A DNA stretch of 43,796 nt, taken from the IMG/VR virus record IMGVR_UViG_3300023500_000096, positions 1 through 43,796 of that record; one strand, written 5' to 3'. The notes under the pieces were generated by a model. It saw only the letters and a program-made list of their open reading frames with translations, was not told where the DNA came from and searched no databases. How positions within the stretch are numbered: position 1 is the stretch's first letter; each line of letters opens with the position of its first letter. The translations under genes were made by a program, and so were the position numbers. Shown here piece after piece: positions 1 to 43,796 of this stretch. The DNA is from a virus.

Positions 1-127
1 TAAAGATCCTAAGATTCGGTTGCGTGCTCCTACCTCTCTCTGTCTTCCGAGATAACCTAGAAGCCCTCTGCGTCCACCACGATCCTAAGATCCTCCCCAA
101 ACTCCGCGACCTACTCGCCACACTCTA
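1..127. repeat. Terminal direct repeat, left copy (assembly circularisation overlap)
   Basis: Bases 1-127 are identical to 43670-43796. An exact odd-length overlap of 127 is the usual maximum k-mer of de Bruijn graph assemblers, so this is best read as the join of a circular contig rather than a biological terminal repeat. Removing one copy leaves about 43,669 bp. A T7-like phage has linear ends with direct repeats, which assemble as circles, so the true physical ends lie elsewhere. Confidence 0.9.
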
Positions 128-128
128 A
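1..128 (+). CDS. Hexapeptide-repeat paralogue H, C-terminal fragment (gene split by the window ends)
   Basis: This is the last 41 codons plus TAA of the hexapeptide gene that begins at 43027. Position 1 is the second base of a codon; whole codons run from base 3. It encodes the end of the conserved C-terminal domain (KILRFGCVLLPLSVF, then an Asp-Asn-Leu-Glu-Ala-Leu-Cys stretch and a final LLATL). Joined across the circle the protein has 256 residues. The stop codon overlaps TAACCCAACG, a decamer core that recurs after almost every paralogue. Confidence 0.85.
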   Translation, partial: KILRFGCVLLPLSVFRDNLEALCVHHDPKILPKLRDLLATL

Positions 129-180
129 CCCAACGGCTGCAACACTGTGGCTCTGCCCTCAACCTACTAAAGGAGATACC

Positions 181-843
181 ATGAAAACTAACAAAGAACG
201 ATTCCCGGACTCTGAGATCGGCGTGGGCTCTGTGATCGGCGTGGGCTCTGATATCGGCGCTGGCTCTGTGCTCGGCGCGTACTCTAGGATCGACGCGTAC
301 TCTGAGATCGGCGCGGGCTCTGTGCTCGGCGCGCACTCTTTGATCGGCGCGGACTCTGAGATCTGCGTGAACTCTGAGATCGGAGCGTACTCTACGATCG
401 GCGCGCACTCTGAGATCGGCGCGTACTCTAGGATCGGCACGCGCTCTGTGATTGGCGATAACTCTATGATCGGCGCGGGCTCTGTGATCGGCGCGGACTC
501 TATGATATGGGAAAAATCTGTGATCGGCGTGAACTCTGAGATCGGCGCGGGCTCTAAGATCGGCGCGTACTCTTGGATCGGCGCGGGCTCTAAGATCGGC
601 GCGGGCTCTAAGCTCGGCGCGGACTCTACGATCGACACGTACTCTGTGATCGAGGCGTATCACTTGGGCAGGTACACGTGGAACCTATACGATGACTTGA
701 GGAGTAGGGTACCTGTAAAGATCCTAAGATTCGGTTGCGTGATCCTACCTCTCTCTGTCTTCCGCGATAACCTAGAAGCCCTCTGCGCCTCCCACGACCC
801 CGAGATCCTCCCCAAACTCCGCTACCTACTCGCCACACTATAG
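181..843 (+). CDS. Hexapeptide-repeat (left-handed beta-helix) early protein, paralogue A
   Basis: A 220-residue protein. Residues 1-12 are the family leader MKTNKERFPDSE, residues 13-156 are 24 hexapeptides of the form I-G-x-x-S-x, and residues 157-220 are the conserved C-terminal domain. The hexapeptide consensus ([LIV]-G-x-x-[ST]-x) is that of left-handed parallel beta-helices, three hexapeptides per coil, so 24 units predict 8 coils. No acyltransferase catalytic His or substrate-binding loop is visible, so an enzymatic call is not supported. It has the strongest type of ribosome site in the family (AAAGGAG, 5 bases before ATG). Paralogue H lies upstream across the circle junction and B follows after 37 bases. 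Function unknown; the position matches the T7 early takeover region. Confidence 0.9.
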   Translation: MKTNKERFPDSEIGVGSVIGVGSDIGAGSVLGAYSRIDAYSEIGAGSVLGAHSLIGADSEICVNSEIGAYSTIGAHSEIGAYSRIGTRSVIGDNSMIGAGSVIGADSMIWEKSVIGVNSEIGAGSKIGAYSWIGAGSKIGAGSKLGADSTIDTYSVIEAYHLGRYTWNLYDDLRSRVPVKILRFGCVILPLSVFRDNLEALCASHDPEILPKLRYLLATL

Positions 844-880
844 CCCAACGGCTCTGCCCCCAACCAACTAAGTGAATACC

Positions 881-1579
881 ATGAAAACTAACAAAGAACG
901 ATTTCCAGACTCTGAGATCGGAGCGAACTCTAAGATCGGCCCATGCTCTGTGATCGGCGCGTACTCTATGATTGGCACGAACTCTAAGATCGGCCCATGC
1001 TCTGTGATCGGCGCGTACTCTATGATTGGCACGAACTCTAGGATCGGATCTTATTCCCAGATCGGCGTGGGCTCTAGGATCGGCCCGAACTCTAGGATCG
1101 GCGCGGACTCTGTGATCGGCGCGGGCTCTGTGATCGGCGCGGACTCTGTGATCGTCGCGCGCTCTGTGATTGGCCCGAACTCTAGGATCGGCGCGTACTC
1201 TAGGATCGGCGCGGACTCTGAGATCGGCGCAGGCTCTAAGATCGGCGCGGACTCTGTGCTCGGCGCGAACTCTAAGCTCGGCGCGGACTCTGTGATCGGC
1301 GCGTACTCTTGGATCGGCGCGGGCTCTAAGATCGGCGCGGGCTCTAAGCTCGGCCCGAACTCTGTGATCGACACGTACTCTGTGATCGAAGCGCATCACC
1401 TGAGCAAGTACACGTGGAACCTTTACGATGACCTGCGAAGCGGAGTGCCGGTAAAGATCCTTAGCTTCGGGTGTGTGACCCTACCTCTCTCTGTCTTCCG
1501 CGATAACCTAGAAGCCCTCTGTGCCCACCACAACCCCAAGATCCTCCCCGAACTCCGCGACCTACTCGCCACACTCTAG
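881..1579 (+). CDS. Hexapeptide-repeat early protein, paralogue B
   Basis: A 232-residue member with 26 hexapeptides between the 12-residue leader and the 64-residue C-terminal domain. The reading frame is open from a GTG at 872, but the ATG at 881 matches the start of every other copy and is preferred. The leader before the ATG is AAGTGAATACC, a weak ribosome site compared with copies A, F and G. Hexapeptides 2-4 (IGPCSV, IGAYSM, IGTNSK) are repeated immediately as hexapeptides 5-7, a 54-bp tandem duplication equal to one helix coil. It carries the distinctive IGSYSQ unit, with atypical codons TAT-TCC-CAG, also present in C, E, H and (as IGYYSQ) F. Confidence 0.9.
   Translation: MKTNKERFPDSEIGANSKIGPCSVIGAYSMIGTNSKIGPCSVIGAYSMIGTNSRIGSYSQIGVGSRIGPNSRIGADSVIGAGSVIGADSVIVARSVIGPNSRIGAYSRIGADSEIGAGSKIGADSVLGANSKLGADSVIGAYSWIGAGSKIGAGSKLGPNSVIDTYSVIEAHHLSKYTWNLYDDLRSGVPVKILSFGCVTLPLSVFRDNLEALCAHHNPKILPELRDLLATL
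935..1042 (+). repeat. 54-bp tandem duplication (one beta-helix coil) inside paralogue B
   Basis: Bases 935-988 and 989-1042 encode the same three hexapeptides and appear identical except in the last codon (AAG against AGG). Three hexapeptides equal one turn of a left-handed beta-helix. Paralogue C has this triad once, directly after the leader, so B looks like a C-type gene with a recent one-coil expansion. Confidence 0.85.
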
Positions 1580-1616
1580 CCCAACGGCTCTGCCCCCAAC
1601 CAACTAAGTGAATACC

Positions 1617-2243
1617 ATGAAAACTAACAAAGAACGATTTCCAGACTCTAAGATCGGCCCATGCTCTGTGATCGGCGCGTACTCTATGATTGGCACGAAC
1701 TCTAAGATCGGATCTTATTCCCAGATCGGATCGGGCTCTAGGATCGGCCCGAACTCTAAGATCGGCGCGGACTCTGTGATCGGCGCGGGCTCTGTGATCG
1801 GCGAATACTCTAGGATCGGCGCGCGCTCTGTGATTGGCGCGGGCTCTGTGATCGGCGCGTACTCTAGGATCGGCGCGAACTCTGTGATCGGCGATAACTC
1901 TGTGATCGGCGCGGACTCTGAGATCGGCGCGTACTCTAGGATCGGCGCGGACTCTGTGATCGGCGCGGACTCTAGGATCGGCCAGAACTCTAGGATCGGC
2001 GCGAACTCTAGGCTCGACGCGAACTCTATGGTCGGCGTGTACTCTGTGATCGAGGCGTATCACTTGGGCAGGTACACGTGGAACCTATACGATGACTTGA
2101 GGAGTAGGGTACCTGTAAAGATCCTAAGATTCGGTTGCGTGATCCTGCCTCTCTCTGTCTTCCGCGATAACCTAGAAGCCCTCTGCGCCTCCCACGATCC
2201 TAAGATCCTCCCCGAACTACGCGACCTACTCGCCACACTATAG
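1617..2243 (+). CDS. Hexapeptide-repeat early protein, paralogue C
   Basis: A 208-residue protein with 22 hexapeptides and the standard leader and C-terminal domain. The spacer and ribosome site upstream (1580-1616) are identical to those before B, and the first hexapeptides match B's duplicated triad, so B and C are the closest pair at their 5' ends. Their 3' ends differ: C ends with the SRVPVKILRFGC version shared with A, whereas B has SGVPVKILSFGC shared with E. This points to recombination between copies. An in-frame GTG at 1608 lies three codons upstream of the preferred ATG. Confidence 0.9.
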   Translation: MKTNKERFPDSKIGPCSVIGAYSMIGTNSKIGSYSQIGSGSRIGPNSKIGADSVIGAGSVIGEYSRIGARSVIGAGSVIGAYSRIGANSVIGDNSVIGADSEIGAYSRIGADSVIGADSRIGQNSRIGANSRLDANSMVGVYSVIEAYHLGRYTWNLYDDLRSRVPVKILRFGCVILPLSVFRDNLEALCASHDPKILPELRDLLATL

Positions 2244-2280
2244 CCCAACGACTCTGCCCCCAACCAACTAAGGGAATACC

Positions 2281-2835
2281 ATGAAAACTAACAAAGAACG
2301 ATTTCCAGACTCTGAGATCGGCGTGGGCTCTGAGATCGGCGTGGGCTCTAGGATCTGCGTGGGCTCTAGGATTGGCACGGGCTCTGAGATCGGCGCGGGC
2401 TCTGTGATCGGCGCGTACTCTGAGATCTGCGCCTACTCTGTGATCGGCGCGAACTCTGAGATCGGAGCGTACTCTGAGATCGGCGTGAACTCTGTGATCG
2501 GCGAGGGCTCTGTGCTCGGCGCGTACTCTAAGCTCGGCATGGGCTCTAAGCTCGGCGCGCACTCTGTGATCGGCGCATACTCTGTGATCGGCGCGAACTC
2601 TAAGATCGGTGCATACTCTGTGATCGGAGCGAACTCTAGGATCGAAGTGCATCACTTGGGCAGTCAAACGTGGAACCTATACGATGACTTGAGGAGTGGG
2701 GTACCGGTAAAGATCCTTAGATTCGGTTGCGTGATCCTGCCTCTCTCTGTCTTCCGCGATAACCTAGAACCCCTCTGTGCCCACCACGCCCCAGAGATCC
2801 TCCCCAAACTCCGAACCCTTATCGCCACACTCTAG
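2281..2835 (+). CDS. Hexapeptide-repeat early protein, paralogue D (shortest)
   Basis: A 184-residue protein with 18 hexapeptides, equivalent to exactly six coils, and so the smallest member. Two units begin IC instead of IG and several begin LG; such substitutions keep the inward-facing aliphatic residue. The C-terminal domain is the most divergent of the set (SQTWNLYDD, with an ending of TLIATL instead of DLLATL). The ribosome site is AAGGGAATACC. The tag stop (2833-2835) starts the decamer TAGCCCAACG. Confidence 0.9.
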   Translation: MKTNKERFPDSEIGVGSEIGVGSRICVGSRIGTGSEIGAGSVIGAYSEICAYSVIGANSEIGAYSEIGVNSVIGEGSVLGAYSKLGMGSKLGAHSVIGAYSVIGANSKIGAYSVIGANSRIEVHHLGSQTWNLYDDLRSGVPVKILRFGCVILPLSVFRDNLEPLCAHHAPEILPKLRTLIATL

Positions 2836-2890
2836 CCCAACGGCTGCAACACTGTGGCTCTGTGCTTCAATACCAACTAAGAGAAATACC

Positions 2891-3607
2891 ATGAAAACTA
2901 ACAAAGAACGATTTCCAGACTCTGAGATCGGCGAAGGCGCTAGGATCGGCGCAAACTCTAGGCTCGACGCGGGCTCTAGTATCGGCGCGAACTCTGAGAT
3001 CGGCGCGAACTCTGAGATCGGCGCGAACTCTGAGATCTGCGAGGACTCTAGGATCGGCGAGGACTCTAGGATTGGCGTGAACTCTAAGATCGGCGCGTAC
3101 TCTGTGATCGGCGCGGGCTCTGTGATCGGCGAGGACTCTAGTATCGTCGCAGGCCTTAGGCTCGGCGCGAACTCTTTGATCGGCTCTTATTCCCAGATCG
3201 GCACGGACGCTGTGCTCGGCGTGAACTCTGAGATCGGAGTGAACTCTAAGATTGGCGCGTACTCTAGGATCGGCGCGGACTCTAGGATCGGCGCGGACTC
3301 TGAGATCGGCGTAGGCTCTAGGATCGGCGCGTACTCTAAGATCGGCGCAGGCTCTAGGATCGGCGCAGGCTCTAGGATCGGCGTGAACTCTGTGATCGAC
3401 GCGGGCTCTAATATCGAAGCGCATCACTTGGGCAGGTACATATGGAACCTTTACGATGACCTGCGAAGCGGAGTGCCGGTAAAGATCCTTAGCTTCGGGT
3501 GTGTGACCCTACCTCTCTCTGTCTTCCGCGATAACCTAGAAGCCCTTTGTGATCACCACGACCCCAAGATCCTCCCCGAACTCCGCGACCTACTCGCCAC
3601 ACTCTAA
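2891..3607 (+). CDS. Hexapeptide-repeat early protein, paralogue E
   Basis: A 238-residue protein with 27 hexapeptides (nine coils). The frame is open upstream to 2777, but that extension overlaps the end of D and lacks the family leader, so the ATG at 2891 is chosen. It contains imperfect units not typical of the others (IGEGAR, IVAGLR and IGTDAV, with Ala or Leu in place of Ser), so it may be older or under weaker constraint. The ribosome site is AAGAGAAATACC. Confidence 0.88.
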   Translation: MKTNKERFPDSEIGEGARIGANSRLDAGSSIGANSEIGANSEIGANSEICEDSRIGEDSRIGVNSKIGAYSVIGAGSVIGEDSSIVAGLRLGANSLIGSYSQIGTDAVLGVNSEIGVNSKIGAYSRIGADSRIGADSEIGVGSRIGAYSKIGAGSRIGAGSRIGVNSVIDAGSNIEAHHLGRYIWNLYDDLRSGVPVKILSFGCVTLPLSVFRDNLEALCDHHDPKILPELRDLLATL

Positions 3608-3645
3608 CCCAACGGCTCTGCCCCCAACCAACTAAAGGAGATACC

Positions 3646-4434
3646 ATGAAAACTAACAAAGAACGATTCCTGAACTCTGTGATCGGCGTGAACTCTGATA
3701 TCGGCGTGAACTCTGAGATCGGCGCGAACTCTGTGATCGGCGATAACTCTGTGATCGGCGCGAACTCTGAGATCGGCAAGGTCTCTGTGATCGGCGTGGG
3801 CTCTAGGATCGGCGTAAACTCTGTGATCGGCACGAACTCTAAGATCGGCGCGTACTCTGTGATCGGCGTGGACTCTAGGATCGGCGATAACTCTGTAATT
3901 AGCGCGGACTCTGAGATCGGCGCGGACTCTGAGATCGGCGCGGACTCTGTGATCGGCGTGGGCTCTAGGATCGGCGTGGGCTCTAGGATCGGCGTAAACT
4001 TTGTGATCGGCACGAACTCTAAGATCGGCGCGTACTCTGTGATCGACGCGGGCTCTGTGATCGGCGCAGGCTCTAAGATCGGCGCAGGCTCTAAGATCGG
4101 CGCAGGCTCTAAGATCGGCGAAGGTTCTAGGATCGGCGAAGGCTCTGAGATCGGCTATTATTCCCAGATCGGCGCGAACTCTAGGCTAGGCCAGGACTCT
4201 GTGATCGACGCGAACTCTGTGATCGCCCCGGACTCTGTGATCGAAGCGCATCACATGAGCACGTACACATGGAACCTATACGATGACTTGAGGAGTGGGG
4301 CGTCGGTAAAGATACTTAGATTCGGTTGCGTGATCCTACCTCTCTCTGTATTCCGAGATAACCTAGAAGCCCTATGTGACCACCACGACCACGAGATCCT
4401 TCCCGAACTCCGCGACCTACTCGCCACACTCTAA
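3646..4434 (+). CDS. Hexapeptide-repeat early protein, paralogue F (longest)
   Basis: A 262-residue protein with 31 hexapeptides, the largest member. The leader differs slightly (MKTNKERFLNSV). Units 7-10 (GVGSR, GVNSV, GTNSK, GAYSV cores) recur as units 17-20, so a segment of ten hexapeptides was probably duplicated; one copy has since gained a Phe for the usual Ser. The C-terminal domain carries SGASVKILRFGC. It has a strong AAAGGAG ribosome site. Strictly tandem IGAGSK units (three in a row) suggest slippage or unequal crossing-over. Confidence 0.9.
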   Translation: MKTNKERFLNSVIGVNSDIGVNSEIGANSVIGDNSVIGANSEIGKVSVIGVGSRIGVNSVIGTNSKIGAYSVIGVDSRIGDNSVISADSEIGADSEIGADSVIGVGSRIGVGSRIGVNFVIGTNSKIGAYSVIDAGSVIGAGSKIGAGSKIGAGSKIGEGSRIGEGSEIGYYSQIGANSRLGQDSVIDANSVIAPDSVIEAHHMSTYTWNLYDDLRSGASVKILRFGCVILPLSVFRDNLEALCDHHDHEILPELRDLLATL

Positions 4435-4488
4435 CCCAACGGCTGCAACACTGAGGCTTAGGCTCCAATACCAACTAAAGGAGATACC

Positions 4489-5079
4489 ATGAAAACTAAC
4501 AAAGAACGATTCCCAGACTCTAAGATCGGCGCGAACTCTAAGATCGGCGTGGGCTCTAAGATCGGCGCGAACTCTGTGATCGAAGCGAACTCTGTGATCT
4601 GGGAAAACTCTGTGATCGGCGTAAGCTCTGATATCGGAGCGGGCTCTGTGATCGGCGCAGGCTCTAGGATCGGCGCGGACTCTAGGATCGGCGCGGGCTC
4701 TAAGATCGGACCGAACTCTGAGATCGGCGTGAACTCTGTGATCGAAGCGAACTCTGTGATCTGGGAAAACTCTGTGATCGGCGCGTACTCTGTGATCGGC
4801 GCGGGCTCTAAGATCGGCGCGTACTTTGTGATCGGCGCGGACTCTAGGATCGGCCCGAACTCTGTGATCGGCGCGGACTCTGTGATCGAAGTGCATCACC
4901 TAAGCGGGTACACATGGAACCTTTACGATGACCTGCGAAGCGGAGTGCCGGTAAAGATCCTAAGATTCGGTTGCGTGCTCCTACCTCTCTCTGTCTTCCG
5001 AGATAACCTAGAAGCCCTCTGTGCCCACCACGCCCCCGAGATCCTCCCCGAACTCCGCGACCTACTCGCCACACTCTAA
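4489..5079 (+). CDS. Hexapeptide-repeat early protein, paralogue G (last of the tandem run)
   Basis: A 196-residue protein with 20 hexapeptides. The pair IEANSV-IWENSV occurs twice, ten hexapeptides apart, with near-identical DNA, again showing internal segment duplication. A similar IWEKSV unit is found in A. Ribosome site AAAGGAG. The spacer upstream (4435-4488) ends in the same AGGCTCCAATACC block as the one before paralogue H at 43027. The stop is followed by CCCAAAGTG, so the usual decamer core is lost at the end of the array. Confidence 0.9.
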   Translation: MKTNKERFPDSKIGANSKIGVGSKIGANSVIEANSVIWENSVIGVSSDIGAGSVIGAGSRIGADSRIGAGSKIGPNSEIGVNSVIEANSVIWENSVIGAYSVIGAGSKIGAYFVIGADSRIGPNSVIGADSVIEVHHLSGYTWNLYDDLRSGVPVKILRFGCVLLPLSVFRDNLEALCAHHAPEILPELRDLLATL

Positions 5080-5118
5080 CCCAAAGTGTCACGCCTAGTG
5101 GCACGCCCAAAACCTACC

Positions 5119-5349
5119 ATGTATCCTAACGGACCCACCACGCCTATAACACTCTCCGGGGCTTTAGAGGCTGCCAGCGAAGCCCACACGGCTCTACTCG
5201 ACCTAACCCTATCTACGCACACTTCCTACCCCGAATTCGCCAAATCTGCCGAGAACTATCGGCTGCATCTGCTGACGGTCTTGGGTTACGTCTCGGCTAT
5301 GGGTCCTCCTATTGGTCCTAAAGACCTGGAGGGTTGCCGAGATGACTAG
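5119..5349 (+). CDS. Small uncharacterised early protein
   Basis: A 76-residue protein starting at an ATG in the context CCTACC-ATG, which resembles the starts of neighbouring genes. A longer GTG start at 5086 is possible and would add 11 residues rich in Arg and Pro. The sequence is predicted helical from residue 12 onward (GALEAASEAHTALLDL, then an Ala- and Leu-rich segment). No domain is recognised. It overlaps the next gene by 8 bases, which suggests coupled translation. Confidence 0.6.
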   Translation: MYPNGPTTPITLSGALEAASEAHTALLDLTLSTHTSYPEFAKSAENYRLHLLTVLGYVSAMGPPIGPKDLEGCRDD

Positions 5350-5557
5350 CCAAGAAGATCCAAGGATGCCACTAGAGGACTGGGAGGTCCGCCACATACT
5401 CAAGTCGTCTGACTACCCATCGGACCCTCGCCAAGCTCTCCACATGTTCTCCATGGCCTTCTGGGGTCTCGTAGCTACGCTAACGCTGGCGCTGATCCTA
5501 GTCCTAGGGATCTACGGGATTGTGGCTGTACTCTGCCGGCTTACGGGCTCCTGCTAG
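5342..5557 (+). CDS. Small single-pass membrane protein
   Basis: A 71-residue protein. The N-terminal half is charged (MTSQEDPRMPLEDWEV). Residues about 36-62 are strongly hydrophobic (FWGLVATLTLALILVLGIYG and following), predicting one transmembrane helix, with a short Cys-containing tail. A GGAGG ribosome site lies 8 bases before the ATG, inside the previous gene. A longer TTG-start version at 5312 has no support. It could be a superinfection-exclusion or lysis-related protein, but nothing in the sequence decides this. Confidence 0.6.
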   Translation: MTSQEDPRMPLEDWEVRHILKSSDYPSDPRQALHMFSMAFWGLVATLTLALILVLGIYGIVAVLCRLTGSC

Positions 5558-5567
5558 GCCGTAGAAA

Positions 5568-5678
5568 TTGAAGAACCTTCACAGAATTCTCGACGCTTTC
5601 TTTATCCTAGCGTTCATCGGGGCTATCGTTGCTCTGGGATCGCTGGGGTGGCTGGCGGTATCGTTTGTAAATAGCTAA
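5568..5678 (+). CDS. Tiny membrane peptide (36 aa, TTG start)
   Basis: A 36-residue reading frame from TTG at 5568: a short basic start (MKNLHRILDA if TTG is read as Met), then a hydrophobic segment (FFILAFIGAIVALGSLGWLA). It fills the gap between two genes and resembles the membrane peptides common in phage early regions. No strong ribosome site is visible and the start codon is unusual, so it may not be expressed. Confidence 0.35.
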   Translation: MKNLHRILDAFFILAFIGAIVALGSLGWLAVSFVNS

Positions 5679-5689
5679 CGCACTCCAAC

Positions 5690-6010
5690 ATGTCCAACTG
5701 CAAGACCTGCAAATACTGCCATCACTGTCCCGAGTCCATATCAGACTACTCCCCTGACAATGAACGGTGGCTCATGTCCCCCGAGTACCTACTGACATAT
5801 CGCTGCGCGCATCCCGAGAATCGCAGTAGGGCTTGGGTCTCCCCTGTGACCGCCAAGGTTACGTATAGACCTAAGGGGGCTATGGATATCCGCCCAGTCA
5901 GCGAGGGGCGCCGGGGCTATTGCTACTACCTGAATGACCAGAGCCAATGCGCTCTATACGAACAAGCGGGGGTCGTAGAGATTCCCGATGAATGGCCGGA
6001 GCTATTGTAG
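5690..6010 (+). CDS. Cys-rich small protein, probable metal-binding
   Basis: A 106-residue protein with a Cys cluster at the N terminus (CKTCKYCHHC, residues 4-13) and further Cys at RCAH, GYCYYL and QCALYE. The spacing suggests a structural zinc site. Similar short Cys-rich proteins occur at 7237 (ECKYCG) and 14825 (VDCENF), so the phage carries several such modules. No enzymatic motif is seen. Its end overlaps the longer open frame of the integrase but not the chosen integrase start. Confidence 0.65.
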   Translation: MSNCKTCKYCHHCPESISDYSPDNERWLMSPEYLLTYRCAHPENRSRAWVSPVTAKVTYRPKGAMDIRPVSEGRRGYCYYLNDQSQCALYEQAGVVEIPDEWPELL

Positions 6011-6056
6011 CTCTGGGAGACTAACACTTACCCCCACTACCACAATGAAAGGAACC

Positions 6057-7235
6057 ATGCAAGGTTACTCAGTATCACGCAAAAAGTACAAGCACCAGAA
6101 CGGCACGCTAGCTGAAACGCAGAAGCACTACTGCTTCTTCCGCGACCACACAGGCACGCAGCGCTCCTTCGCAATCGGTCCCCAGTATATCGCCCACAAG
6201 TTCGGGCAGAACATTGTCTACCTAGTCGAGTCTGTCCGCTGGAACGAGACCCCTCCGATTCACACGGATGCTTGGCTACGCAGTCTGCCTACTCCGATCC
6301 TAAAGCGCCTAGATACCCTAGGTCTGTTAGAGACCGCAGCGATCTCAGCGGACTCTCTATTCGTACAAGCTGACGAGTATCGTGAGCACCTACTCTCCCA
6401 CGGTCGTGAGAAGCAGAACTGCATACGAGACATGGGGCGCCTACGAGACGCCTTTGATGCTATGGGTGTCAAGTACATTAGGAGTATGACTCCGCAGGTA
6501 CTCTCTGGGTGGCATAAGTCTATCGCAGACGAGTTAGTCGGGGGAGTCAAGCGAAGCCCCAACACGATCATCAAGTACCTAAGTGTCATGCGAGGCTTCC
6601 TTAGGTGGGTCGAGCCCTCTGGACCTACTTTTACCTTTGTGCCCACAGAGCATCGCACGGCTGCTGAGCCTAGGCGTGCTATTACTCTACTAGAACTCTC
6701 GCATCTCATAGCGTATCTAAGCACTCCTAAAGCTCCTAGTCTCTTTACGTTCCCAGCGTCCTCTAGGTCCCTGCTGTATCGCCTAGCGGCCTCTACAGGT
6801 CTGAGGGTCAAAGAGATCACTAGTCTAACGCGGTCTTCTATGGACTCTAAGGACTCTAGCTTGTTCCTGACGGGTGCACAGACTAAGAATGGTAAGGACT
6901 TCAAGATTTACCTGTCCCGCAGGATGTTCAAAGACCTAGAGAGACTTCCTGAGAACCGTGATGGAACGCTGTTTGGCATCAAGACGACCTACCGGGCTGC
7001 TGATGCTCTCAGGATGGACATGAAGGCTATTGGGGCTGACATGGTTGGTGCGCCCGTGGTGTTTCACTCGTTCCGCTACACGTTCATCTCGAATCTGAAC
7101 AATTCTGACCTGCCTGAGGCTGTGCGTATGAAGATTGCTAGGCACGCTAAGCTGTCTATGAACCTACACTACTCCGACTTCGGGCGTGATGTAATGAAGG
7201 CGTCCTGGAAGGCTTTGGAAGAGGTGGGGGTCTAG
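6057..7235 (+). CDS. int: Tyrosine recombinase / integrase
   Basis: A 392-residue protein from the ATG at 6057, which has AAAGGA just upstream; the frame is open from 5988 but that part overlaps the previous gene. The C-terminal catalytic domain has the tyrosine-recombinase set: Arg250 in TGLRVKEI, Lys277 in QTKNGK, His337 and Arg340 in HSFR, His363 in ARHAKLS, and Tyr372 in HYSDF. Residues about 100-200 look like a core-binding SAM-like domain (RDMGRLRDAFDAMG through FLRWVEP). All catalytic residues are present, so the enzyme may be active. Integrases just ahead of the RNA polymerase gene are known from marine T7-like podophages. No attachment site matching a tRNA end was identified. Confidence 0.92.
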   Translation: MQGYSVSRKKYKHQNGTLAETQKHYCFFRDHTGTQRSFAIGPQYIAHKFGQNIVYLVESVRWNETPPIHTDAWLRSLPTPILKRLDTLGLLETAAISADSLFVQADEYREHLLSHGREKQNCIRDMGRLRDAFDAMGVKYIRSMTPQVLSGWHKSIADELVGGVKRSPNTIIKYLSVMRGFLRWVEPSGPTFTFVPTEHRTAAEPRRAITLLELSHLIAYLSTPKAPSLFTFPASSRSLLYRLAASTGLRVKEITSLTRSSMDSKDSSLFLTGAQTKNGKDFKIYLSRRMFKDLERLPENRDGTLFGIKTTYRAADALRMDMKAIGADMVGAPVVFHSFRYTFISNLNNSDLPEAVRMKIARHAKLSMNLHYSDFGRDVMKASWKALEEVGV

Positions 7236-7236
7236 C

Positions 7237-7377
7237 ATGTTTGCTGTGTGTAATGAATGCAAGTATTGCGGAGTGGGGGCATCTGATAATGATGATTTGG
7301 CTCCAGATGATCTACCTAGACACTGCGTAGAAGTGAACAAGTACGGAGTCTGTCATGAATTTACGAGGAACTCCTAG
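7237..7377 (+). CDS. Small Cys-rich zinc-finger-like protein
   Basis: A 46-residue protein that starts two bases after the integrase stop and overlaps the polymerase GTG by one base. It contains NECKYCGVG, RHCVE and GVCHEF, five Cys plus two His, which suggests one zinc site. The CKYC core resembles the N terminus of the protein at 5690. The tight packing between two clear genes supports it being real. Confidence 0.5.
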   Translation: MFAVCNECKYCGVGASDNDDLAPDDLPRHCVEVNKYGVCHEFTRNS

Positions 7378-9872
7378 TGAGAGAAGCTGAACTAGAGAAG
7401 CTCATGCATGACATGGGCGTAGAGCGTCAGCGTATGCAGGTGGAGAGTAACAGACGTAACCAGCGGGAGAGTCTGGATGCATCTGGTCGATACCTACTGC
7501 GTGAGGCTGTGTCTCGGATGGAGGAGTGGATCGACGATTGGCGCGGGATCTACTCTGGACAGATGAACGCAGGACGGCCCACTGTAGGCGGGGCGGCTGT
7601 AGCGATCCTAGAGGACTTAGAGACTCCTGTGATCGCTTTCATCGCCTGTCAGGCTGTGCTCAACGGAGTCTCACAATCCCGCAGCAGGCAGTCCCTAGCC
7701 TTCGCTATAGGTAAGCGTCTGGAGGAGGAGATCTGCTACCAGATGTTCGCAGAGAGCGATCCAGGTATGTTCGCTGCGATTATCCGTACCCGCACCACCC
7801 GCCACGGACGTCAGAGTTTCCAGAAGAAGCTCAAGGACTGGGCGGATAGGTGCGAGGCTGATAGGGTCGTTTGGGACTTCAAGGCCCGGCTTACTGTGGG
7901 GATCCTCTTGCTGGAGGGTGTCGTGATGCGCACTGGACTGGTGACGGCCACCAAGAAGCGGTACAACAAGCGAGATAAGATATTCATTGACCCGACTGAC
8001 GAGACTATTGAGTGGCTTGAGAAGTCTAACGAGGCCCATGAGGTGCTGTTCCCGTACTACCTCCCCACGTTCATCCCTCCCAATCCCTGGAGAGGTCTAC
8101 AAGGAGGTGGGTACTTCACTAACGAGATCCTTAGGACTCCTCTGGTGCGCCTCAAGTGGAGTAGTGGGGTGTCTGTCAGTGACCTTGAGAGCTACGACTG
8201 GTCCCGGATCGCTGAGGCCACTACGACTCTCCAGAACACTCCGTGGGTCATAAATGATGCTGTGTACGAGACGCTGATCGAGTGCTATTCTAACTCTATC
8301 CCCGTCCCAGGTCTCCCCAGGTTCGAGGACAGGGAGACCCCCAGTAAGCCTGAGACCTTCAAATCCGAGGAGGACGAGGTGGAATACAAAATCGCTTGCG
8401 GGCGTGTTCACGCTAAGAACAAGGCAGACCGTAACGGGCGGTTGCAGATGGCGAGGATGAAGTATGTCGCAGAGAGATACAGGGGTAAGCGGTTCTTCTA
8501 CCCGACTTCTACGGACTCTAGGGGGCGCTACTACCCTATCCCGATGTCGAGTGATCTCCACCCCCAGGGACCTAAGCACTCCCGCAGCCTTCTGAACTTC
8601 GCGGACGCTAAGCCTATCGAGAATCAGGAGCAGTTAGACTGCCTCAAGATCCACGGAGCCAACTGCTGGGGGGAGGACAAGGTAGATCTAGAGTCCCGAC
8701 TTACTTGGGTAGAGGACAACGAGGAGATGATCCTAGGAGTCTTCAATGACCCCCTGTACAACAAGTCCTGGATCGACGCGGACAATCCCGTAGCGTTCCT
8801 TTCGTTCTGTATGGACTGGGGAGCCTTTAGCGAGGGGGGGTGGGGGACCTTATCAGGGACCCCTGTGGTGTCTGATGGTACGAACAACGGACTACAGATT
8901 TACAGCCTGATGCTCAGGGATCCTATTGGGGGTAAGGCGACGAACTGTATTCCGTCTGACGTACCGCAGGACATCTACAGGGATGTTGCTGACATAGCTA
9001 CGGAGTCCCTAAAGCTATGCCTAGACTCTACGGAGATCGTTCGATATAGGTCTGGTAAGCGCGCCGTTACGTTCAAGGTGTCGGACCTAGCCGCGAAGTG
9101 GCTTCTGTTTACTGGTGGCTCTATCCCTAGGACAGCTACCAAGCGCCCTGTTATGACCCTACCCTATGGCCTACGTCTACACTCGGCTCTGAAGTACGTC
9201 GCAGCTTGGTACAGGGAGCACAAGGAGGCCGGTAACGAGAGTCCTTGGGGAGACTCGGACGCCTACCTGCCGTGTACTTGGCTGGGGGCGGTCATCTGGG
9301 ACGCTATCGAGAAGACAGTCAAGCCGGCTAGAGAGGCTATGGGGTGGCTTATGCGCACGGCTAATCTGTTCTCAGATGCGGGGCTACCTATCCGCTGGAC
9401 CTCTCCTAGTGGGTTCACAGTGATCCAGAACTACCCGAACTATGCCAGCCAGCGTATCCGCACCCAGCTTGACGAGACCCTACGCACCGGACCCTCTAGG
9501 GTAGGTATCCGTATCCGTGGTATCGACCCAGGTAGTATGAACAAGGAGAGGATGCGAGATGCCTTCGCCCCTAACTTTATACACTCTCTGGACGCCGCCT
9601 GTACTACGCTGACTATCGAGAAGGCTAGGGCTGCTGGTATCACATCGTTCGCTATGATTCACGATAGCTACGGTACAGTCGCAGCGGACGCCCCTCTGCT
9701 ACAGAGGCTTACTAGGGAGGCGTATGCCGAGGTGTTCTCTGGGAATCTTCTGGAATCCCTTAGAATTGAATTGCAGGATCAGCTACCCTCTGGCATTGTG
9801 ATCCCAGCACCACCAGAACAGGGAGACCTGGATCCTAGTGTGATCCTAGACTCCAATTACTTCTTCAACTAA
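7377..9872 (+). CDS. T7-type single-subunit DNA-dependent RNA polymerase
   Basis: An 831-residue protein (T7 gp1 has 883). Recognisable blocks: DSRGRYYP near residue 380 (T7 DWRGRVY), motif A VVSDGTNNGLQIYSLMLRD with catalytic Asp500, motif B TKRPVMTLPYG with Lys589, Arg590, Tyr597 and Gly598, and motif C AMIHDSYGT with catalytic Asp763. The chain ends in aromatic residues (NYFFN), as T7 polymerase ends in FAFA. It starts with GTG, overlapping the small gene before it. It would transcribe replication and late genes from phage-specific promoters; candidate shared elements lie near 36.2, 38.2 and 40.45 kb. Confidence 0.97.
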   Translation: MREAELEKLMHDMGVERQRMQVESNRRNQRESLDASGRYLLREAVSRMEEWIDDWRGIYSGQMNAGRPTVGGAAVAILEDLETPVIAFIACQAVLNGVSQSRSRQSLAFAIGKRLEEEICYQMFAESDPGMFAAIIRTRTTRHGRQSFQKKLKDWADRCEADRVVWDFKARLTVGILLLEGVVMRTGLVTATKKRYNKRDKIFIDPTDETIEWLEKSNEAHEVLFPYYLPTFIPPNPWRGLQGGGYFTNEILRTPLVRLKWSSGVSVSDLESYDWSRIAEATTTLQNTPWVINDAVYETLIECYSNSIPVPGLPRFEDRETPSKPETFKSEEDEVEYKIACGRVHAKNKADRNGRLQMARMKYVAERYRGKRFFYPTSTDSRGRYYPIPMSSDLHPQGPKHSRSLLNFADAKPIENQEQLDCLKIHGANCWGEDKVDLESRLTWVEDNEEMILGVFNDPLYNKSWIDADNPVAFLSFCMDWGAFSEGGWGTLSGTPVVSDGTNNGLQIYSLMLRDPIGGKATNCIPSDVPQDIYRDVADIATESLKLCLDSTEIVRYRSGKRAVTFKVSDLAAKWLLFTGGSIPRTATKRPVMTLPYGLRLHSALKYVAAWYREHKEAGNESPWGDSDAYLPCTWLGAVIWDAIEKTVKPAREAMGWLMRTANLFSDAGLPIRWTSPSGFTVIQNYPNYASQRIRTQLDETLRTGPSRVGIRIRGIDPGSMNKERMRDAFAPNFIHSLDAACTTLTIEKARAAGITSFAMIHDSYGTVAADAPLLQRLTREAYAEVFSGNLLESLRIELQDQLPSGIVIPAPPEQGDLDPSVILDSNYFFN

Positions 9873-9894
9873 GACCCCTAACAGCACCAACAAA

Positions 9895-10548
9895 ATGAAA
9901 TACGACCTAGCAGAAGGCATCAGCCTTATCACCATGTCCCTGAACTTCTCCTACACAAGCCTCGATAAGCCTGATTATGCACGCGGGACCCAATACGAGA
10001 AGAATGACGATGAGGGGATCTACTACGTATCTGCGCTCCTCGACCCCACTGAGACTACCTCGACCTTCCGTGTCAACGGCGAGACTCAGACGGGCGGCCA
10101 GAGGGCACTCATCGAATTCCTAGAGCTTCTCAGTATCGAAACCTTCGAGCATCTTACTTCTGAAATGACTGAGGCGAAGCGTAAGCAGTACCACGCTACT
10201 ATCTGCACAAACGAGGGGACTACTGAGCGTACTGCGGGTATGCATGTCTCCAAGTTCACTATGCGTGAGACGACTAAGAAGGGTAAGCGCGTACGTCCTC
10301 TGCTTGTCGACGCCACAGGGGCTCCCTGTAAGCACCCGGACGGTATCATACGCCGTGGTAAGTGTGACCTCTTCCTAGCTCCCGTCCTCATCAACAAAGA
10401 CTCTAACGTCATCCGGTATCTCAAAGGCGTACAGATCCTAGAGGTCGGGGCGTCTACTCAGGCTGGAGAGGGCTTTGGAGTCGAAGAGGGTTACCAAGCG
10501 TCTACTGGAGCTAGCTTTGTGGACGAGACCGCTGGGATGGGGCTGTAG
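9895..10548 (+). CDS. Single-stranded DNA-binding protein, T7 gp2.5-like
   Basis: A 217-residue protein in the T7 position between RNA polymerase and the nuclease. The N-terminal SLDKPDYARGTQY resembles the KPDY segment of gp2.5. The region RPLLVDATGAP through GKCDLFLAPVLIN and VQILEVGA matches the order of the last beta strands of the gp2.5 OB fold. The usual very acidic C-terminal tail ending in Phe is missing: the chain ends SFVDETAGMGL, preceded by a GEGFGVEEG segment. That tail normally contacts polymerase and helicase, so partner contacts may differ here. No ribosome site is obvious before the ATG; an internal Met14 is an alternative start. Confidence 0.75.
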   Translation: MKYDLAEGISLITMSLNFSYTSLDKPDYARGTQYEKNDDEGIYYVSALLDPTETTSTFRVNGETQTGGQRALIEFLELLSIETFEHLTSEMTEAKRKQYHATICTNEGTTERTAGMHVSKFTMRETTKKGKRVRPLLVDATGAPCKHPDGIIRRGKCDLFLAPVLINKDSNVIRYLKGVQILEVGASTQAGEGFGVEEGYQASTGASFVDETAGMGL

Positions 10549-10550
10549 GT

Positions 10551-10808
10551 ATGGCTAAGAAATCTAAGGTACCTCAGAAACCCGCCGCACCCACCCCGTC
10601 TCCTCATCCCGATACGATCCTACTGGACATCCTACAGTCCGTACTGGACCGTAAGCACTACACGGGCAAGGTGTGGATCGGGCACTCTAAGTCTAACAAG
10701 GGCCTTCTGATCGGGGAGACTCTGCATGACTTCCCACAGTTCGGGAGTATCCGAGAGGCTATTAGAGACTTTGGCGATACTCATGGTATCGGAGATCAAG
10801 ATAGCTAA
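10551..10808 (+). CDS. Small uncharacterised protein in replication block
   Basis: An 85-residue protein beginning two bases after the SSB stop. The N terminus is basic and Pro-rich (MAKKSKVPQKPAAPTP), likely disordered, followed by a predicted alpha/beta region (DTILLDILQSVLDRK, VWIGHSKSNKGLLIGETL). No family is recognised. The 3' end overlaps the likely start of the nuclease by 26 bases. Confidence 0.65.
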   Translation: MAKKSKVPQKPAAPTPSPHPDTILLDILQSVLDRKHYTGKVWIGHSKSNKGLLIGETLHDFPQFGSIREAIRDFGDTHGIGDQDS

Positions 10809-11166
10809 GTCCTCCGTCTCTCCCACCCAACGAGCCACTAAGATCCTCCGCGACCTTGGGCACACTTACCAGATCGTAGAGACCTGGAACTACTTCGCCA
10901 AGAAGCGGCAGGATCTTTGGGGCATTGGGGACATACTGGTAATGGACGGGCTCCCGGGCTCGTTTCTAATCCAGGTGTCCTCGGCGTCTGGGCATAGCGC
11001 GCGAGTCAAGAAGGCTCTTGCTGAACCTCGGCTACTGGAGTGGCTTGAGGCGGGCAACCGCTTCTCCGTATGGACCTTCGGGCTCAGGGGGAAGGCGGGG
11101 GCTCGTAAGAAGTGGGAGCTAAGAGAGACCGTAATGACTGTGAAGGACTTTAGAGATGAAAAATAG
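10783..11166 (+). CDS. PD-(D/E)XK / VRR-NUC-like nuclease (probable junction endonuclease)
   Basis: A 127-residue protein from the ATG at 10783; the frame is open to 10726. The segment ETWNYFAKKRQDLWGIGDILVM followed by FLIQVSSASGHSARVKKA fits a widespread phage nuclease family: Asp in GIGD, then a beta strand with QV, then Ser/His/Arg-Lys. LLEWLEAGNRFSVWTF is typical of its end. It takes the place of T7 endonuclease I (gp3), between the SSB and the primase-helicase, so a role in resolving branched DNA or degrading host DNA is inferred. Catalysis is not proven: Gln replaces the usual second acidic residue, as in other members of this group. Confidence 0.6.
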   Translation: MVSEIKIAKSSVSPTQRATKILRDLGHTYQIVETWNYFAKKRQDLWGIGDILVMDGLPGSFLIQVSSASGHSARVKKALAEPRLLEWLEAGNRFSVWTFGLRGKAGARKKWELRETVMTVKDFRDEK

Positions 11167-11257
11167 AGAACAGGATATGTGGGAAGGTTGGAGATTTACA
11201 TGCGACGGCTGCCGCAAGGAGGTGTGCGCCAGTAAGATCAAGGAAGTCCTCCAATAG
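11156..11257 (+). CDS. Tiny Cys-containing peptide (33 aa)
   Basis: An ATG at 11156 overlaps the nuclease end by 11 bases and gives a 33-residue peptide (MKNREQDMWEGWRFTCDGCR, then KEVCASKIKEVLQ). The CDGC and VC Cys residues could bind metal. Its stop (11255-11257) overlaps the proposed ATA start of the primase-helicase. Ribosomes ending here could feed initiation on the next gene. Confidence 0.4.
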   Translation: MKNREQDMWEGWRFTCDGCRKEVCASKIKEVLQ

Positions 11258-12801
11258 CTAATCTGCCCTGCTCAGACTGTGGTTCCTCCGATGCCCTTCA
11301 CGCCTACGAGGACCACACTCACTGTTACTCCTGTGGTGCCCATACCTACGACGCACCCTCTACCACCACCAAGACCCCCCTACCTACCATGGCCTCCGAC
11401 CTCCGCAAGCTACTACCACAAGCCTTCAAGGACATTCCGAGCCGCCGTATCAGAGAGGATACTTGCAAGCTCTGGTCGTACATGGCGGAGGAGGACGAGC
11501 ATATAGCGTCCTACTGGGCTGACGGGAAGATCGTAGCTCAGAAGGTCCGTGGTAGGGACAAGGCGTTCTTCATCCTCGGTGACTTCAAGAAGGCCGGACT
11601 GTTCGGAGACAACATCTGGGCGCCCCATCCCAAGAAGAACGTAGTGGTCGTAGAGGGTGAGCTGGATGCTCTAGCTGTCAGCCAAGCCCAGGGCAATGAG
11701 TGGCCTGTAGTCTCTGTACCTAATGGAGCTAACGGAGCTGTTTCAGCCTTCAAGAAGAACCTAGAGTACCTAGAGGGCTTCAAGTCTGTCGTCATCATGT
11801 TCGACATGGACGAGCCGGGACAGAAGGCGGCCCGGGAGTGCGCAGAGATCCTACAGGTCGGTAAGGTCAGCATAGCCTCTCTGCCCCTCAAGGATGCTTG
11901 TGACATGCTGCGTGCTGGGAGGGAGCATGAGATCGTGAAGTCTATGTGGGCAGCTAAGCCTTTCATGCCTGACGGTCTCCTGACTGGAGAGGCTATCTGG
12001 GACGCTATGACCGCAGAGGACGACGAGGACACTATCCCTTACCCGTACGCGCAGCTCAACAACTGGACCGCTGGTGGTATGAGGACGGGAGCCTTGTACG
12101 TCTGGACCTCGGGTACAGGTATGGGCAAGTCAACCATCCTAGGAGAGATCGCGCTAGACCTCACTAGGCGTGATGTCAAGGTAGGCTACCTAGCTCTGGA
12201 GGAGACAGGTAAGCAGACAGGAGCGCGTATGCTCAGCATCATCCTCGGGCAGCCGCTACAACTTCTCAAAGGCAAGGAAAGGACGGAGCTGATCCTAGAG
12301 CACAGAGAGGACGTAAAGTCTTTCGAGGACCGTGTAGTCATCTACGATCACTTCGGGATGAAGAAGGACGAGAGCCTCATCAAGAAGGTACGGTTCATGG
12401 TCAAAGCTATGGACTGTAAGGTCATCATCCTGGACCACATATCTCTAGTCGTCTCGGCCATGGGAGATACTAACGAGAGGGTAGTGCTGGACAAGCTCAT
12501 GACGGACCTAAGGACTCTAGTGTCCGAGACGGGCTGCTGTATGCACGTTGTCTCACATCTCTCTAGGGGGAGTAAGCACGACGCGAGCCATGAGGAAGGG
12601 GGAGTCATCAAACTCGCAGACCTCCGAGGGTCTCATAGTATCGCGCAGCTCGCGGACGGAGTATTCGCGCTGCAAGGTGGGGAGGAGAACATGATAAAGC
12701 TGGTGGCGTTGAAGCAGAGGATCAACGGGAAGACTGGGAAGGTGTGTCAGCTTTCGTACAATCCGAACACTGGTAGACTGGCGGAAGTGGGGGTGTTCTA
12801 A
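11254..12801 (+). CDS. Primase-helicase, T7 gp4-like (non-canonical start; short form from ATG 11389)
   Basis: The conserved part runs from ATG 11389 (470 residues). In the same frame upstream lies a gp4-type zinc ribbon, CSDCGSSD and HTHCYSCG, with Cys at 6, 9, 24 and 27 if counted from 11254. The frame is open back to a TAA at 11233 and contains no ATG, GTG or TTG before the ribbon; the only plausible starts are ATA 11254 (AAGGAAG seven bases upstream, giving MANLPCSDCG) and CTG 11263. Full length is then about 515 residues (T7 gp4A 566). Further motifs in this numbering: TOPRIM Glu134 (VEGELDA) and Asp184/186 (FDMDEPG), Walker A GTGMGKST near 287-294, Walker B IILDHIS, and DLRGSHSIAQLADG. 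ATG 11389 would give a ribbon-less helicase like T7 gp4B. Confidence 0.9.
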   Translation: MANLPCSDCGSSDALHAYEDHTHCYSCGAHTYDAPSTTTKTPLPTMASDLRKLLPQAFKDIPSRRIREDTCKLWSYMAEEDEHIASYWADGKIVAQKVRGRDKAFFILGDFKKAGLFGDNIWAPHPKKNVVVVEGELDALAVSQAQGNEWPVVSVPNGANGAVSAFKKNLEYLEGFKSVVIMFDMDEPGQKAARECAEILQVGKVSIASLPLKDACDMLRAGREHEIVKSMWAAKPFMPDGLLTGEAIWDAMTAEDDEDTIPYPYAQLNNWTAGGMRTGALYVWTSGTGMGKSTILGEIALDLTRRDVKVGYLALEETGKQTGARMLSIILGQPLQLLKGKERTELILEHREDVKSFEDRVVIYDHFGMKKDESLIKKVRFMVKAMDCKVIILDHISLVVSAMGDTNERVVLDKLMTDLRTLVSETGCCMHVVSHLSRGSKHDASHEEGGVIKLADLRGSHSIAQLADGVFALQGGEENMIKLVALKQRINGKTGKVCQLSYNPNTGRLAEVGVF

Positions 12802-12860
12802 TGAAGATCATAATTTCTGGTGGGCGTGGTATCTGGGATGTGATTCACAATGAATCCTAA
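12801..12860 (+). CDS. Mini-ORF (19 aa), possible remnant of a SLOG/DUF2493-type protein
   Basis: A TAATG overlap with the primase-helicase stop opens a 19-residue frame, MKIIISGGRGIWDVIHNES. The opening KIIISGGRG resembles the nucleotide-binding start of DUF2493/DprA-like phage proteins, but the rest of such a domain is absent. It may be a truncated remnant or only a coupling leader. The next gene starts inside it at 12850. Confidence 0.25.
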   Translation: MKIIISGGRGIWDVIHNES

Positions 12861-13014
12861 GCCTGTAAAGAATTATAAGTATTCCAAGACCACGCGCCGC
12901 CCGTACACTGGTAGCAAGAAGGTGGATGCTAGTTGCAGAAGCCACGGAGGCTGTCCGTACTGTAAATCGGGCAGGGAGCATAAATATAAGATGAAGAAGG
13001 GAACCGAGGAATAA
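12850..13014 (+). CDS. Small basic zinc-finger-like phage protein
   Basis: A 54-residue, strongly basic protein. The core SCRSHGGCPYCKSGREHK has three Cys and two His and resembles short conserved proteins (CRNHGxCPWC type) found in the replication region of many phages, whose function is not established. It overlaps the mini-ORF before it. Confidence 0.5.
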   Translation: MNPKPVKNYKYSKTTRRPYTGSKKVDASCRSHGGCPYCKSGREHKYKMKKGTEE

Positions 13015-13015
13015 G

Positions 13016-13078
13016 ATGAATAGACGCAGGTTTCTTCGGGGCGCCCCGTTCTACATCAGCACAATCGGAGATCAGTAA
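13016..13078 (+). CDS. Leader mini-ORF (20 aa) coupled to DNA polymerase
   Basis: Reading frame MNRRRFLRGAPFYISTIGDQ, ending in TAATG so that its stop overlaps the DNA polymerase start. A coding role for the peptide itself is doubtful; the arrangement suggests translational coupling into the polymerase gene. A GGAG lies before the polymerase ATG inside this frame. Confidence 0.25.
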   Translation: MNRRRFLRGAPFYISTIGDQ

Positions 13079-14853
13079 TGCCCCAGCTTCCCCCAATCCT
13101 CTTCGACCTAGAGACCGACGGCCTCCTAAACGATCTCACGACAGTCCACTGCTGGGCTGCTCAAGAGCCCGACGGGTCCTCCTCGATCTCTGGGACCCCC
13201 GGTTCCCTCTCCACCCTACTACCTCTCCTCAAGTCCCGCATCCGAATAGCCCATAACGGCATCGGGTTCGACGACCAAGCCATAGCTAAGATCACAGGTG
13301 AGATACTAGACCCTGGCATGGTCCGAGATACTCTGGTGATGTCCCGTCTGGCATGGCCGGACCTAAAGCATAGGGACCTAGCGAACCTCCGTAAACGCGC
13401 TAGACCCTACGGAATACCTAGGCACCTTATAGGTCGCCACAGTCTCGAAGCGTGGGGCTACAGGCTGCATGAGGCTAAGGGAGAATACGATGGCGGCTGG
13501 GAGTCCTACAACTCAGAGATGCTGGCGTACTGCAAGCAGGACGTAGTAGTCCTCCGTAAGCTCTGGGAGTTGCTACAGACCAAAGAACTCACCACACAGT
13601 CTGTGATACTGGAGCATCAGTTCCAGCATGAGATCGTGGCTATGATGGACGTAGGAGTTCGCTACGACCAAGATTCTGCCGACGAGCTGGAGAAGACTCT
13701 AGTGATTCGTAGGGCTGAGATAGACTCTGAGCTGTCTCGGATGGTTAGACCTTTCGTGGACATGCGACTGACCCCTAAGCGTAAGGAGATCCGCTGGAAG
13801 ATGACGCTGTTCAACGCAGGTAGCCCAGCGCATAGGGTCAGGCACTTCAAGGAGAACTACGGCTGGAAGCCTAATGAGTTCACTAAGACCGGAGGGGTCA
13901 AGATGGACTCTGAGGTTCTGGAGTCTCTGACTTACCCTGAGGCTGCTGCGTTGTCTGAGCGCGCTAAGATCACAAAGATCCTAGGGTACTTGGGGACTGG
14001 GAAGCTACCGTGGCGCGACTGTGTTGAGGAGGACGGTAGGATCAGGGGGTTCGTGAATCACTTAGGTACGGTGACGTCCCGGTGTTCTCACAGCCGCCCT
14101 AACCTCGGGAACATCCCGAAGACTGGTGAGCTGGGACAGGCTTGTCGTGCCCTCTTCTTGCCTAGAGAGGGCTGGGATATGGTAGGCGTGGACGCCTCTG
14201 GGCTGGAGCTGAGGGCGCTAGCTAACCGATTGTGCCCCTACGACGGTGGGGCGTATGCTGACGTTATCCTTAGTGGTGACATCCACACGGCTAACCAGAA
14301 GGCCGCTGGGCTAGATACTAGGGATCAGGCTAAGACATTCATCTATGCTTGGCTGTACGGAGCGGGCTCTGAGAAGATCGGGAGTATCGTAGGTAAGGGC
14401 GCCTCCGCTGGTAAGGCGTTGAAGTCTAGGTTCCTCAAGAACACTCCAGGAGTAGGGGAGTGGATTGAAGACGTAAAGGCTCAGGCGAAGTCTGGATATG
14501 TGGTGGCCCTTGATGGACGCAGAGTTCCTATACCCACTCGTAAGGACGATGAGACCGGAGAGTGGAAGCTACTGGAGTACGTCGCTCCCAACTATCAGCT
14601 CCAAGCGGACGGGGCAGTCATTATGAAGTTGTCCACAGTTCTAGCGAATAGGGCTGTACGGGACCTGGGGATTCGAGCTAGGCTGATGCTTAGCGTCCAT
14701 GATGAACTCCAATTCGAGTGCCATCCAGACGATACAGGTAGGCTTGTGGGGGCGTTGCCCACTTGCATAACGAGGGCTGGGCAGGAACTTGGAGTCCTTG
14801 TCCCACTAGACGGAGAGGCTAAGTATGGAAGAAACTGGAAAGAGACCCACTAG
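13078..14853 (+). CDS. Family A DNA polymerase, T7 gp5-like
   Basis: A 591-residue protein with both activities. 3'-5' exonuclease: Exo I FDLETDG (Asp10, Glu12), Exo II AHNGIGFDDQ (about 58-67), Exo III YCKQDVVVL (Tyr151, Asp155). Polymerase: motif A GVDASGLELR (Asp372), motif B helix RDQAKTFIYAWLYG with Arg415, Lys419, Tyr423 and Tyr427 at the spacing of T7 Arg518, Lys522, Tyr526 and Tyr530, and motif C SVHDELQFEC (His541, Asp542). It is about 110 residues shorter than T7 gp5, and the thumb region is short, so the thioredoxin-binding insertion is probably missing; another processivity factor may be used (see the clamp-like gene at 41523). Confidence 0.97.
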   Translation: MPQLPPILFDLETDGLLNDLTTVHCWAAQEPDGSSSISGTPGSLSTLLPLLKSRIRIAHNGIGFDDQAIAKITGEILDPGMVRDTLVMSRLAWPDLKHRDLANLRKRARPYGIPRHLIGRHSLEAWGYRLHEAKGEYDGGWESYNSEMLAYCKQDVVVLRKLWELLQTKELTTQSVILEHQFQHEIVAMMDVGVRYDQDSADELEKTLVIRRAEIDSELSRMVRPFVDMRLTPKRKEIRWKMTLFNAGSPAHRVRHFKENYGWKPNEFTKTGGVKMDSEVLESLTYPEAAALSERAKITKILGYLGTGKLPWRDCVEEDGRIRGFVNHLGTVTSRCSHSRPNLGNIPKTGELGQACRALFLPREGWDMVGVDASGLELRALANRLCPYDGGAYADVILSGDIHTANQKAAGLDTRDQAKTFIYAWLYGAGSEKIGSIVGKGASAGKALKSRFLKNTPGVGEWIEDVKAQAKSGYVVALDGRRVPIPTRKDDETGEWKLLEYVAPNYQLQADGAVIMKLSTVLANRAVRDLGIRARLMLSVHDELQFECHPDDTGRLVGALPTCITRAGQELGVLVPLDGEAKYGRNWKETH

Positions 14854-15055
14854 GCAGGCTTGTGTGGATTGTGAGAACTTCAGACCTTCCGTATACGCAC
14901 GCGCAGATGTATGCTCGGCCATTATGCACGCATCTTTAGATGTTTGGGACCCGGTTCGTGGAGATATAGAGCTACCGCCTGTTCATAAACTATGTATCAC
15001 AGTCCGTAGAGAAACCGGCGACACATGCCCAGAATTCAAGGAGACCCCAAAATGA
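14825..15055 (+). CDS. Cys-rich small protein between polymerase and exonuclease
   Basis: A 76-residue protein overlapping the polymerase end by 29 bases and the exonuclease start by the ATGA type (4 bases). Cys residues occur in ACVDCENF, ADVCSAIM, HKLCITV and DTCPEF, enough for one zinc site. It belongs to the same loose group of phage Cys-rich modules as the gene at 5690. No catalytic motif is seen. Confidence 0.6.
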   Translation: MEETGKRPTRQACVDCENFRPSVYARADVCSAIMHASLDVWDPVRGDIELPPVHKLCITVRRETGDTCPEFKETPK

Positions 15056-15846
15056 CTAAGACAACCCTACTCGTAGACGGAGACTGGCTGTGCTTCAAAT
15101 GCTCTACAGCCGTAGAGACTGTAGTACAATGGGAGGAGGACGTATGGACTCTAACCTCCAATGCCTCCGAAGCATTCAGCATGGCCGCTAATATCCTAGA
15201 GCGTTCAGCAGACCGCGCCAAGAACCAGTTCGCTACCCGCCTCTGCGAGACCCGCATACTCTTCTCGGACCCTAGCGGACACTACTTCCGCCACGACATC
15301 CTCCCTACATACAAGGGGAACCGTAAGGGCAAGCGTAAGCCTGTGTGCTACAAGGCTCTGAGGTCCAAGCTAGAGGAAGAGTATTCCCCCGGGATCTACC
15401 CAGCCTTCGCTACAGCATCTAGCTGGGAGCCTAACTTAGAGGCTGATGATCTCATGGGAATCTACGCTACTTGCGGGTTCTACGCAAGCCCGGTGATCGT
15501 GACTATCGACAAGGACTTGGACACTGTACCAGGATGGCACTACAACCCGGACAAGGACAGTATCTACCAGGTAGATAGGGACACTGCGATTCGCAATAGG
15601 TTCAAGCAGGCTCTAATTGGGGATGCTACTGATGGGTACAAGGGGTGCCCTGGGGCGGGTAAGGTGAAGGCGGATAAGATCCTAGGCGATAGTCGGTTAC
15701 CTCTTGAGATGCTGGATCTGATGAACGAAGCCTTCGAATCCGCTGGGCTCACAGCAAGGGATGCTATGACTCAGCTCCGAGTAGCTCATATCCTCCAGCA
15801 CGAAGACTACGACTTCGAGACCGGGGAGGTGGAAGGATGGGCATAA
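15052..15846 (+). CDS. 5'-3' exonuclease, T7 gp6-like (FEN/PIN fold)
   Basis: A 264-residue protein from the ATG that overlaps the previous stop (ATGA). Conserved acidic motifs: LLVDGDWL near residue 8, ILFSDPSGHYFRHDILPTYK, NLEADDLMG, VTIDKDLDTVPG, and GDATDGYKGCPGAGKVKADK, the helix-hairpin-helix-like segment seen in T7 gp6. It removes RNA primers and makes single-stranded ends for recombination and concatemer formation in T7; the same role is inferred. Position after DNA polymerase matches T7. Confidence 0.92.
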   Translation: MTKTTLLVDGDWLCFKCSTAVETVVQWEEDVWTLTSNASEAFSMAANILERSADRAKNQFATRLCETRILFSDPSGHYFRHDILPTYKGNRKGKRKPVCYKALRSKLEEEYSPGIYPAFATASSWEPNLEADDLMGIYATCGFYASPVIVTIDKDLDTVPGWHYNPDKDSIYQVDRDTAIRNRFKQALIGDATDGYKGCPGAGKVKADKILGDSRLPLEMLDLMNEAFESAGLTARDAMTQLRVAHILQHEDYDFETGEVEGWA

Positions 15847-16169
15847 TGAACTCTAGTGAGTGCGTGGACTGTGAGGCCGACATTCCGAAAGGAACTTTTC
15901 GCTGCCCTGCATGTAAGGTGTTCTTCGCACAAGATCAGAAAAATCCTGTAGACTCCCCTCATCACTACAACACTGGGTCCATAGAGTGCTTCGAGGCTAT
16001 GGCAGCCCACTCCACCCCCGAGGACTTACGAGCCTACTGTCGTCTCAACGCCTTCAAGTACCTGTGGCGCTGTACCTACAAGGGTAAAGAGGTAGAGGAT
16101 CTAAAGAAGGCTGCGTGGTACATCGGCAAGTCAGTAGAGTCCCACGAATCAGAGGGATCGGGCAGCTAA
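15846..16169 (+). CDS. DUF3310 protein with N-terminal zinc ribbon (T7 gp1.7-like)
   Basis: A 107-residue protein. Residues about 5-27 hold CVDCEAD and CPACKVFF, a zinc ribbon. The rest, from PVDSPHHYNTGSIECFE through YLWRCTYKGKEVEDLKKAAWY, is the DUF3310 signature also found in T7 gp1.7, a nucleotide kinase. Start chosen at the TAATG overlap with the exonuclease stop; ATG 15837 would add three residues. The role in nucleotide metabolism is inferred from family. Confidence 0.8.
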   Translation: MNSSECVDCEADIPKGTFRCPACKVFFAQDQKNPVDSPHHYNTGSIECFEAMAAHSTPEDLRAYCRLNAFKYLWRCTYKGKEVEDLKKAAWYIGKSVESHESEGSGS

Positions 16170-16173
16170 GTAC

Positions 16174-16220
16174 CCACTAAATGCCCCTTAGTGGCACTGT
16201 AATTGGGGGATATGGCCCCC
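16174..16220 (+). promoter_or_regulatory. Two adjacent hairpins at the replication/structural boundary
   Basis: CCACTAA / TTAGTGG (16174-16180 with 16188-16194, 7-base loop) is followed by GGGGG / CCCCC (16205-16209 with 16216-16220, 6-base loop). They occupy the gap between the DUF3310 gene and the first gene of the head block. No T-run follows, so a transcript-processing site or weak terminator is more likely than a strong terminator. Confidence 0.5.
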
Positions 16221-16227
16221 GTAGCTG

Positions 16228-16401
16228 ATGAATTCTAAAGAGGTTCCGTACATACCACCCGTGGTCTTTGCGTACTTCGAGAGAATCTTTCCTACAGACG
16301 TTAGGAACTGCAAGGACCTCCGCGACCTGGATAAACTCCGGGGGAACGCGGAGGTCCTTGATCGTATGAAACTCCTTATTGAGCGGCAGCTAGCGGACTA
16401 A
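16228..16401 (+). CDS. Small conserved-type protein preceding the head genes
   Basis: A 57-residue protein. The start VPYIPPVVFAYFERIFP and a Leu/Arg-rich helical end (LDRMKLLIERQLAD) resemble short proteins found just upstream of the portal gene in many podophages; function unknown. The coding DNA contains a perfect 14-bp inverted repeat (16311-16324 with 16347-16360), so the mRNA can fold inside the gene. Confidence 0.6.
   Translation: MNSKEVPYIPPVVFAYFERIFPTDVRNCKDLRDLDKLRGNAEVLDRMKLLIERQLAD
16311..16360 (+). repeat. Perfect 14-bp inverted repeat inside a coding region
   Basis: CAAGGACCTCCGCG (16311-16324) is the exact reverse complement of 16347-16360, separated by 22 bases. It lies within the 57-residue gene upstream of the portal. 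It could be an RNase III-type processing site or a protein-binding site. Confidence 0.75.
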
Positions 16402-16403
16402 TC

Positions 16404-16592
16404 ATGTGTGGATCAGGCACTCCAAAGTTTCCGAAGATCCCCGAACCCCCGCCACCGCCACCCCCAGCCCCAACTCCCGGAGCCCAGCGTATCTTTGCAC
16501 CTAAGGGGCAGAAGCAGTCTAAGCGATCCTCGCGTCGTCGAGGTTCTTCCCGTCTCCGCCTCCCTCTACAGAACGTAAACATTCCTAAGTAA
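16404..16592 (+). CDS. Pro-rich small virion assembly protein, T7 gp7.3-like
   Basis: A 62-residue protein: MCGSGTPKFPKIP, a run of seven prolines, then a Lys/Arg-rich segment and RRGSSRLRLPLQNVNIPK. The basic, RxG-S-L-R-type ending followed by a short tail resembles the C terminus of T7 gp7.3 and relatives, which sit directly before the portal gene. The stop overlaps the portal ATG (TAATG). Confidence 0.6.
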   Translation: MCGSGTPKFPKIPEPPPPPPPAPTPGAQRIFAPKGQKQSKRSSRRRGSSRLRLPLQNVNIPK

Positions 16593-18124
16593 TGCCCTCA
16601 GCCAAGGATCGGTACGAGCAACTAAAGCCCCTCCGATCTCAGGCGCTCTATGCAGCCGAGAAGGCTGCGGCACTTACTATCGTCACAGCGGTCCCTGAGT
16701 TCCAGGAGGACTCGGACAGGTCGAACACGGGAAGGGAGAGGCTGCCCGCTCCTTACCAGATGGTAGGCGCTGAGGGCGTCAACAACCTGTCCTCTAAGAT
16801 CACCCTAGCTTGGCTTCCCCCTAGCCAGTCGTTCGTTAGGCTCAAGGTGTCCGACGCGGACCTAGAGGCCGCTGGTGAGAGCGTGCGGGTGGAGATTGAG
16901 GCTGACCTGCTAACTGTAGAGCGCGCCGTTATGGATGACGTAGAGGTGCGTAAGGCCCGCCCTGTCTTCCACGAAGCTATCAAGCACCTACTGATGGCTG
17001 GGAATGCTTGTATGTCCCTGATCCCTGGGAAGTCTATGCGGCTCTACCCGCTCTCCAGTTACGTCACGGTCTGGGACGAGGAGAACAACCTGATTGAGCT
17101 GGTGATTGAGGAGCGCCTGACCTGGGCTACCCTTCCTGCGGACCTAGTTCCCAAGCTCAGCGTAGTGGAACCTGGGGAGCACAAGCCGGACGACACTGTG
17201 CTTCTTCATACCTGGGCTGTCCGTGCCGGCGGGAAGTTCAAGACTCACCAGGAGGTGGGCAACTCAGGTCTAGTAGTTGAGAACTCAGAAGCCTCCTACG
17301 ACATCGACACCTTCCCATACTTCCCGGCCCGCTGGGCTATCTCGTCTACCCATCCCTATGGGTTCGGGCTGATCGAGGAGTACCAGGGAGCATTAGAACA
17401 ACTGGAGGGGCTGACACAGGCTATCTCAGAGGGCGTAGCTGCGTCCGTGAAGGTGGTCTTCCTCGTCAACCCCAACGGCACTACCCGTGCTGATGAGCTG
17501 GCTCGCACCGAGAATGGTGGGTTTGCAGAGGGCTCAGAGGAGGATGTGTCAGTCCTCCAGGTACAGAAACAAGCGGATCTCTCGGTAGCTGCGGCCACCC
17601 GCGACGAACTGAAACGCGACCTGTCCCGTGTATTCTTGCTGAACTCAGCAGTCACACGGAACGCCGAACGTGTCACAGCAGAGGAGATCCGCCTCTTACA
17701 GCTAGAGCTAGATACAGCTCTCGGTGGCGTATTTGCCTCCCTAGGTCAGACCTTCTCACTGTGGTTAGTCCGCGTGATTATGAAGGACCTGGCTAAGCGG
17801 AAGCAGATCCCGAACCTCTCGAAGATCGTCAAGCCTACTATCGTCACGGGTATCGAGGCCCTAGGTCGCGGGCATGAAGTCAACCGTCTGGCCCAAGCTA
17901 TTGGGCTTCTCACGCAGCTAGGTGTCCCTCTGGACCAAGCGGGTCTCAAGATCCCTGAGGTCTCTAAGGCTGTTCTGGTAGGAAGCGGGGTGGATATCAA
18001 GGACATCCTAATGACCCCAGAAGAACTTCAAGCCCAGCAGCAGCAGCTCCAGCAGCAGCAGCTCATTGACTCTGTGGGGTCGGACGTAGTGCGCGCCTCA
18101 GCTCAGCAGGCGCCTCAAGGCTAG
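16592..18124 (+). CDS. Portal (head-tail connector) protein, T7 gp8-like
   Basis: A 510-residue protein (T7 gp8 536). The N-terminal RLPAPYQMVGAEGVNNLSSK followed by WLPPSQSFVRLKV is the family signature of podophage connectors (VGARGVNNLASK and FPPNxPFFRL types). It ends in a Gln-rich stretch (near 465-480) as many connectors do. It forms the dodecameric DNA channel at one vertex and starts the head assembly block. Confidence 0.95.
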   Translation: MPSAKDRYEQLKPLRSQALYAAEKAAALTIVTAVPEFQEDSDRSNTGRERLPAPYQMVGAEGVNNLSSKITLAWLPPSQSFVRLKVSDADLEAAGESVRVEIEADLLTVERAVMDDVEVRKARPVFHEAIKHLLMAGNACMSLIPGKSMRLYPLSSYVTVWDEENNLIELVIEERLTWATLPADLVPKLSVVEPGEHKPDDTVLLHTWAVRAGGKFKTHQEVGNSGLVVENSEASYDIDTFPYFPARWAISSTHPYGFGLIEEYQGALEQLEGLTQAISEGVAASVKVVFLVNPNGTTRADELARTENGGFAEGSEEDVSVLQVQKQADLSVAAATRDELKRDLSRVFLLNSAVTRNAERVTAEEIRLLQLELDTALGGVFASLGQTFSLWLVRVIMKDLAKRKQIPNLSKIVKPTIVTGIEALGRGHEVNRLAQAIGLLTQLGVPLDQAGLKIPEVSKAVLVGSGVDIKDILMTPEELQAQQQQLQQQQLIDSVGSDVVRASAQQAPQG

Positions 18125-18487
18125 ATGAAGATCCTAGGGTTCTGGGCATTATATTGCCTACTAACCCTGTCATCCTGCGTAGCTACAGCGACCCAACTGA
18201 ATTCGGCACGACAGGAGGCCGCTCAGGGGCATATCTCTATACTGGAGGTACTAAAGGGCGCGGAGACATCTAATGCTCTTAGAGAGCAGTACAGAGAGTC
18301 TGAGAGGATACAGCAGGAATCGCAGGATCAGAGCACACTAGAGGACGCCCTCACGGGCCTTCTAAGCGCCTTAGGGCTCGGTGGGGCTGTAGCGGTCTCC
18401 CGGCTACTTAGTGGCTCTAAGCCTCGACTGAACGAACACGCCTCCCGCTTGAGTAAGCTGGAGAAAACCTTGGAGAAGAGTAAATAA
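18125..18487 (+). CDS. Predicted lipoprotein within the head block
   Basis: A 120-residue protein starting directly after the portal stop and overlapping the scaffold ATG by one base. The N terminus is a signal peptide with lipobox LSSC (FWALYCLLTLSSCVATA), predicting lipidation at Cys18. It continues with a polar helical region and a Gly/Ala/Leu-rich segment (LTGLLSALGLGGAVAVSRLL) that could be a second membrane helix, then a basic tail. Such a protein between portal and scaffold is not part of the T7 plan. Candidate roles are a spanin-like lysis lipoprotein or superinfection exclusion; neither is proven. Confidence 0.75.
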   Translation: MKILGFWALYCLLTLSSCVATATQLNSARQEAAQGHISILEVLKGAETSNALREQYRESERIQQESQDQSTLEDALTGLLSALGLGGAVAVSRLLSGSKPRLNEHASRLSKLEKTLEKSK

Positions 18488-19209
18488 TGGTAGACACATA
18501 CGAAGCCCCGGGTGACGCTGCTACAGACCCCGAGCCACAGCAAGCCCCTACGACCCCCACGACCCCCAGCCTCCCTGATGACGCTAGCGCCCTAGGCGGC
18601 TATGAGTCTGTAGAGGCTATGGCATCTGCGCTGGCCTCAGCGGAGCAGAAGATCACCGAGCTGGGTCAGGCCGCTGGAGCCCCTGTAGGTTCTGTAGAAG
18701 AGCTGTTCGCACAGGCGGTACAGGAGCACGCAGCCGGAGGGCAGGTAACAGAGGCTACGTCAGCCGCGCTGGAGAAGGCTGGTATCTCAAAGACCATGCA
18801 AAACCAAGCGGTAGCAGACCGTACCGCAGCAGCTCAGATGCGAGAGCAGAGCGTTCTCGGATGGTTCGGCGGCGAGGAAGGCTACAAGGAGTTCGAGCAA
18901 TGGGTCCCTGGGAACATGGAGCCCGCTGAGATCAAGGCGGTCAACTCCATGCTTGATGGAGTCTACGCTGGTGATGATGCTACTCAAGCTAAGCTGGTGG
19001 TGTCTGGGCTTATGGCACGCTTCAAGGGCGGCGAGGCTCGCGTAGTATCTGGAGTTCCCAATCTGACCCAAGGTGGTCCTAAGCCATTTGCGAACAAGTG
19101 GGAGGCTATGAAGATCATCCAGTCCCAAGAGTACAAGTCGGGAGACCGTCACGTACACGCGGATTACCAGAAGCGTCTGGCGGCCTCCGAACCCGGACTG
19201 TTCTCCTAG
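18487..19209 (+). CDS. Capsid scaffolding protein, T7 gp9-like
   Basis: A 240-residue acidic protein between connector and capsid, as in T7. The N terminus is rich in Pro, Thr and Asp (disordered), the centre is helical (SVEAMASALASAEQKITELG), and GWFGGEEGYKEFEQWVPGN and MKIIQSQEYKSGDRHVHADY resemble the conserved C-terminal half of gp9-type scaffolds. It guides procapsid assembly and is absent from the mature virion. Confidence 0.88.
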   Translation: MVDTYEAPGDAATDPEPQQAPTTPTTPSLPDDASALGGYESVEAMASALASAEQKITELGQAAGAPVGSVEELFAQAVQEHAAGGQVTEATSAALEKAGISKTMQNQAVADRTAAAQMREQSVLGWFGGEEGYKEFEQWVPGNMEPAEIKAVNSMLDGVYAGDDATQAKLVVSGLMARFKGGEARVVSGVPNLTQGGPKPFANKWEAMKIIQSQEYKSGDRHVHADYQKRLAASEPGLFS

Positions 19210-19212
19210 TAC

Positions 19213-19590
19213 ATGAAGAAACTTACGAAAGCTGTGGCCATCGCGGTACTCACCTTCTCCATCGGAACCGCCTGTCTGCTGACGGGCGAGGGTGGGATGA
19301 CCCCTGAGCGTGCGCACGCCGAGGTGGTCCTAGCTGTCCAAGACCTTGAGGACGCTGCTGCTGCGTTCCCAGAGGAAGCTGTGCTCGCCAAGATCCTAGA
19401 GGCTTCTAAGGTCCTAGAAGTCTCCTTGGCTGCCTATGCTAGTGAAGGAGGTGATCCGTCTACTGTCCTCGCGGCTCTTACGGTCGTGGAGACCCTTGCA
19501 GATTCTTATCGGGACGCCGAGGACTTGAAGGTCTACGTGTTACTTGTGGACATGACAGTCCGCAGAGTACGTGCAGGACTCACAGAGTAG
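19213..19590 (+). CDS. Predicted lipoprotein between scaffold and capsid
   Basis: A 125-residue protein three bases after the scaffold stop. Signal peptide MKKLTKAVAIAVLTFSIGTA with Cys21 in IGTAC fits a lipobox. The mature part is almost all alpha-helical (AEVVLAVQDLEDAAAAF, AKILEASKVLEVSLAAY, VVETLADSYRDAEDL). It is the second lipoprotein flanking the scaffold gene and is unrelated in sequence to the first. It is expected to be expressed with the late head genes; function unknown. Confidence 0.75.
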   Translation: MKKLTKAVAIAVLTFSIGTACLLTGEGGMTPERAHAEVVLAVQDLEDAAAAFPEEAVLAKILEASKVLEVSLAAYASEGGDPSTVLAALTVVETLADSYRDAEDLKVYVLLVDMTVRRVRAGLTE

Positions 19591-19827
19591 TTAGCCAACT
19601 GGGCTGACCAATCGGGGTAGGCGGGCATTTGGCCCGTCCCCCACCCTTACACCGTATGGAGCGGTTTGTACTCCAATATTTGCTGTATCTAGCTTGTACC
19701 CATCTTAGGTCTAGGCCGGGCTCCCCATGAGGGAGGACTATCCCGAAGACTGTGGGCTTATGTATGGAAAGCTGAGTGAGGCGCTGGGCGTGAGCCCAAT
19801 CTCTAATCCACTTTTCAACATAATCTA
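19591..19827 (+). promoter_or_regulatory. 237-bp structured leader before the major capsid gene
   Basis: No gene is seen. Several hairpins are visible: CGGGC-ATTTG-GCCCG (19622-19636) followed by TCCCCC, TGGAG / CTCCA around 19657-19675, and TGGGC-GTGA-GCCCA near 19787-19800. T7 has promoter phi10 and an efficient leader at this place. No sequence matching the conserved elements at 36.2 and 40.45 kb was found, so a promoter is only inferred from position. Confidence 0.45.
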
Positions 19828-20874
19828 ATGCCTATTATTACTTCACTGACCCGCTCGGGTCAAAATAACGGCTCGACCGCAGATGATCGGGCTAACTTTC
19901 TTGAGCTAGCCGCTGGCGAAGTTCAAGTCGCTTGGGAAGAAGCCCAAGTAATGAAGGGTCTGCATACGATGCGGACCATCACCGAGGGCAAGTCTGCCCG
20001 ATTCCCTATCATGGGTCAGGGCAAGAGCCAGTACCACAAGGTAGGTAACGACCTATTCTTGGATAGCAACTCCGACTCTAAGTCAGAACTCGGAACCATC
20101 CTTCACTCCGAGCAGATCATCTCGATTGACGACATGCTCATCTCTAATGTGTTCATTCCTGACATTGACGAGTTGCAACTGCACTATGACGTCCGTGGTC
20201 CCTACACGACTGAACTCGGCCGGCAGCTCGCCTATGCGTTCGATAAAGCTACGATGCGTACTGTGGTGGCTGCGGCTCGATCCACTAACCCGCTTAGTGA
20301 GCGCCCCGCTGGTGGTGCTGTACTGGATGCCGACTTCCTCACTAATGGAGCTAGTGCTGTAGACACGATCTACGCATTGGCCCAGAAGATGGACGAGGCG
20401 TATATTCCTACTATGGGGCGTCACATCATTGTTACCCCAGGTGTCTACTACAATCTCGTCAAGCAGACGGACCTTGTGAACAAGGACATCACTAGCGGAA
20501 GTAATGGTGACTTCGCTAAGGGCATTGTGTACGAGTGTGCGGGCATCAAGATCCACATGAGTGCACACTTTGCGCTGTTCGTTGGTTATGACGAGAGTAC
20601 GACCACGGCGAATGATTCTACGTTCCCTGGAGTGTCTGCGTCCCACGTTCAGAACGACGTATTCGGTGGCTCTGGTACAGGCTACGGCGGCAACTTCGCT
20701 AGCACCGCAGCCATCTGCTTCCATGAGTCGGCTATCGGCACTGTGAAGCTCCTGGACCTCAAGATGGAATCCGAGTACGTCATCAACCGTCAAGGTACGC
20801 TGATGCTCGCTAAGTACGCTATGGGCCACGGTATCCTCCGTCCCGAAGCGGCCTTTGAAGTTACCATCGCTTAG
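19828..20874 (+). CDS. Major capsid protein, T7 gp10-like
   Basis: A 348-residue protein (T7 gp10A 345). Regions matching the T7 fold: FLELAAGEVQVAWEEAQV, the TITEGKSARFPIMGQ block (T7 SISSGKSAQFPVLG), EQIISIDDMLISNVFIPDIDEL, and HYDVRGPYTTELGRQLAYA (T7 HYDVRSEYTSQLGESLA). It is HK97-fold and builds the head shell. It is followed closely by a strong hairpin terminator at 20889. Confidence 0.96.
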   Translation: MPIITSLTRSGQNNGSTADDRANFLELAAGEVQVAWEEAQVMKGLHTMRTITEGKSARFPIMGQGKSQYHKVGNDLFLDSNSDSKSELGTILHSEQIISIDDMLISNVFIPDIDELQLHYDVRGPYTTELGRQLAYAFDKATMRTVVAAARSTNPLSERPAGGAVLDADFLTNGASAVDTIYALAQKMDEAYIPTMGRHIIVTPGVYYNLVKQTDLVNKDITSGSNGDFAKGIVYECAGIKIHMSAHFALFVGYDESTTTANDSTFPGVSASHVQNDVFGGSGTGYGGNFASTAAICFHESAIGTVKLLDLKMESEYVINRQGTLMLAKYAMGHGILRPEAAFEVTIA

Positions 20875-20888
20875 GAACTCTCTCCCCT

Positions 20889-20919
20889 GGGGGCCTCAGA
20901 TTCGTTTGGGGTCCCCTTT
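20889..20919 (+). terminator. Terminator after capsid gene, similar to T7 T-phi
   Basis: GGGGGCCTC (20889-20897) pairs with GGGGTCCCC (20908-20916) over nine base pairs including two G-T pairs, with a 10-base loop and TTTG after it. The motif CCCCTGGGGGCCTC closely resembles the T7 late terminator, which also lies directly behind the capsid gene. It should make capsid transcripts more abundant than downstream ones. Confidence 0.85.
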
Positions 20920-20937
20920 GTCTCATACCAACTTACC

Positions 20938-21273
20938 ATGCCTAAGACCTGCAAGTGTGGCGAGCCCTGTACGTCCGAGAGGACGACCAGATGTAGTAGA
21001 TGTCAGCAGGCGTATAACTGGAACCGGAGATACGGGCTATCTCGGGATCAGTACAATCAAATGATGGAAGAGCAAGGCGGAGCCTGTGCTATCTGTCATA
21101 CTAAATCTAACGCGCTCTGTGTGGATCACTGCCACAATACGGGTGTGGTACGGGGCCTCATGTGTCGGGAGCATAACCTAATGCTCGGGTACGCTGAGGA
21201 CTCCATCAGCATTCTCATCTCAGCAGCTAACTATCTAAGGAAATCACAGAATGGCGACAGTAGCGACAACTAA
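20938..21273 (+). CDS. Recombination endonuclease VII-family HNH nuclease
   Basis: A 111-residue protein. The N-terminal half has zinc ligands (CKCGEPC, RCSRCQQAY). The C-terminal half is the endonuclease VII motif: CAICHTK, VDHCHNTGVVRGLMCREHNLMLGYAED. This family includes T4 gp49 and many free-standing HNH genes inserted in phage structural regions. Its place between the capsid terminator and the tail tube gene, where T7 has no gene, suggests a mobile (homing-type) insertion. It overlaps the next gene by 23 bases. Confidence 0.85.
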   Translation: MPKTCKCGEPCTSERTTRCSRCQQAYNWNRRYGLSRDQYNQMMEEQGGACAICHTKSNALCVDHCHNTGVVRGLMCREHNLMLGYAEDSISILISAANYLRKSQNGDSSDN

Positions 21274-21871
21274 GCTGGAGGCGGTCAACACGATCCTCTC
21301 CGCTATAGCTCAAGAGTCAGTCACGGCCTTAGCAGCTACTCAAGACGCTACGGACGCTGAGACCATGCTGGACGAAGTATCTCGCCGCGTCCAATCCGAG
21401 GGCTGGCGGTACAACTCGATCAAGAAGGACATCACAGCGGGCAGCAGCGGGCACGTGGTGCTACCTACGAACACTCTACGGTTCGACTGGCCCCGCAAGA
21501 ACTATAATGATCCTGAGCTGGTGCTACGGCAGGTGGCGGGTGGCGGTGATCTCCAAGCCTACGACGTAGACGAGGACACGAACACCTTCACGGTCGGTGC
21601 GGTCTTCAAGGACTGTGAGATCGTAGTGGGTCTGGACTTCGACGAGTTACCTGAGTCTGCGCGGCAGTTCATTATGATCTCCGCAGCCCGACAATTTCAG
21701 GATAGAGTGCTAGGTTCCAATAGCCGGAGTCGGTACACTCGTCAGGACGAGTTTGATGCTCGTAGAAACATGCGGCGTGAGGAAGCCCTAACGGGGGACT
21801 ATAACATCTTCAACACTGGTGTCCCCATGAGGGCCCTCCGCCGCTCCTCCTACTTCTCCCGAGGGTACTAG
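21251..21871 (+). CDS. Tail tubular protein A, T7 gp11-like
   Basis: A 206-residue protein (T7 gp11 196). Typical features are KLEAVNTILSAIAQESVTAL at the N terminus, VQSEGWRYNSIKK (T7-type QxxGWWFN), and LPESARQFIMISAARQFQDRVLGS near residue 140. It forms the adaptor ring between connector and nozzle. The start lies within the endonuclease gene. Confidence 0.93.
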   Translation: MATVATTKLEAVNTILSAIAQESVTALAATQDATDAETMLDEVSRRVQSEGWRYNSIKKDITAGSSGHVVLPTNTLRFDWPRKNYNDPELVLRQVAGGGDLQAYDVDEDTNTFTVGAVFKDCEIVVGLDFDELPESARQFIMISAARQFQDRVLGSNSRSRYTRQDEFDARRNMRREEALTGDYNIFNTGVPMRALRRSSYFSRGY

Positions 21872-21873
21872 CC

Positions 21874-24800
21874 TTGGTCGAGAGGATTGTCAGAGACCCT
21901 ACTCTGATCCAAGGCGTCTCACAGCAGCCTCAGGATCTCCGCAGGCCGGGGCAGGTTACGGAGTGCCTGAATGGGTGGCCGAGTCCTGTAGAGGGTCAGG
22001 TGAAGCGTCAGGGGACTAAGCATGTGGTACAGGCCCATACGACGTATCTGACGGATGCTAAGGCCCACGGGATTGACAGAGAGGGGGAGGTCTACACGGT
22101 ACTGGCAGGCCATAAGAACCTGATAGTCAACGACCCTGTGGGGAAGGATCACTTGCTCTTGAGTGGGGAGAACCTATTCGGGGACGAGGAGAAGTCTAAG
22201 GACTTCACGGATCAGGACGTTTGGGTGTTGCCTACGACGGATGCGGCCAACTCAGTAGCTAAAGCAAATGACACTGCTGATCCTGATGGCGGTAATGAGG
22301 CTGATCGTCTGGGATATACCATCACTGGCCTTGGAGTGTTCAACACATATCTAGGAACTCTGGATAGGCTCTTCGCACCTACTCAGACGGACATCCTCTA
22401 CAGGCTGCGGGTGAAGCAGGATGACTCTGATAGTAACTTCCAATTCTCCATCTACGACAACACACGGACTACCCCATCCGTAGATGTTGAGTTTGTTTGG
22501 GGAACCTCCGATTTCACATCAGCATCCTATGCGTCAGCGGATACGTTATCGGTTACCGCGCTACCTGATGGGTGGTTTCTACTTGAGATAGGAGCCAATC
22601 GGGGGTCGATCTTCCCTACGATAGACGTAAGCGCCCTCATCGTACCCTCTAAGACGGGAACGTTAGTTGGAACGGGTAGTGTGTGGGTACATCACTTCGA
22701 GGTCATCTCCCTAGACACATCCCCGTCTCTGAGCTACCTCAGCCTAGAGAACTCCCAGCTACTCACAGATCCCAAGGACTTCACGACCACTTGGACCGCC
22801 AGTAACTCAGCGTCCCTCTCCAGCACAACGAACGCTAATCCGTTCGGTCCCGGATACTCAGACCTCTACTACAGGTCCCTACAGAAGTCTACCTCAGGCA
22901 CTCTAGGCACATTCACTCAGACGGCCTCTACGTTCTTTGCGGGCACTCAGATGCTCTCCTGCTTCTTCCGAGAGGGCGATGGTAGTCTCGCAGCGGACGA
23001 CGTAACCTTAGAGGTCAAGGACACGGATGCTACGATCTCCTACACCGCTACGGCCTCCTGGACCTCTGGAGTCCTAGCGATCTCTTCGACATCAGGTAAC
23101 CTCCTGTCTTCTGGAGTCATAGACCACGGCCAGGGCAACTACGAGGCTTGGATCTCTGTGGATACCTACGCAGCCACATCAGTCGTAGGCGCCGCTAGGG
23201 ACGTTATCATAGGCGTGCAGGACGCAGCGAGTGGCACGAATATGTACGTATATGCTTGGGGGGCTAGGCTTGTAGATGGCGCCACCAGCCCTAAGGGCAG
23301 CCCATTCCAGGACGCTAAGGAGTCCTTGGACTTAGTGACTGTACAGGACTCTACGTTCGTAGCAAACTCTAGGATCACAGCGGCTCTTACGACCTCTAAG
23401 GCTTCTGGACCTACGCCTGACTTGAAGGCGTTTGTGTTCGTACAGCAGGCGGCGTACTCTACTCAGTACAGGATCAGCTTAGGTCACGGCGGTAGTGTAG
23501 ATCAGGTGTTTGTGGATATTGATGACGGGGGTGCGGGAACATTCGCAGACGAGAGGTTCGACACTTGGGAGATTGAGATCACCGGGGTAGGTACAGTGGG
23601 TGCCACATGGTCCCTGACCGTAGCGGGGTTTGCAGTTACTTGGTTAGCTAAACCTAGAACGGGACACGCGCTTGACACGCAGAAAACCGCAGCCGCAGCT
23701 GCTAGAAGCATACGTCAGGTGATGACGGCTAATGGCAAGCGCGTAACTGCTGACGCGGTTAGAAACAAAATAACAATACGCTCAACAGCGCGCGGGTCCA
23801 ACGTAGCCGTGACCACGCTAGTTCCCCCAACGGGTGCTACCGCTACCGGACCTACTAACGTGATCGTTGGGGCCGGATCAACTTCAGAGATTGTAGTTCC
23901 AGACACCGCACTGATCGCTGAGAACCTAGCTGGGAGGTTACAGGCCATATCTGGAGTCGACGCCTCCGCAAAGAACTCTGTGGTCTTCATAGAGATCACG
24001 GACGGAAGCCCAATCACTGAGCTGGAGGCGAAGGACACTGCCGGGGACCAGTACATGAAGACTGCTTGGCGGTCTGTACAGTTCTTCGACGAACTCCCCG
24101 CGACCTGTGAGGATGGGTTCAAGATCAAAGTGGCTGGAGATCCCAACGCCGGTGAGGATGACTACTACGTTGAGTTCGACGCAGATACGGCCGATTCATT
24201 CTCCCCCGGAGTCTGGCGCGAGTCTATTATGACCGGCACGCCTGATGAGATTGACGGAGCTACTATGCCCCACAAGCTCACTAGGATGCAAGATAACGCT
24301 GCGGGCTCTTGGACTGGAAAGGCATACCAAATCTTCTTCACTTGGAAACCTGTAAACTGGAACAAGAGGCGCGTGGGATCTACTGATCTCGCCCCCGGCC
24401 CTAGCTTCATCGGCCAGAAGATATCAGGTGTCTACTACTGGAAGAACCGGCTGGGTATCGTGTCTGGTACTGGGTCAGTCCTGTCAGAGACCTCTAGGTT
24501 CTCTAACTTCTGGCGTACCACTGTACGAGACCTATTGGACTCTGATCCTATTGATATCTCTGCGGGCGCTAAGGAGGTGGCGACGTTCAACCACGTTGTC
24601 CTGACTGACCAGAAGCTAATGCTCTACTCAGACTTAGCGATCTACGAACTCGTGGGAGCACCCCTGACTCCCAAGACTGCTGAGCTAGTCCTACGCCTCA
24701 AGGAACGCAATAGCCGCCGCGTCACTCCGGTCTCTGTGGGCCGTAGTAGCATCTTCCTGTTAGAGAACTCCCAATTCACAAACGCTAAAGAGGTCTTCCA

Positions 24801-25722
24801 GATCGCTGACAACGTGTTTGACACGGCGGACATTACGGCAGTGAATCCCAAGTACATGCTAGGGGTTGCTCAGGACCTACAGGCTTCGACTGTAGAGGAC
24901 TTAGTAGCCGCTACGGTCTCTGGAGCCCCTGAGAAACTCTTCGCCTACAAGTTCTTCTACAACGGCGACCAGAAGGTGCAGTCGGCTTGGGGGACTTGGA
25001 CGTTCGGAGCGGGCACTAGGATCTTAGGTGTCTCGTTCATCCAATCCCGTATGTTCATCTACCTACAGCGTGAGAACGGTGTGTATCTGGAGACGGTGGC
25101 ACTGGGTGACGGGATTGTGGATGCTGGAGCGTCCTTCGCGGCACGCTTAGATCAGCGCGTCTTCTCGTCAAATCCCGAGCTGACTGTGACCTTTGCGTCC
25201 GGCAGCACCACCTACGTTCTCCCGTACACTATGGACCCAGCAGAGACCTATGACTGCTGGACGGCTGCTGAGGACACTAGCGGTGCCGGGCAGTTAGTAG
25301 CGTCCGTGCCGGGCTCAGCGAATAAGTTCGTCCTCGCAGGCGACACCACAGCCCGTGTGTTAGTGTTCGGGCAGAAGTACACGCACTCTGTAGAGCTGTC
25401 ACAGCCTCTCAGACGCGACCAGGGACCCTCTGCGGACACTGTGTACTTAGAGGGCCGTGTGCAGGCGCTTAGGGCTAAAGTGTCTCTAGGGGACGCTACA
25501 GAGGTCGAGGTGACCACACAGTCCGGTACGTCCGCGGCTAAGACACACAGTTACAGTAAGGGAACTAACACCGGCAGCGGGCTATCTGCTGCTGATGGTC
25601 AGTTCTCCATCCCAGTTAGGTCTGATGCGCGCAAGCTCACCACGACCCTCAAGAACACTAAAGCTACCCCAGCAGGCTTCCTAAGCGTGGAGTTCAAGGT
25701 AGATCACTCACCCAGAGTCTAG
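21874..25722 (+). CDS. Tail tubular protein B (nozzle), T7 gp12-like, with inserted carbohydrate-binding-like domains
   Basis: A 1282-residue protein, far larger than T7 gp12 (794). The start IQGVSQQPQDLRRPGQVTE followed by CLNGWPSPVEGQVKRQGT is the gp12 signature, and VTVQDSTFVANS with VFVQQAAYSTQYRISL continues it from residue 488. Between about residues 100 and 475 two beta-rich segments are inserted (about 105-280 and 295-472). The second ends YVYAWGARLVDGATSP, a wording typical of the last strand of carbohydrate-binding jelly-roll modules in phage tail proteins; the first has a parallel layout ending VWVHHFEVIS. The remainder resembles normal gp12. The insert probably adds surface-binding domains to the nozzle. 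Fold assignment of the insert is inferred. Confidence 0.9.
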   Translation: MVERIVRDPTLIQGVSQQPQDLRRPGQVTECLNGWPSPVEGQVKRQGTKHVVQAHTTYLTDAKAHGIDREGEVYTVLAGHKNLIVNDPVGKDHLLLSGENLFGDEEKSKDFTDQDVWVLPTTDAANSVAKANDTADPDGGNEADRLGYTITGLGVFNTYLGTLDRLFAPTQTDILYRLRVKQDDSDSNFQFSIYDNTRTTPSVDVEFVWGTSDFTSASYASADTLSVTALPDGWFLLEIGANRGSIFPTIDVSALIVPSKTGTLVGTGSVWVHHFEVISLDTSPSLSYLSLENSQLLTDPKDFTTTWTASNSASLSSTTNANPFGPGYSDLYYRSLQKSTSGTLGTFTQTASTFFAGTQMLSCFFREGDGSLAADDVTLEVKDTDATISYTATASWTSGVLAISSTSGNLLSSGVIDHGQGNYEAWISVDTYAATSVVGAARDVIIGVQDAASGTNMYVYAWGARLVDGATSPKGSPFQDAKESLDLVTVQDSTFVANSRITAALTTSKASGPTPDLKAFVFVQQAAYSTQYRISLGHGGSVDQVFVDIDDGGAGTFADERFDTWEIEITGVGTVGATWSLTVAGFAVTWLAKPRTGHALDTQKTAAAAARSIRQVMTANGKRVTADAVRNKITIRSTARGSNVAVTTLVPPTGATATGPTNVIVGAGSTSEIVVPDTALIAENLAGRLQAISGVDASAKNSVVFIEITDGSPITELEAKDTAGDQYMKTAWRSVQFFDELPATCEDGFKIKVAGDPNAGEDDYYVEFDADTADSFSPGVWRESIMTGTPDEIDGATMPHKLTRMQDNAAGSWTGKAYQIFFTWKPVNWNKRRVGSTDLAPGPSFIGQKISGVYYWKNRLGIVSGTGSVLSETSRFSNFWRTTVRDLLDSDPIDISAGAKEVATFNHVVLTDQKLMLYSDLAIYELVGAPLTPKTAELVLRLKERNSRRVTPVSVGRSSIFLLENSQFTNAKEVFQIADNVFDTADITAVNPKYMLGVAQDLQASTVEDLVAATVSGAPEKLFAYKFFYNGDQKVQSAWGTWTFGAGTRILGVSFIQSRMFIYLQRENGVYLETVALGDGIVDAGASFAARLDQRVFSSNPELTVTFASGSTTYVLPYTMDPAETYDCWTAAEDTSGAGQLVASVPGSANKFVLAGDTTARVLVFGQKYTHSVELSQPLRRDQGPSADTVYLEGRVQALRAKVSLGDATEVEVTTQSGTSAAKTHSYSKGTNTGSGLSAADGQFSIPVRSDARKLTTTLKNTKATPAGFLSVEFKVDHSPRV

Positions 25723-25729
25723 GAGACAC

Positions 25730-26173
25730 ATGATTACTATCGCCCGTGCATACATGGAGGACGCCGAGACCGTAGCGAAGTCCATGACTGATCGTGAGCG
25801 CGAGGAGATGCACATCGAATTTGGGTGGAGCGTGGTCTCTGAGATCAGCTATTGTCTGCATGAGTCTCACGAAGCCTACACTGTCTCTGTGGACTCTACG
25901 CCCTGCCTGGTGTTTGGAGTTATCCGGCATCCTGGAGTACGCGCTGGACACATGTGGTTCATTGGGTCCAAGTCTACTTACGCCAAGAATGCTATGGAGT
26001 TCGCTAGGGCTTCTAGTGAGGTCCTGGATGATCTGGCTGATACCTTCTCTGAGCTGAAGGCGTATGCCTGTAACAGTGATAAGAAGCTGTGCCGGTGGTT
26101 AGGGTTCCTAGGGTTCGAGAAGATCGCGGAGTACCCTGAGTCCCGGCAGTCTGAGTATCTGGTGAGGTTCTAA
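25730..26173 (+). CDS. T7 gp13-like assembly protein (GNAT-like fold)
   Basis: A 147-residue protein in the gp13 position. ITIARAYMEDAETVAKSM at the start and KKLCRWLGFLGFEKIAEYP at the end match the layout of gp13 (FLKTIGAVFHEEY) and of N-acetyltransferase folds. The acetyl-CoA loop (R/QxxGxG/A) is not evident, so catalytic activity is doubtful. Its stop overlaps the next ATG (TAATG). Confidence 0.7.
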   Translation: MITIARAYMEDAETVAKSMTDREREEMHIEFGWSVVSEISYCLHESHEAYTVSVDSTPCLVFGVIRHPGVRAGHMWFIGSKSTYAKNAMEFARASSEVLDDLADTFSELKAYACNSDKKLCRWLGFLGFEKIAEYPESRQSEYLVRF

Positions 26174-26706
26174 TGGTGCTGCCTCTTGCGCTAGGACTAG
26201 CCAGCGGTGGGCTGAGCCTGTTCGGATCTATTCAGTCCGCGAAGACCGCCAGAGCTGTAGCGAAGTTCCAGAAGAAGCTCCAAGAGGCTAATAACAAGAT
26301 CGCAGCGGAAGCAGCCAATAGGAACATTGTAGCCATACAGAGGCGTCAGGTTCAGGAGCACGCGGCCCTATCTCAACAGACTATCTCGGTTGCAGATCAG
26401 GCGCGTAGGGCACTGGCTGTGGCAACTACGCAGTCTGCGGATTCAGGGACATCTGGCAATTCACTAGCTGCGCTGATTGATGACTTCGAGAGGCAGAAGC
26501 TAGACGCCCAGCAGGCGCTAATACGCTCTCAGAAGTTCCGTGACACCGCCGCTAAGGACCAAGTATTGAACGTACGCTCCGCACAGAGGACTAACGCACT
26601 GAACTCACTCCCCGACCCGGTGTCTATCCCGAGCTTCTTAGAGGCTGCTGGTAATGCACTACAGTCTGGATTAGGAACCTTCTCACAAGCCGGAGGTACA
26701 TTCTAA
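26173..26706 (+). CDS. Internal virion protein, T7 gp14-like
   Basis: A 177-residue protein (T7 gp14 196). It starts with a hydrophobic Gly-rich segment (LPLALGLASGGLSLFGSIQS), followed by long amphipathic helices (KFQKKLQEANNKIAAEAANR, FERQKLDAQQALIRSQK) that can form coiled coils. gp14 forms a pore in the outer membrane during ejection; this role is inferred by position and composition. Confidence 0.82.
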   Translation: MVLPLALGLASGGLSLFGSIQSAKTARAVAKFQKKLQEANNKIAAEAANRNIVAIQRRQVQEHAALSQQTISVADQARRALAVATTQSADSGTSGNSLAALIDDFERQKLDAQQALIRSQKFRDTAAKDQVLNVRSAQRTNALNSLPDPVSIPSFLEAAGNALQSGLGTFSQAGGTF

Positions 26707-29700
26707 TGCGCGGTAATCTCCAGAGACTACAGCAGGCTGCTGTGACTCCCGCACAGGGAACCTCAGCGTCTGTGGGAGGCGTTAGAGTGTCTCAGGGGCG
26801 TGCTAGAGCCCGTAACACCTTCGGAGGTCTACAGGGTATTCTGAATGGCGTAGCGGCGCTCACGAACAAAGCGGCTCAGGATACTGCGGAAGCGGAGGCT
26901 GCCGCATTCTACGCCACACGGAAAGGTGAGGCCCCTGAGGCCCGGGACACGCGGGTTGACGAAGAGATTGCTAAGCTCCTGAATAGGAACAAGCTGCTTA
27001 GCGAGGCAGGCACTCCACAGTTCCATGCTACCCTAGCTAAGCTGCGTGGTGGTAGGATTGTAGACCTTGTATCGCGGGAAGTGGAGGCTAGAGAGTCGGA
27101 GCTTCTCAGCCTGAATACCTTAGAAGGGATTGACGACCAGGGCATCCCCACGGTCAACGACCTAACTAATGAGGTCATCGGTAAGTACCAGGAGAAGTTC
27201 CCGGAGCTGTTCTCTGACACACTCACAGGCGCCACGATCTCAAAGGGCCTTGATATCTTCCAGAGCGACTACGGTAATCGAATTGCGGCGCGGCAGTCTG
27301 AGATCAGGGTAGACATCGCAGAGGAGCTGTACAGGAATGAGTCTACGCAGCGCCTATTTGAGAATGATCTGGAGGACGTCAAGCACCTAGGGAAGGTGTT
27401 CGGGGCAATCACCACAGAGCTTGGTAGGCATGGTGTGTCTCCGCGTAGGGCACGTGAGGTTACTATCGAGGGGATCATCGAAGGGATGGACCAAATATCC
27501 GACTCCAAGGCTGAGGGGTTCGGTCCCGCTGTCGCCGCCCGACTTGCTAGAGAGCTTTCGGATAAGGAAACAGGTATACCACTAGGAGGACGTAGGATCG
27601 GGTTGGACTCTAAGACTGCATCGGCCTTCCGGTCAGCAGAGGACCGCTACCTCTCACAAGAAGAGGACGACAACCGGAAGATCGTATCTGAACTAACACG
27701 TAGGGGTACGGAGATCGAACAGAGCGCTAAGCTCGCAGTAGCGGGACTCAAGGCGGACCTACTAAGTGCCGGGCGTAAAGGCGCAGACATCACCGATCTA
27801 GTTACGAACACCCTCCTCTCCCAACTAGAGACGGATATTCAGGACCCAGAGATCAGATCACGGGCAACTGAACTGCTGTTCGACGCAGCCACTACCCTAG
27901 AAGGTAAGTTCCGTGCCGAGAAGTTAGACCCAGACCTAGAGCGCACTGTCCGCCGGGGACTCCTCTCTAAAAACCCTGTAGAGTTCCAGTTAGCCCTAGA
28001 CGCATTCTTAGCCCCCGAGAACTCAAAAGCCTTCTCAGGCTCAGCAGAGCAAGAGTTCTCTAGGTTCTCAGGTGAGGTGGATAAAGGTCTCAAGACCCTC
28101 AAGGAACTCCCAGCCTTCGGTAGCCTAGAGAAGAGTACCACCGTAGCGTCCTCAGCAGCAGCGGGGCTACCGGCATCACTAGCCGCCAATATACGATTCG
28201 ACATCTCGGAGAAGCAGCTAGACCTACAATCTGAGGCGCTGGACCTAGTGACCTCTGGAGACGTAGCGGGAGCGTCTAAGCTCCTGAAGGATGGGGCTAA
28301 GGAGATCGTGGAGTTCGGTAAGTCCCAAGCCTCCGGGGCCAAAGAGCGGTCCAAGCTATTCACAGTAGGTATCTTGGACAAGATCCAGACGCTACAGCTC
28401 ACTTCGGATGAAGTGAATCAGGCTGTGGTCGATGACATCATCACACCCGAGCAAGGTAGCCAGTATCTCAAACAGATCGGAGAGTCTAATCGGGTATCGG
28501 TCGGGTATGTGGACAACATCACGAACTCAATTGTGTCACAGTTCGATGCTCTCATGCAGGGCGGGGAGTTTGATTCGAGGTTGGTGCAAGCCCGCCCAGA
28601 CTTGTCAGGAATTCTCGGTGACCCTAAAGACCGGGAAGAGTTCATCAGGAGCTTCCATAAAGAATTACGATCCGACGCAAAGAGGACGTACCTAGAAGAG
28701 CTAAAGAACACGGGAAGCCCGGCTGTGGCATTCAAGAAGGCCAAGGACACTATGAACGACAAGTCTATAGGTGGCCTTCTGTCTCCCGGGGATCTGGATA
28801 AGATCAAGTCAGTCTCTAAGGCGGAGAAGGCTTCTGGCAGAAAGCGTACTGAAGACGAGTACCAGGCGAACAGACTATCTTCCCCGTCTATGATCGCACA
28901 AGCAGAGTTCACCAGTATACCGAATGCGGCGAAGTCTCTACAGCTTATAGCGGCTCGTAAGGTCGTATCTAGCTTCTCCGACAAGCACCAGAAAGGGGCC
29001 TCCCTAACGCACGCGAAGAATGCTATGGGGGCCGCGATACTCCAACTAGCCAAGGGGTCGGACGAGCAGAAGGCAGTAGTTAGGTCTACTATGATGACCA
29101 CAGGCATACCTGAGAGTGTCCTACTAGGTGGCGATGTGTTTCAGGCAGAGACCGTAGACATTGATGCTCTAATCAAGGCGCGCAACGAGAGCCCAGAGGT
29201 GGCAAGGCAGAAGCGCCTGTACGCCAGGTATCGGAAGACGCTCAACACGGTAGGATACTTTTCGGCACGAGATGCGGCCAGAAAGGCTGGGATGATTGTA
29301 TTCTCACGCGATGGAATTGAGAAGTACGAGAAGAGTCTGAGCAGAGCTGTACAGGCGCCATGGGTCGTAGAGAACTTCAGTAAGTATTCAGTTCACATGT
29401 TTGGGGACCTGTCGGGTAGCCGGAATATTGAGAGACTGTTCTTAGATACGGGACTCACCCCGTCTAACCCTAAATTCACAAAGAATACGCCCGTACCACT
29501 AGACGTAAACTCAATCCCATTCTTCTCGGCGGGTATGGACCTTCGGATAAAGCCTAAAGATATGAAAGGGCTGGGACTAGGTATAAAGGACTTCTATGAA
29601 CGCGAGTTCACGATACACATAGATGGTGAGGTATTGGATCAGAAAGACCCTGTAGACGCACTAAAGATATACCAGAAGACGAAGCCTAAGAAGTGGCGTA

Positions 29701-29810
29701 AGATCATGGAGAACGCCGGAGTCAACTTAGACAGTCCGGTGGACATCAAAACCTTCGAGGCCATAGTACGAGACAACACCGCTAAGACATTCGCAAAGGG
29801 AGATAACTAA
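26706..29810 (+). CDS. Internal core / ejection protein, T7 gp15-like
   Basis: A 1034-residue protein in the gp15 position (T7 747). It is mostly alpha-helical with charged repeats (KLRGGRIVDLVSREVEARES, FQSDYGNRIAARQSEIRVD) and opens with LQRLQQAAVTPAQG, a typical start for these proteins. No enzymatic motif was recognised. Start and stop overlap neighbours by one base, so the core genes form one coupled unit. Confidence 0.8.
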   Translation: MRGNLQRLQQAAVTPAQGTSASVGGVRVSQGRARARNTFGGLQGILNGVAALTNKAAQDTAEAEAAAFYATRKGEAPEARDTRVDEEIAKLLNRNKLLSEAGTPQFHATLAKLRGGRIVDLVSREVEARESELLSLNTLEGIDDQGIPTVNDLTNEVIGKYQEKFPELFSDTLTGATISKGLDIFQSDYGNRIAARQSEIRVDIAEELYRNESTQRLFENDLEDVKHLGKVFGAITTELGRHGVSPRRAREVTIEGIIEGMDQISDSKAEGFGPAVAARLARELSDKETGIPLGGRRIGLDSKTASAFRSAEDRYLSQEEDDNRKIVSELTRRGTEIEQSAKLAVAGLKADLLSAGRKGADITDLVTNTLLSQLETDIQDPEIRSRATELLFDAATTLEGKFRAEKLDPDLERTVRRGLLSKNPVEFQLALDAFLAPENSKAFSGSAEQEFSRFSGEVDKGLKTLKELPAFGSLEKSTTVASSAAAGLPASLAANIRFDISEKQLDLQSEALDLVTSGDVAGASKLLKDGAKEIVEFGKSQASGAKERSKLFTVGILDKIQTLQLTSDEVNQAVVDDIITPEQGSQYLKQIGESNRVSVGYVDNITNSIVSQFDALMQGGEFDSRLVQARPDLSGILGDPKDREEFIRSFHKELRSDAKRTYLEELKNTGSPAVAFKKAKDTMNDKSIGGLLSPGDLDKIKSVSKAEKASGRKRTEDEYQANRLSSPSMIAQAEFTSIPNAAKSLQLIAARKVVSSFSDKHQKGASLTHAKNAMGAAILQLAKGSDEQKAVVRSTMMTTGIPESVLLGGDVFQAETVDIDALIKARNESPEVARQKRLYARYRKTLNTVGYFSARDAARKAGMIVFSRDGIEKYEKSLSRAVQAPWVVENFSKYSVHMFGDLSGSRNIERLFLDTGLTPSNPKFTKNTPVPLDVNSIPFFSAGMDLRIKPKDMKGLGLGIKDFYEREFTIHIDGEVLDQKDPVDALKIYQKTKPKKWRKIMENAGVNLDSPVDIKTFEAIVRDNTAKTFAKGDN

Positions 29811-32800
29811 TGGGCACCCAATCCGATGAGGACCGGAGACTACTAGACGCTCTCTACACCACTCCAGAACAAGGTACGAATCAGGCGCCTAAAGACGGGC
29901 TAGAGACCTTCGACCTACTGGACACCGCTGCGGCCATTCCGCGTGGTGTGGGTAATGCTCTCGGTAACGTCTATGACCTAGTGGACTTTGTGGCCTTCGA
30001 CGCACTCCCAGACACACCAGAAGGTAAACTGTTCGGTGAGAGTAAGAGCATCATCGGGGGCGTCGTGGAATCTGCGGCCCAGTTTGCCACCGGATTCATC
30101 CCTGGGTTCAAGTTCCTCGCAGCGGGCGGTAAGGTCGCTGGAGGCTTCCGCGTCGCTAGAGGACTCTCTACGGTTGCTGAGCGTGCCCTGAGCATCGCCG
30201 GAAAGTCTAGCAAGCTCTTAGTAGCTGCCCGTACGGTGGTGGCTGGTGTGATCGCTGACGCTACTGTATTCGGCGCCCATGAGCAGCGCCTATCTAATCT
30301 GATCCAAGCACAGCCGGGACTAAAGAACGTGGTCACAGAGTTCCTTGCAGCCAGCCCCGATGACAGCGAGGTAGAGGGCCGCTTGAAGAACGCACTAGAG
30401 GGTATCGGCCTAGGGTTTGCGATTGATGGTCTAGCTAAGGGCGTCAAGGCTGTCTTCCCCGGATCGGGTACCTTCGCCGGCCTCAAAGGAATCCAAGCTC
30501 ATAGGATCGCTAAGGCTGCGGGTGATGGCGAGGAGGCTGCGGCTAGGAAGGGCCTCAAGGCGTACCAGACTGAGCTAGAGAAGGGCGCGGACTTCACAGA
30601 CTCAGAGGCTCTTGATATTGGCGTCGCACTCAGTGAGACCTCTAGGCAGACTGTAGAGCGCCTAGGTATCACTAAGGAGTCTGTTGTCAAAGGGCTCGAC
30701 AACGCTAAGGCGCTGCTGGAAGTCGGAGACGACCTCAAGGTAAACCCCAGGACACTAGAACGCACTGACCCGCTCTCTGCGTTCCACCAAGGGCTCCTAG
30801 GGGACGAGGTAGACCTATCCCGATTCCCTACTAACGATGGGGCGGCACTAGTCCGTGGTCTGGAGGGTGTGTTTGAGGACGGCTTCAACTCGTTCTCTAA
30901 GAATGAAAACGTAACGATGGCGTTCCTGCCCGAATCCTTGTCTGAACTCGACCGTAGGGCACTACAGACCGCAGCGGACTATCAAGCCACCGATCCTGTC
31001 ACGCTACTCGCTCGTCTGAGCGCTGATATTGAGCAGGGAGTCGGGGCGGCCAACAAACAGAGAGCGCGTATTCACGCAGCGGTCTCGGCTAGGGACCTAG
31101 CGGCTAAGCGCCTCAAGGATCTGGGGGATAAGGTTATCGGCGGGTCCGCTGGTGTCCGCGAGGAGGCCGAGTTCTTAGAGCTTACAGCGGAGATAGGCAG
31201 ACTCTCTATCGCCGACAAGGCCGCTGGGTCTGTCGCGGGACGTAACCTACGAGCGCGTAGGCAGCCAGCGTTCGCCGAGTCTACTCAGGTACTCAGGGAG
31301 TTCGTTGATAAGGCTGGTGGGTCTGCAAAAACCCGCCAAGTAGCTCAGAGGATACGCGAAGTCCTAGACGAGTCTGGAACCTTAGGTATCACTAAGCTCG
31401 CTAGAGAGTCAGCGCCTACTGGAAAGATCGAAGCTATCCAGGACTACTGGATCAATGCGCTCCTAAGTGGACCTAAGACGCATATCGTCAATATCACATC
31501 AAACGCGTTCGTAGCTATGTATCGCCCCACGGAGAAGATCCTTGGTGGTGCTCTAGGTGCTGCGTTCGGCGGAGGTAAGGCCGCAAAGGACACGCTAGAC
31601 GCTGGGCTCCATGAAGTCACTGGGCTTTTGAAGGCATTCTCAGAGTCATTCAAGCTCGCTCGGGTTTCCCTTACTGACGACAAGAATCTCCTAGAGGCAG
31701 GGTTCAGGAAGGTAGAGGCTGGAGGTCTGGTCCAAGAAAGTGCAGAGACCTTAGCGAAACTCACTGGAAAGGAGAGGCTTCTGAAGTTTGCGTCTACTGC
31801 GATGCACTCCCCGACCACCCTGCTGAGTTCTGCTGACGAGTTCTTCAAGCAGCTCAACTTCCGGTCTAGCCTGTACGCAGAGCTTCACATCAAAGCTGTG
31901 GACGAGTCTATTGCTCCAGACCAGATCGCCGAGTACATCACTAAGCAGTTCGACAACTATATCGACCAGGGGCAGGCCATCTCTAAGTCTGGTGCGTACT
32001 CGCGTGCGGCGGACAGAGCTAGAGAGGCCGGTTTAGAACGAAACTCAGAGGAGTTCATAGACTTTGTGCGTAAGGACGTATCGGACTCCTACGATTCAGG
32101 CATAGCGCAGCGTGCTATTGATAATGCTAGGGAGAACACGTTCACTGAGGAGTTACCTATCGGCACGTTCGGGCGTGGATACTCTAACCTAAGCAACGCA
32201 CATCCGTTCCTAAGGTTCTTCACGCCATTCGTCAGGACGCCTTTGAACATCCTCAAGTTCGCTGGTCGCCGCCTAGACGCTCCTGGAGCCGTAGCGGCTA
32301 TCAAGGCCCTCAACACAGGTAAGGTACCTCCAAAGCTCCTAGCCTCCCACAGACGGATCGTGCAGGATATCCTAAGCTCCGACCCCCGTAAGAAGTTCGA
32401 GGCTCTGGGCAAGATCAGCATGGGCTTTGGGACCATGACGTACTTCATGTCACAAGCCACATCAGGTAAGGTGACTGGGAAGGGACCATCAGATCCTAAT
32501 CACAGGAAGCTACTACAGGCCACTGGATGGCAGCCGTACAGCGTTCTGGTCGGGGATAAGTATTACTCGTATCAGCGGGTCGAGCCTGTCGCAACGATCA
32601 TGGGGATTGCAGCGGACCTAGTGACCTACGGACAGTACGCGGATACTGATGGTCAGGGTGATGGGGAACTAGTCATGGGCTCAGTCCTGGCCGCGCTATC
32701 GAACAACATCGCTCAGAAGAGTTACCTAACGGGTATCCAGAACGTAGTGGGAGCCTTAGACGATCCCGAGAGGAATGGTGCTAAATACATCCAGAACAGT

Positions 32801-33430
32801 CTGGCTAGCTTTGTGCCTAACCTCCTGAACCAAATTGAGGACGCCGCTGATCCCAATCTCCATGAGGTGAGGAGTATGATGGACGCCCTCTACAACAAGA
32901 CTCCAGGGTTGTCTAGCAGCCTACCCGCTGTGCGTAACATGCTCGGTGAGAAGTCTGTGAAAGGTAGGGCCATACTCTCCGACACTATAGGAGACGTAGC
33001 AAACTTCTTCCTACCAATCCAGTATTCAACAGTTTCGTCCGAAGTGATCGAGACGGAACTACGAAGTCTAGGTAAGGCGTTCTCGCCGCCAAGTTCAATC
33101 CAGGGGGGCGTAGACCTAAGAGACCTAAAGACTCCTGAGGGACAAGGCCTCTACGATAAGTTCCAGGAGCTTACTGGGACTATCAAGATCGGGGGTAGCA
33201 CACTCCGCGCTGCCCTGACCCGTCTAATGAAGTCTAGTGCGTACTTGCGTCTCGACCCCACAGGCATAGATGGTGAGGACTCACAACGTGTCAAGGAAAT
33301 CAATAAGATCCTTAGGCGCTACAGGAGCGCTTCGATCAGCCAGCTCAGAAGGGACCTCCCCGAGCTACAAGCCGCCACACAAGCCAAACGCCGGGCACGC
33401 CTCGGAATCTCCTCATCTCTAGTGCAGTAA
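29810..33430 (+). CDS. Large internal core / ejection protein, T7 gp16-like, lacking a transglycosylase domain
   Basis: A 1206-residue protein (T7 gp16 1318). The N terminus (LLDALYTTPEQGTNQ, then AAIPRGVGNALGNVYDLVDF) has no lytic transglycosylase motif, unlike T7 gp16. Gly/Ala-rich hydrophobic segments near residues 85-165 could enter membranes. INALLSGPKTHIVNITSNAF (about 544-563) is a motif I recognise from very long phage ejection proteins, followed by NAHPFLRFFTPFVRTPLNIL near residue 797. The gp15-gp16 pair would form the trans-envelope channel for DNA entry. Confidence 0.83.
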   Translation: MGTQSDEDRRLLDALYTTPEQGTNQAPKDGLETFDLLDTAAAIPRGVGNALGNVYDLVDFVAFDALPDTPEGKLFGESKSIIGGVVESAAQFATGFIPGFKFLAAGGKVAGGFRVARGLSTVAERALSIAGKSSKLLVAARTVVAGVIADATVFGAHEQRLSNLIQAQPGLKNVVTEFLAASPDDSEVEGRLKNALEGIGLGFAIDGLAKGVKAVFPGSGTFAGLKGIQAHRIAKAAGDGEEAAARKGLKAYQTELEKGADFTDSEALDIGVALSETSRQTVERLGITKESVVKGLDNAKALLEVGDDLKVNPRTLERTDPLSAFHQGLLGDEVDLSRFPTNDGAALVRGLEGVFEDGFNSFSKNENVTMAFLPESLSELDRRALQTAADYQATDPVTLLARLSADIEQGVGAANKQRARIHAAVSARDLAAKRLKDLGDKVIGGSAGVREEAEFLELTAEIGRLSIADKAAGSVAGRNLRARRQPAFAESTQVLREFVDKAGGSAKTRQVAQRIREVLDESGTLGITKLARESAPTGKIEAIQDYWINALLSGPKTHIVNITSNAFVAMYRPTEKILGGALGAAFGGGKAAKDTLDAGLHEVTGLLKAFSESFKLARVSLTDDKNLLEAGFRKVEAGGLVQESAETLAKLTGKERLLKFASTAMHSPTTLLSSADEFFKQLNFRSSLYAELHIKAVDESIAPDQIAEYITKQFDNYIDQGQAISKSGAYSRAADRAREAGLERNSEEFIDFVRKDVSDSYDSGIAQRAIDNARENTFTEELPIGTFGRGYSNLSNAHPFLRFFTPFVRTPLNILKFAGRRLDAPGAVAAIKALNTGKVPPKLLASHRRIVQDILSSDPRKKFEALGKISMGFGTMTYFMSQATSGKVTGKGPSDPNHRKLLQATGWQPYSVLVGDKYYSYQRVEPVATIMGIAADLVTYGQYADTDGQGDGELVMGSVLAALSNNIAQKSYLTGIQNVVGALDDPERNGAKYIQNSLASFVPNLLNQIEDAADPNLHEVRSMMDALYNKTPGLSSSLPAVRNMLGEKSVKGRAILSDTIGDVANFFLPIQYSTVSSEVIETELRSLGKAFSPPSSIQGGVDLRDLKTPEGQGLYDKFQELTGTIKIGGSTLRAALTRLMKSSAYLRLDPTGIDGEDSQRVKEINKILRRYRSASISQLRRDLPELQAATQAKRRARLGISSSLVQ

Positions 33431-33431
33431 T

Positions 33432-33656
33432 ATGGAAGACGATCACTTCATTCTCCTAGGCCAGATCGACGGCAAGCTCGATCAGGTACTCAATCGTCTC
33501 GGCGCAGTCGAGGAAGACAGCGAGACCCATGCGGCCCGCATAGCCTCCCTAGAGAAATGCCGATCTTGGGTACTGGGGGCCACGGCTACTGTGTCTATCG
33601 CGGTTCCTCTATTCTTCGACACAATCAAGAAGCTCATCGCTAATGCTAACCACTAG
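33432..33656 (+). CDS. Holin-like small membrane protein
   Basis: A 74-residue protein. Residues 1-42 are helical and charged with coiled-coil character (LGQIDGKLDQVLNRLGAVEE), followed by one hydrophobic helix (WVLGATATVSIAVPLFFDTI) and a short basic end (KKLIANANH). This layout resembles the haemolysin XhlA/holin-type proteins. A structural role is possible instead. The stop overlaps the next gene by 14 bases. Confidence 0.6.
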   Translation: MEDDHFILLGQIDGKLDQVLNRLGAVEEDSETHAARIASLEKCRSWVLGATATVSIAVPLFFDTIKKLIANANH

Positions 33657-33984
33657 ATTCATCAACTACCATTCTACGGTAGCCCCGCCCACTGGGACCC
33701 TTGCGGCCATTAGTGTCGATGGTGTCCGCAATCAATCTGCGGTCCTAACGATCTCTACAGGTACTAACGCCTCTGCGACCTATACCATCTCTATTCTAGG
33801 CGCCCCAGATGCTAATGGACCATACCACACTATTGCAACCGCCACGGACACCACAGCTACACAGCTAGCAGACGGGAGTATGAACACTAACTTCTTAGAG
33901 TTCCCCGTGTTTCCCTATATGAACGTAGAGCTTGTGGCCGCTGGTTCGCAGCTCAAGGACGTAGACATCTGGATCAGAGAGTAA
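33643..33984 (+). CDS. Small beta-rich virion protein 1 of a tandem trio
   Basis: A 113-residue protein with alternating hydrophobic residues (AVLTISTGTNASATYTISIL), predicting a beta-sandwich, and the ending DVDIWIRE. The next two genes share size, overall pattern and this type of ending (VEAWVTE, VDAWLIT), so they look like diverged copies. They sit between the core genes and the tailspike, so a surface, tail-accessory or decoration role is likely but unproven. Confidence 0.65.
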   Translation: MLTTRFINYHSTVAPPTGTLAAISVDGVRNQSAVLTISTGTNASATYTISILGAPDANGPYHTIATATDTTATQLADGSMNTNFLEFPVFPYMNVELVAAGSQLKDVDIWIRE

Positions 33985-33987
33985 ACT

Positions 33988-34359
33988 ATGAAGACAACTA
34001 AGCTAATTGACCGACCGAGGGTGGCTGGAACAGTCATCCCAGACATCACATCTGCGACTCTCCAAGTCCCTGGGGTACGCGACCAGAACGGAGTAGTCTC
34101 TGGGGTCATCTTCAACGAGGGGGCCACAGGAACTCCAAACTACCTGCTACAGGTCCAAGGAGCCGCTGAGGACCAAGGAGCCTCTACGGTCTGGCATGTC
34201 CTAGCGCAGACTGGCTCGGGTACTGGACTCACAGAATTGCGACTAGCATCGGCCTACTTCTCTATTGAGTTCCCGCTTATGCCAGCTATCAGGCTGGTGT
34301 TCACACAAGTAGATACAGTCAACGGTTATGAGCGCGTGGAGGCGTGGGTAACAGAGTAA
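33988..34359 (+). CDS. Small beta-rich virion protein 2 of a tandem trio
   Basis: A 123-residue protein, MKTTKLIDRPRVAGTV at the start. The central NYLLQVQGAAEDQGASTVWH corresponds to the Ile-Leu-Gly-Ala strand of protein 1, and the chain ends RVEAWVTE. No known domain recognised. The stop overlaps the next ATG (TAATG). Confidence 0.65.
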   Translation: MKTTKLIDRPRVAGTVIPDITSATLQVPGVRDQNGVVSGVIFNEGATGTPNYLLQVQGAAEDQGASTVWHVLAQTGSGTGLTELRLASAYFSIEFPLMPAIRLVFTQVDTVNGYERVEAWVTE

Positions 34360-34823
34360 TGAGATCAGTAAAAGTATTCAGTTCAGCGGGAGATCACGGC
34401 ACCACAGGTGATACTCCTGTAGATGGTAACACACTCTCTGTGTCCACAGCATCTAGGTGGGTGGATATGCAGAACACCCGGGACGACAAGGTAGTCCTTC
34501 TTGTGAAGTGGGACGGAAATGGTGCGTTCAAGATCAGACTTCAAGCAATCTTCGACGACTACGAGACTGACCCGCACGTTATGTCTTCCAGCGGTATCGT
34601 GGTAAACATCCCTCTACACCCCACCACGCCACCTACAGAGATCACCCAAGCCCACATGACCGCAGGTGGTCTCATCGCCGAGGGGCCATTCTCTATTCAA
34701 GCTGGGATCATCTCAGGAACTATTGCGACCCTCCACGCCTATACACCCAAGTTACCTCGTATGCTCGTCAAGTTCATTGGTGTCTCCGGCACTCCTACTG
34801 TAGACGCATGGCTGATTACCTAG
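34359..34823 (+). CDS. Small beta-rich virion protein 3 of a tandem trio
   Basis: A 154-residue protein; the ATG at 34359 is preferred over a GTG at 34344 because it gives a TAATG overlap. VVLLVKWDGNGAFKIRLQAI and the final MLVKFIGVSGTPTVDAWLIT keep the beta-sandwich pattern and closing motif of its neighbours, with an extra loop around residues 70-100. Two bases separate it from the tailspike gene. Confidence 0.65.
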   Translation: MRSVKVFSSAGDHGTTGDTPVDGNTLSVSTASRWVDMQNTRDDKVVLLVKWDGNGAFKIRLQAIFDDYETDPHVMSSSGIVVNIPLHPTTPPTEITQAHMTAGGLIAEGPFSIQAGIISGTIATLHAYTPKLPRMLVKFIGVSGTPTVDAWLIT

Positions 34824-34824
34824 T

Positions 34825-35916
34825 ATGAAAGACTTCATTGCAGACGCGACACACCGCCTCGGACTCCCGCCGTACACTACAGGTGAGAAGTCCATTGGGA
34901 CCTACTTCGCCCAGATGCCAAAGGAGCTGCAAATGCTTCTCACGGAGCTAGCTTCCCAGCGGCTACGCGACAGACAGGCTGGGGCGCACAGGCTCTCTAC
35001 GTTCCTCCCGGGCCTATCGGACGGCTTGAAGATCAAGCTGACCTCTGGGATGACGATCAAGGATTCGTACTTCCACGGCAATAAGTGGACGGGTATTACG
35101 ACGGACTCTATGGGTCCTGCGATCCGCGATGTCCTCTTTGACAACTTCGGGATCTTTGGGTCCTGGCGTTGGGGCTCTAGGTTCTACAGAGCCGCTGGCG
35201 TGACTGCTAGGAACATGACGATCTCTGGGGTCGAGGAGGAGCACGGCTGGTACGTCAACATCTCGAAGACCCTGGACCCCTCTGTACCTGCTATCTGGTG
35301 GGACAAGGTGCTAGTGGAGAACGTAGGTTCTCAGTGTGGACAGTTTGTCTACAGGCCCCATGAGACTCCAGATATCGTTGGAGACACCGACCCGAACACG
35401 GGGCCGTTGAAGTTCACAGAGTGTGTGTTCCGCAACTTCCACCTAACTTCCCAGCAAATGGGTAGTAACGGTAACACGTTCCAGATCGGCGGGAAGCGTC
35501 CCGCACAGACTCTCCAGTTCAAGGCTACGCCTAATGACGTAGAGATCGTAAGGTGCCTATGGGACAACTCGGCGGTCCCTCTGTCCTACGGAGCCCTCAC
35601 GGTCCTCGGTAGGTCTACAGAGAAGGACAAGCTCAAGAACGACGGTAGCCTGATCGACATTGACGCGACCCACAGGAAGCTAAGTTTGACTGGCTCTCAG
35701 ATGTTCCTAGCTCCATCCCAGCAGAAACCTATCTGGTGTAAAGATATTGATTCGGTGCTGATTCAGGACTGCCATATCGAAACTGCCGGAGGAAAGGAAC
35801 CTGTCATAGATATAGATTCCTGTAAGAAAGTCTACATCTCCAACTGTACGGGTAACGTAAAAGTCAAGATTGATGGTCGCGTTGTCGGACCTATTACACA
35901 GGATTTCAAGAAGTAA
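34825..35916 (+). CDS. Right-handed beta-helix tailspike / receptor-binding protein
   Basis: A 363-residue protein. After a helical N terminus (KELQMLLTELASQRLRDRQ, about 30-50) the rest shows beta-helix rungs ending in stacked residues: IKDSYFHGN, VLFDNFGIFG, VLVENVGSQ, FTECVFRNF, VEIVRCLWDNS, VLIQDCHIE and VYISNCTGN. This is the pattern of pectate-lyase-like tailspikes. It takes the place of the T7 tail fibre gp17 but lacks its N-terminal domain. Host recognition or polysaccharide depolymerase activity is inferred; catalytic residues cannot be assigned. Confidence 0.8.
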   Translation: MKDFIADATHRLGLPPYTTGEKSIGTYFAQMPKELQMLLTELASQRLRDRQAGAHRLSTFLPGLSDGLKIKLTSGMTIKDSYFHGNKWTGITTDSMGPAIRDVLFDNFGIFGSWRWGSRFYRAAGVTARNMTISGVEEEHGWYVNISKTLDPSVPAIWWDKVLVENVGSQCGQFVYRPHETPDIVGDTDPNTGPLKFTECVFRNFHLTSQQMGSNGNTFQIGGKRPAQTLQFKATPNDVEIVRCLWDNSAVPLSYGALTVLGRSTEKDKLKNDGSLIDIDATHRKLSLTGSQMFLAPSQQKPIWCKDIDSVLIQDCHIETAGGKEPVIDIDSCKKVYISNCTGNVKVKIDGRVVGPITQDFKK

Positions 35917-36153
35917 ATGCCACAAAATAATGAACTAGTAGAGATATTGGGGGACCTCCAGATCCAAGCAATCAAGGAGATCATTTCTCAGATCAAGACA
36001 GGCGAGGCGCCTCCTGCGATCTTTGAAGTAGCTAGGAAGCTCCTAGCGGACAATAAGATCACAGCGGACGTACAGAAGGCTCCGCAGCTCAAGCGTCTGT
36101 CCCAGGTCCTACCGTTTGTAGATCCAACCATGCCACAGGTCCAAGGGGGCTAG
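35917..36153 (+). CDS. terS: Terminase small subunit, T7 gp18-like
   Basis: A 78-residue protein (T7 gp18 89) directly after the tailspike and before the large subunit. It is helical, ILGDLQIQAIKEIISQIKTG then PAIFEVARKLLADNKITAD, matching the short podophage small-terminase pattern. It binds concatemeric DNA for packaging. Confidence 0.8.
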   Translation: MPQNNELVEILGDLQIQAIKEIISQIKTGEAPPAIFEVARKLLADNKITADVQKAPQLKRLSQVLPFVDPTMPQVQGG

Positions 36154-36224
36154 CAGGTCACCAGAAGCTCTGTACTCACGCGTACGGAGACTTCATGTTG
36201 ATTAGGTGTTCTGGGTCGTATTTA

Positions 36225-36253
36225 GAGATATCGCCGTACGCGGCATTACAGAG
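36225..36253 (+). promoter_or_regulatory. Conserved 29-bp element upstream of terL (promoter or packaging signal)
   Basis: The 29 bases here match 40450-40478 with only two differences: GAGATAT, then GCCGTACGCGGCA, then TACAGAG are shared. GCCG-TACG-CGGC can fold as a 4-bp stem with tetraloop. It ends 16 bases before the large terminase ATG. A related but weaker copy (GGCCGTA..GGCC..TACAGAG) lies at 38178-38198. These are the best candidates for phage RNA polymerase promoters or packaging-related sites. Confidence 0.55.
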
Positions 36254-36269
36254 AGTATGAGGGGAGATT

Positions 36270-38129
36270 ATGTCTGGAGAGACGGTAGATGTTGAGGTAT
36301 TAGGCTGCAAGCAGTCTGACTACCCAAATATTGACGTACGCCTATTTGATTTCAGGAACTTCCTGTACCTAGCGTTCAAGTACCTAAGGCTCCCTAGTCC
36401 CACGCATAGGCAGATGGAGATGGCCTACTGGCTACAGTTTGGGCCAAAGCGCCTACAGGCTCAGGCGTTCCGTGGGCTGGGTAAGAGTATCCTAGCTGAG
36501 ATATTCTGCTGCTGGGCGCTCTTCATCATGTACTCGAACCCAGACGTAGCGCGTCCAGAGTTCGCCGTGCTCTCCGTGTCTGCTGCGGGCTCCCGTGCCC
36601 ACAGCTTCTCTACGTTCGTCTACAACCTCATCATGGGCTGGGAGATGCTAGAGGACCTACGGCCCGATAAGGACGGGAGATCGTCTAGGATTGCGTTTGA
36701 CGTAGGACTCGCTCCGGTCCAGGACTCCCCTAGTATGCGAGCCTTAGGGATCACAGGGCAGATGGCGGGGGCTCGGGGTAACCTGATGGTCCTCGATGAC
36801 GTAGAAGTCCCTACGAACTCTGCGACCCAGCTAAGACGCGAGAGTCTGTCAGAGGCCGTAAAGGAAGTAGACGCCCTACTCAAGCCCCCTCCAAGCGAGG
36901 AGGAGTTCAAGAACACCTACCCCCACCTGCCAAGATGGCTTGTTCTTCAATTGGTCGGAAGGATCATTGTCCTCGGGACGCCGCAGACTGAGGAGACGAT
37001 CTACCAGCAGTTAGAGAACCGTGGGTACATTAGGCGCGTCTGGCCGTCTCGCTTCCCGTCTACCAAGTGGATGGAGAACCACGGGTACGCGCTGGCTCCT
37101 AAGATCGCTGAGGAGCTGGAGGAGCATCCAGGGTGGACGACGGGCTACGGGATTGACATGAAAGCCGGGAAGCCTACAGATACCCGCTTTGGCGATATGG
37201 ACCTCTGTGAACGTGAGGCATCCTACGGACGTAGTGGCTTTGCGCTCCAGTTCATGCTGGACACCACCCTGTCTGATGCGGACCGCTACCCTCTCAAGAT
37301 CAATGACATCATCGTCAGCGACAACGACCCTGAGCAAGCGCCTCAGAAGCTCTCTTGGGGCTCTAGTCCCGATCTGATCTGCAAGGAGCTGGAGTGTGTC
37401 GGTTTCAGGGCGGATAGGTACCACAGGCCCTTTATGGTCTCCAAGGAGTGGGCGAGGTACACGGGATCTGTAATGGCCGTGGACCCCGCCGGGCGTGGTA
37501 AGGACGAGACTACCTACTCAGTCGTCAACTTCCTCAACTCGCATCTCTTCCTGATGGACAATAAGGGGTTCGGGGCATCCAAAGGGTACGAAGATGACGT
37601 ACTGATGGGAATTGCGCTCGCGGCTAAGAAGTGGGGGGTCAAGAGGATCATCGTGGAGAAGAACTTTGGAGATGGAATGTTCCTCAAGCTCCTCACGCCC
37701 TTCATTCGGAAGGTCTACCCCGTGACTCTTGAGGAGATCACTCAGTCTGTCCAGAAAGAGCGGCGCATTATTGAAACGCTGGAGCCCGTCCTGAACCAAC
37801 ATAAGCTCATTGTAGGCGCGGAGGTTATCAGGGCTGATAAGGCTACCGGAGACGGTCTCAGCGATGAGGCTCAGCTTAGATATCAACTCTTCTACCAGCT
37901 CTCGCGTGTCACTTATGAGAAAGGGTGTCTGATGCATGATGACAGGTTGGATTCCTTGGCTATGGCTGTGGGGTACTGGGTGGATCAGATGGCGCTTGAT
38001 GCCGATTCTGAGATACAGCGTAGGGGTAGTATTGAGATTGACAAGGAGATTGCGGCTTTCATGGAGGATAACCTAGGGAAGCCTAGGAGCAGCAAGACGT
38101 TCCTGAGCCTCGGAGGGAGAGGACGGTAG
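36270..38129 (+). CDS. terL: Terminase large subunit, T7 gp19-like
   Basis: A 619-residue protein (T7 gp19 586). ATPase: Walker A AFRGLGKS with Lys72, Walker B LMVLDDVEVPTNS with Asp176/Asp177. Nuclease: MAVDPAGRGKDETTY with Asp405, RIIVEKNFGDGMF with Glu463, and MHDDRLDSLAMAVGYW with Asp557/Asp558. Strong GGGGAG ribosome site. It packages concatemers into the procapsid and cuts them. It is the last gene of the T7-like structural block. Confidence 0.96.
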   Translation: MSGETVDVEVLGCKQSDYPNIDVRLFDFRNFLYLAFKYLRLPSPTHRQMEMAYWLQFGPKRLQAQAFRGLGKSILAEIFCCWALFIMYSNPDVARPEFAVLSVSAAGSRAHSFSTFVYNLIMGWEMLEDLRPDKDGRSSRIAFDVGLAPVQDSPSMRALGITGQMAGARGNLMVLDDVEVPTNSATQLRRESLSEAVKEVDALLKPPPSEEEFKNTYPHLPRWLVLQLVGRIIVLGTPQTEETIYQQLENRGYIRRVWPSRFPSTKWMENHGYALAPKIAEELEEHPGWTTGYGIDMKAGKPTDTRFGDMDLCEREASYGRSGFALQFMLDTTLSDADRYPLKINDIIVSDNDPEQAPQKLSWGSSPDLICKELECVGFRADRYHRPFMVSKEWARYTGSVMAVDPAGRGKDETTYSVVNFLNSHLFLMDNKGFGASKGYEDDVLMGIALAAKKWGVKRIIVEKNFGDGMFLKLLTPFIRKVYPVTLEEITQSVQKERRIIETLEPVLNQHKLIVGAEVIRADKATGDGLSDEAQLRYQLFYQLSRVTYEKGCLMHDDRLDSLAMAVGYWVDQMALDADSEIQRRGSIEIDKEIAAFMEDNLGKPRSSKTFLSLGGRGR

Positions 38130-38666
38130 GATCTTATGTGCTCCAGGTAAGGCGCCTCAGAACCTAGAGACTATAGTAGGCCGTAGTGGCCTACAGAGAT
38201 TGACACTCCAGAGAGAGAGGGGGAAATGACCCTCCTTCTGGTTCCTCCCTATAGTGGGCTACAGTGGTCTCTTAACAGGACCCCCGAAAGGGGGTATGAC
38301 TCTTCCTTCTTCTCCTCCTGGGTCTGGATGTAGGTCCGTAGCTGGTAAACTCAGCGTCTCTATATAGGACACTACAGTCTCTCCAGCCCATCAGACCGAT
38401 AAACTCGTACTGTGGATAGAGGGGATTGGACCCTAGTTCTGGTATAGGTGTATCTTTGGGATTGGTTTGGGATAGCTCCTAGTAGTCTATATAGTACTCT
38501 AGTAGGGAAAAGGTGTATAGCCGCTAGGCTTACCTTATAATAAGCTACTGGTACAGAGACCCCACAGTCTGGCTTGGATATCGTGTAGGGTGCCGTAAAG
38601 GGACCCTGAATAGGTTCCAGTAGGGACACACCAAGGAACACTCCTGACTCCCTATTTGGTACTACT
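38130..38666 (+). promoter_or_regulatory. 537-bp non-coding region after terL with repeated CTATAGTnGG elements
   Basis: No gene is supported. Related elements recur with about 10-bp spacing: CTATAGTAGGCCGTAGTGG (38171-38189), CTATAGTGGGCTACAGTGG (38249-38267), CTATATAGGACACTACAG (38359 onward) and CTATATAGTACTCTAGTAGG (38488 onward). TAGGCC/GGCCTA forms a hairpin in the first. T7 carries promoter phiOR and the right end just past the terminase gene, so this may hold promoters or packaging sites. CTATAG is reminiscent of the T7 promoter core, but the flanks differ. Confidence 0.5.
38280..38295 (+). terminator. GAAA-tetraloop hairpin downstream of terL
   Basis: ACCCCC-GAAA-GGGGGT is a perfect 6-bp stem with a stable GAAA loop. 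The following bases are pyrimidine-rich (CTCTTCCTTCTTCTCC) but not a pure T-run. It probably ends late transcription after terL or stabilises the 3' end. Confidence 0.6.
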
Positions 38667-39011
38667 ATGATCCTTGATATCGGCCCCTGGAAGGTCTCCG
38701 TGCTTCTCGTCCCTCAGGACACTATCCCAGGATCACTCGGTGAGTGGGATCTGACTACCAGGACCATTACGATCCTAGAGACTCTCCCGCCCCTAGACCT
38801 CTCTATGGCTCTGATCCATGAGGTACTGCACTGTCTCTCCGATCTCTACCACCTCCGGTTATCCGAGCAGTCCGTCCGCTGCCTAGAGAACTCCATTACG
38901 AGTCTCATACAATCACACCCTGATCTAGCTAACTTGCTTATCAGGGCTATCACGACTAACACCGCTCTATTCTCCGAGGATTCAGATGCAACACCTACCC
39001 CTCCCGCCTGA
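38667..39011 (+). CDS. Putative zinc metallopeptidase-like protein (HExxH)
   Basis: A 114-residue protein. The helix ALIHEVLHCLSDLYHLRLSE has HEVLH, followed by a conserved-type C-terminal helix (VRCLENSITSLIQSHPDLANLL). Short phage proteins with this layout (HExLH near the centre, LSEE..V..L) are widespread and often called SprT/ImmA-like; their substrate is unknown. It could act on a host protein. The next gene overlaps its end by 26 bases. Confidence 0.65.
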   Translation: MILDIGPWKVSVLLVPQDTIPGSLGEWDLTTRTITILETLPPLDLSMALIHEVLHCLSDLYHLRLSEQSVRCLENSITSLIQSHPDLANLLIRAITTNTALFSEDSDATPTPPA

Positions 39012-39315
39012 GGTAGTCTCTACGACCCCTGGGTCTGTCAGAGAGGCTCCAAGCATCCTGTCCTTGATTGTGCGGCTACTTAGCTCCCAGGAGAGTCCAC
39101 TAGGTGTGGACATGCTGGATGACCCTGAGAGCCTCTACGATCAGCTAGGGCAGGTACTAGGACTCAAGCAGCTCCCAGAAGGCCCACAGGGTCTTAGTAG
39201 CCTACTGCGGCGCCAGATCCTCTCTGGGGAGTCTAATAGGCGTGCTGGAGTCTCTGGAGTCTCAGGAGGCTCTGGTGGCCCTGGACATCCTGGTAGGCCC
39301 GGCGGTGGGCTGTAG
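38986..39315 (+). CDS. Small protein with Gly/Pro-rich collagen-like tail
   Basis: A 109-residue protein: Pro-rich start (MQHLPLPPEVV), helical middle (SILSLIVRLLSSQESPLGVD), and a Gly-rich end (GVSGVSGGSGGPGHPGRPGG) with short Gly-X-Y-like repeats. No known domain. The tail may be a flexible linker or trimerisation segment. Confidence 0.5.
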   Translation: MQHLPLPPEVVSTTPGSVREAPSILSLIVRLLSSQESPLGVDMLDDPESLYDQLGQVLGLKQLPEGPQGLSSLLRRQILSGESNRRAGVSGVSGGSGGPGHPGRPGGGL

Positions 39316-39410
39316 TCTTTCTCCCAGACCTTTAGGTCACATATGGTCTTCTACAGGACGTAGCGGGCAACAGTAGGCCGTATTTGGCCATAATAGGCCC
39401 AGTAGGGTCC

Positions 39411-39461
39411 AACAGGCCCTAGCGGGTAACAGGCCCTAGCGGGTAACAGGCCCTAGCGGGC
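39411..39461 (+). repeat. Three 17-bp direct repeats (AACAGGCCCTAGCGGGT)
   Basis: Exact units at 39411-39427, 39428-39444 and 39445-39461 (last base C). They follow degenerate relatives (TAGCGGGCAA, CAGTAGGCCG, TATTTGGCCA, TAATAGGCCC; 39361-39400), each 10 bases long. They fill the 166-bp gap 39316-39481 before the next gene. They belong to the same GGCC/GGGC-rich family as the elements at 38.2 and 40.5 kb. Confidence 0.8.
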
Positions 39462-39481
39462 ACAGCAAAAACTAAGATACT

Positions 39482-40027
39482 ATGTCTCTAACACGCGAAG
39501 GGTTCTCACGAGAGCCTGTATTCCCGACCTCAGCGGTCATCGACTTCTTCTCTCAGACGGTTGTGGAGAACTCACTAAACACATGGAAGGACGACGCATC
39601 TGGAACTCAGATCACCCTGTCCTCTGCTATGCGTGGTCAGTCCTTCAACACATCTCCGGTCAAGATCACCCTAGATTCGGGTACCGACACCTTCACGCTC
39701 CTCCCCGGTACTTGGGAGATGACTCTCTCGGTGTCCTACGAGAACAATGGAGTCACTGATCCCTGCAAAATCCGTGTAGCCGTGGTGGAGGACGTCGCAG
39801 TCCCTTCAACGGCTCAGACCTACATGGTTCAGGACTTCTCCGGCTACTCTATGAACGACATCGCAGTCGGTGAGTCTATCTCACATACCTACATGGACGT
39901 ATTGGCTAATCCTGTCAAGAAGACTTTCCGCCTGAATATCGCTGATGGTGATACCGGCGGAGGTATCATGACTTTCCTTAGGGGTGAGATGCGTCTCCGC
40001 CGTGTCGGTGACTACGTTGGAGCTTAG
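39482..40027 (+). CDS. Probable beta jelly-roll virion accessory protein
   Basis: A 181-residue protein with long beta stretches (FTLLPGTWEMTLSVSYENNG, PCKIRVAVVEDVAV, FRLNIADGDTGGGIMTFLRG). The layout resembles C1q/TNF-like jelly rolls that cap phage fibres and decorations, with a helical start (AVIDFFSQTVVENSLNTW). It could be a head fibre or a tail-tip protein. The family assignment is tentative. Confidence 0.55.
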   Translation: MSLTREGFSREPVFPTSAVIDFFSQTVVENSLNTWKDDASGTQITLSSAMRGQSFNTSPVKITLDSGTDTFTLLPGTWEMTLSVSYENNGVTDPCKIRVAVVEDVAVPSTAQTYMVQDFSGYSMNDIAVGESISHTYMDVLANPVKKTFRLNIADGDTGGGIMTFLRGEMRLRRVGDYVGA

Positions 40028-40029
40028 TC

Positions 40030-40227
40030 GTGGCTCTAGGCGGGGGCGGAGGTCCCGGATCCTTGGCTAGTCGTGCCACCCGAGCTAGGGCGTCTAACGC
40101 GTCTAAGGCAGGGAAGCCGCGCGGGCCAGCCGGCGGTAAGAAGGTCACAGGGTCTATGAAGACTCGGAAGGCCACTAAGAAGGGTACCGGGTCTATGAAG
40201 ACTCGGAAGACCACTAAGAAGAAGTAG
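40030..40227 (+). CDS. Small, highly basic Gly/Lys-rich protein
   Basis: A 65-residue protein from a GTG start two bases after the previous stop. It begins with a Gly run (ALGGGGGPGS), then Arg/Ala-rich (ATRARASNASK), and ends in two copies of GSMKTRK-TKK. The low-complexity basic tail suggests nucleic-acid binding, as in histone H1-like tails, but a translated function is uncertain. Confidence 0.45.
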   Translation: MALGGGGGPGSLASRATRARASNASKAGKPRGPAGGKKVTGSMKTRKATKKGTGSMKTRKTTKKK

Positions 40228-40279
40228 ACTGGGCATATTGCCTACGACAGTGTAGGCTTAGCTGATATCGTACTCGGTG

Positions 40280-40370
40280 TCTCAGGACCATAGCGTTTAT
40301 GCGGGGGTGGTAGCCCGTACTCGGGCATTCTAGCCTGTAGTTGGTTTCATGGTGCGCTATGGTCCTGGGA
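40280..40370 (+). repeat. Large inverted repeat with nested hairpin (possible structured RNA or cruciform)
   Basis: AGGACCATAGCG (40284-40295) pairs perfectly with 40355-40366, and the stem extends outward to 16 bp (40280-40295 with 40355-40370, one G-T). Inside the 59-base loop GCCCG-TACT-CGGGC forms a second perfect hairpin. No T-run follows. It could be a processing site, a packaging element or a small structured RNA. Confidence 0.75.
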
Positions 40371-40449
40371 GACCACCTTATCCCTCAGAAGCTCTGTAAG
40401 CTCCTCTAAGGCCATAAGTCCTCTGGAGGTGGTAAAGGGTAGGCCGCTG

Positions 40450-40478
40450 GAGATATGGCCGTACGCGGCAGTACAGAG
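40450..40478 (+). promoter_or_regulatory. Second copy of the 29-bp element found upstream of terL
   Basis: Matches 36225-36253 at 27 of 29 bases (GAGATAT.GCCGTACGCGGCA.TACAGAG split around two variable bases). Both are followed within a few bases by a GAGGG stretch. Presence once before terL and once in the non-coding control region suggests a phage promoter or a terminase-related site. Confidence 0.55.
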
Positions 40479-40500
40479 CGTCTGTGAGGGTCGTGGTAGG

Positions 40501-40556
40501 ATATAGTGGGGTGTAGTGGGGTACAGTGGGTCGTGGTAGGCTTTAGGGGTGGGATT
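40501..40556 (+). repeat. G-rich decamer repeats with possible G-quadruplex
   Basis: Three decamers in exact 10-bp phase (ATATAGTGGG, GTGTAGTGGG, GTACAGTGGG; 40501-40530), with G runs at 40508-40511, 40518-40521, 40528-40530, 40546-40549 and 40551-40553. The AGTGGG core is the complement of the GCCCACT decamer in the array at 40881. Four or more G runs could form a quadruplex. Confidence 0.6.
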
Positions 40557-40824
40557 TTCAAGGACCCATATAACGTGTATCGCTACCGCCCGTCCCCCCG
40601 TGGGGGTGCCTACTCGAAGTAGTGCTAGTCCCTACCTACTGAGGGTATGCCTATGCCATGCGTTGCTAGGTCGGTCGGAATTGATCACCCATGATGCCGT
40701 GAGTGCTGAATCACAAGGCCCAGACCAGGCCATGCGGTCTATAGTATCAATAGTAGGGGTCATCTCCCTAACAAACCCCTAACAACCTAGGTGCGCTTGT
40801 GCGGGCGGAGCTTATGCAGGCACG

Positions 40825-40870
40825 ACTGCCAAAATGGCAGTAAATCTCGATTTTCCACGTTTTCGTTTTT
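40825..40870 (+). terminator. Terminator-like hairpin with T-rich downstream stretch
   Basis: ACTGCCA-AAA-TGGCAGT (40825-40841), a perfect 7-bp stem with a 3-base loop, is followed within 10-30 bases by TTTT, TTTTCG and TTTTTC runs. The first T-run is a little far for a classical intrinsic terminator. It would insulate the early region from read-through of late transcripts. Confidence 0.5.
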
Positions 40871-40880
40871 CTTGCATATA

Positions 40881-41070
40881 ACCCGCAATAGCCCAACGTA
40901 GCCCACTGCAGCCCAACGTAGCCCACTGCAGCCCAACGTAGCCCACTGCAGCCCAACGTGACCCAACGTGACCCAACGTGACCCAACGTGACCCAACGTG
41001 ACCCAACGTGCCCCAACGTAGCCCGCAATAGCCCAACGTAGCCCAACGTAGCCCGCAATAGCCCAACGTG
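40881..41070 (+). repeat. 19 tandem decamers, 10-bp period ([AGC]CCC-AACGT or variants)
   Basis: Exactly 19 consecutive units of 10 bases without slippage. Types: GCCCAACGTA/G (8 units), ACCCAACGTG (5), GCCCACTGCA (3), GCCCGCAATA (2) and ACCCGCAATA (1, first unit), with one CCCCAACGTA replacing a G-type unit, so counts overlap slightly at the variants. All begin with xCCC. A 10-bp period places each unit on the same face of DNA. The complementary strand is open in all frames only because of the repeat. TAGCCCAACG from this array also occurs at the stop codons of hexapeptide genes. Likely a protein-binding array: origin, packaging site or transcription control. Confidence 0.9.
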
Positions 41071-41243
41071 ATCCTAAGAATCTTCTCAGTCTTCCCAGCA
41101 TCCTAAATCCTTACACACTTACGATTTACGCCGTCCAGCCAAAGTTCTTAGAGAATTGTGGCAACATAGCGGCGCGATCTGCCGTATACATAGGTGAGGA
41201 ACGAGACTAACTCGGTCCACCACTACCTACCTAAAATAGAACC

Positions 41244-41423
41244 ATGCAAGACAATCCTCCCAAAACATCTTCCGAAGCCCGCGCACTAGTCACTAGTTGG
41301 ACTCAGGCCCTTTTCATATGTTCCTCGGGACGCACCGATCCTATAGATCCCTTGAGCAGTTTGCCGTGTCTTATCCGTGAGATGGAAGCCTACGCAAAAG
41401 AGCTAGAAAGCAGGGGACTGTAA
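41244..41423 (+). CDS. Small early protein (59 aa), first gene after the non-coding region
   Basis: A 59-residue protein, MQDNPPKTSSEARALVTSW at the start and a charged helix at the end (EMEAYAKELESRGL). The leader CTAAAATAGAACC-ATG is nearly repeated before the gene at 41523 (CAAAATAGAACC-ATG), so the two genes share an initiation context. No domain recognised. Confidence 0.5.
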   Translation: MQDNPPKTSSEARALVTSWTQALFICSSGRTDPIDPLSSLPCLIREMEAYAKELESRGL

Positions 41424-41500
41424 TGTCCACCGAAACCCTCGAAGATCTTCATTCTTTCGTGTTCTTTGCTATCCTGATTGCACTCACTTTCCTTCTCTAA
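41423..41500 (+). CDS. Tiny membrane peptide (25 aa)
   Basis: A TAATG overlap with the gene before it gives a 25-residue peptide, MSTETLEDLHSFVFFAILIA plus LTFLL. The C-terminal two thirds are hydrophobic, predicting one membrane helix. Tiny early membrane peptides are common in phages; expression is plausible because of the coupled start. Confidence 0.4.
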   Translation: MSTETLEDLHSFVFFAILIALTFLL

Positions 41501-41522
41501 CCTCCCTACCCAAAATAGAACC

Positions 41523-42095
41523 ATGGAACCCAAAAACGCACGATACGATATATCCACAATCCGCCACCTTCTCCCACTAGCCAAGCTGGGCGACCGTCGC
41601 ATCCATAAACTTTATGGCTGTTCATCCATAACAATTCGCAAGGGGCGCGCATTTGCCACCGACGGCCGAGCGATCATATCATTACCTTGCGGAGTGCCCG
41701 AGGATCACGAGGCGATGTCCTTTCCATTCGATACGATCGGCCAAGCCTTCAAGGGATCACCTAGTAGCGTGCGCATGTTAGATCCGTATGGGCCTACAGT
41801 ATACCATCCTAGCGGAGAGCTTAGTGTTGAGCAGGACGATCCAGACAGTAGCCCGTTGCCAGACTATGAAGTCTCAAAATACTTCGCTCCAAAGGATGAT
41901 GAAACCGTGGTGCGCCTGAGCATCGAATTGCTAACTGTTATCCTCAAGGCCCTAAAGGGGAGCGGAGAGAGTGCAGTAGACCTTTACGTTTCGGGTCCTA
42001 AGGAGCACGTACGCATTGCGGGGACCAGGGGAGTTACAAGTAGCGAGTACAACGCGGGAGGGATTGCGGTGATTATGCCAATCAGTAGGAAGTAG
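41523..42095 (+). CDS. Early protein with sliding-clamp-like features
   Basis: A 190-residue protein from the ATG at 41523 (a TTG at 41478 would overlap the previous frame). SITIRKGRAFATDGRAIISLP near residue 35 resembles the ATDGxR segment of the DNA polymerase III beta-clamp fold, and the end VRLSIELLTVILKAL with IAVIMPIS resembles the last clamp domain, which ends in VVMPM. Length fits less than two clamp domains, so it may be a reduced clamp relative. This would fit a DNA polymerase without a thioredoxin-binding loop. Tentative: only short motifs support it. Confidence 0.4.
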   Translation: MEPKNARYDISTIRHLLPLAKLGDRRIHKLYGCSSITIRKGRAFATDGRAIISLPCGVPEDHEAMSFPFDTIGQAFKGSPSSVRMLDPYGPTVYHPSGELSVEQDDPDSSPLPDYEVSKYFAPKDDETVVRLSIELLTVILKALKGSGESAVDLYVSGPKEHVRIAGTRGVTSSEYNAGGIAVIMPISRK

Positions 42096-42118
42096 ATCCA
42101 AATCCTCTCTGGACCTAA

Positions 42119-42152
42119 AAGCACTAGCGGCCTACCATGGCCGCTAGTGCTT
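42119..42152. terminator. Perfect 14-bp hairpin (possibly bidirectional terminator)
   Basis: AAGCACTAGCGGCC (42119-42132) pairs fully with 42139-42152 around a 6-base loop TACCAT. On the plus strand no T-run follows; on the minus strand the stem is followed by TTTTAGG. It lies between two early genes and may be a processing site or attenuator on the plus strand. Confidence 0.6.
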
Positions 42153-42184
42153 ACTCCAGTAGAGGACACTCCCGTCCCATAACG

Positions 42185-42223
42185 CCTACCAAAAGAGCCT
42201 ACCAAAAGAGCCTACCAAAAGAG
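42185..42223 (+). repeat. Three 13-bp direct repeats (CCTACCAAAAGAG) ahead of a start codon
   Basis: Units at 42185-42197, 42198-42210 and 42211-42223, then CCTACT-ATG. The ribosome-site-like AAAAGAG is therefore present three times, the last nine bases from the start codon. Multiplied sites could raise ribosome loading or permit slippage-based changes in spacing. Confidence 0.8.
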
Positions 42224-42229
42224 CCTACT

Positions 42230-42685
42230 ATGAAATCCACCGAATCCAAATACACTCCCGAAACACTAGCCCTAGCACTCCACCTAAACGTGGATGCCGA
42301 TACAATCTCCGAGACCTATATCGACCCCAGCCTTCTAGAATCCGACGACGCGCCCGGCGAGTATCTAGTCCTATCTGAAGCTGATGCAGAAAAAGCGGCT
42401 AGGAAATCTATCATAGAATCCGCTTGGACGTTTAGATCAACCTTCTTGGAATACTTCACTCCCGACGGAATCACCGCAGACATGATAGACACAATGCGCG
42501 GCGACCTATGCGATAGTTTCAACGAGCCCATTCTAGCAATAATCGACGCGGGGCTAGGTCGAGACGCTTTCGTCCAGGAAGCGATACTATCGGACGGTCG
42601 CGGTCCCTTCTTGGCCAGCTACGACGCCGAGGAGTATGAGAGGAAGATCGGCGACAAATGGTTCTATATTTATAGGGTAAACTAG
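42230..42685 (+). CDS. Conserved-type phage protein of unknown function
   Basis: A 151-residue protein; the ATG at 42230 follows the 13-bp repeats, and the longer frame from 42137 would run through the hairpin and repeats. Acidic. EYLVLSEADAEKAARKSIIE and the ending ILSDGRGPFLASYDAEEYE, then WFYIYRVN, match a recurrent pattern in small phage proteins (DGRGHFLSSYDG..YIYR), whose function I do not know. Early position. Confidence 0.7.
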   Translation: MKSTESKYTPETLALALHLNVDADTISETYIDPSLLESDDAPGEYLVLSEADAEKAARKSIIESAWTFRSTFLEYFTPDGITADMIDTMRGDLCDSFNEPILAIIDAGLGRDAFVQEAILSDGRGPFLASYDAEEYERKIGDKWFYIYRVN

Positions 42686-42696
42686 GAGACCATAAA

Positions 42697-42915
42697 ATGA
42701 AACGTAACGCTCAGCCCCAAGCTACCATCTCCCTAACGGCTACAGAAATCCGTTGGTTACTAGATAGCATTTACTCTCTTAGTCGTGTAGGAGTGCCCCT
42801 TGATCCAAACCTGAGCAGTCCTGAGGATCTAGACACGCTAATAGACAAGCTCGAAGTTCTGGATGATTTACTCCAGCATCCAGCATCCTCCCCACCGAAA
42901 CAGGTTCCAGGGTAG
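42697..42915 (+). CDS. Small early helical protein (72 aa)
   Basis: A 72-residue protein with a good ribosome site (AGGAG, 9 bases upstream). ISLTATEIRWLLDSIYSLSR and DTLIDKLEVLDDLLQH predict two helices, then a Pro-rich tail. No family recognised. It is the last gene before the strong terminator at 42941. Confidence 0.6.
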   Translation: MKRNAQPQATISLTATEIRWLLDSIYSLSRVGVPLDPNLSSPEDLDTLIDKLEVLDDLLQHPASSPPKQVPG

Positions 42916-42940
42916 GGACCCAGAGCACTCGTTGCTCTAT

Positions 42941-42983
42941 GCCCACTAGTCCTAGCATTGTCTGCTGGGGCTAGTGGGCTTTT
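42941..42983 (+). terminator. Strong intrinsic terminator upstream of the hexapeptide array
   Basis: GCCCACTAGTCCTAGCA (42941-42957) pairs with 42963-42979 over 17 base pairs (two G-T pairs) with loop TTGTC, followed by TTTT (42980-42983). A smaller hairpin, AGAGCA-CTCGT-TGCTCT, lies just upstream (42922-42938). It separates the small early genes from the paralogue array, so the array needs read-through or its own promoter in the 43-bp gap before 43027, where none is recognisable. Confidence 0.9.
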
Positions 42984-43026
42984 GGGGTGCCGGGGCTTAG
43001 GCTCCAATACCAACTAAGGGAATACC

Positions 43027-43796
43027 ATGAAAACTAGTAAAGAACGATTTCCAGACTCTGAGATCGGCGAAGGCGCTAGGATCGGCGTGGGCTCTAAGCT
43101 CGGCGCGTACTCTAGGATCGGCACGGGCTCTGAGATCGGCGCGGGCTCTGTGATCGGCGCGTACTCTGAGATCTGCGCGTACTCTGAGATCGGCGTGAAC
43201 TCTGAGATCGGCGTGAACTCTGAGATCGGCGCGGGCTCTGAGATCGGCGCTTGCTCTAGGATCGGCGCTGAATCTAGGCTCGACGCGTACTCTAAGATCG
43301 GAGCAGAATCTAGGCTCGAAGTGGGCTCTAAGATCGGCGCGTACTCTAAGATCGGTGCGTACTCTAAGATCGGCGCAGAATCTAGGCTCGAAGAGGGCTC
43401 TGAGATCGGCGCGAACTCTTTGATCGGCTCTTATTCCCAGATCGGCGCGAACTCTACGATCGGCGCGGACTCTAAGATCGGCATGGGCTCTAATATCTGC
43501 GCCTACTCTGTGATCGGCATGGGCTCTAAGATCGGCATGGGCTCTGTGATCGGCATGGGCTCTGTGATCGAAGCGGGCTCTGTGATCGAAGCGGGCTCTA
43601 AGATCGAATCGCATCTCCTGGGCAGGTACGTATGGAACCTTTACGATGACCTGCGAAGCGGAGTGCCGGTAAAGATCCTAAGATTCGGTTGCGTGCTCCT
43701 ACCTCTCTCTGTCTTCCGAGATAACCTAGAAGCCCTCTGCGTCCACCACGATCCTAAGATCCTCCCCAAACTCCGCGACCTACTCGCCACACTCTA
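43027..43796 (+). CDS. Hexapeptide-repeat early protein, paralogue H (first of the array; 3' end at window start)
   Basis: Leader MKTSKERFPDSE, 30 hexapeptides (ten coils) and the C-terminal domain; 256 residues once the stop is completed across the circle junction. Distinctive units include IGAESR, IGMGSK and LEEGSE, giving more Glu than in the other copies. It carries IGSYSQ as unit 21. The ribosome site is AAGGGAATACC as in D. It starts just after the strong terminator at 42941, so it is the first gene of the eight-gene run. Confidence 0.9.
   Translation, partial: MKTSKERFPDSEIGEGARIGVGSKLGAYSRIGTGSEIGAGSVIGAYSEICAYSEIGVNSEIGVNSEIGAGSEIGACSRIGAESRLDAYSKIGAESRLEVGSKIGAYSKIGAYSKIGAESRLEEGSEIGANSLIGSYSQIGANSTIGADSKIGMGSNICAYSVIGMGSKIGMGSVIGMGSVIEAGSVIEAGSKIESHLLGRYVWNLYDDLRSGVPVKILRFGCVLLPLSVFRDNLEALCVHHDPKILPKLRDLLATL
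43670..43796. repeat. Terminal direct repeat, right copy
   Basis: Identical to bases 1-127, inside the C-terminal domain of paralogue H. This is the closing overlap of the circular assembly. Because the paralogues share this domain, a mis-join between two copies should be considered, but reads VHHDPKILPKLRDLL are the same on both ends and fit a single gene. Confidence 0.9.

What the first reader, a model, noticed from the sequence alone, without database searches (positions are those of the whole stretch)
1..5079. Eight tandem hexapeptide-repeat paralogues occupy the early region of a T7-like phage
Seven complete genes here plus one across the circle junction (43027) share a 12-residue leader, 18-31 hexapeptides and a 64-residue C-terminal domain. 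Together they take about 5.8 kb, some 13 percent of the genome. The hexapeptide form is that of left-handed beta-helices, but nothing points to an acyltransferase. In T7 this place holds host-takeover and anti-defence proteins such as the DNA mimic Ocr, so a family of rod-like early proteins with varied surfaces could be inhibitors or decoys with different targets. I know of no described phage system with this layout; the function is inference.
Basis: partly seen in the sequence, partly recalled or inferred. Interest (0 to 1): 0.92.

Follow-up and report, generated by a model that had tools for sequence, protein, structure and literature searches.

The report
Eight tandem variable-surface phage rod proteins
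This virus of bacteria carries eight back-to-back versions of a rod-shaped protein whose two ends stay constant while the exposed surface of the rod is reshuffled, an extreme form of a widespread but uncharacterised phage gene family that probably grips changing targets in the bacterial host.

Summary
Eight intact genes (43027 through the circle junction to 5079; 5.7 kb, 13% of a 43.7-kb T7-like phage) encode an 11-residue leader, 18-31 hexapeptides (xIGAxS) and a 64-residue C-domain. Within the repeats, core codons are nearly invariant even at silent sites. The two outward positions are near-saturated for amino-acid change (pN 0.51, pS 0.07). The C-domain is under purifying selection (dN/dS 0.24).
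The C-domain is an orphan by sequence, but its predicted fold matches a cap domain found on many phage beta-solenoid proteins (pentapeptide, hexapeptide, YdcK-like). These are usually one per genome and often lie beside early recombination or anti-restriction genes. In an enteric branch, 52 of 52 intact genes have different solenoids, including genes with identical cap DNA. Constant ends with a hypervariable rod is therefore a family property that I found described nowhere; this window is an eight-copy tandem version.
Best explanation: early binders whose surfaces diversify against host or defence proteins (inferred, about 0.45). Rivals: neutral repeat turnover, DNA mimicry (disfavoured by charge), polymer scaffold, acyltransferase (rejected). 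Handedness of the helix is unsettled; cap homology rests on structure, not sequence.

The parts
43027..43796 (+). Copy 8 (256 aa, 30 hexapeptides), runs across the circle junction; its last codons and stop are at 1-128 of the window
   Evidence: bases 1-127 are identical to 43670-43796
1..128 (+). 3' end (C-domain and stop) of copy 8 after the junction
181..843 (+). Copy 1: leader, 24 hexapeptides, C-domain (220 aa)
881..1579 (+). Copy 2: 26 hexapeptides (232 aa)
   Evidence: ATG at 881, not the GTG at 872
1617..2243 (+). Copy 3: 22 hexapeptides (208 aa)
   Evidence: ATG at 1617, not the GTG at 1608
2281..2835 (+). Copy 4: 18 hexapeptides (184 aa)
2891..3607 (+). Copy 5: 27 hexapeptides (238 aa)
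   Evidence: from 3099 on also in L001
3646..4434 (+). Copy 6: 31 hexapeptides (262 aa)
   Evidence: identical in L001
4489..5079 (+). Copy 7: 20 hexapeptides (196 aa)
   Evidence: identical in L001; AF2 model
4885..5076 (+). C-terminal cap domain of copy 7 (equivalents: 649-840, 1385-1576, 2049-2240, 2641-2832, 3413-3604, 4240-4431, 43603-43794): beta strands with an FGC motif, then helices
   Evidence: fold matches caps of phage solenoid proteins; dN/dS 0.24
844..880 (+). Example of the conserved spacer between copies (about 37-55 bp each)
   Evidence: (upstream sequences), family D15 (155-nt repeat, 8 copies)
5988..7235 (+). Context: tyrosine recombinase (integrase)
7377..9872 (+). Context: T7-type single-subunit RNA polymerase, which places the array in the early position

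Best explanation
The array is a repertoire of eight paralogous phage proteins with constant ends and a variable rod. Each is a short leader, a beta-solenoid rod of hexapeptides, and a conserved C-terminal cap. The cap is kept by purifying selection. The rod's outward residues and repeat number are changed by point substitution and by gain, loss and shuffling of 18-bp units. The proteins are probably made early in infection. The variable face probably binds host proteins, most likely defence or takeover targets that themselves vary, while the cap gives a common function such as oligomerisation or docking to one partner. Shown by sequence analysis: architecture, rod-like predicted fold, selection pattern, hypervariability in relatives, position before the RNA polymerase gene. 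Inferred: early expression, binding, and host or defence targets.
For: (1) Exposed unit codons have pN 0.51 and pS 0.07, core codons 0.086 and 0.124. The excess holds in each gene alone (exposed pN 0.48-0.56, pS 0.00-0.16), after removing duplicate units, and in a bootstrap (exposed pN/pS 2.5-97.5% range 3.5-34). If silent choices followed genome usage, exposed pS would be 0.70. (2) C-domain dN/dS 0.24, with dN below dS in 28 of 28 pairs. (3) The cap alone (pLDDT 82.5) matches phage hexapeptide, pentapeptide and 'polymer-forming' proteins, TM 0.71-0.73 and probability 0.91-0.95 for the named ones. (4) In P22-like relatives the leader is nearly constant and the last 225 nt differ by 0-2 nt while the solenoids differ completely. 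52 of 52 intact IMG/VR genes have distinct solenoids of 4-40 units, and 0 of 28 pairs with cap DNA at least 99.5% identical share a solenoid. Phages L and ST64T are over 99.9% identical, yet one of two cited differences is loss of one 15-bp unit of this gene (PMC8022706). (5) Relatives lie beside ral, gene 17, sieB, kil, erf and abc, Gam/Rad52/Nin, exonuclease/recombinase, erf/SSB.
Against: No function is known for any member found here, and no target is identified. All E-values of the cap fold search are above 0.1, and sequence comparison of the caps is not significant (hhalign E 0.043). Repeat arrays can turn over without selection. Not all relatives sit in early regions: Thanatos-1 has one among baseplate genes. 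There is no expression evidence. The host of this phage is unknown.
Confidence: 0.45

Rival explanations
1. Neutral repeat turnover: the rod is only a spacer whose fold must be kept, and length and surface drift because 15-18 bp tandem repeats are unstable.
For: Repeat number varies widely in relatives (4-40 units); one-unit loss between near-identical phages L and ST64T (PMC8022706); repeated DNA is strongly homogenised.
Against: Neutral drift at exposed codons should change silent and replacement sites alike; pN is about seven times pS there, and well above it in every copy. All eight copies are intact and their caps are under purifying selection. Shuffling of a few founder units could inflate the ratio in relatives with few unit types, but the window has 125 distinct DNA units among 198.
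Confidence: 0.22
2. DNA mimic or topoisomerase inhibitor, like Ocr, MfpA or Qnr: the rod imitates DNA and blocks DNA-binding host enzymes.
For: Early-type position; pentapeptide members of the same architecture resemble MfpA and Qnr solenoids; PDB comparison includes MfpA and Qnr (Z 9-10).
Against: Net charge -9 to +4 with abundant Lys/Arg on the exposed position; a DNA mimic would not need eight different surfaces.
Confidence: 0.1
3. Polymer or scaffold: the rods stack into filaments, as bactofilins do, and organise something in the infected cell.
For: Best solved match of the model is the T. thermophilus bactofilin filament, Z 12.1, rmsd 1.9 over 101 residues; some relatives match Pfam Bactofilin.
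Against: Z near 12 is within reach of any repeat solenoid; a polymer needs conserved contact faces, whereas the exposed positions are the variable ones.
Confidence: 0.12
4. Virion part or receptor-binding or adhesive protein.
For: Variable surface residues; one relative lies among baseplate genes.
Against: The array is far from the structural module and upstream of the RNA polymerase gene; several relatives examined sit among early or accessory genes.
Confidence: 0.06
5. Acyltransferase, as the hexapeptide annotation would suggest.
For: Pfam Hexapep match.
Against: No NCBIfam enzyme cut-off reached (for example 90 of 160.8 bits, 67 of 207); histidine almost absent from the repeats (0-2 per gene); no inserted loops in the repeats.
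Confidence: 0.02

Closest known systems
Orf-232 of Salmonella phage ST64T / orf19 of ST104 and P22-like relatives (annotated pentapeptide repeat protein; function unknown)
   Same: Leader, solenoid of short repeats, C-terminal cap with GC motif; constant ends and hypervariable solenoid; early operon
   Different: Pentapeptide instead of hexapeptide solenoid; one copy per genome; cap not alignable with significance by sequence
IMG/VR 3300017766_001405 protein (L056:3327-3998)
   Same: The same xIGAxS hexapeptide type, followed by a cap of the GCxxH type
   Different: No second copy seen in the fetched stretch, few repeat letters, different phage; cap sequence not significantly similar
YdcK-type (PF18836) / hexapeptide phage proteins such as phiRM10 gp34, phiAGATE, Bp8p-T, Motura
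   Same: Solenoid plus cap; Motura, phiAGATE and Bp8p-T match the window cap by fold
   Different: They have a longer, different N-terminal part and one place per record
Pentapeptide repeat proteins MfpA/Qnr
   Same: Beta-solenoid rods
   Different: DNA-mimicking gyrase binders (PMC10886550); not hexapeptide, not arrayed, no match by sequence
T7 Ocr
   Same: Comparable early position, proposed anti-defence role
   Different: Acidic DNA mimic of unrelated fold (established knowledge); the window proteins are near neutral
Bacterial hexapeptide acyltransferases (LpxA, LpxD, NeuD)
   Same: Hexapeptide motif (PF00132)
   Different: No enzyme model reaches its cut-off; no conserved catalytic histidine

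Membership tests
Phage beta-solenoid proteins with GC cap (ST64T orf-232 type; not yet a named family) | Solenoid of short repeats with near-invariant core codons and varying exposed codons | tested here: met
Phage beta-solenoid proteins with GC cap (ST64T orf-232 type; not yet a named family) | C-terminal cap of the same fold | tested here: met
   Cap model alone matches such proteins, TM 0.71-0.73, probability 0.91-0.95 for the named ones, though E > 0.1; ranges in the targets were not shown
Phage beta-solenoid proteins with GC cap (ST64T orf-232 type; not yet a named family) | Cap recognisable by sequence | tested here: inconclusive
   GC and following aromatic residue align, hhalign E 0.043, 3 of 150 column shuffles as good with one profile and 17 of 150 with another
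Phage beta-solenoid proteins with GC cap (ST64T orf-232 type; not yet a named family) | Constant ends with hypervariable solenoid | tested here: met
   Among the eight copies; in relatives 52 of 52 distinct
Phage beta-solenoid proteins with GC cap (ST64T orf-232 type; not yet a named family) | Usual copy number, one per genome (usual, not defining) | tested here: not met
   Eight here; one place per record in 66, 160 and 42 phage records; 1 of 134 fetched loci has a second copy nearby
Left-handed hexapeptide beta-helix (PF00132) | Hexapeptide motif above the Pfam cut-off | tested here: met
   90-112 bits against 27
Left-handed hexapeptide beta-helix (PF00132) | Left-handed helix in the structure | tested here: inconclusive
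   Model matches bactofilin best (Z 12.1) and also CcmM/CcmN and serine acetyltransferase helices; handedness not read from coordinates
Hexapeptide acyltransferases | Enzyme model cut-off and catalytic histidine | tested here: not met
DNA-mimic inhibitors (Ocr, MfpA) | Strongly acidic surface | tested here: not met
   Net charge -9 to +4
Diversity-generating retroelement targets | Reverse transcriptase in the same genome | tested here: not met
   No RVT_1 match
Anti-defence proteins | Shown inhibition of a defence system | not testable with these tools
   -

The most novel reading that the evidence does not exclude
Phages carry a widespread, undescribed class of early 'variable rod, constant cap' binders whose exposed surface is continually diversified against host factors, a protein repertoire on the phage side of the arms race, and this genome has expanded it into a tandem repertoire of eight specificities.
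Probability: 0.35. Interest if true: 0.92.

Novelty: new variant of a known kind. Interest (0 to 1): 0.75.

Why it matters
Genes annotated only as 'pentapeptide' or 'hexapeptide repeat' proteins turn out to share a constant cap and a rod that, in the branch examined, differs in every phage, even when the cap DNA is identical. That is the pattern of a molecule under pressure to change what it binds. P22-like phages make the question testable in well-known laboratory systems, and the eight-copy array shows that one phage can keep many versions at once. If the targets are defence proteins, the rods would be a guide to them.

Tried and rejected
Direct homologues of the C-domain by blast or HMM: none in viral contigs beyond the same phage, genome contigs, phages, PDB, PHROGs or Pfam. 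Foldseek of the full model in BFVD or PDB gave only low-TM matches; the cap had to be folded alone. Cap-to-cap sequence homology was not significant with any profile tried. Diversity-generating retroelement: no reverse transcriptase. tRNA or Rfam element: none. Three-faced specialisation of the rod: no significant lag-3 periodicity. Promoters inside the array: none above chance. Defence-family models: none. Relatives of this phage by RNA polymerase or terminase: none with the array in the stretches fetched, apart from the same phage. The cap model resembles human PURA repeats (Z 5.8, 60 residues, rmsd 2.5), too weak to claim nucleic-acid binding. DNA search for the same repeats in bacterial genomes: none. 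Literature: nothing found on hypervariability of these genes, only the one-repeat difference between L and ST64T.
Full report
WHAT IS THERE. The window is a circular contig with a 127-nt exact end overlap, so the circle is 43,669 bp. Eight genes on the + strand run from 43027 through the junction to 5079, separated by short conserved spacers. Each encodes the leader MKTNKERFPDS (minor variants), 18 to 31 hexapeptides of the form x-I-G-A-x-S, and a 64-residue C-domain. None of 198 units carries a stop. A second IMG/VR contig repeats the region from 3099 onward at 100% identity, so copies 6 and 7 and part of copy 5 are present in a second record. The gene order is that of a T7-like phage: integrase at 5988, RNA polymerase at 7377 (at best 34% identical to the listed phage records), SSB, primase-helicase, exonuclease, portal, capsid, tail, internal proteins, terminase. 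The array thus lies in the early position, between the terminase end and the polymerase gene. Early expression itself is inferred.

HOW THE REPEATS VARY. The unit has a fixed skeleton, and it is fixed in DNA too: ATC for Ile, GGC for Gly, TCT for Ser in over 90% of cases, although elsewhere in this genome GGC is 22% of Gly codons and TCT 30% of Ser codons. The two positions that should point outward in this motif (by the known geometry of hexapeptide helices) hold mainly V/R/E/K and G/N/Y/D, with 12 and 11 residues in all, written almost always NNG and NNC. Replacement differences there are 0.51 per site and silent ones 0.07. In the core the figures are 0.086 and 0.124. The excess is seen in each of the eight genes on its own and after removal of duplicate units; had silent sites reached genome usage, exposed pS would be about 0.70. 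The units are therefore closely related in DNA but nearly saturated in exposed residues. The C-domain behaves in the opposite way: dN/dS 0.24, dN below dS in all 28 pairs. Founder effects and unit shuffling can inflate a within-array pN/pS, so this is strong but not formal proof of positive selection.

FOLD. AlphaFold2 on the eight-sequence alignment gives a confident solenoid (pLDDT above 90 over much of it) and a poor cap in the whole protein. The cap folded alone reaches pLDDT 82.5: four strands, then helices. The solenoid's best solved match is bactofilin, Z 12.1. Since the sequence motif is that of left-handed helices and bactofilin is right-handed (general knowledge), handedness is left open.

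RELATIVES. By sequence search the cap has no relative outside this phage. Two routes led further. First, other phage hexapeptide proteins end in a domain with a GC motif preceded by a strand and followed by an aromatic residue and predicted helices. A probe sequence written by me on that pattern found it in 66 phage records, on hexapeptide, YdcK-type and pentapeptide solenoids alike. A second probe, a real cap from L056, found 160 records. Second, the fold of the window cap alone, searched in the viral structure library, returned such proteins near the top: Motura, phiAGATE, Bp8p-T and several pentapeptide or beta-solenoid proteins, TM about 0.7 and probability about 0.9 for the best named ones. 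Sequence comparison of the caps is suggestive at most. I take the window cap as a divergent member by structure, with sequence membership unproved. L056 supplies a link: the same xIGAxS repeats followed by a GC cap.

THE FAMILY IS HYPERVARIABLE. In P22-like Salmonella phages the gene lies beside ral (anti-restriction), with gene 17 and sieB (superinfection exclusion), kil, erf and abc nearby. Six phages share cap DNA to within 0-2 nt in the last 225 and nearly the same leader, but their solenoids differ in number and surface letters. In IMG/VR, 52 of 52 intact genes have different solenoids with 4 to 40 units; none of 28 pairs with cap DNA at least 99.5% identical share one. Phages L and ST64T, over 99.9% identical over 40 kb, differ at this gene by one 15-bp repeat (PMC8022706). 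In unrelated phages the core codons of the repeats are near-identical while exposed positions switch among a few letters, such as R/W/Q by CGG/TGG/CAG. Caution: pooled silent variation in the hexapeptide set is higher because it mixes phages, IMG/VR is dereplicated, and intact genes were chosen by a simple pattern.

WHAT IS SPECIAL HERE. One place per record is the rule. Of 134 fetched loci carrying the cap, one has a second copy close by, a pentapeptide gene followed by a hexapeptide gene (L152). Eight tandem copies in one genome, with 103 different unit peptides, is the extreme found.

MECHANISM. Most likely these are early-made binders: the cap provides a constant function, the rod a surface that changes quickly. 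The neighbours of relatives (anti-restriction, exclusion, anti-RecBCD, recombination) suggest host defence or takeover targets. Binding and targets are inferred; confidence 0.45. A DNA mimic is unlikely given net charges of -9 to +4. An acyltransferase is rejected. Neutral turnover of unstable repeats is the main rival and is opposed by the codon pattern.

VERDICT. Observation confirmed; interpretation partly supported; a new eight-copy variant of a widespread, uncharacterised kind of phage gene, whose constant-end, variable-rod behaviour I did not find described.

Noticed in passing
40889-41069: Tandem array of a 10-bp unit (CCCAACGTAG and variants), about 18 copies, in a stretch without a long + strand gene between the terminase end and the early genes; could mark the genome ends or an origin.
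   Followed up: no
39411-39460 and 42184-42228: Short perfect tandem repeats of 17 bp (2.9 copies) and 13 bp (3.5 copies).
   Followed up: no
5988-7235: Tyrosine integrase in the early region of a T7-like phage; no tRNA gene or Rfam match in the window that would mark an attachment site.
   Followed up: partly
85-663, 626-1399 and others, minus strand: Long open frames antisense to the repeat arrays, a by-product of the repeat codons; some mimic hexapeptides weakly. Not taken as genes.
   Followed up: partly
L152:1-738 and 932-1546: In another phage, a pentapeptide-solenoid gene and a YdcK-like hexapeptide gene with the same kind of cap lie side by side.
   Followed up: yes
L062:2572-3174: In Vibrio phage 1.139.A parts of the repeat region of such a gene are annotated as CRISPR spacers; repeats of this kind can mislead CRISPR finders.
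   Followed up: no
L091, L094, L098, L101 and others: Many IMG/VR contigs end just upstream of the cap, inside or near the solenoid; short-read assemblies seem to break there, so repeat arrays are probably under-counted.
   Followed up: no
C-domain model med3a8ec10386: The cap model resembles PUR-alpha repeats (Z 5.8, rmsd 2.5 over 60 residues); possibly only a common arrangement.
   Followed up: partly
L043, L046, L047 repeat arrays: Three unrelated phages use the same three letters R/W/Q written CGG/TGG/CAG at the outward position; TGG and CAG are the two products of C-to-T change at the CG step of CGG.
   Followed up: no
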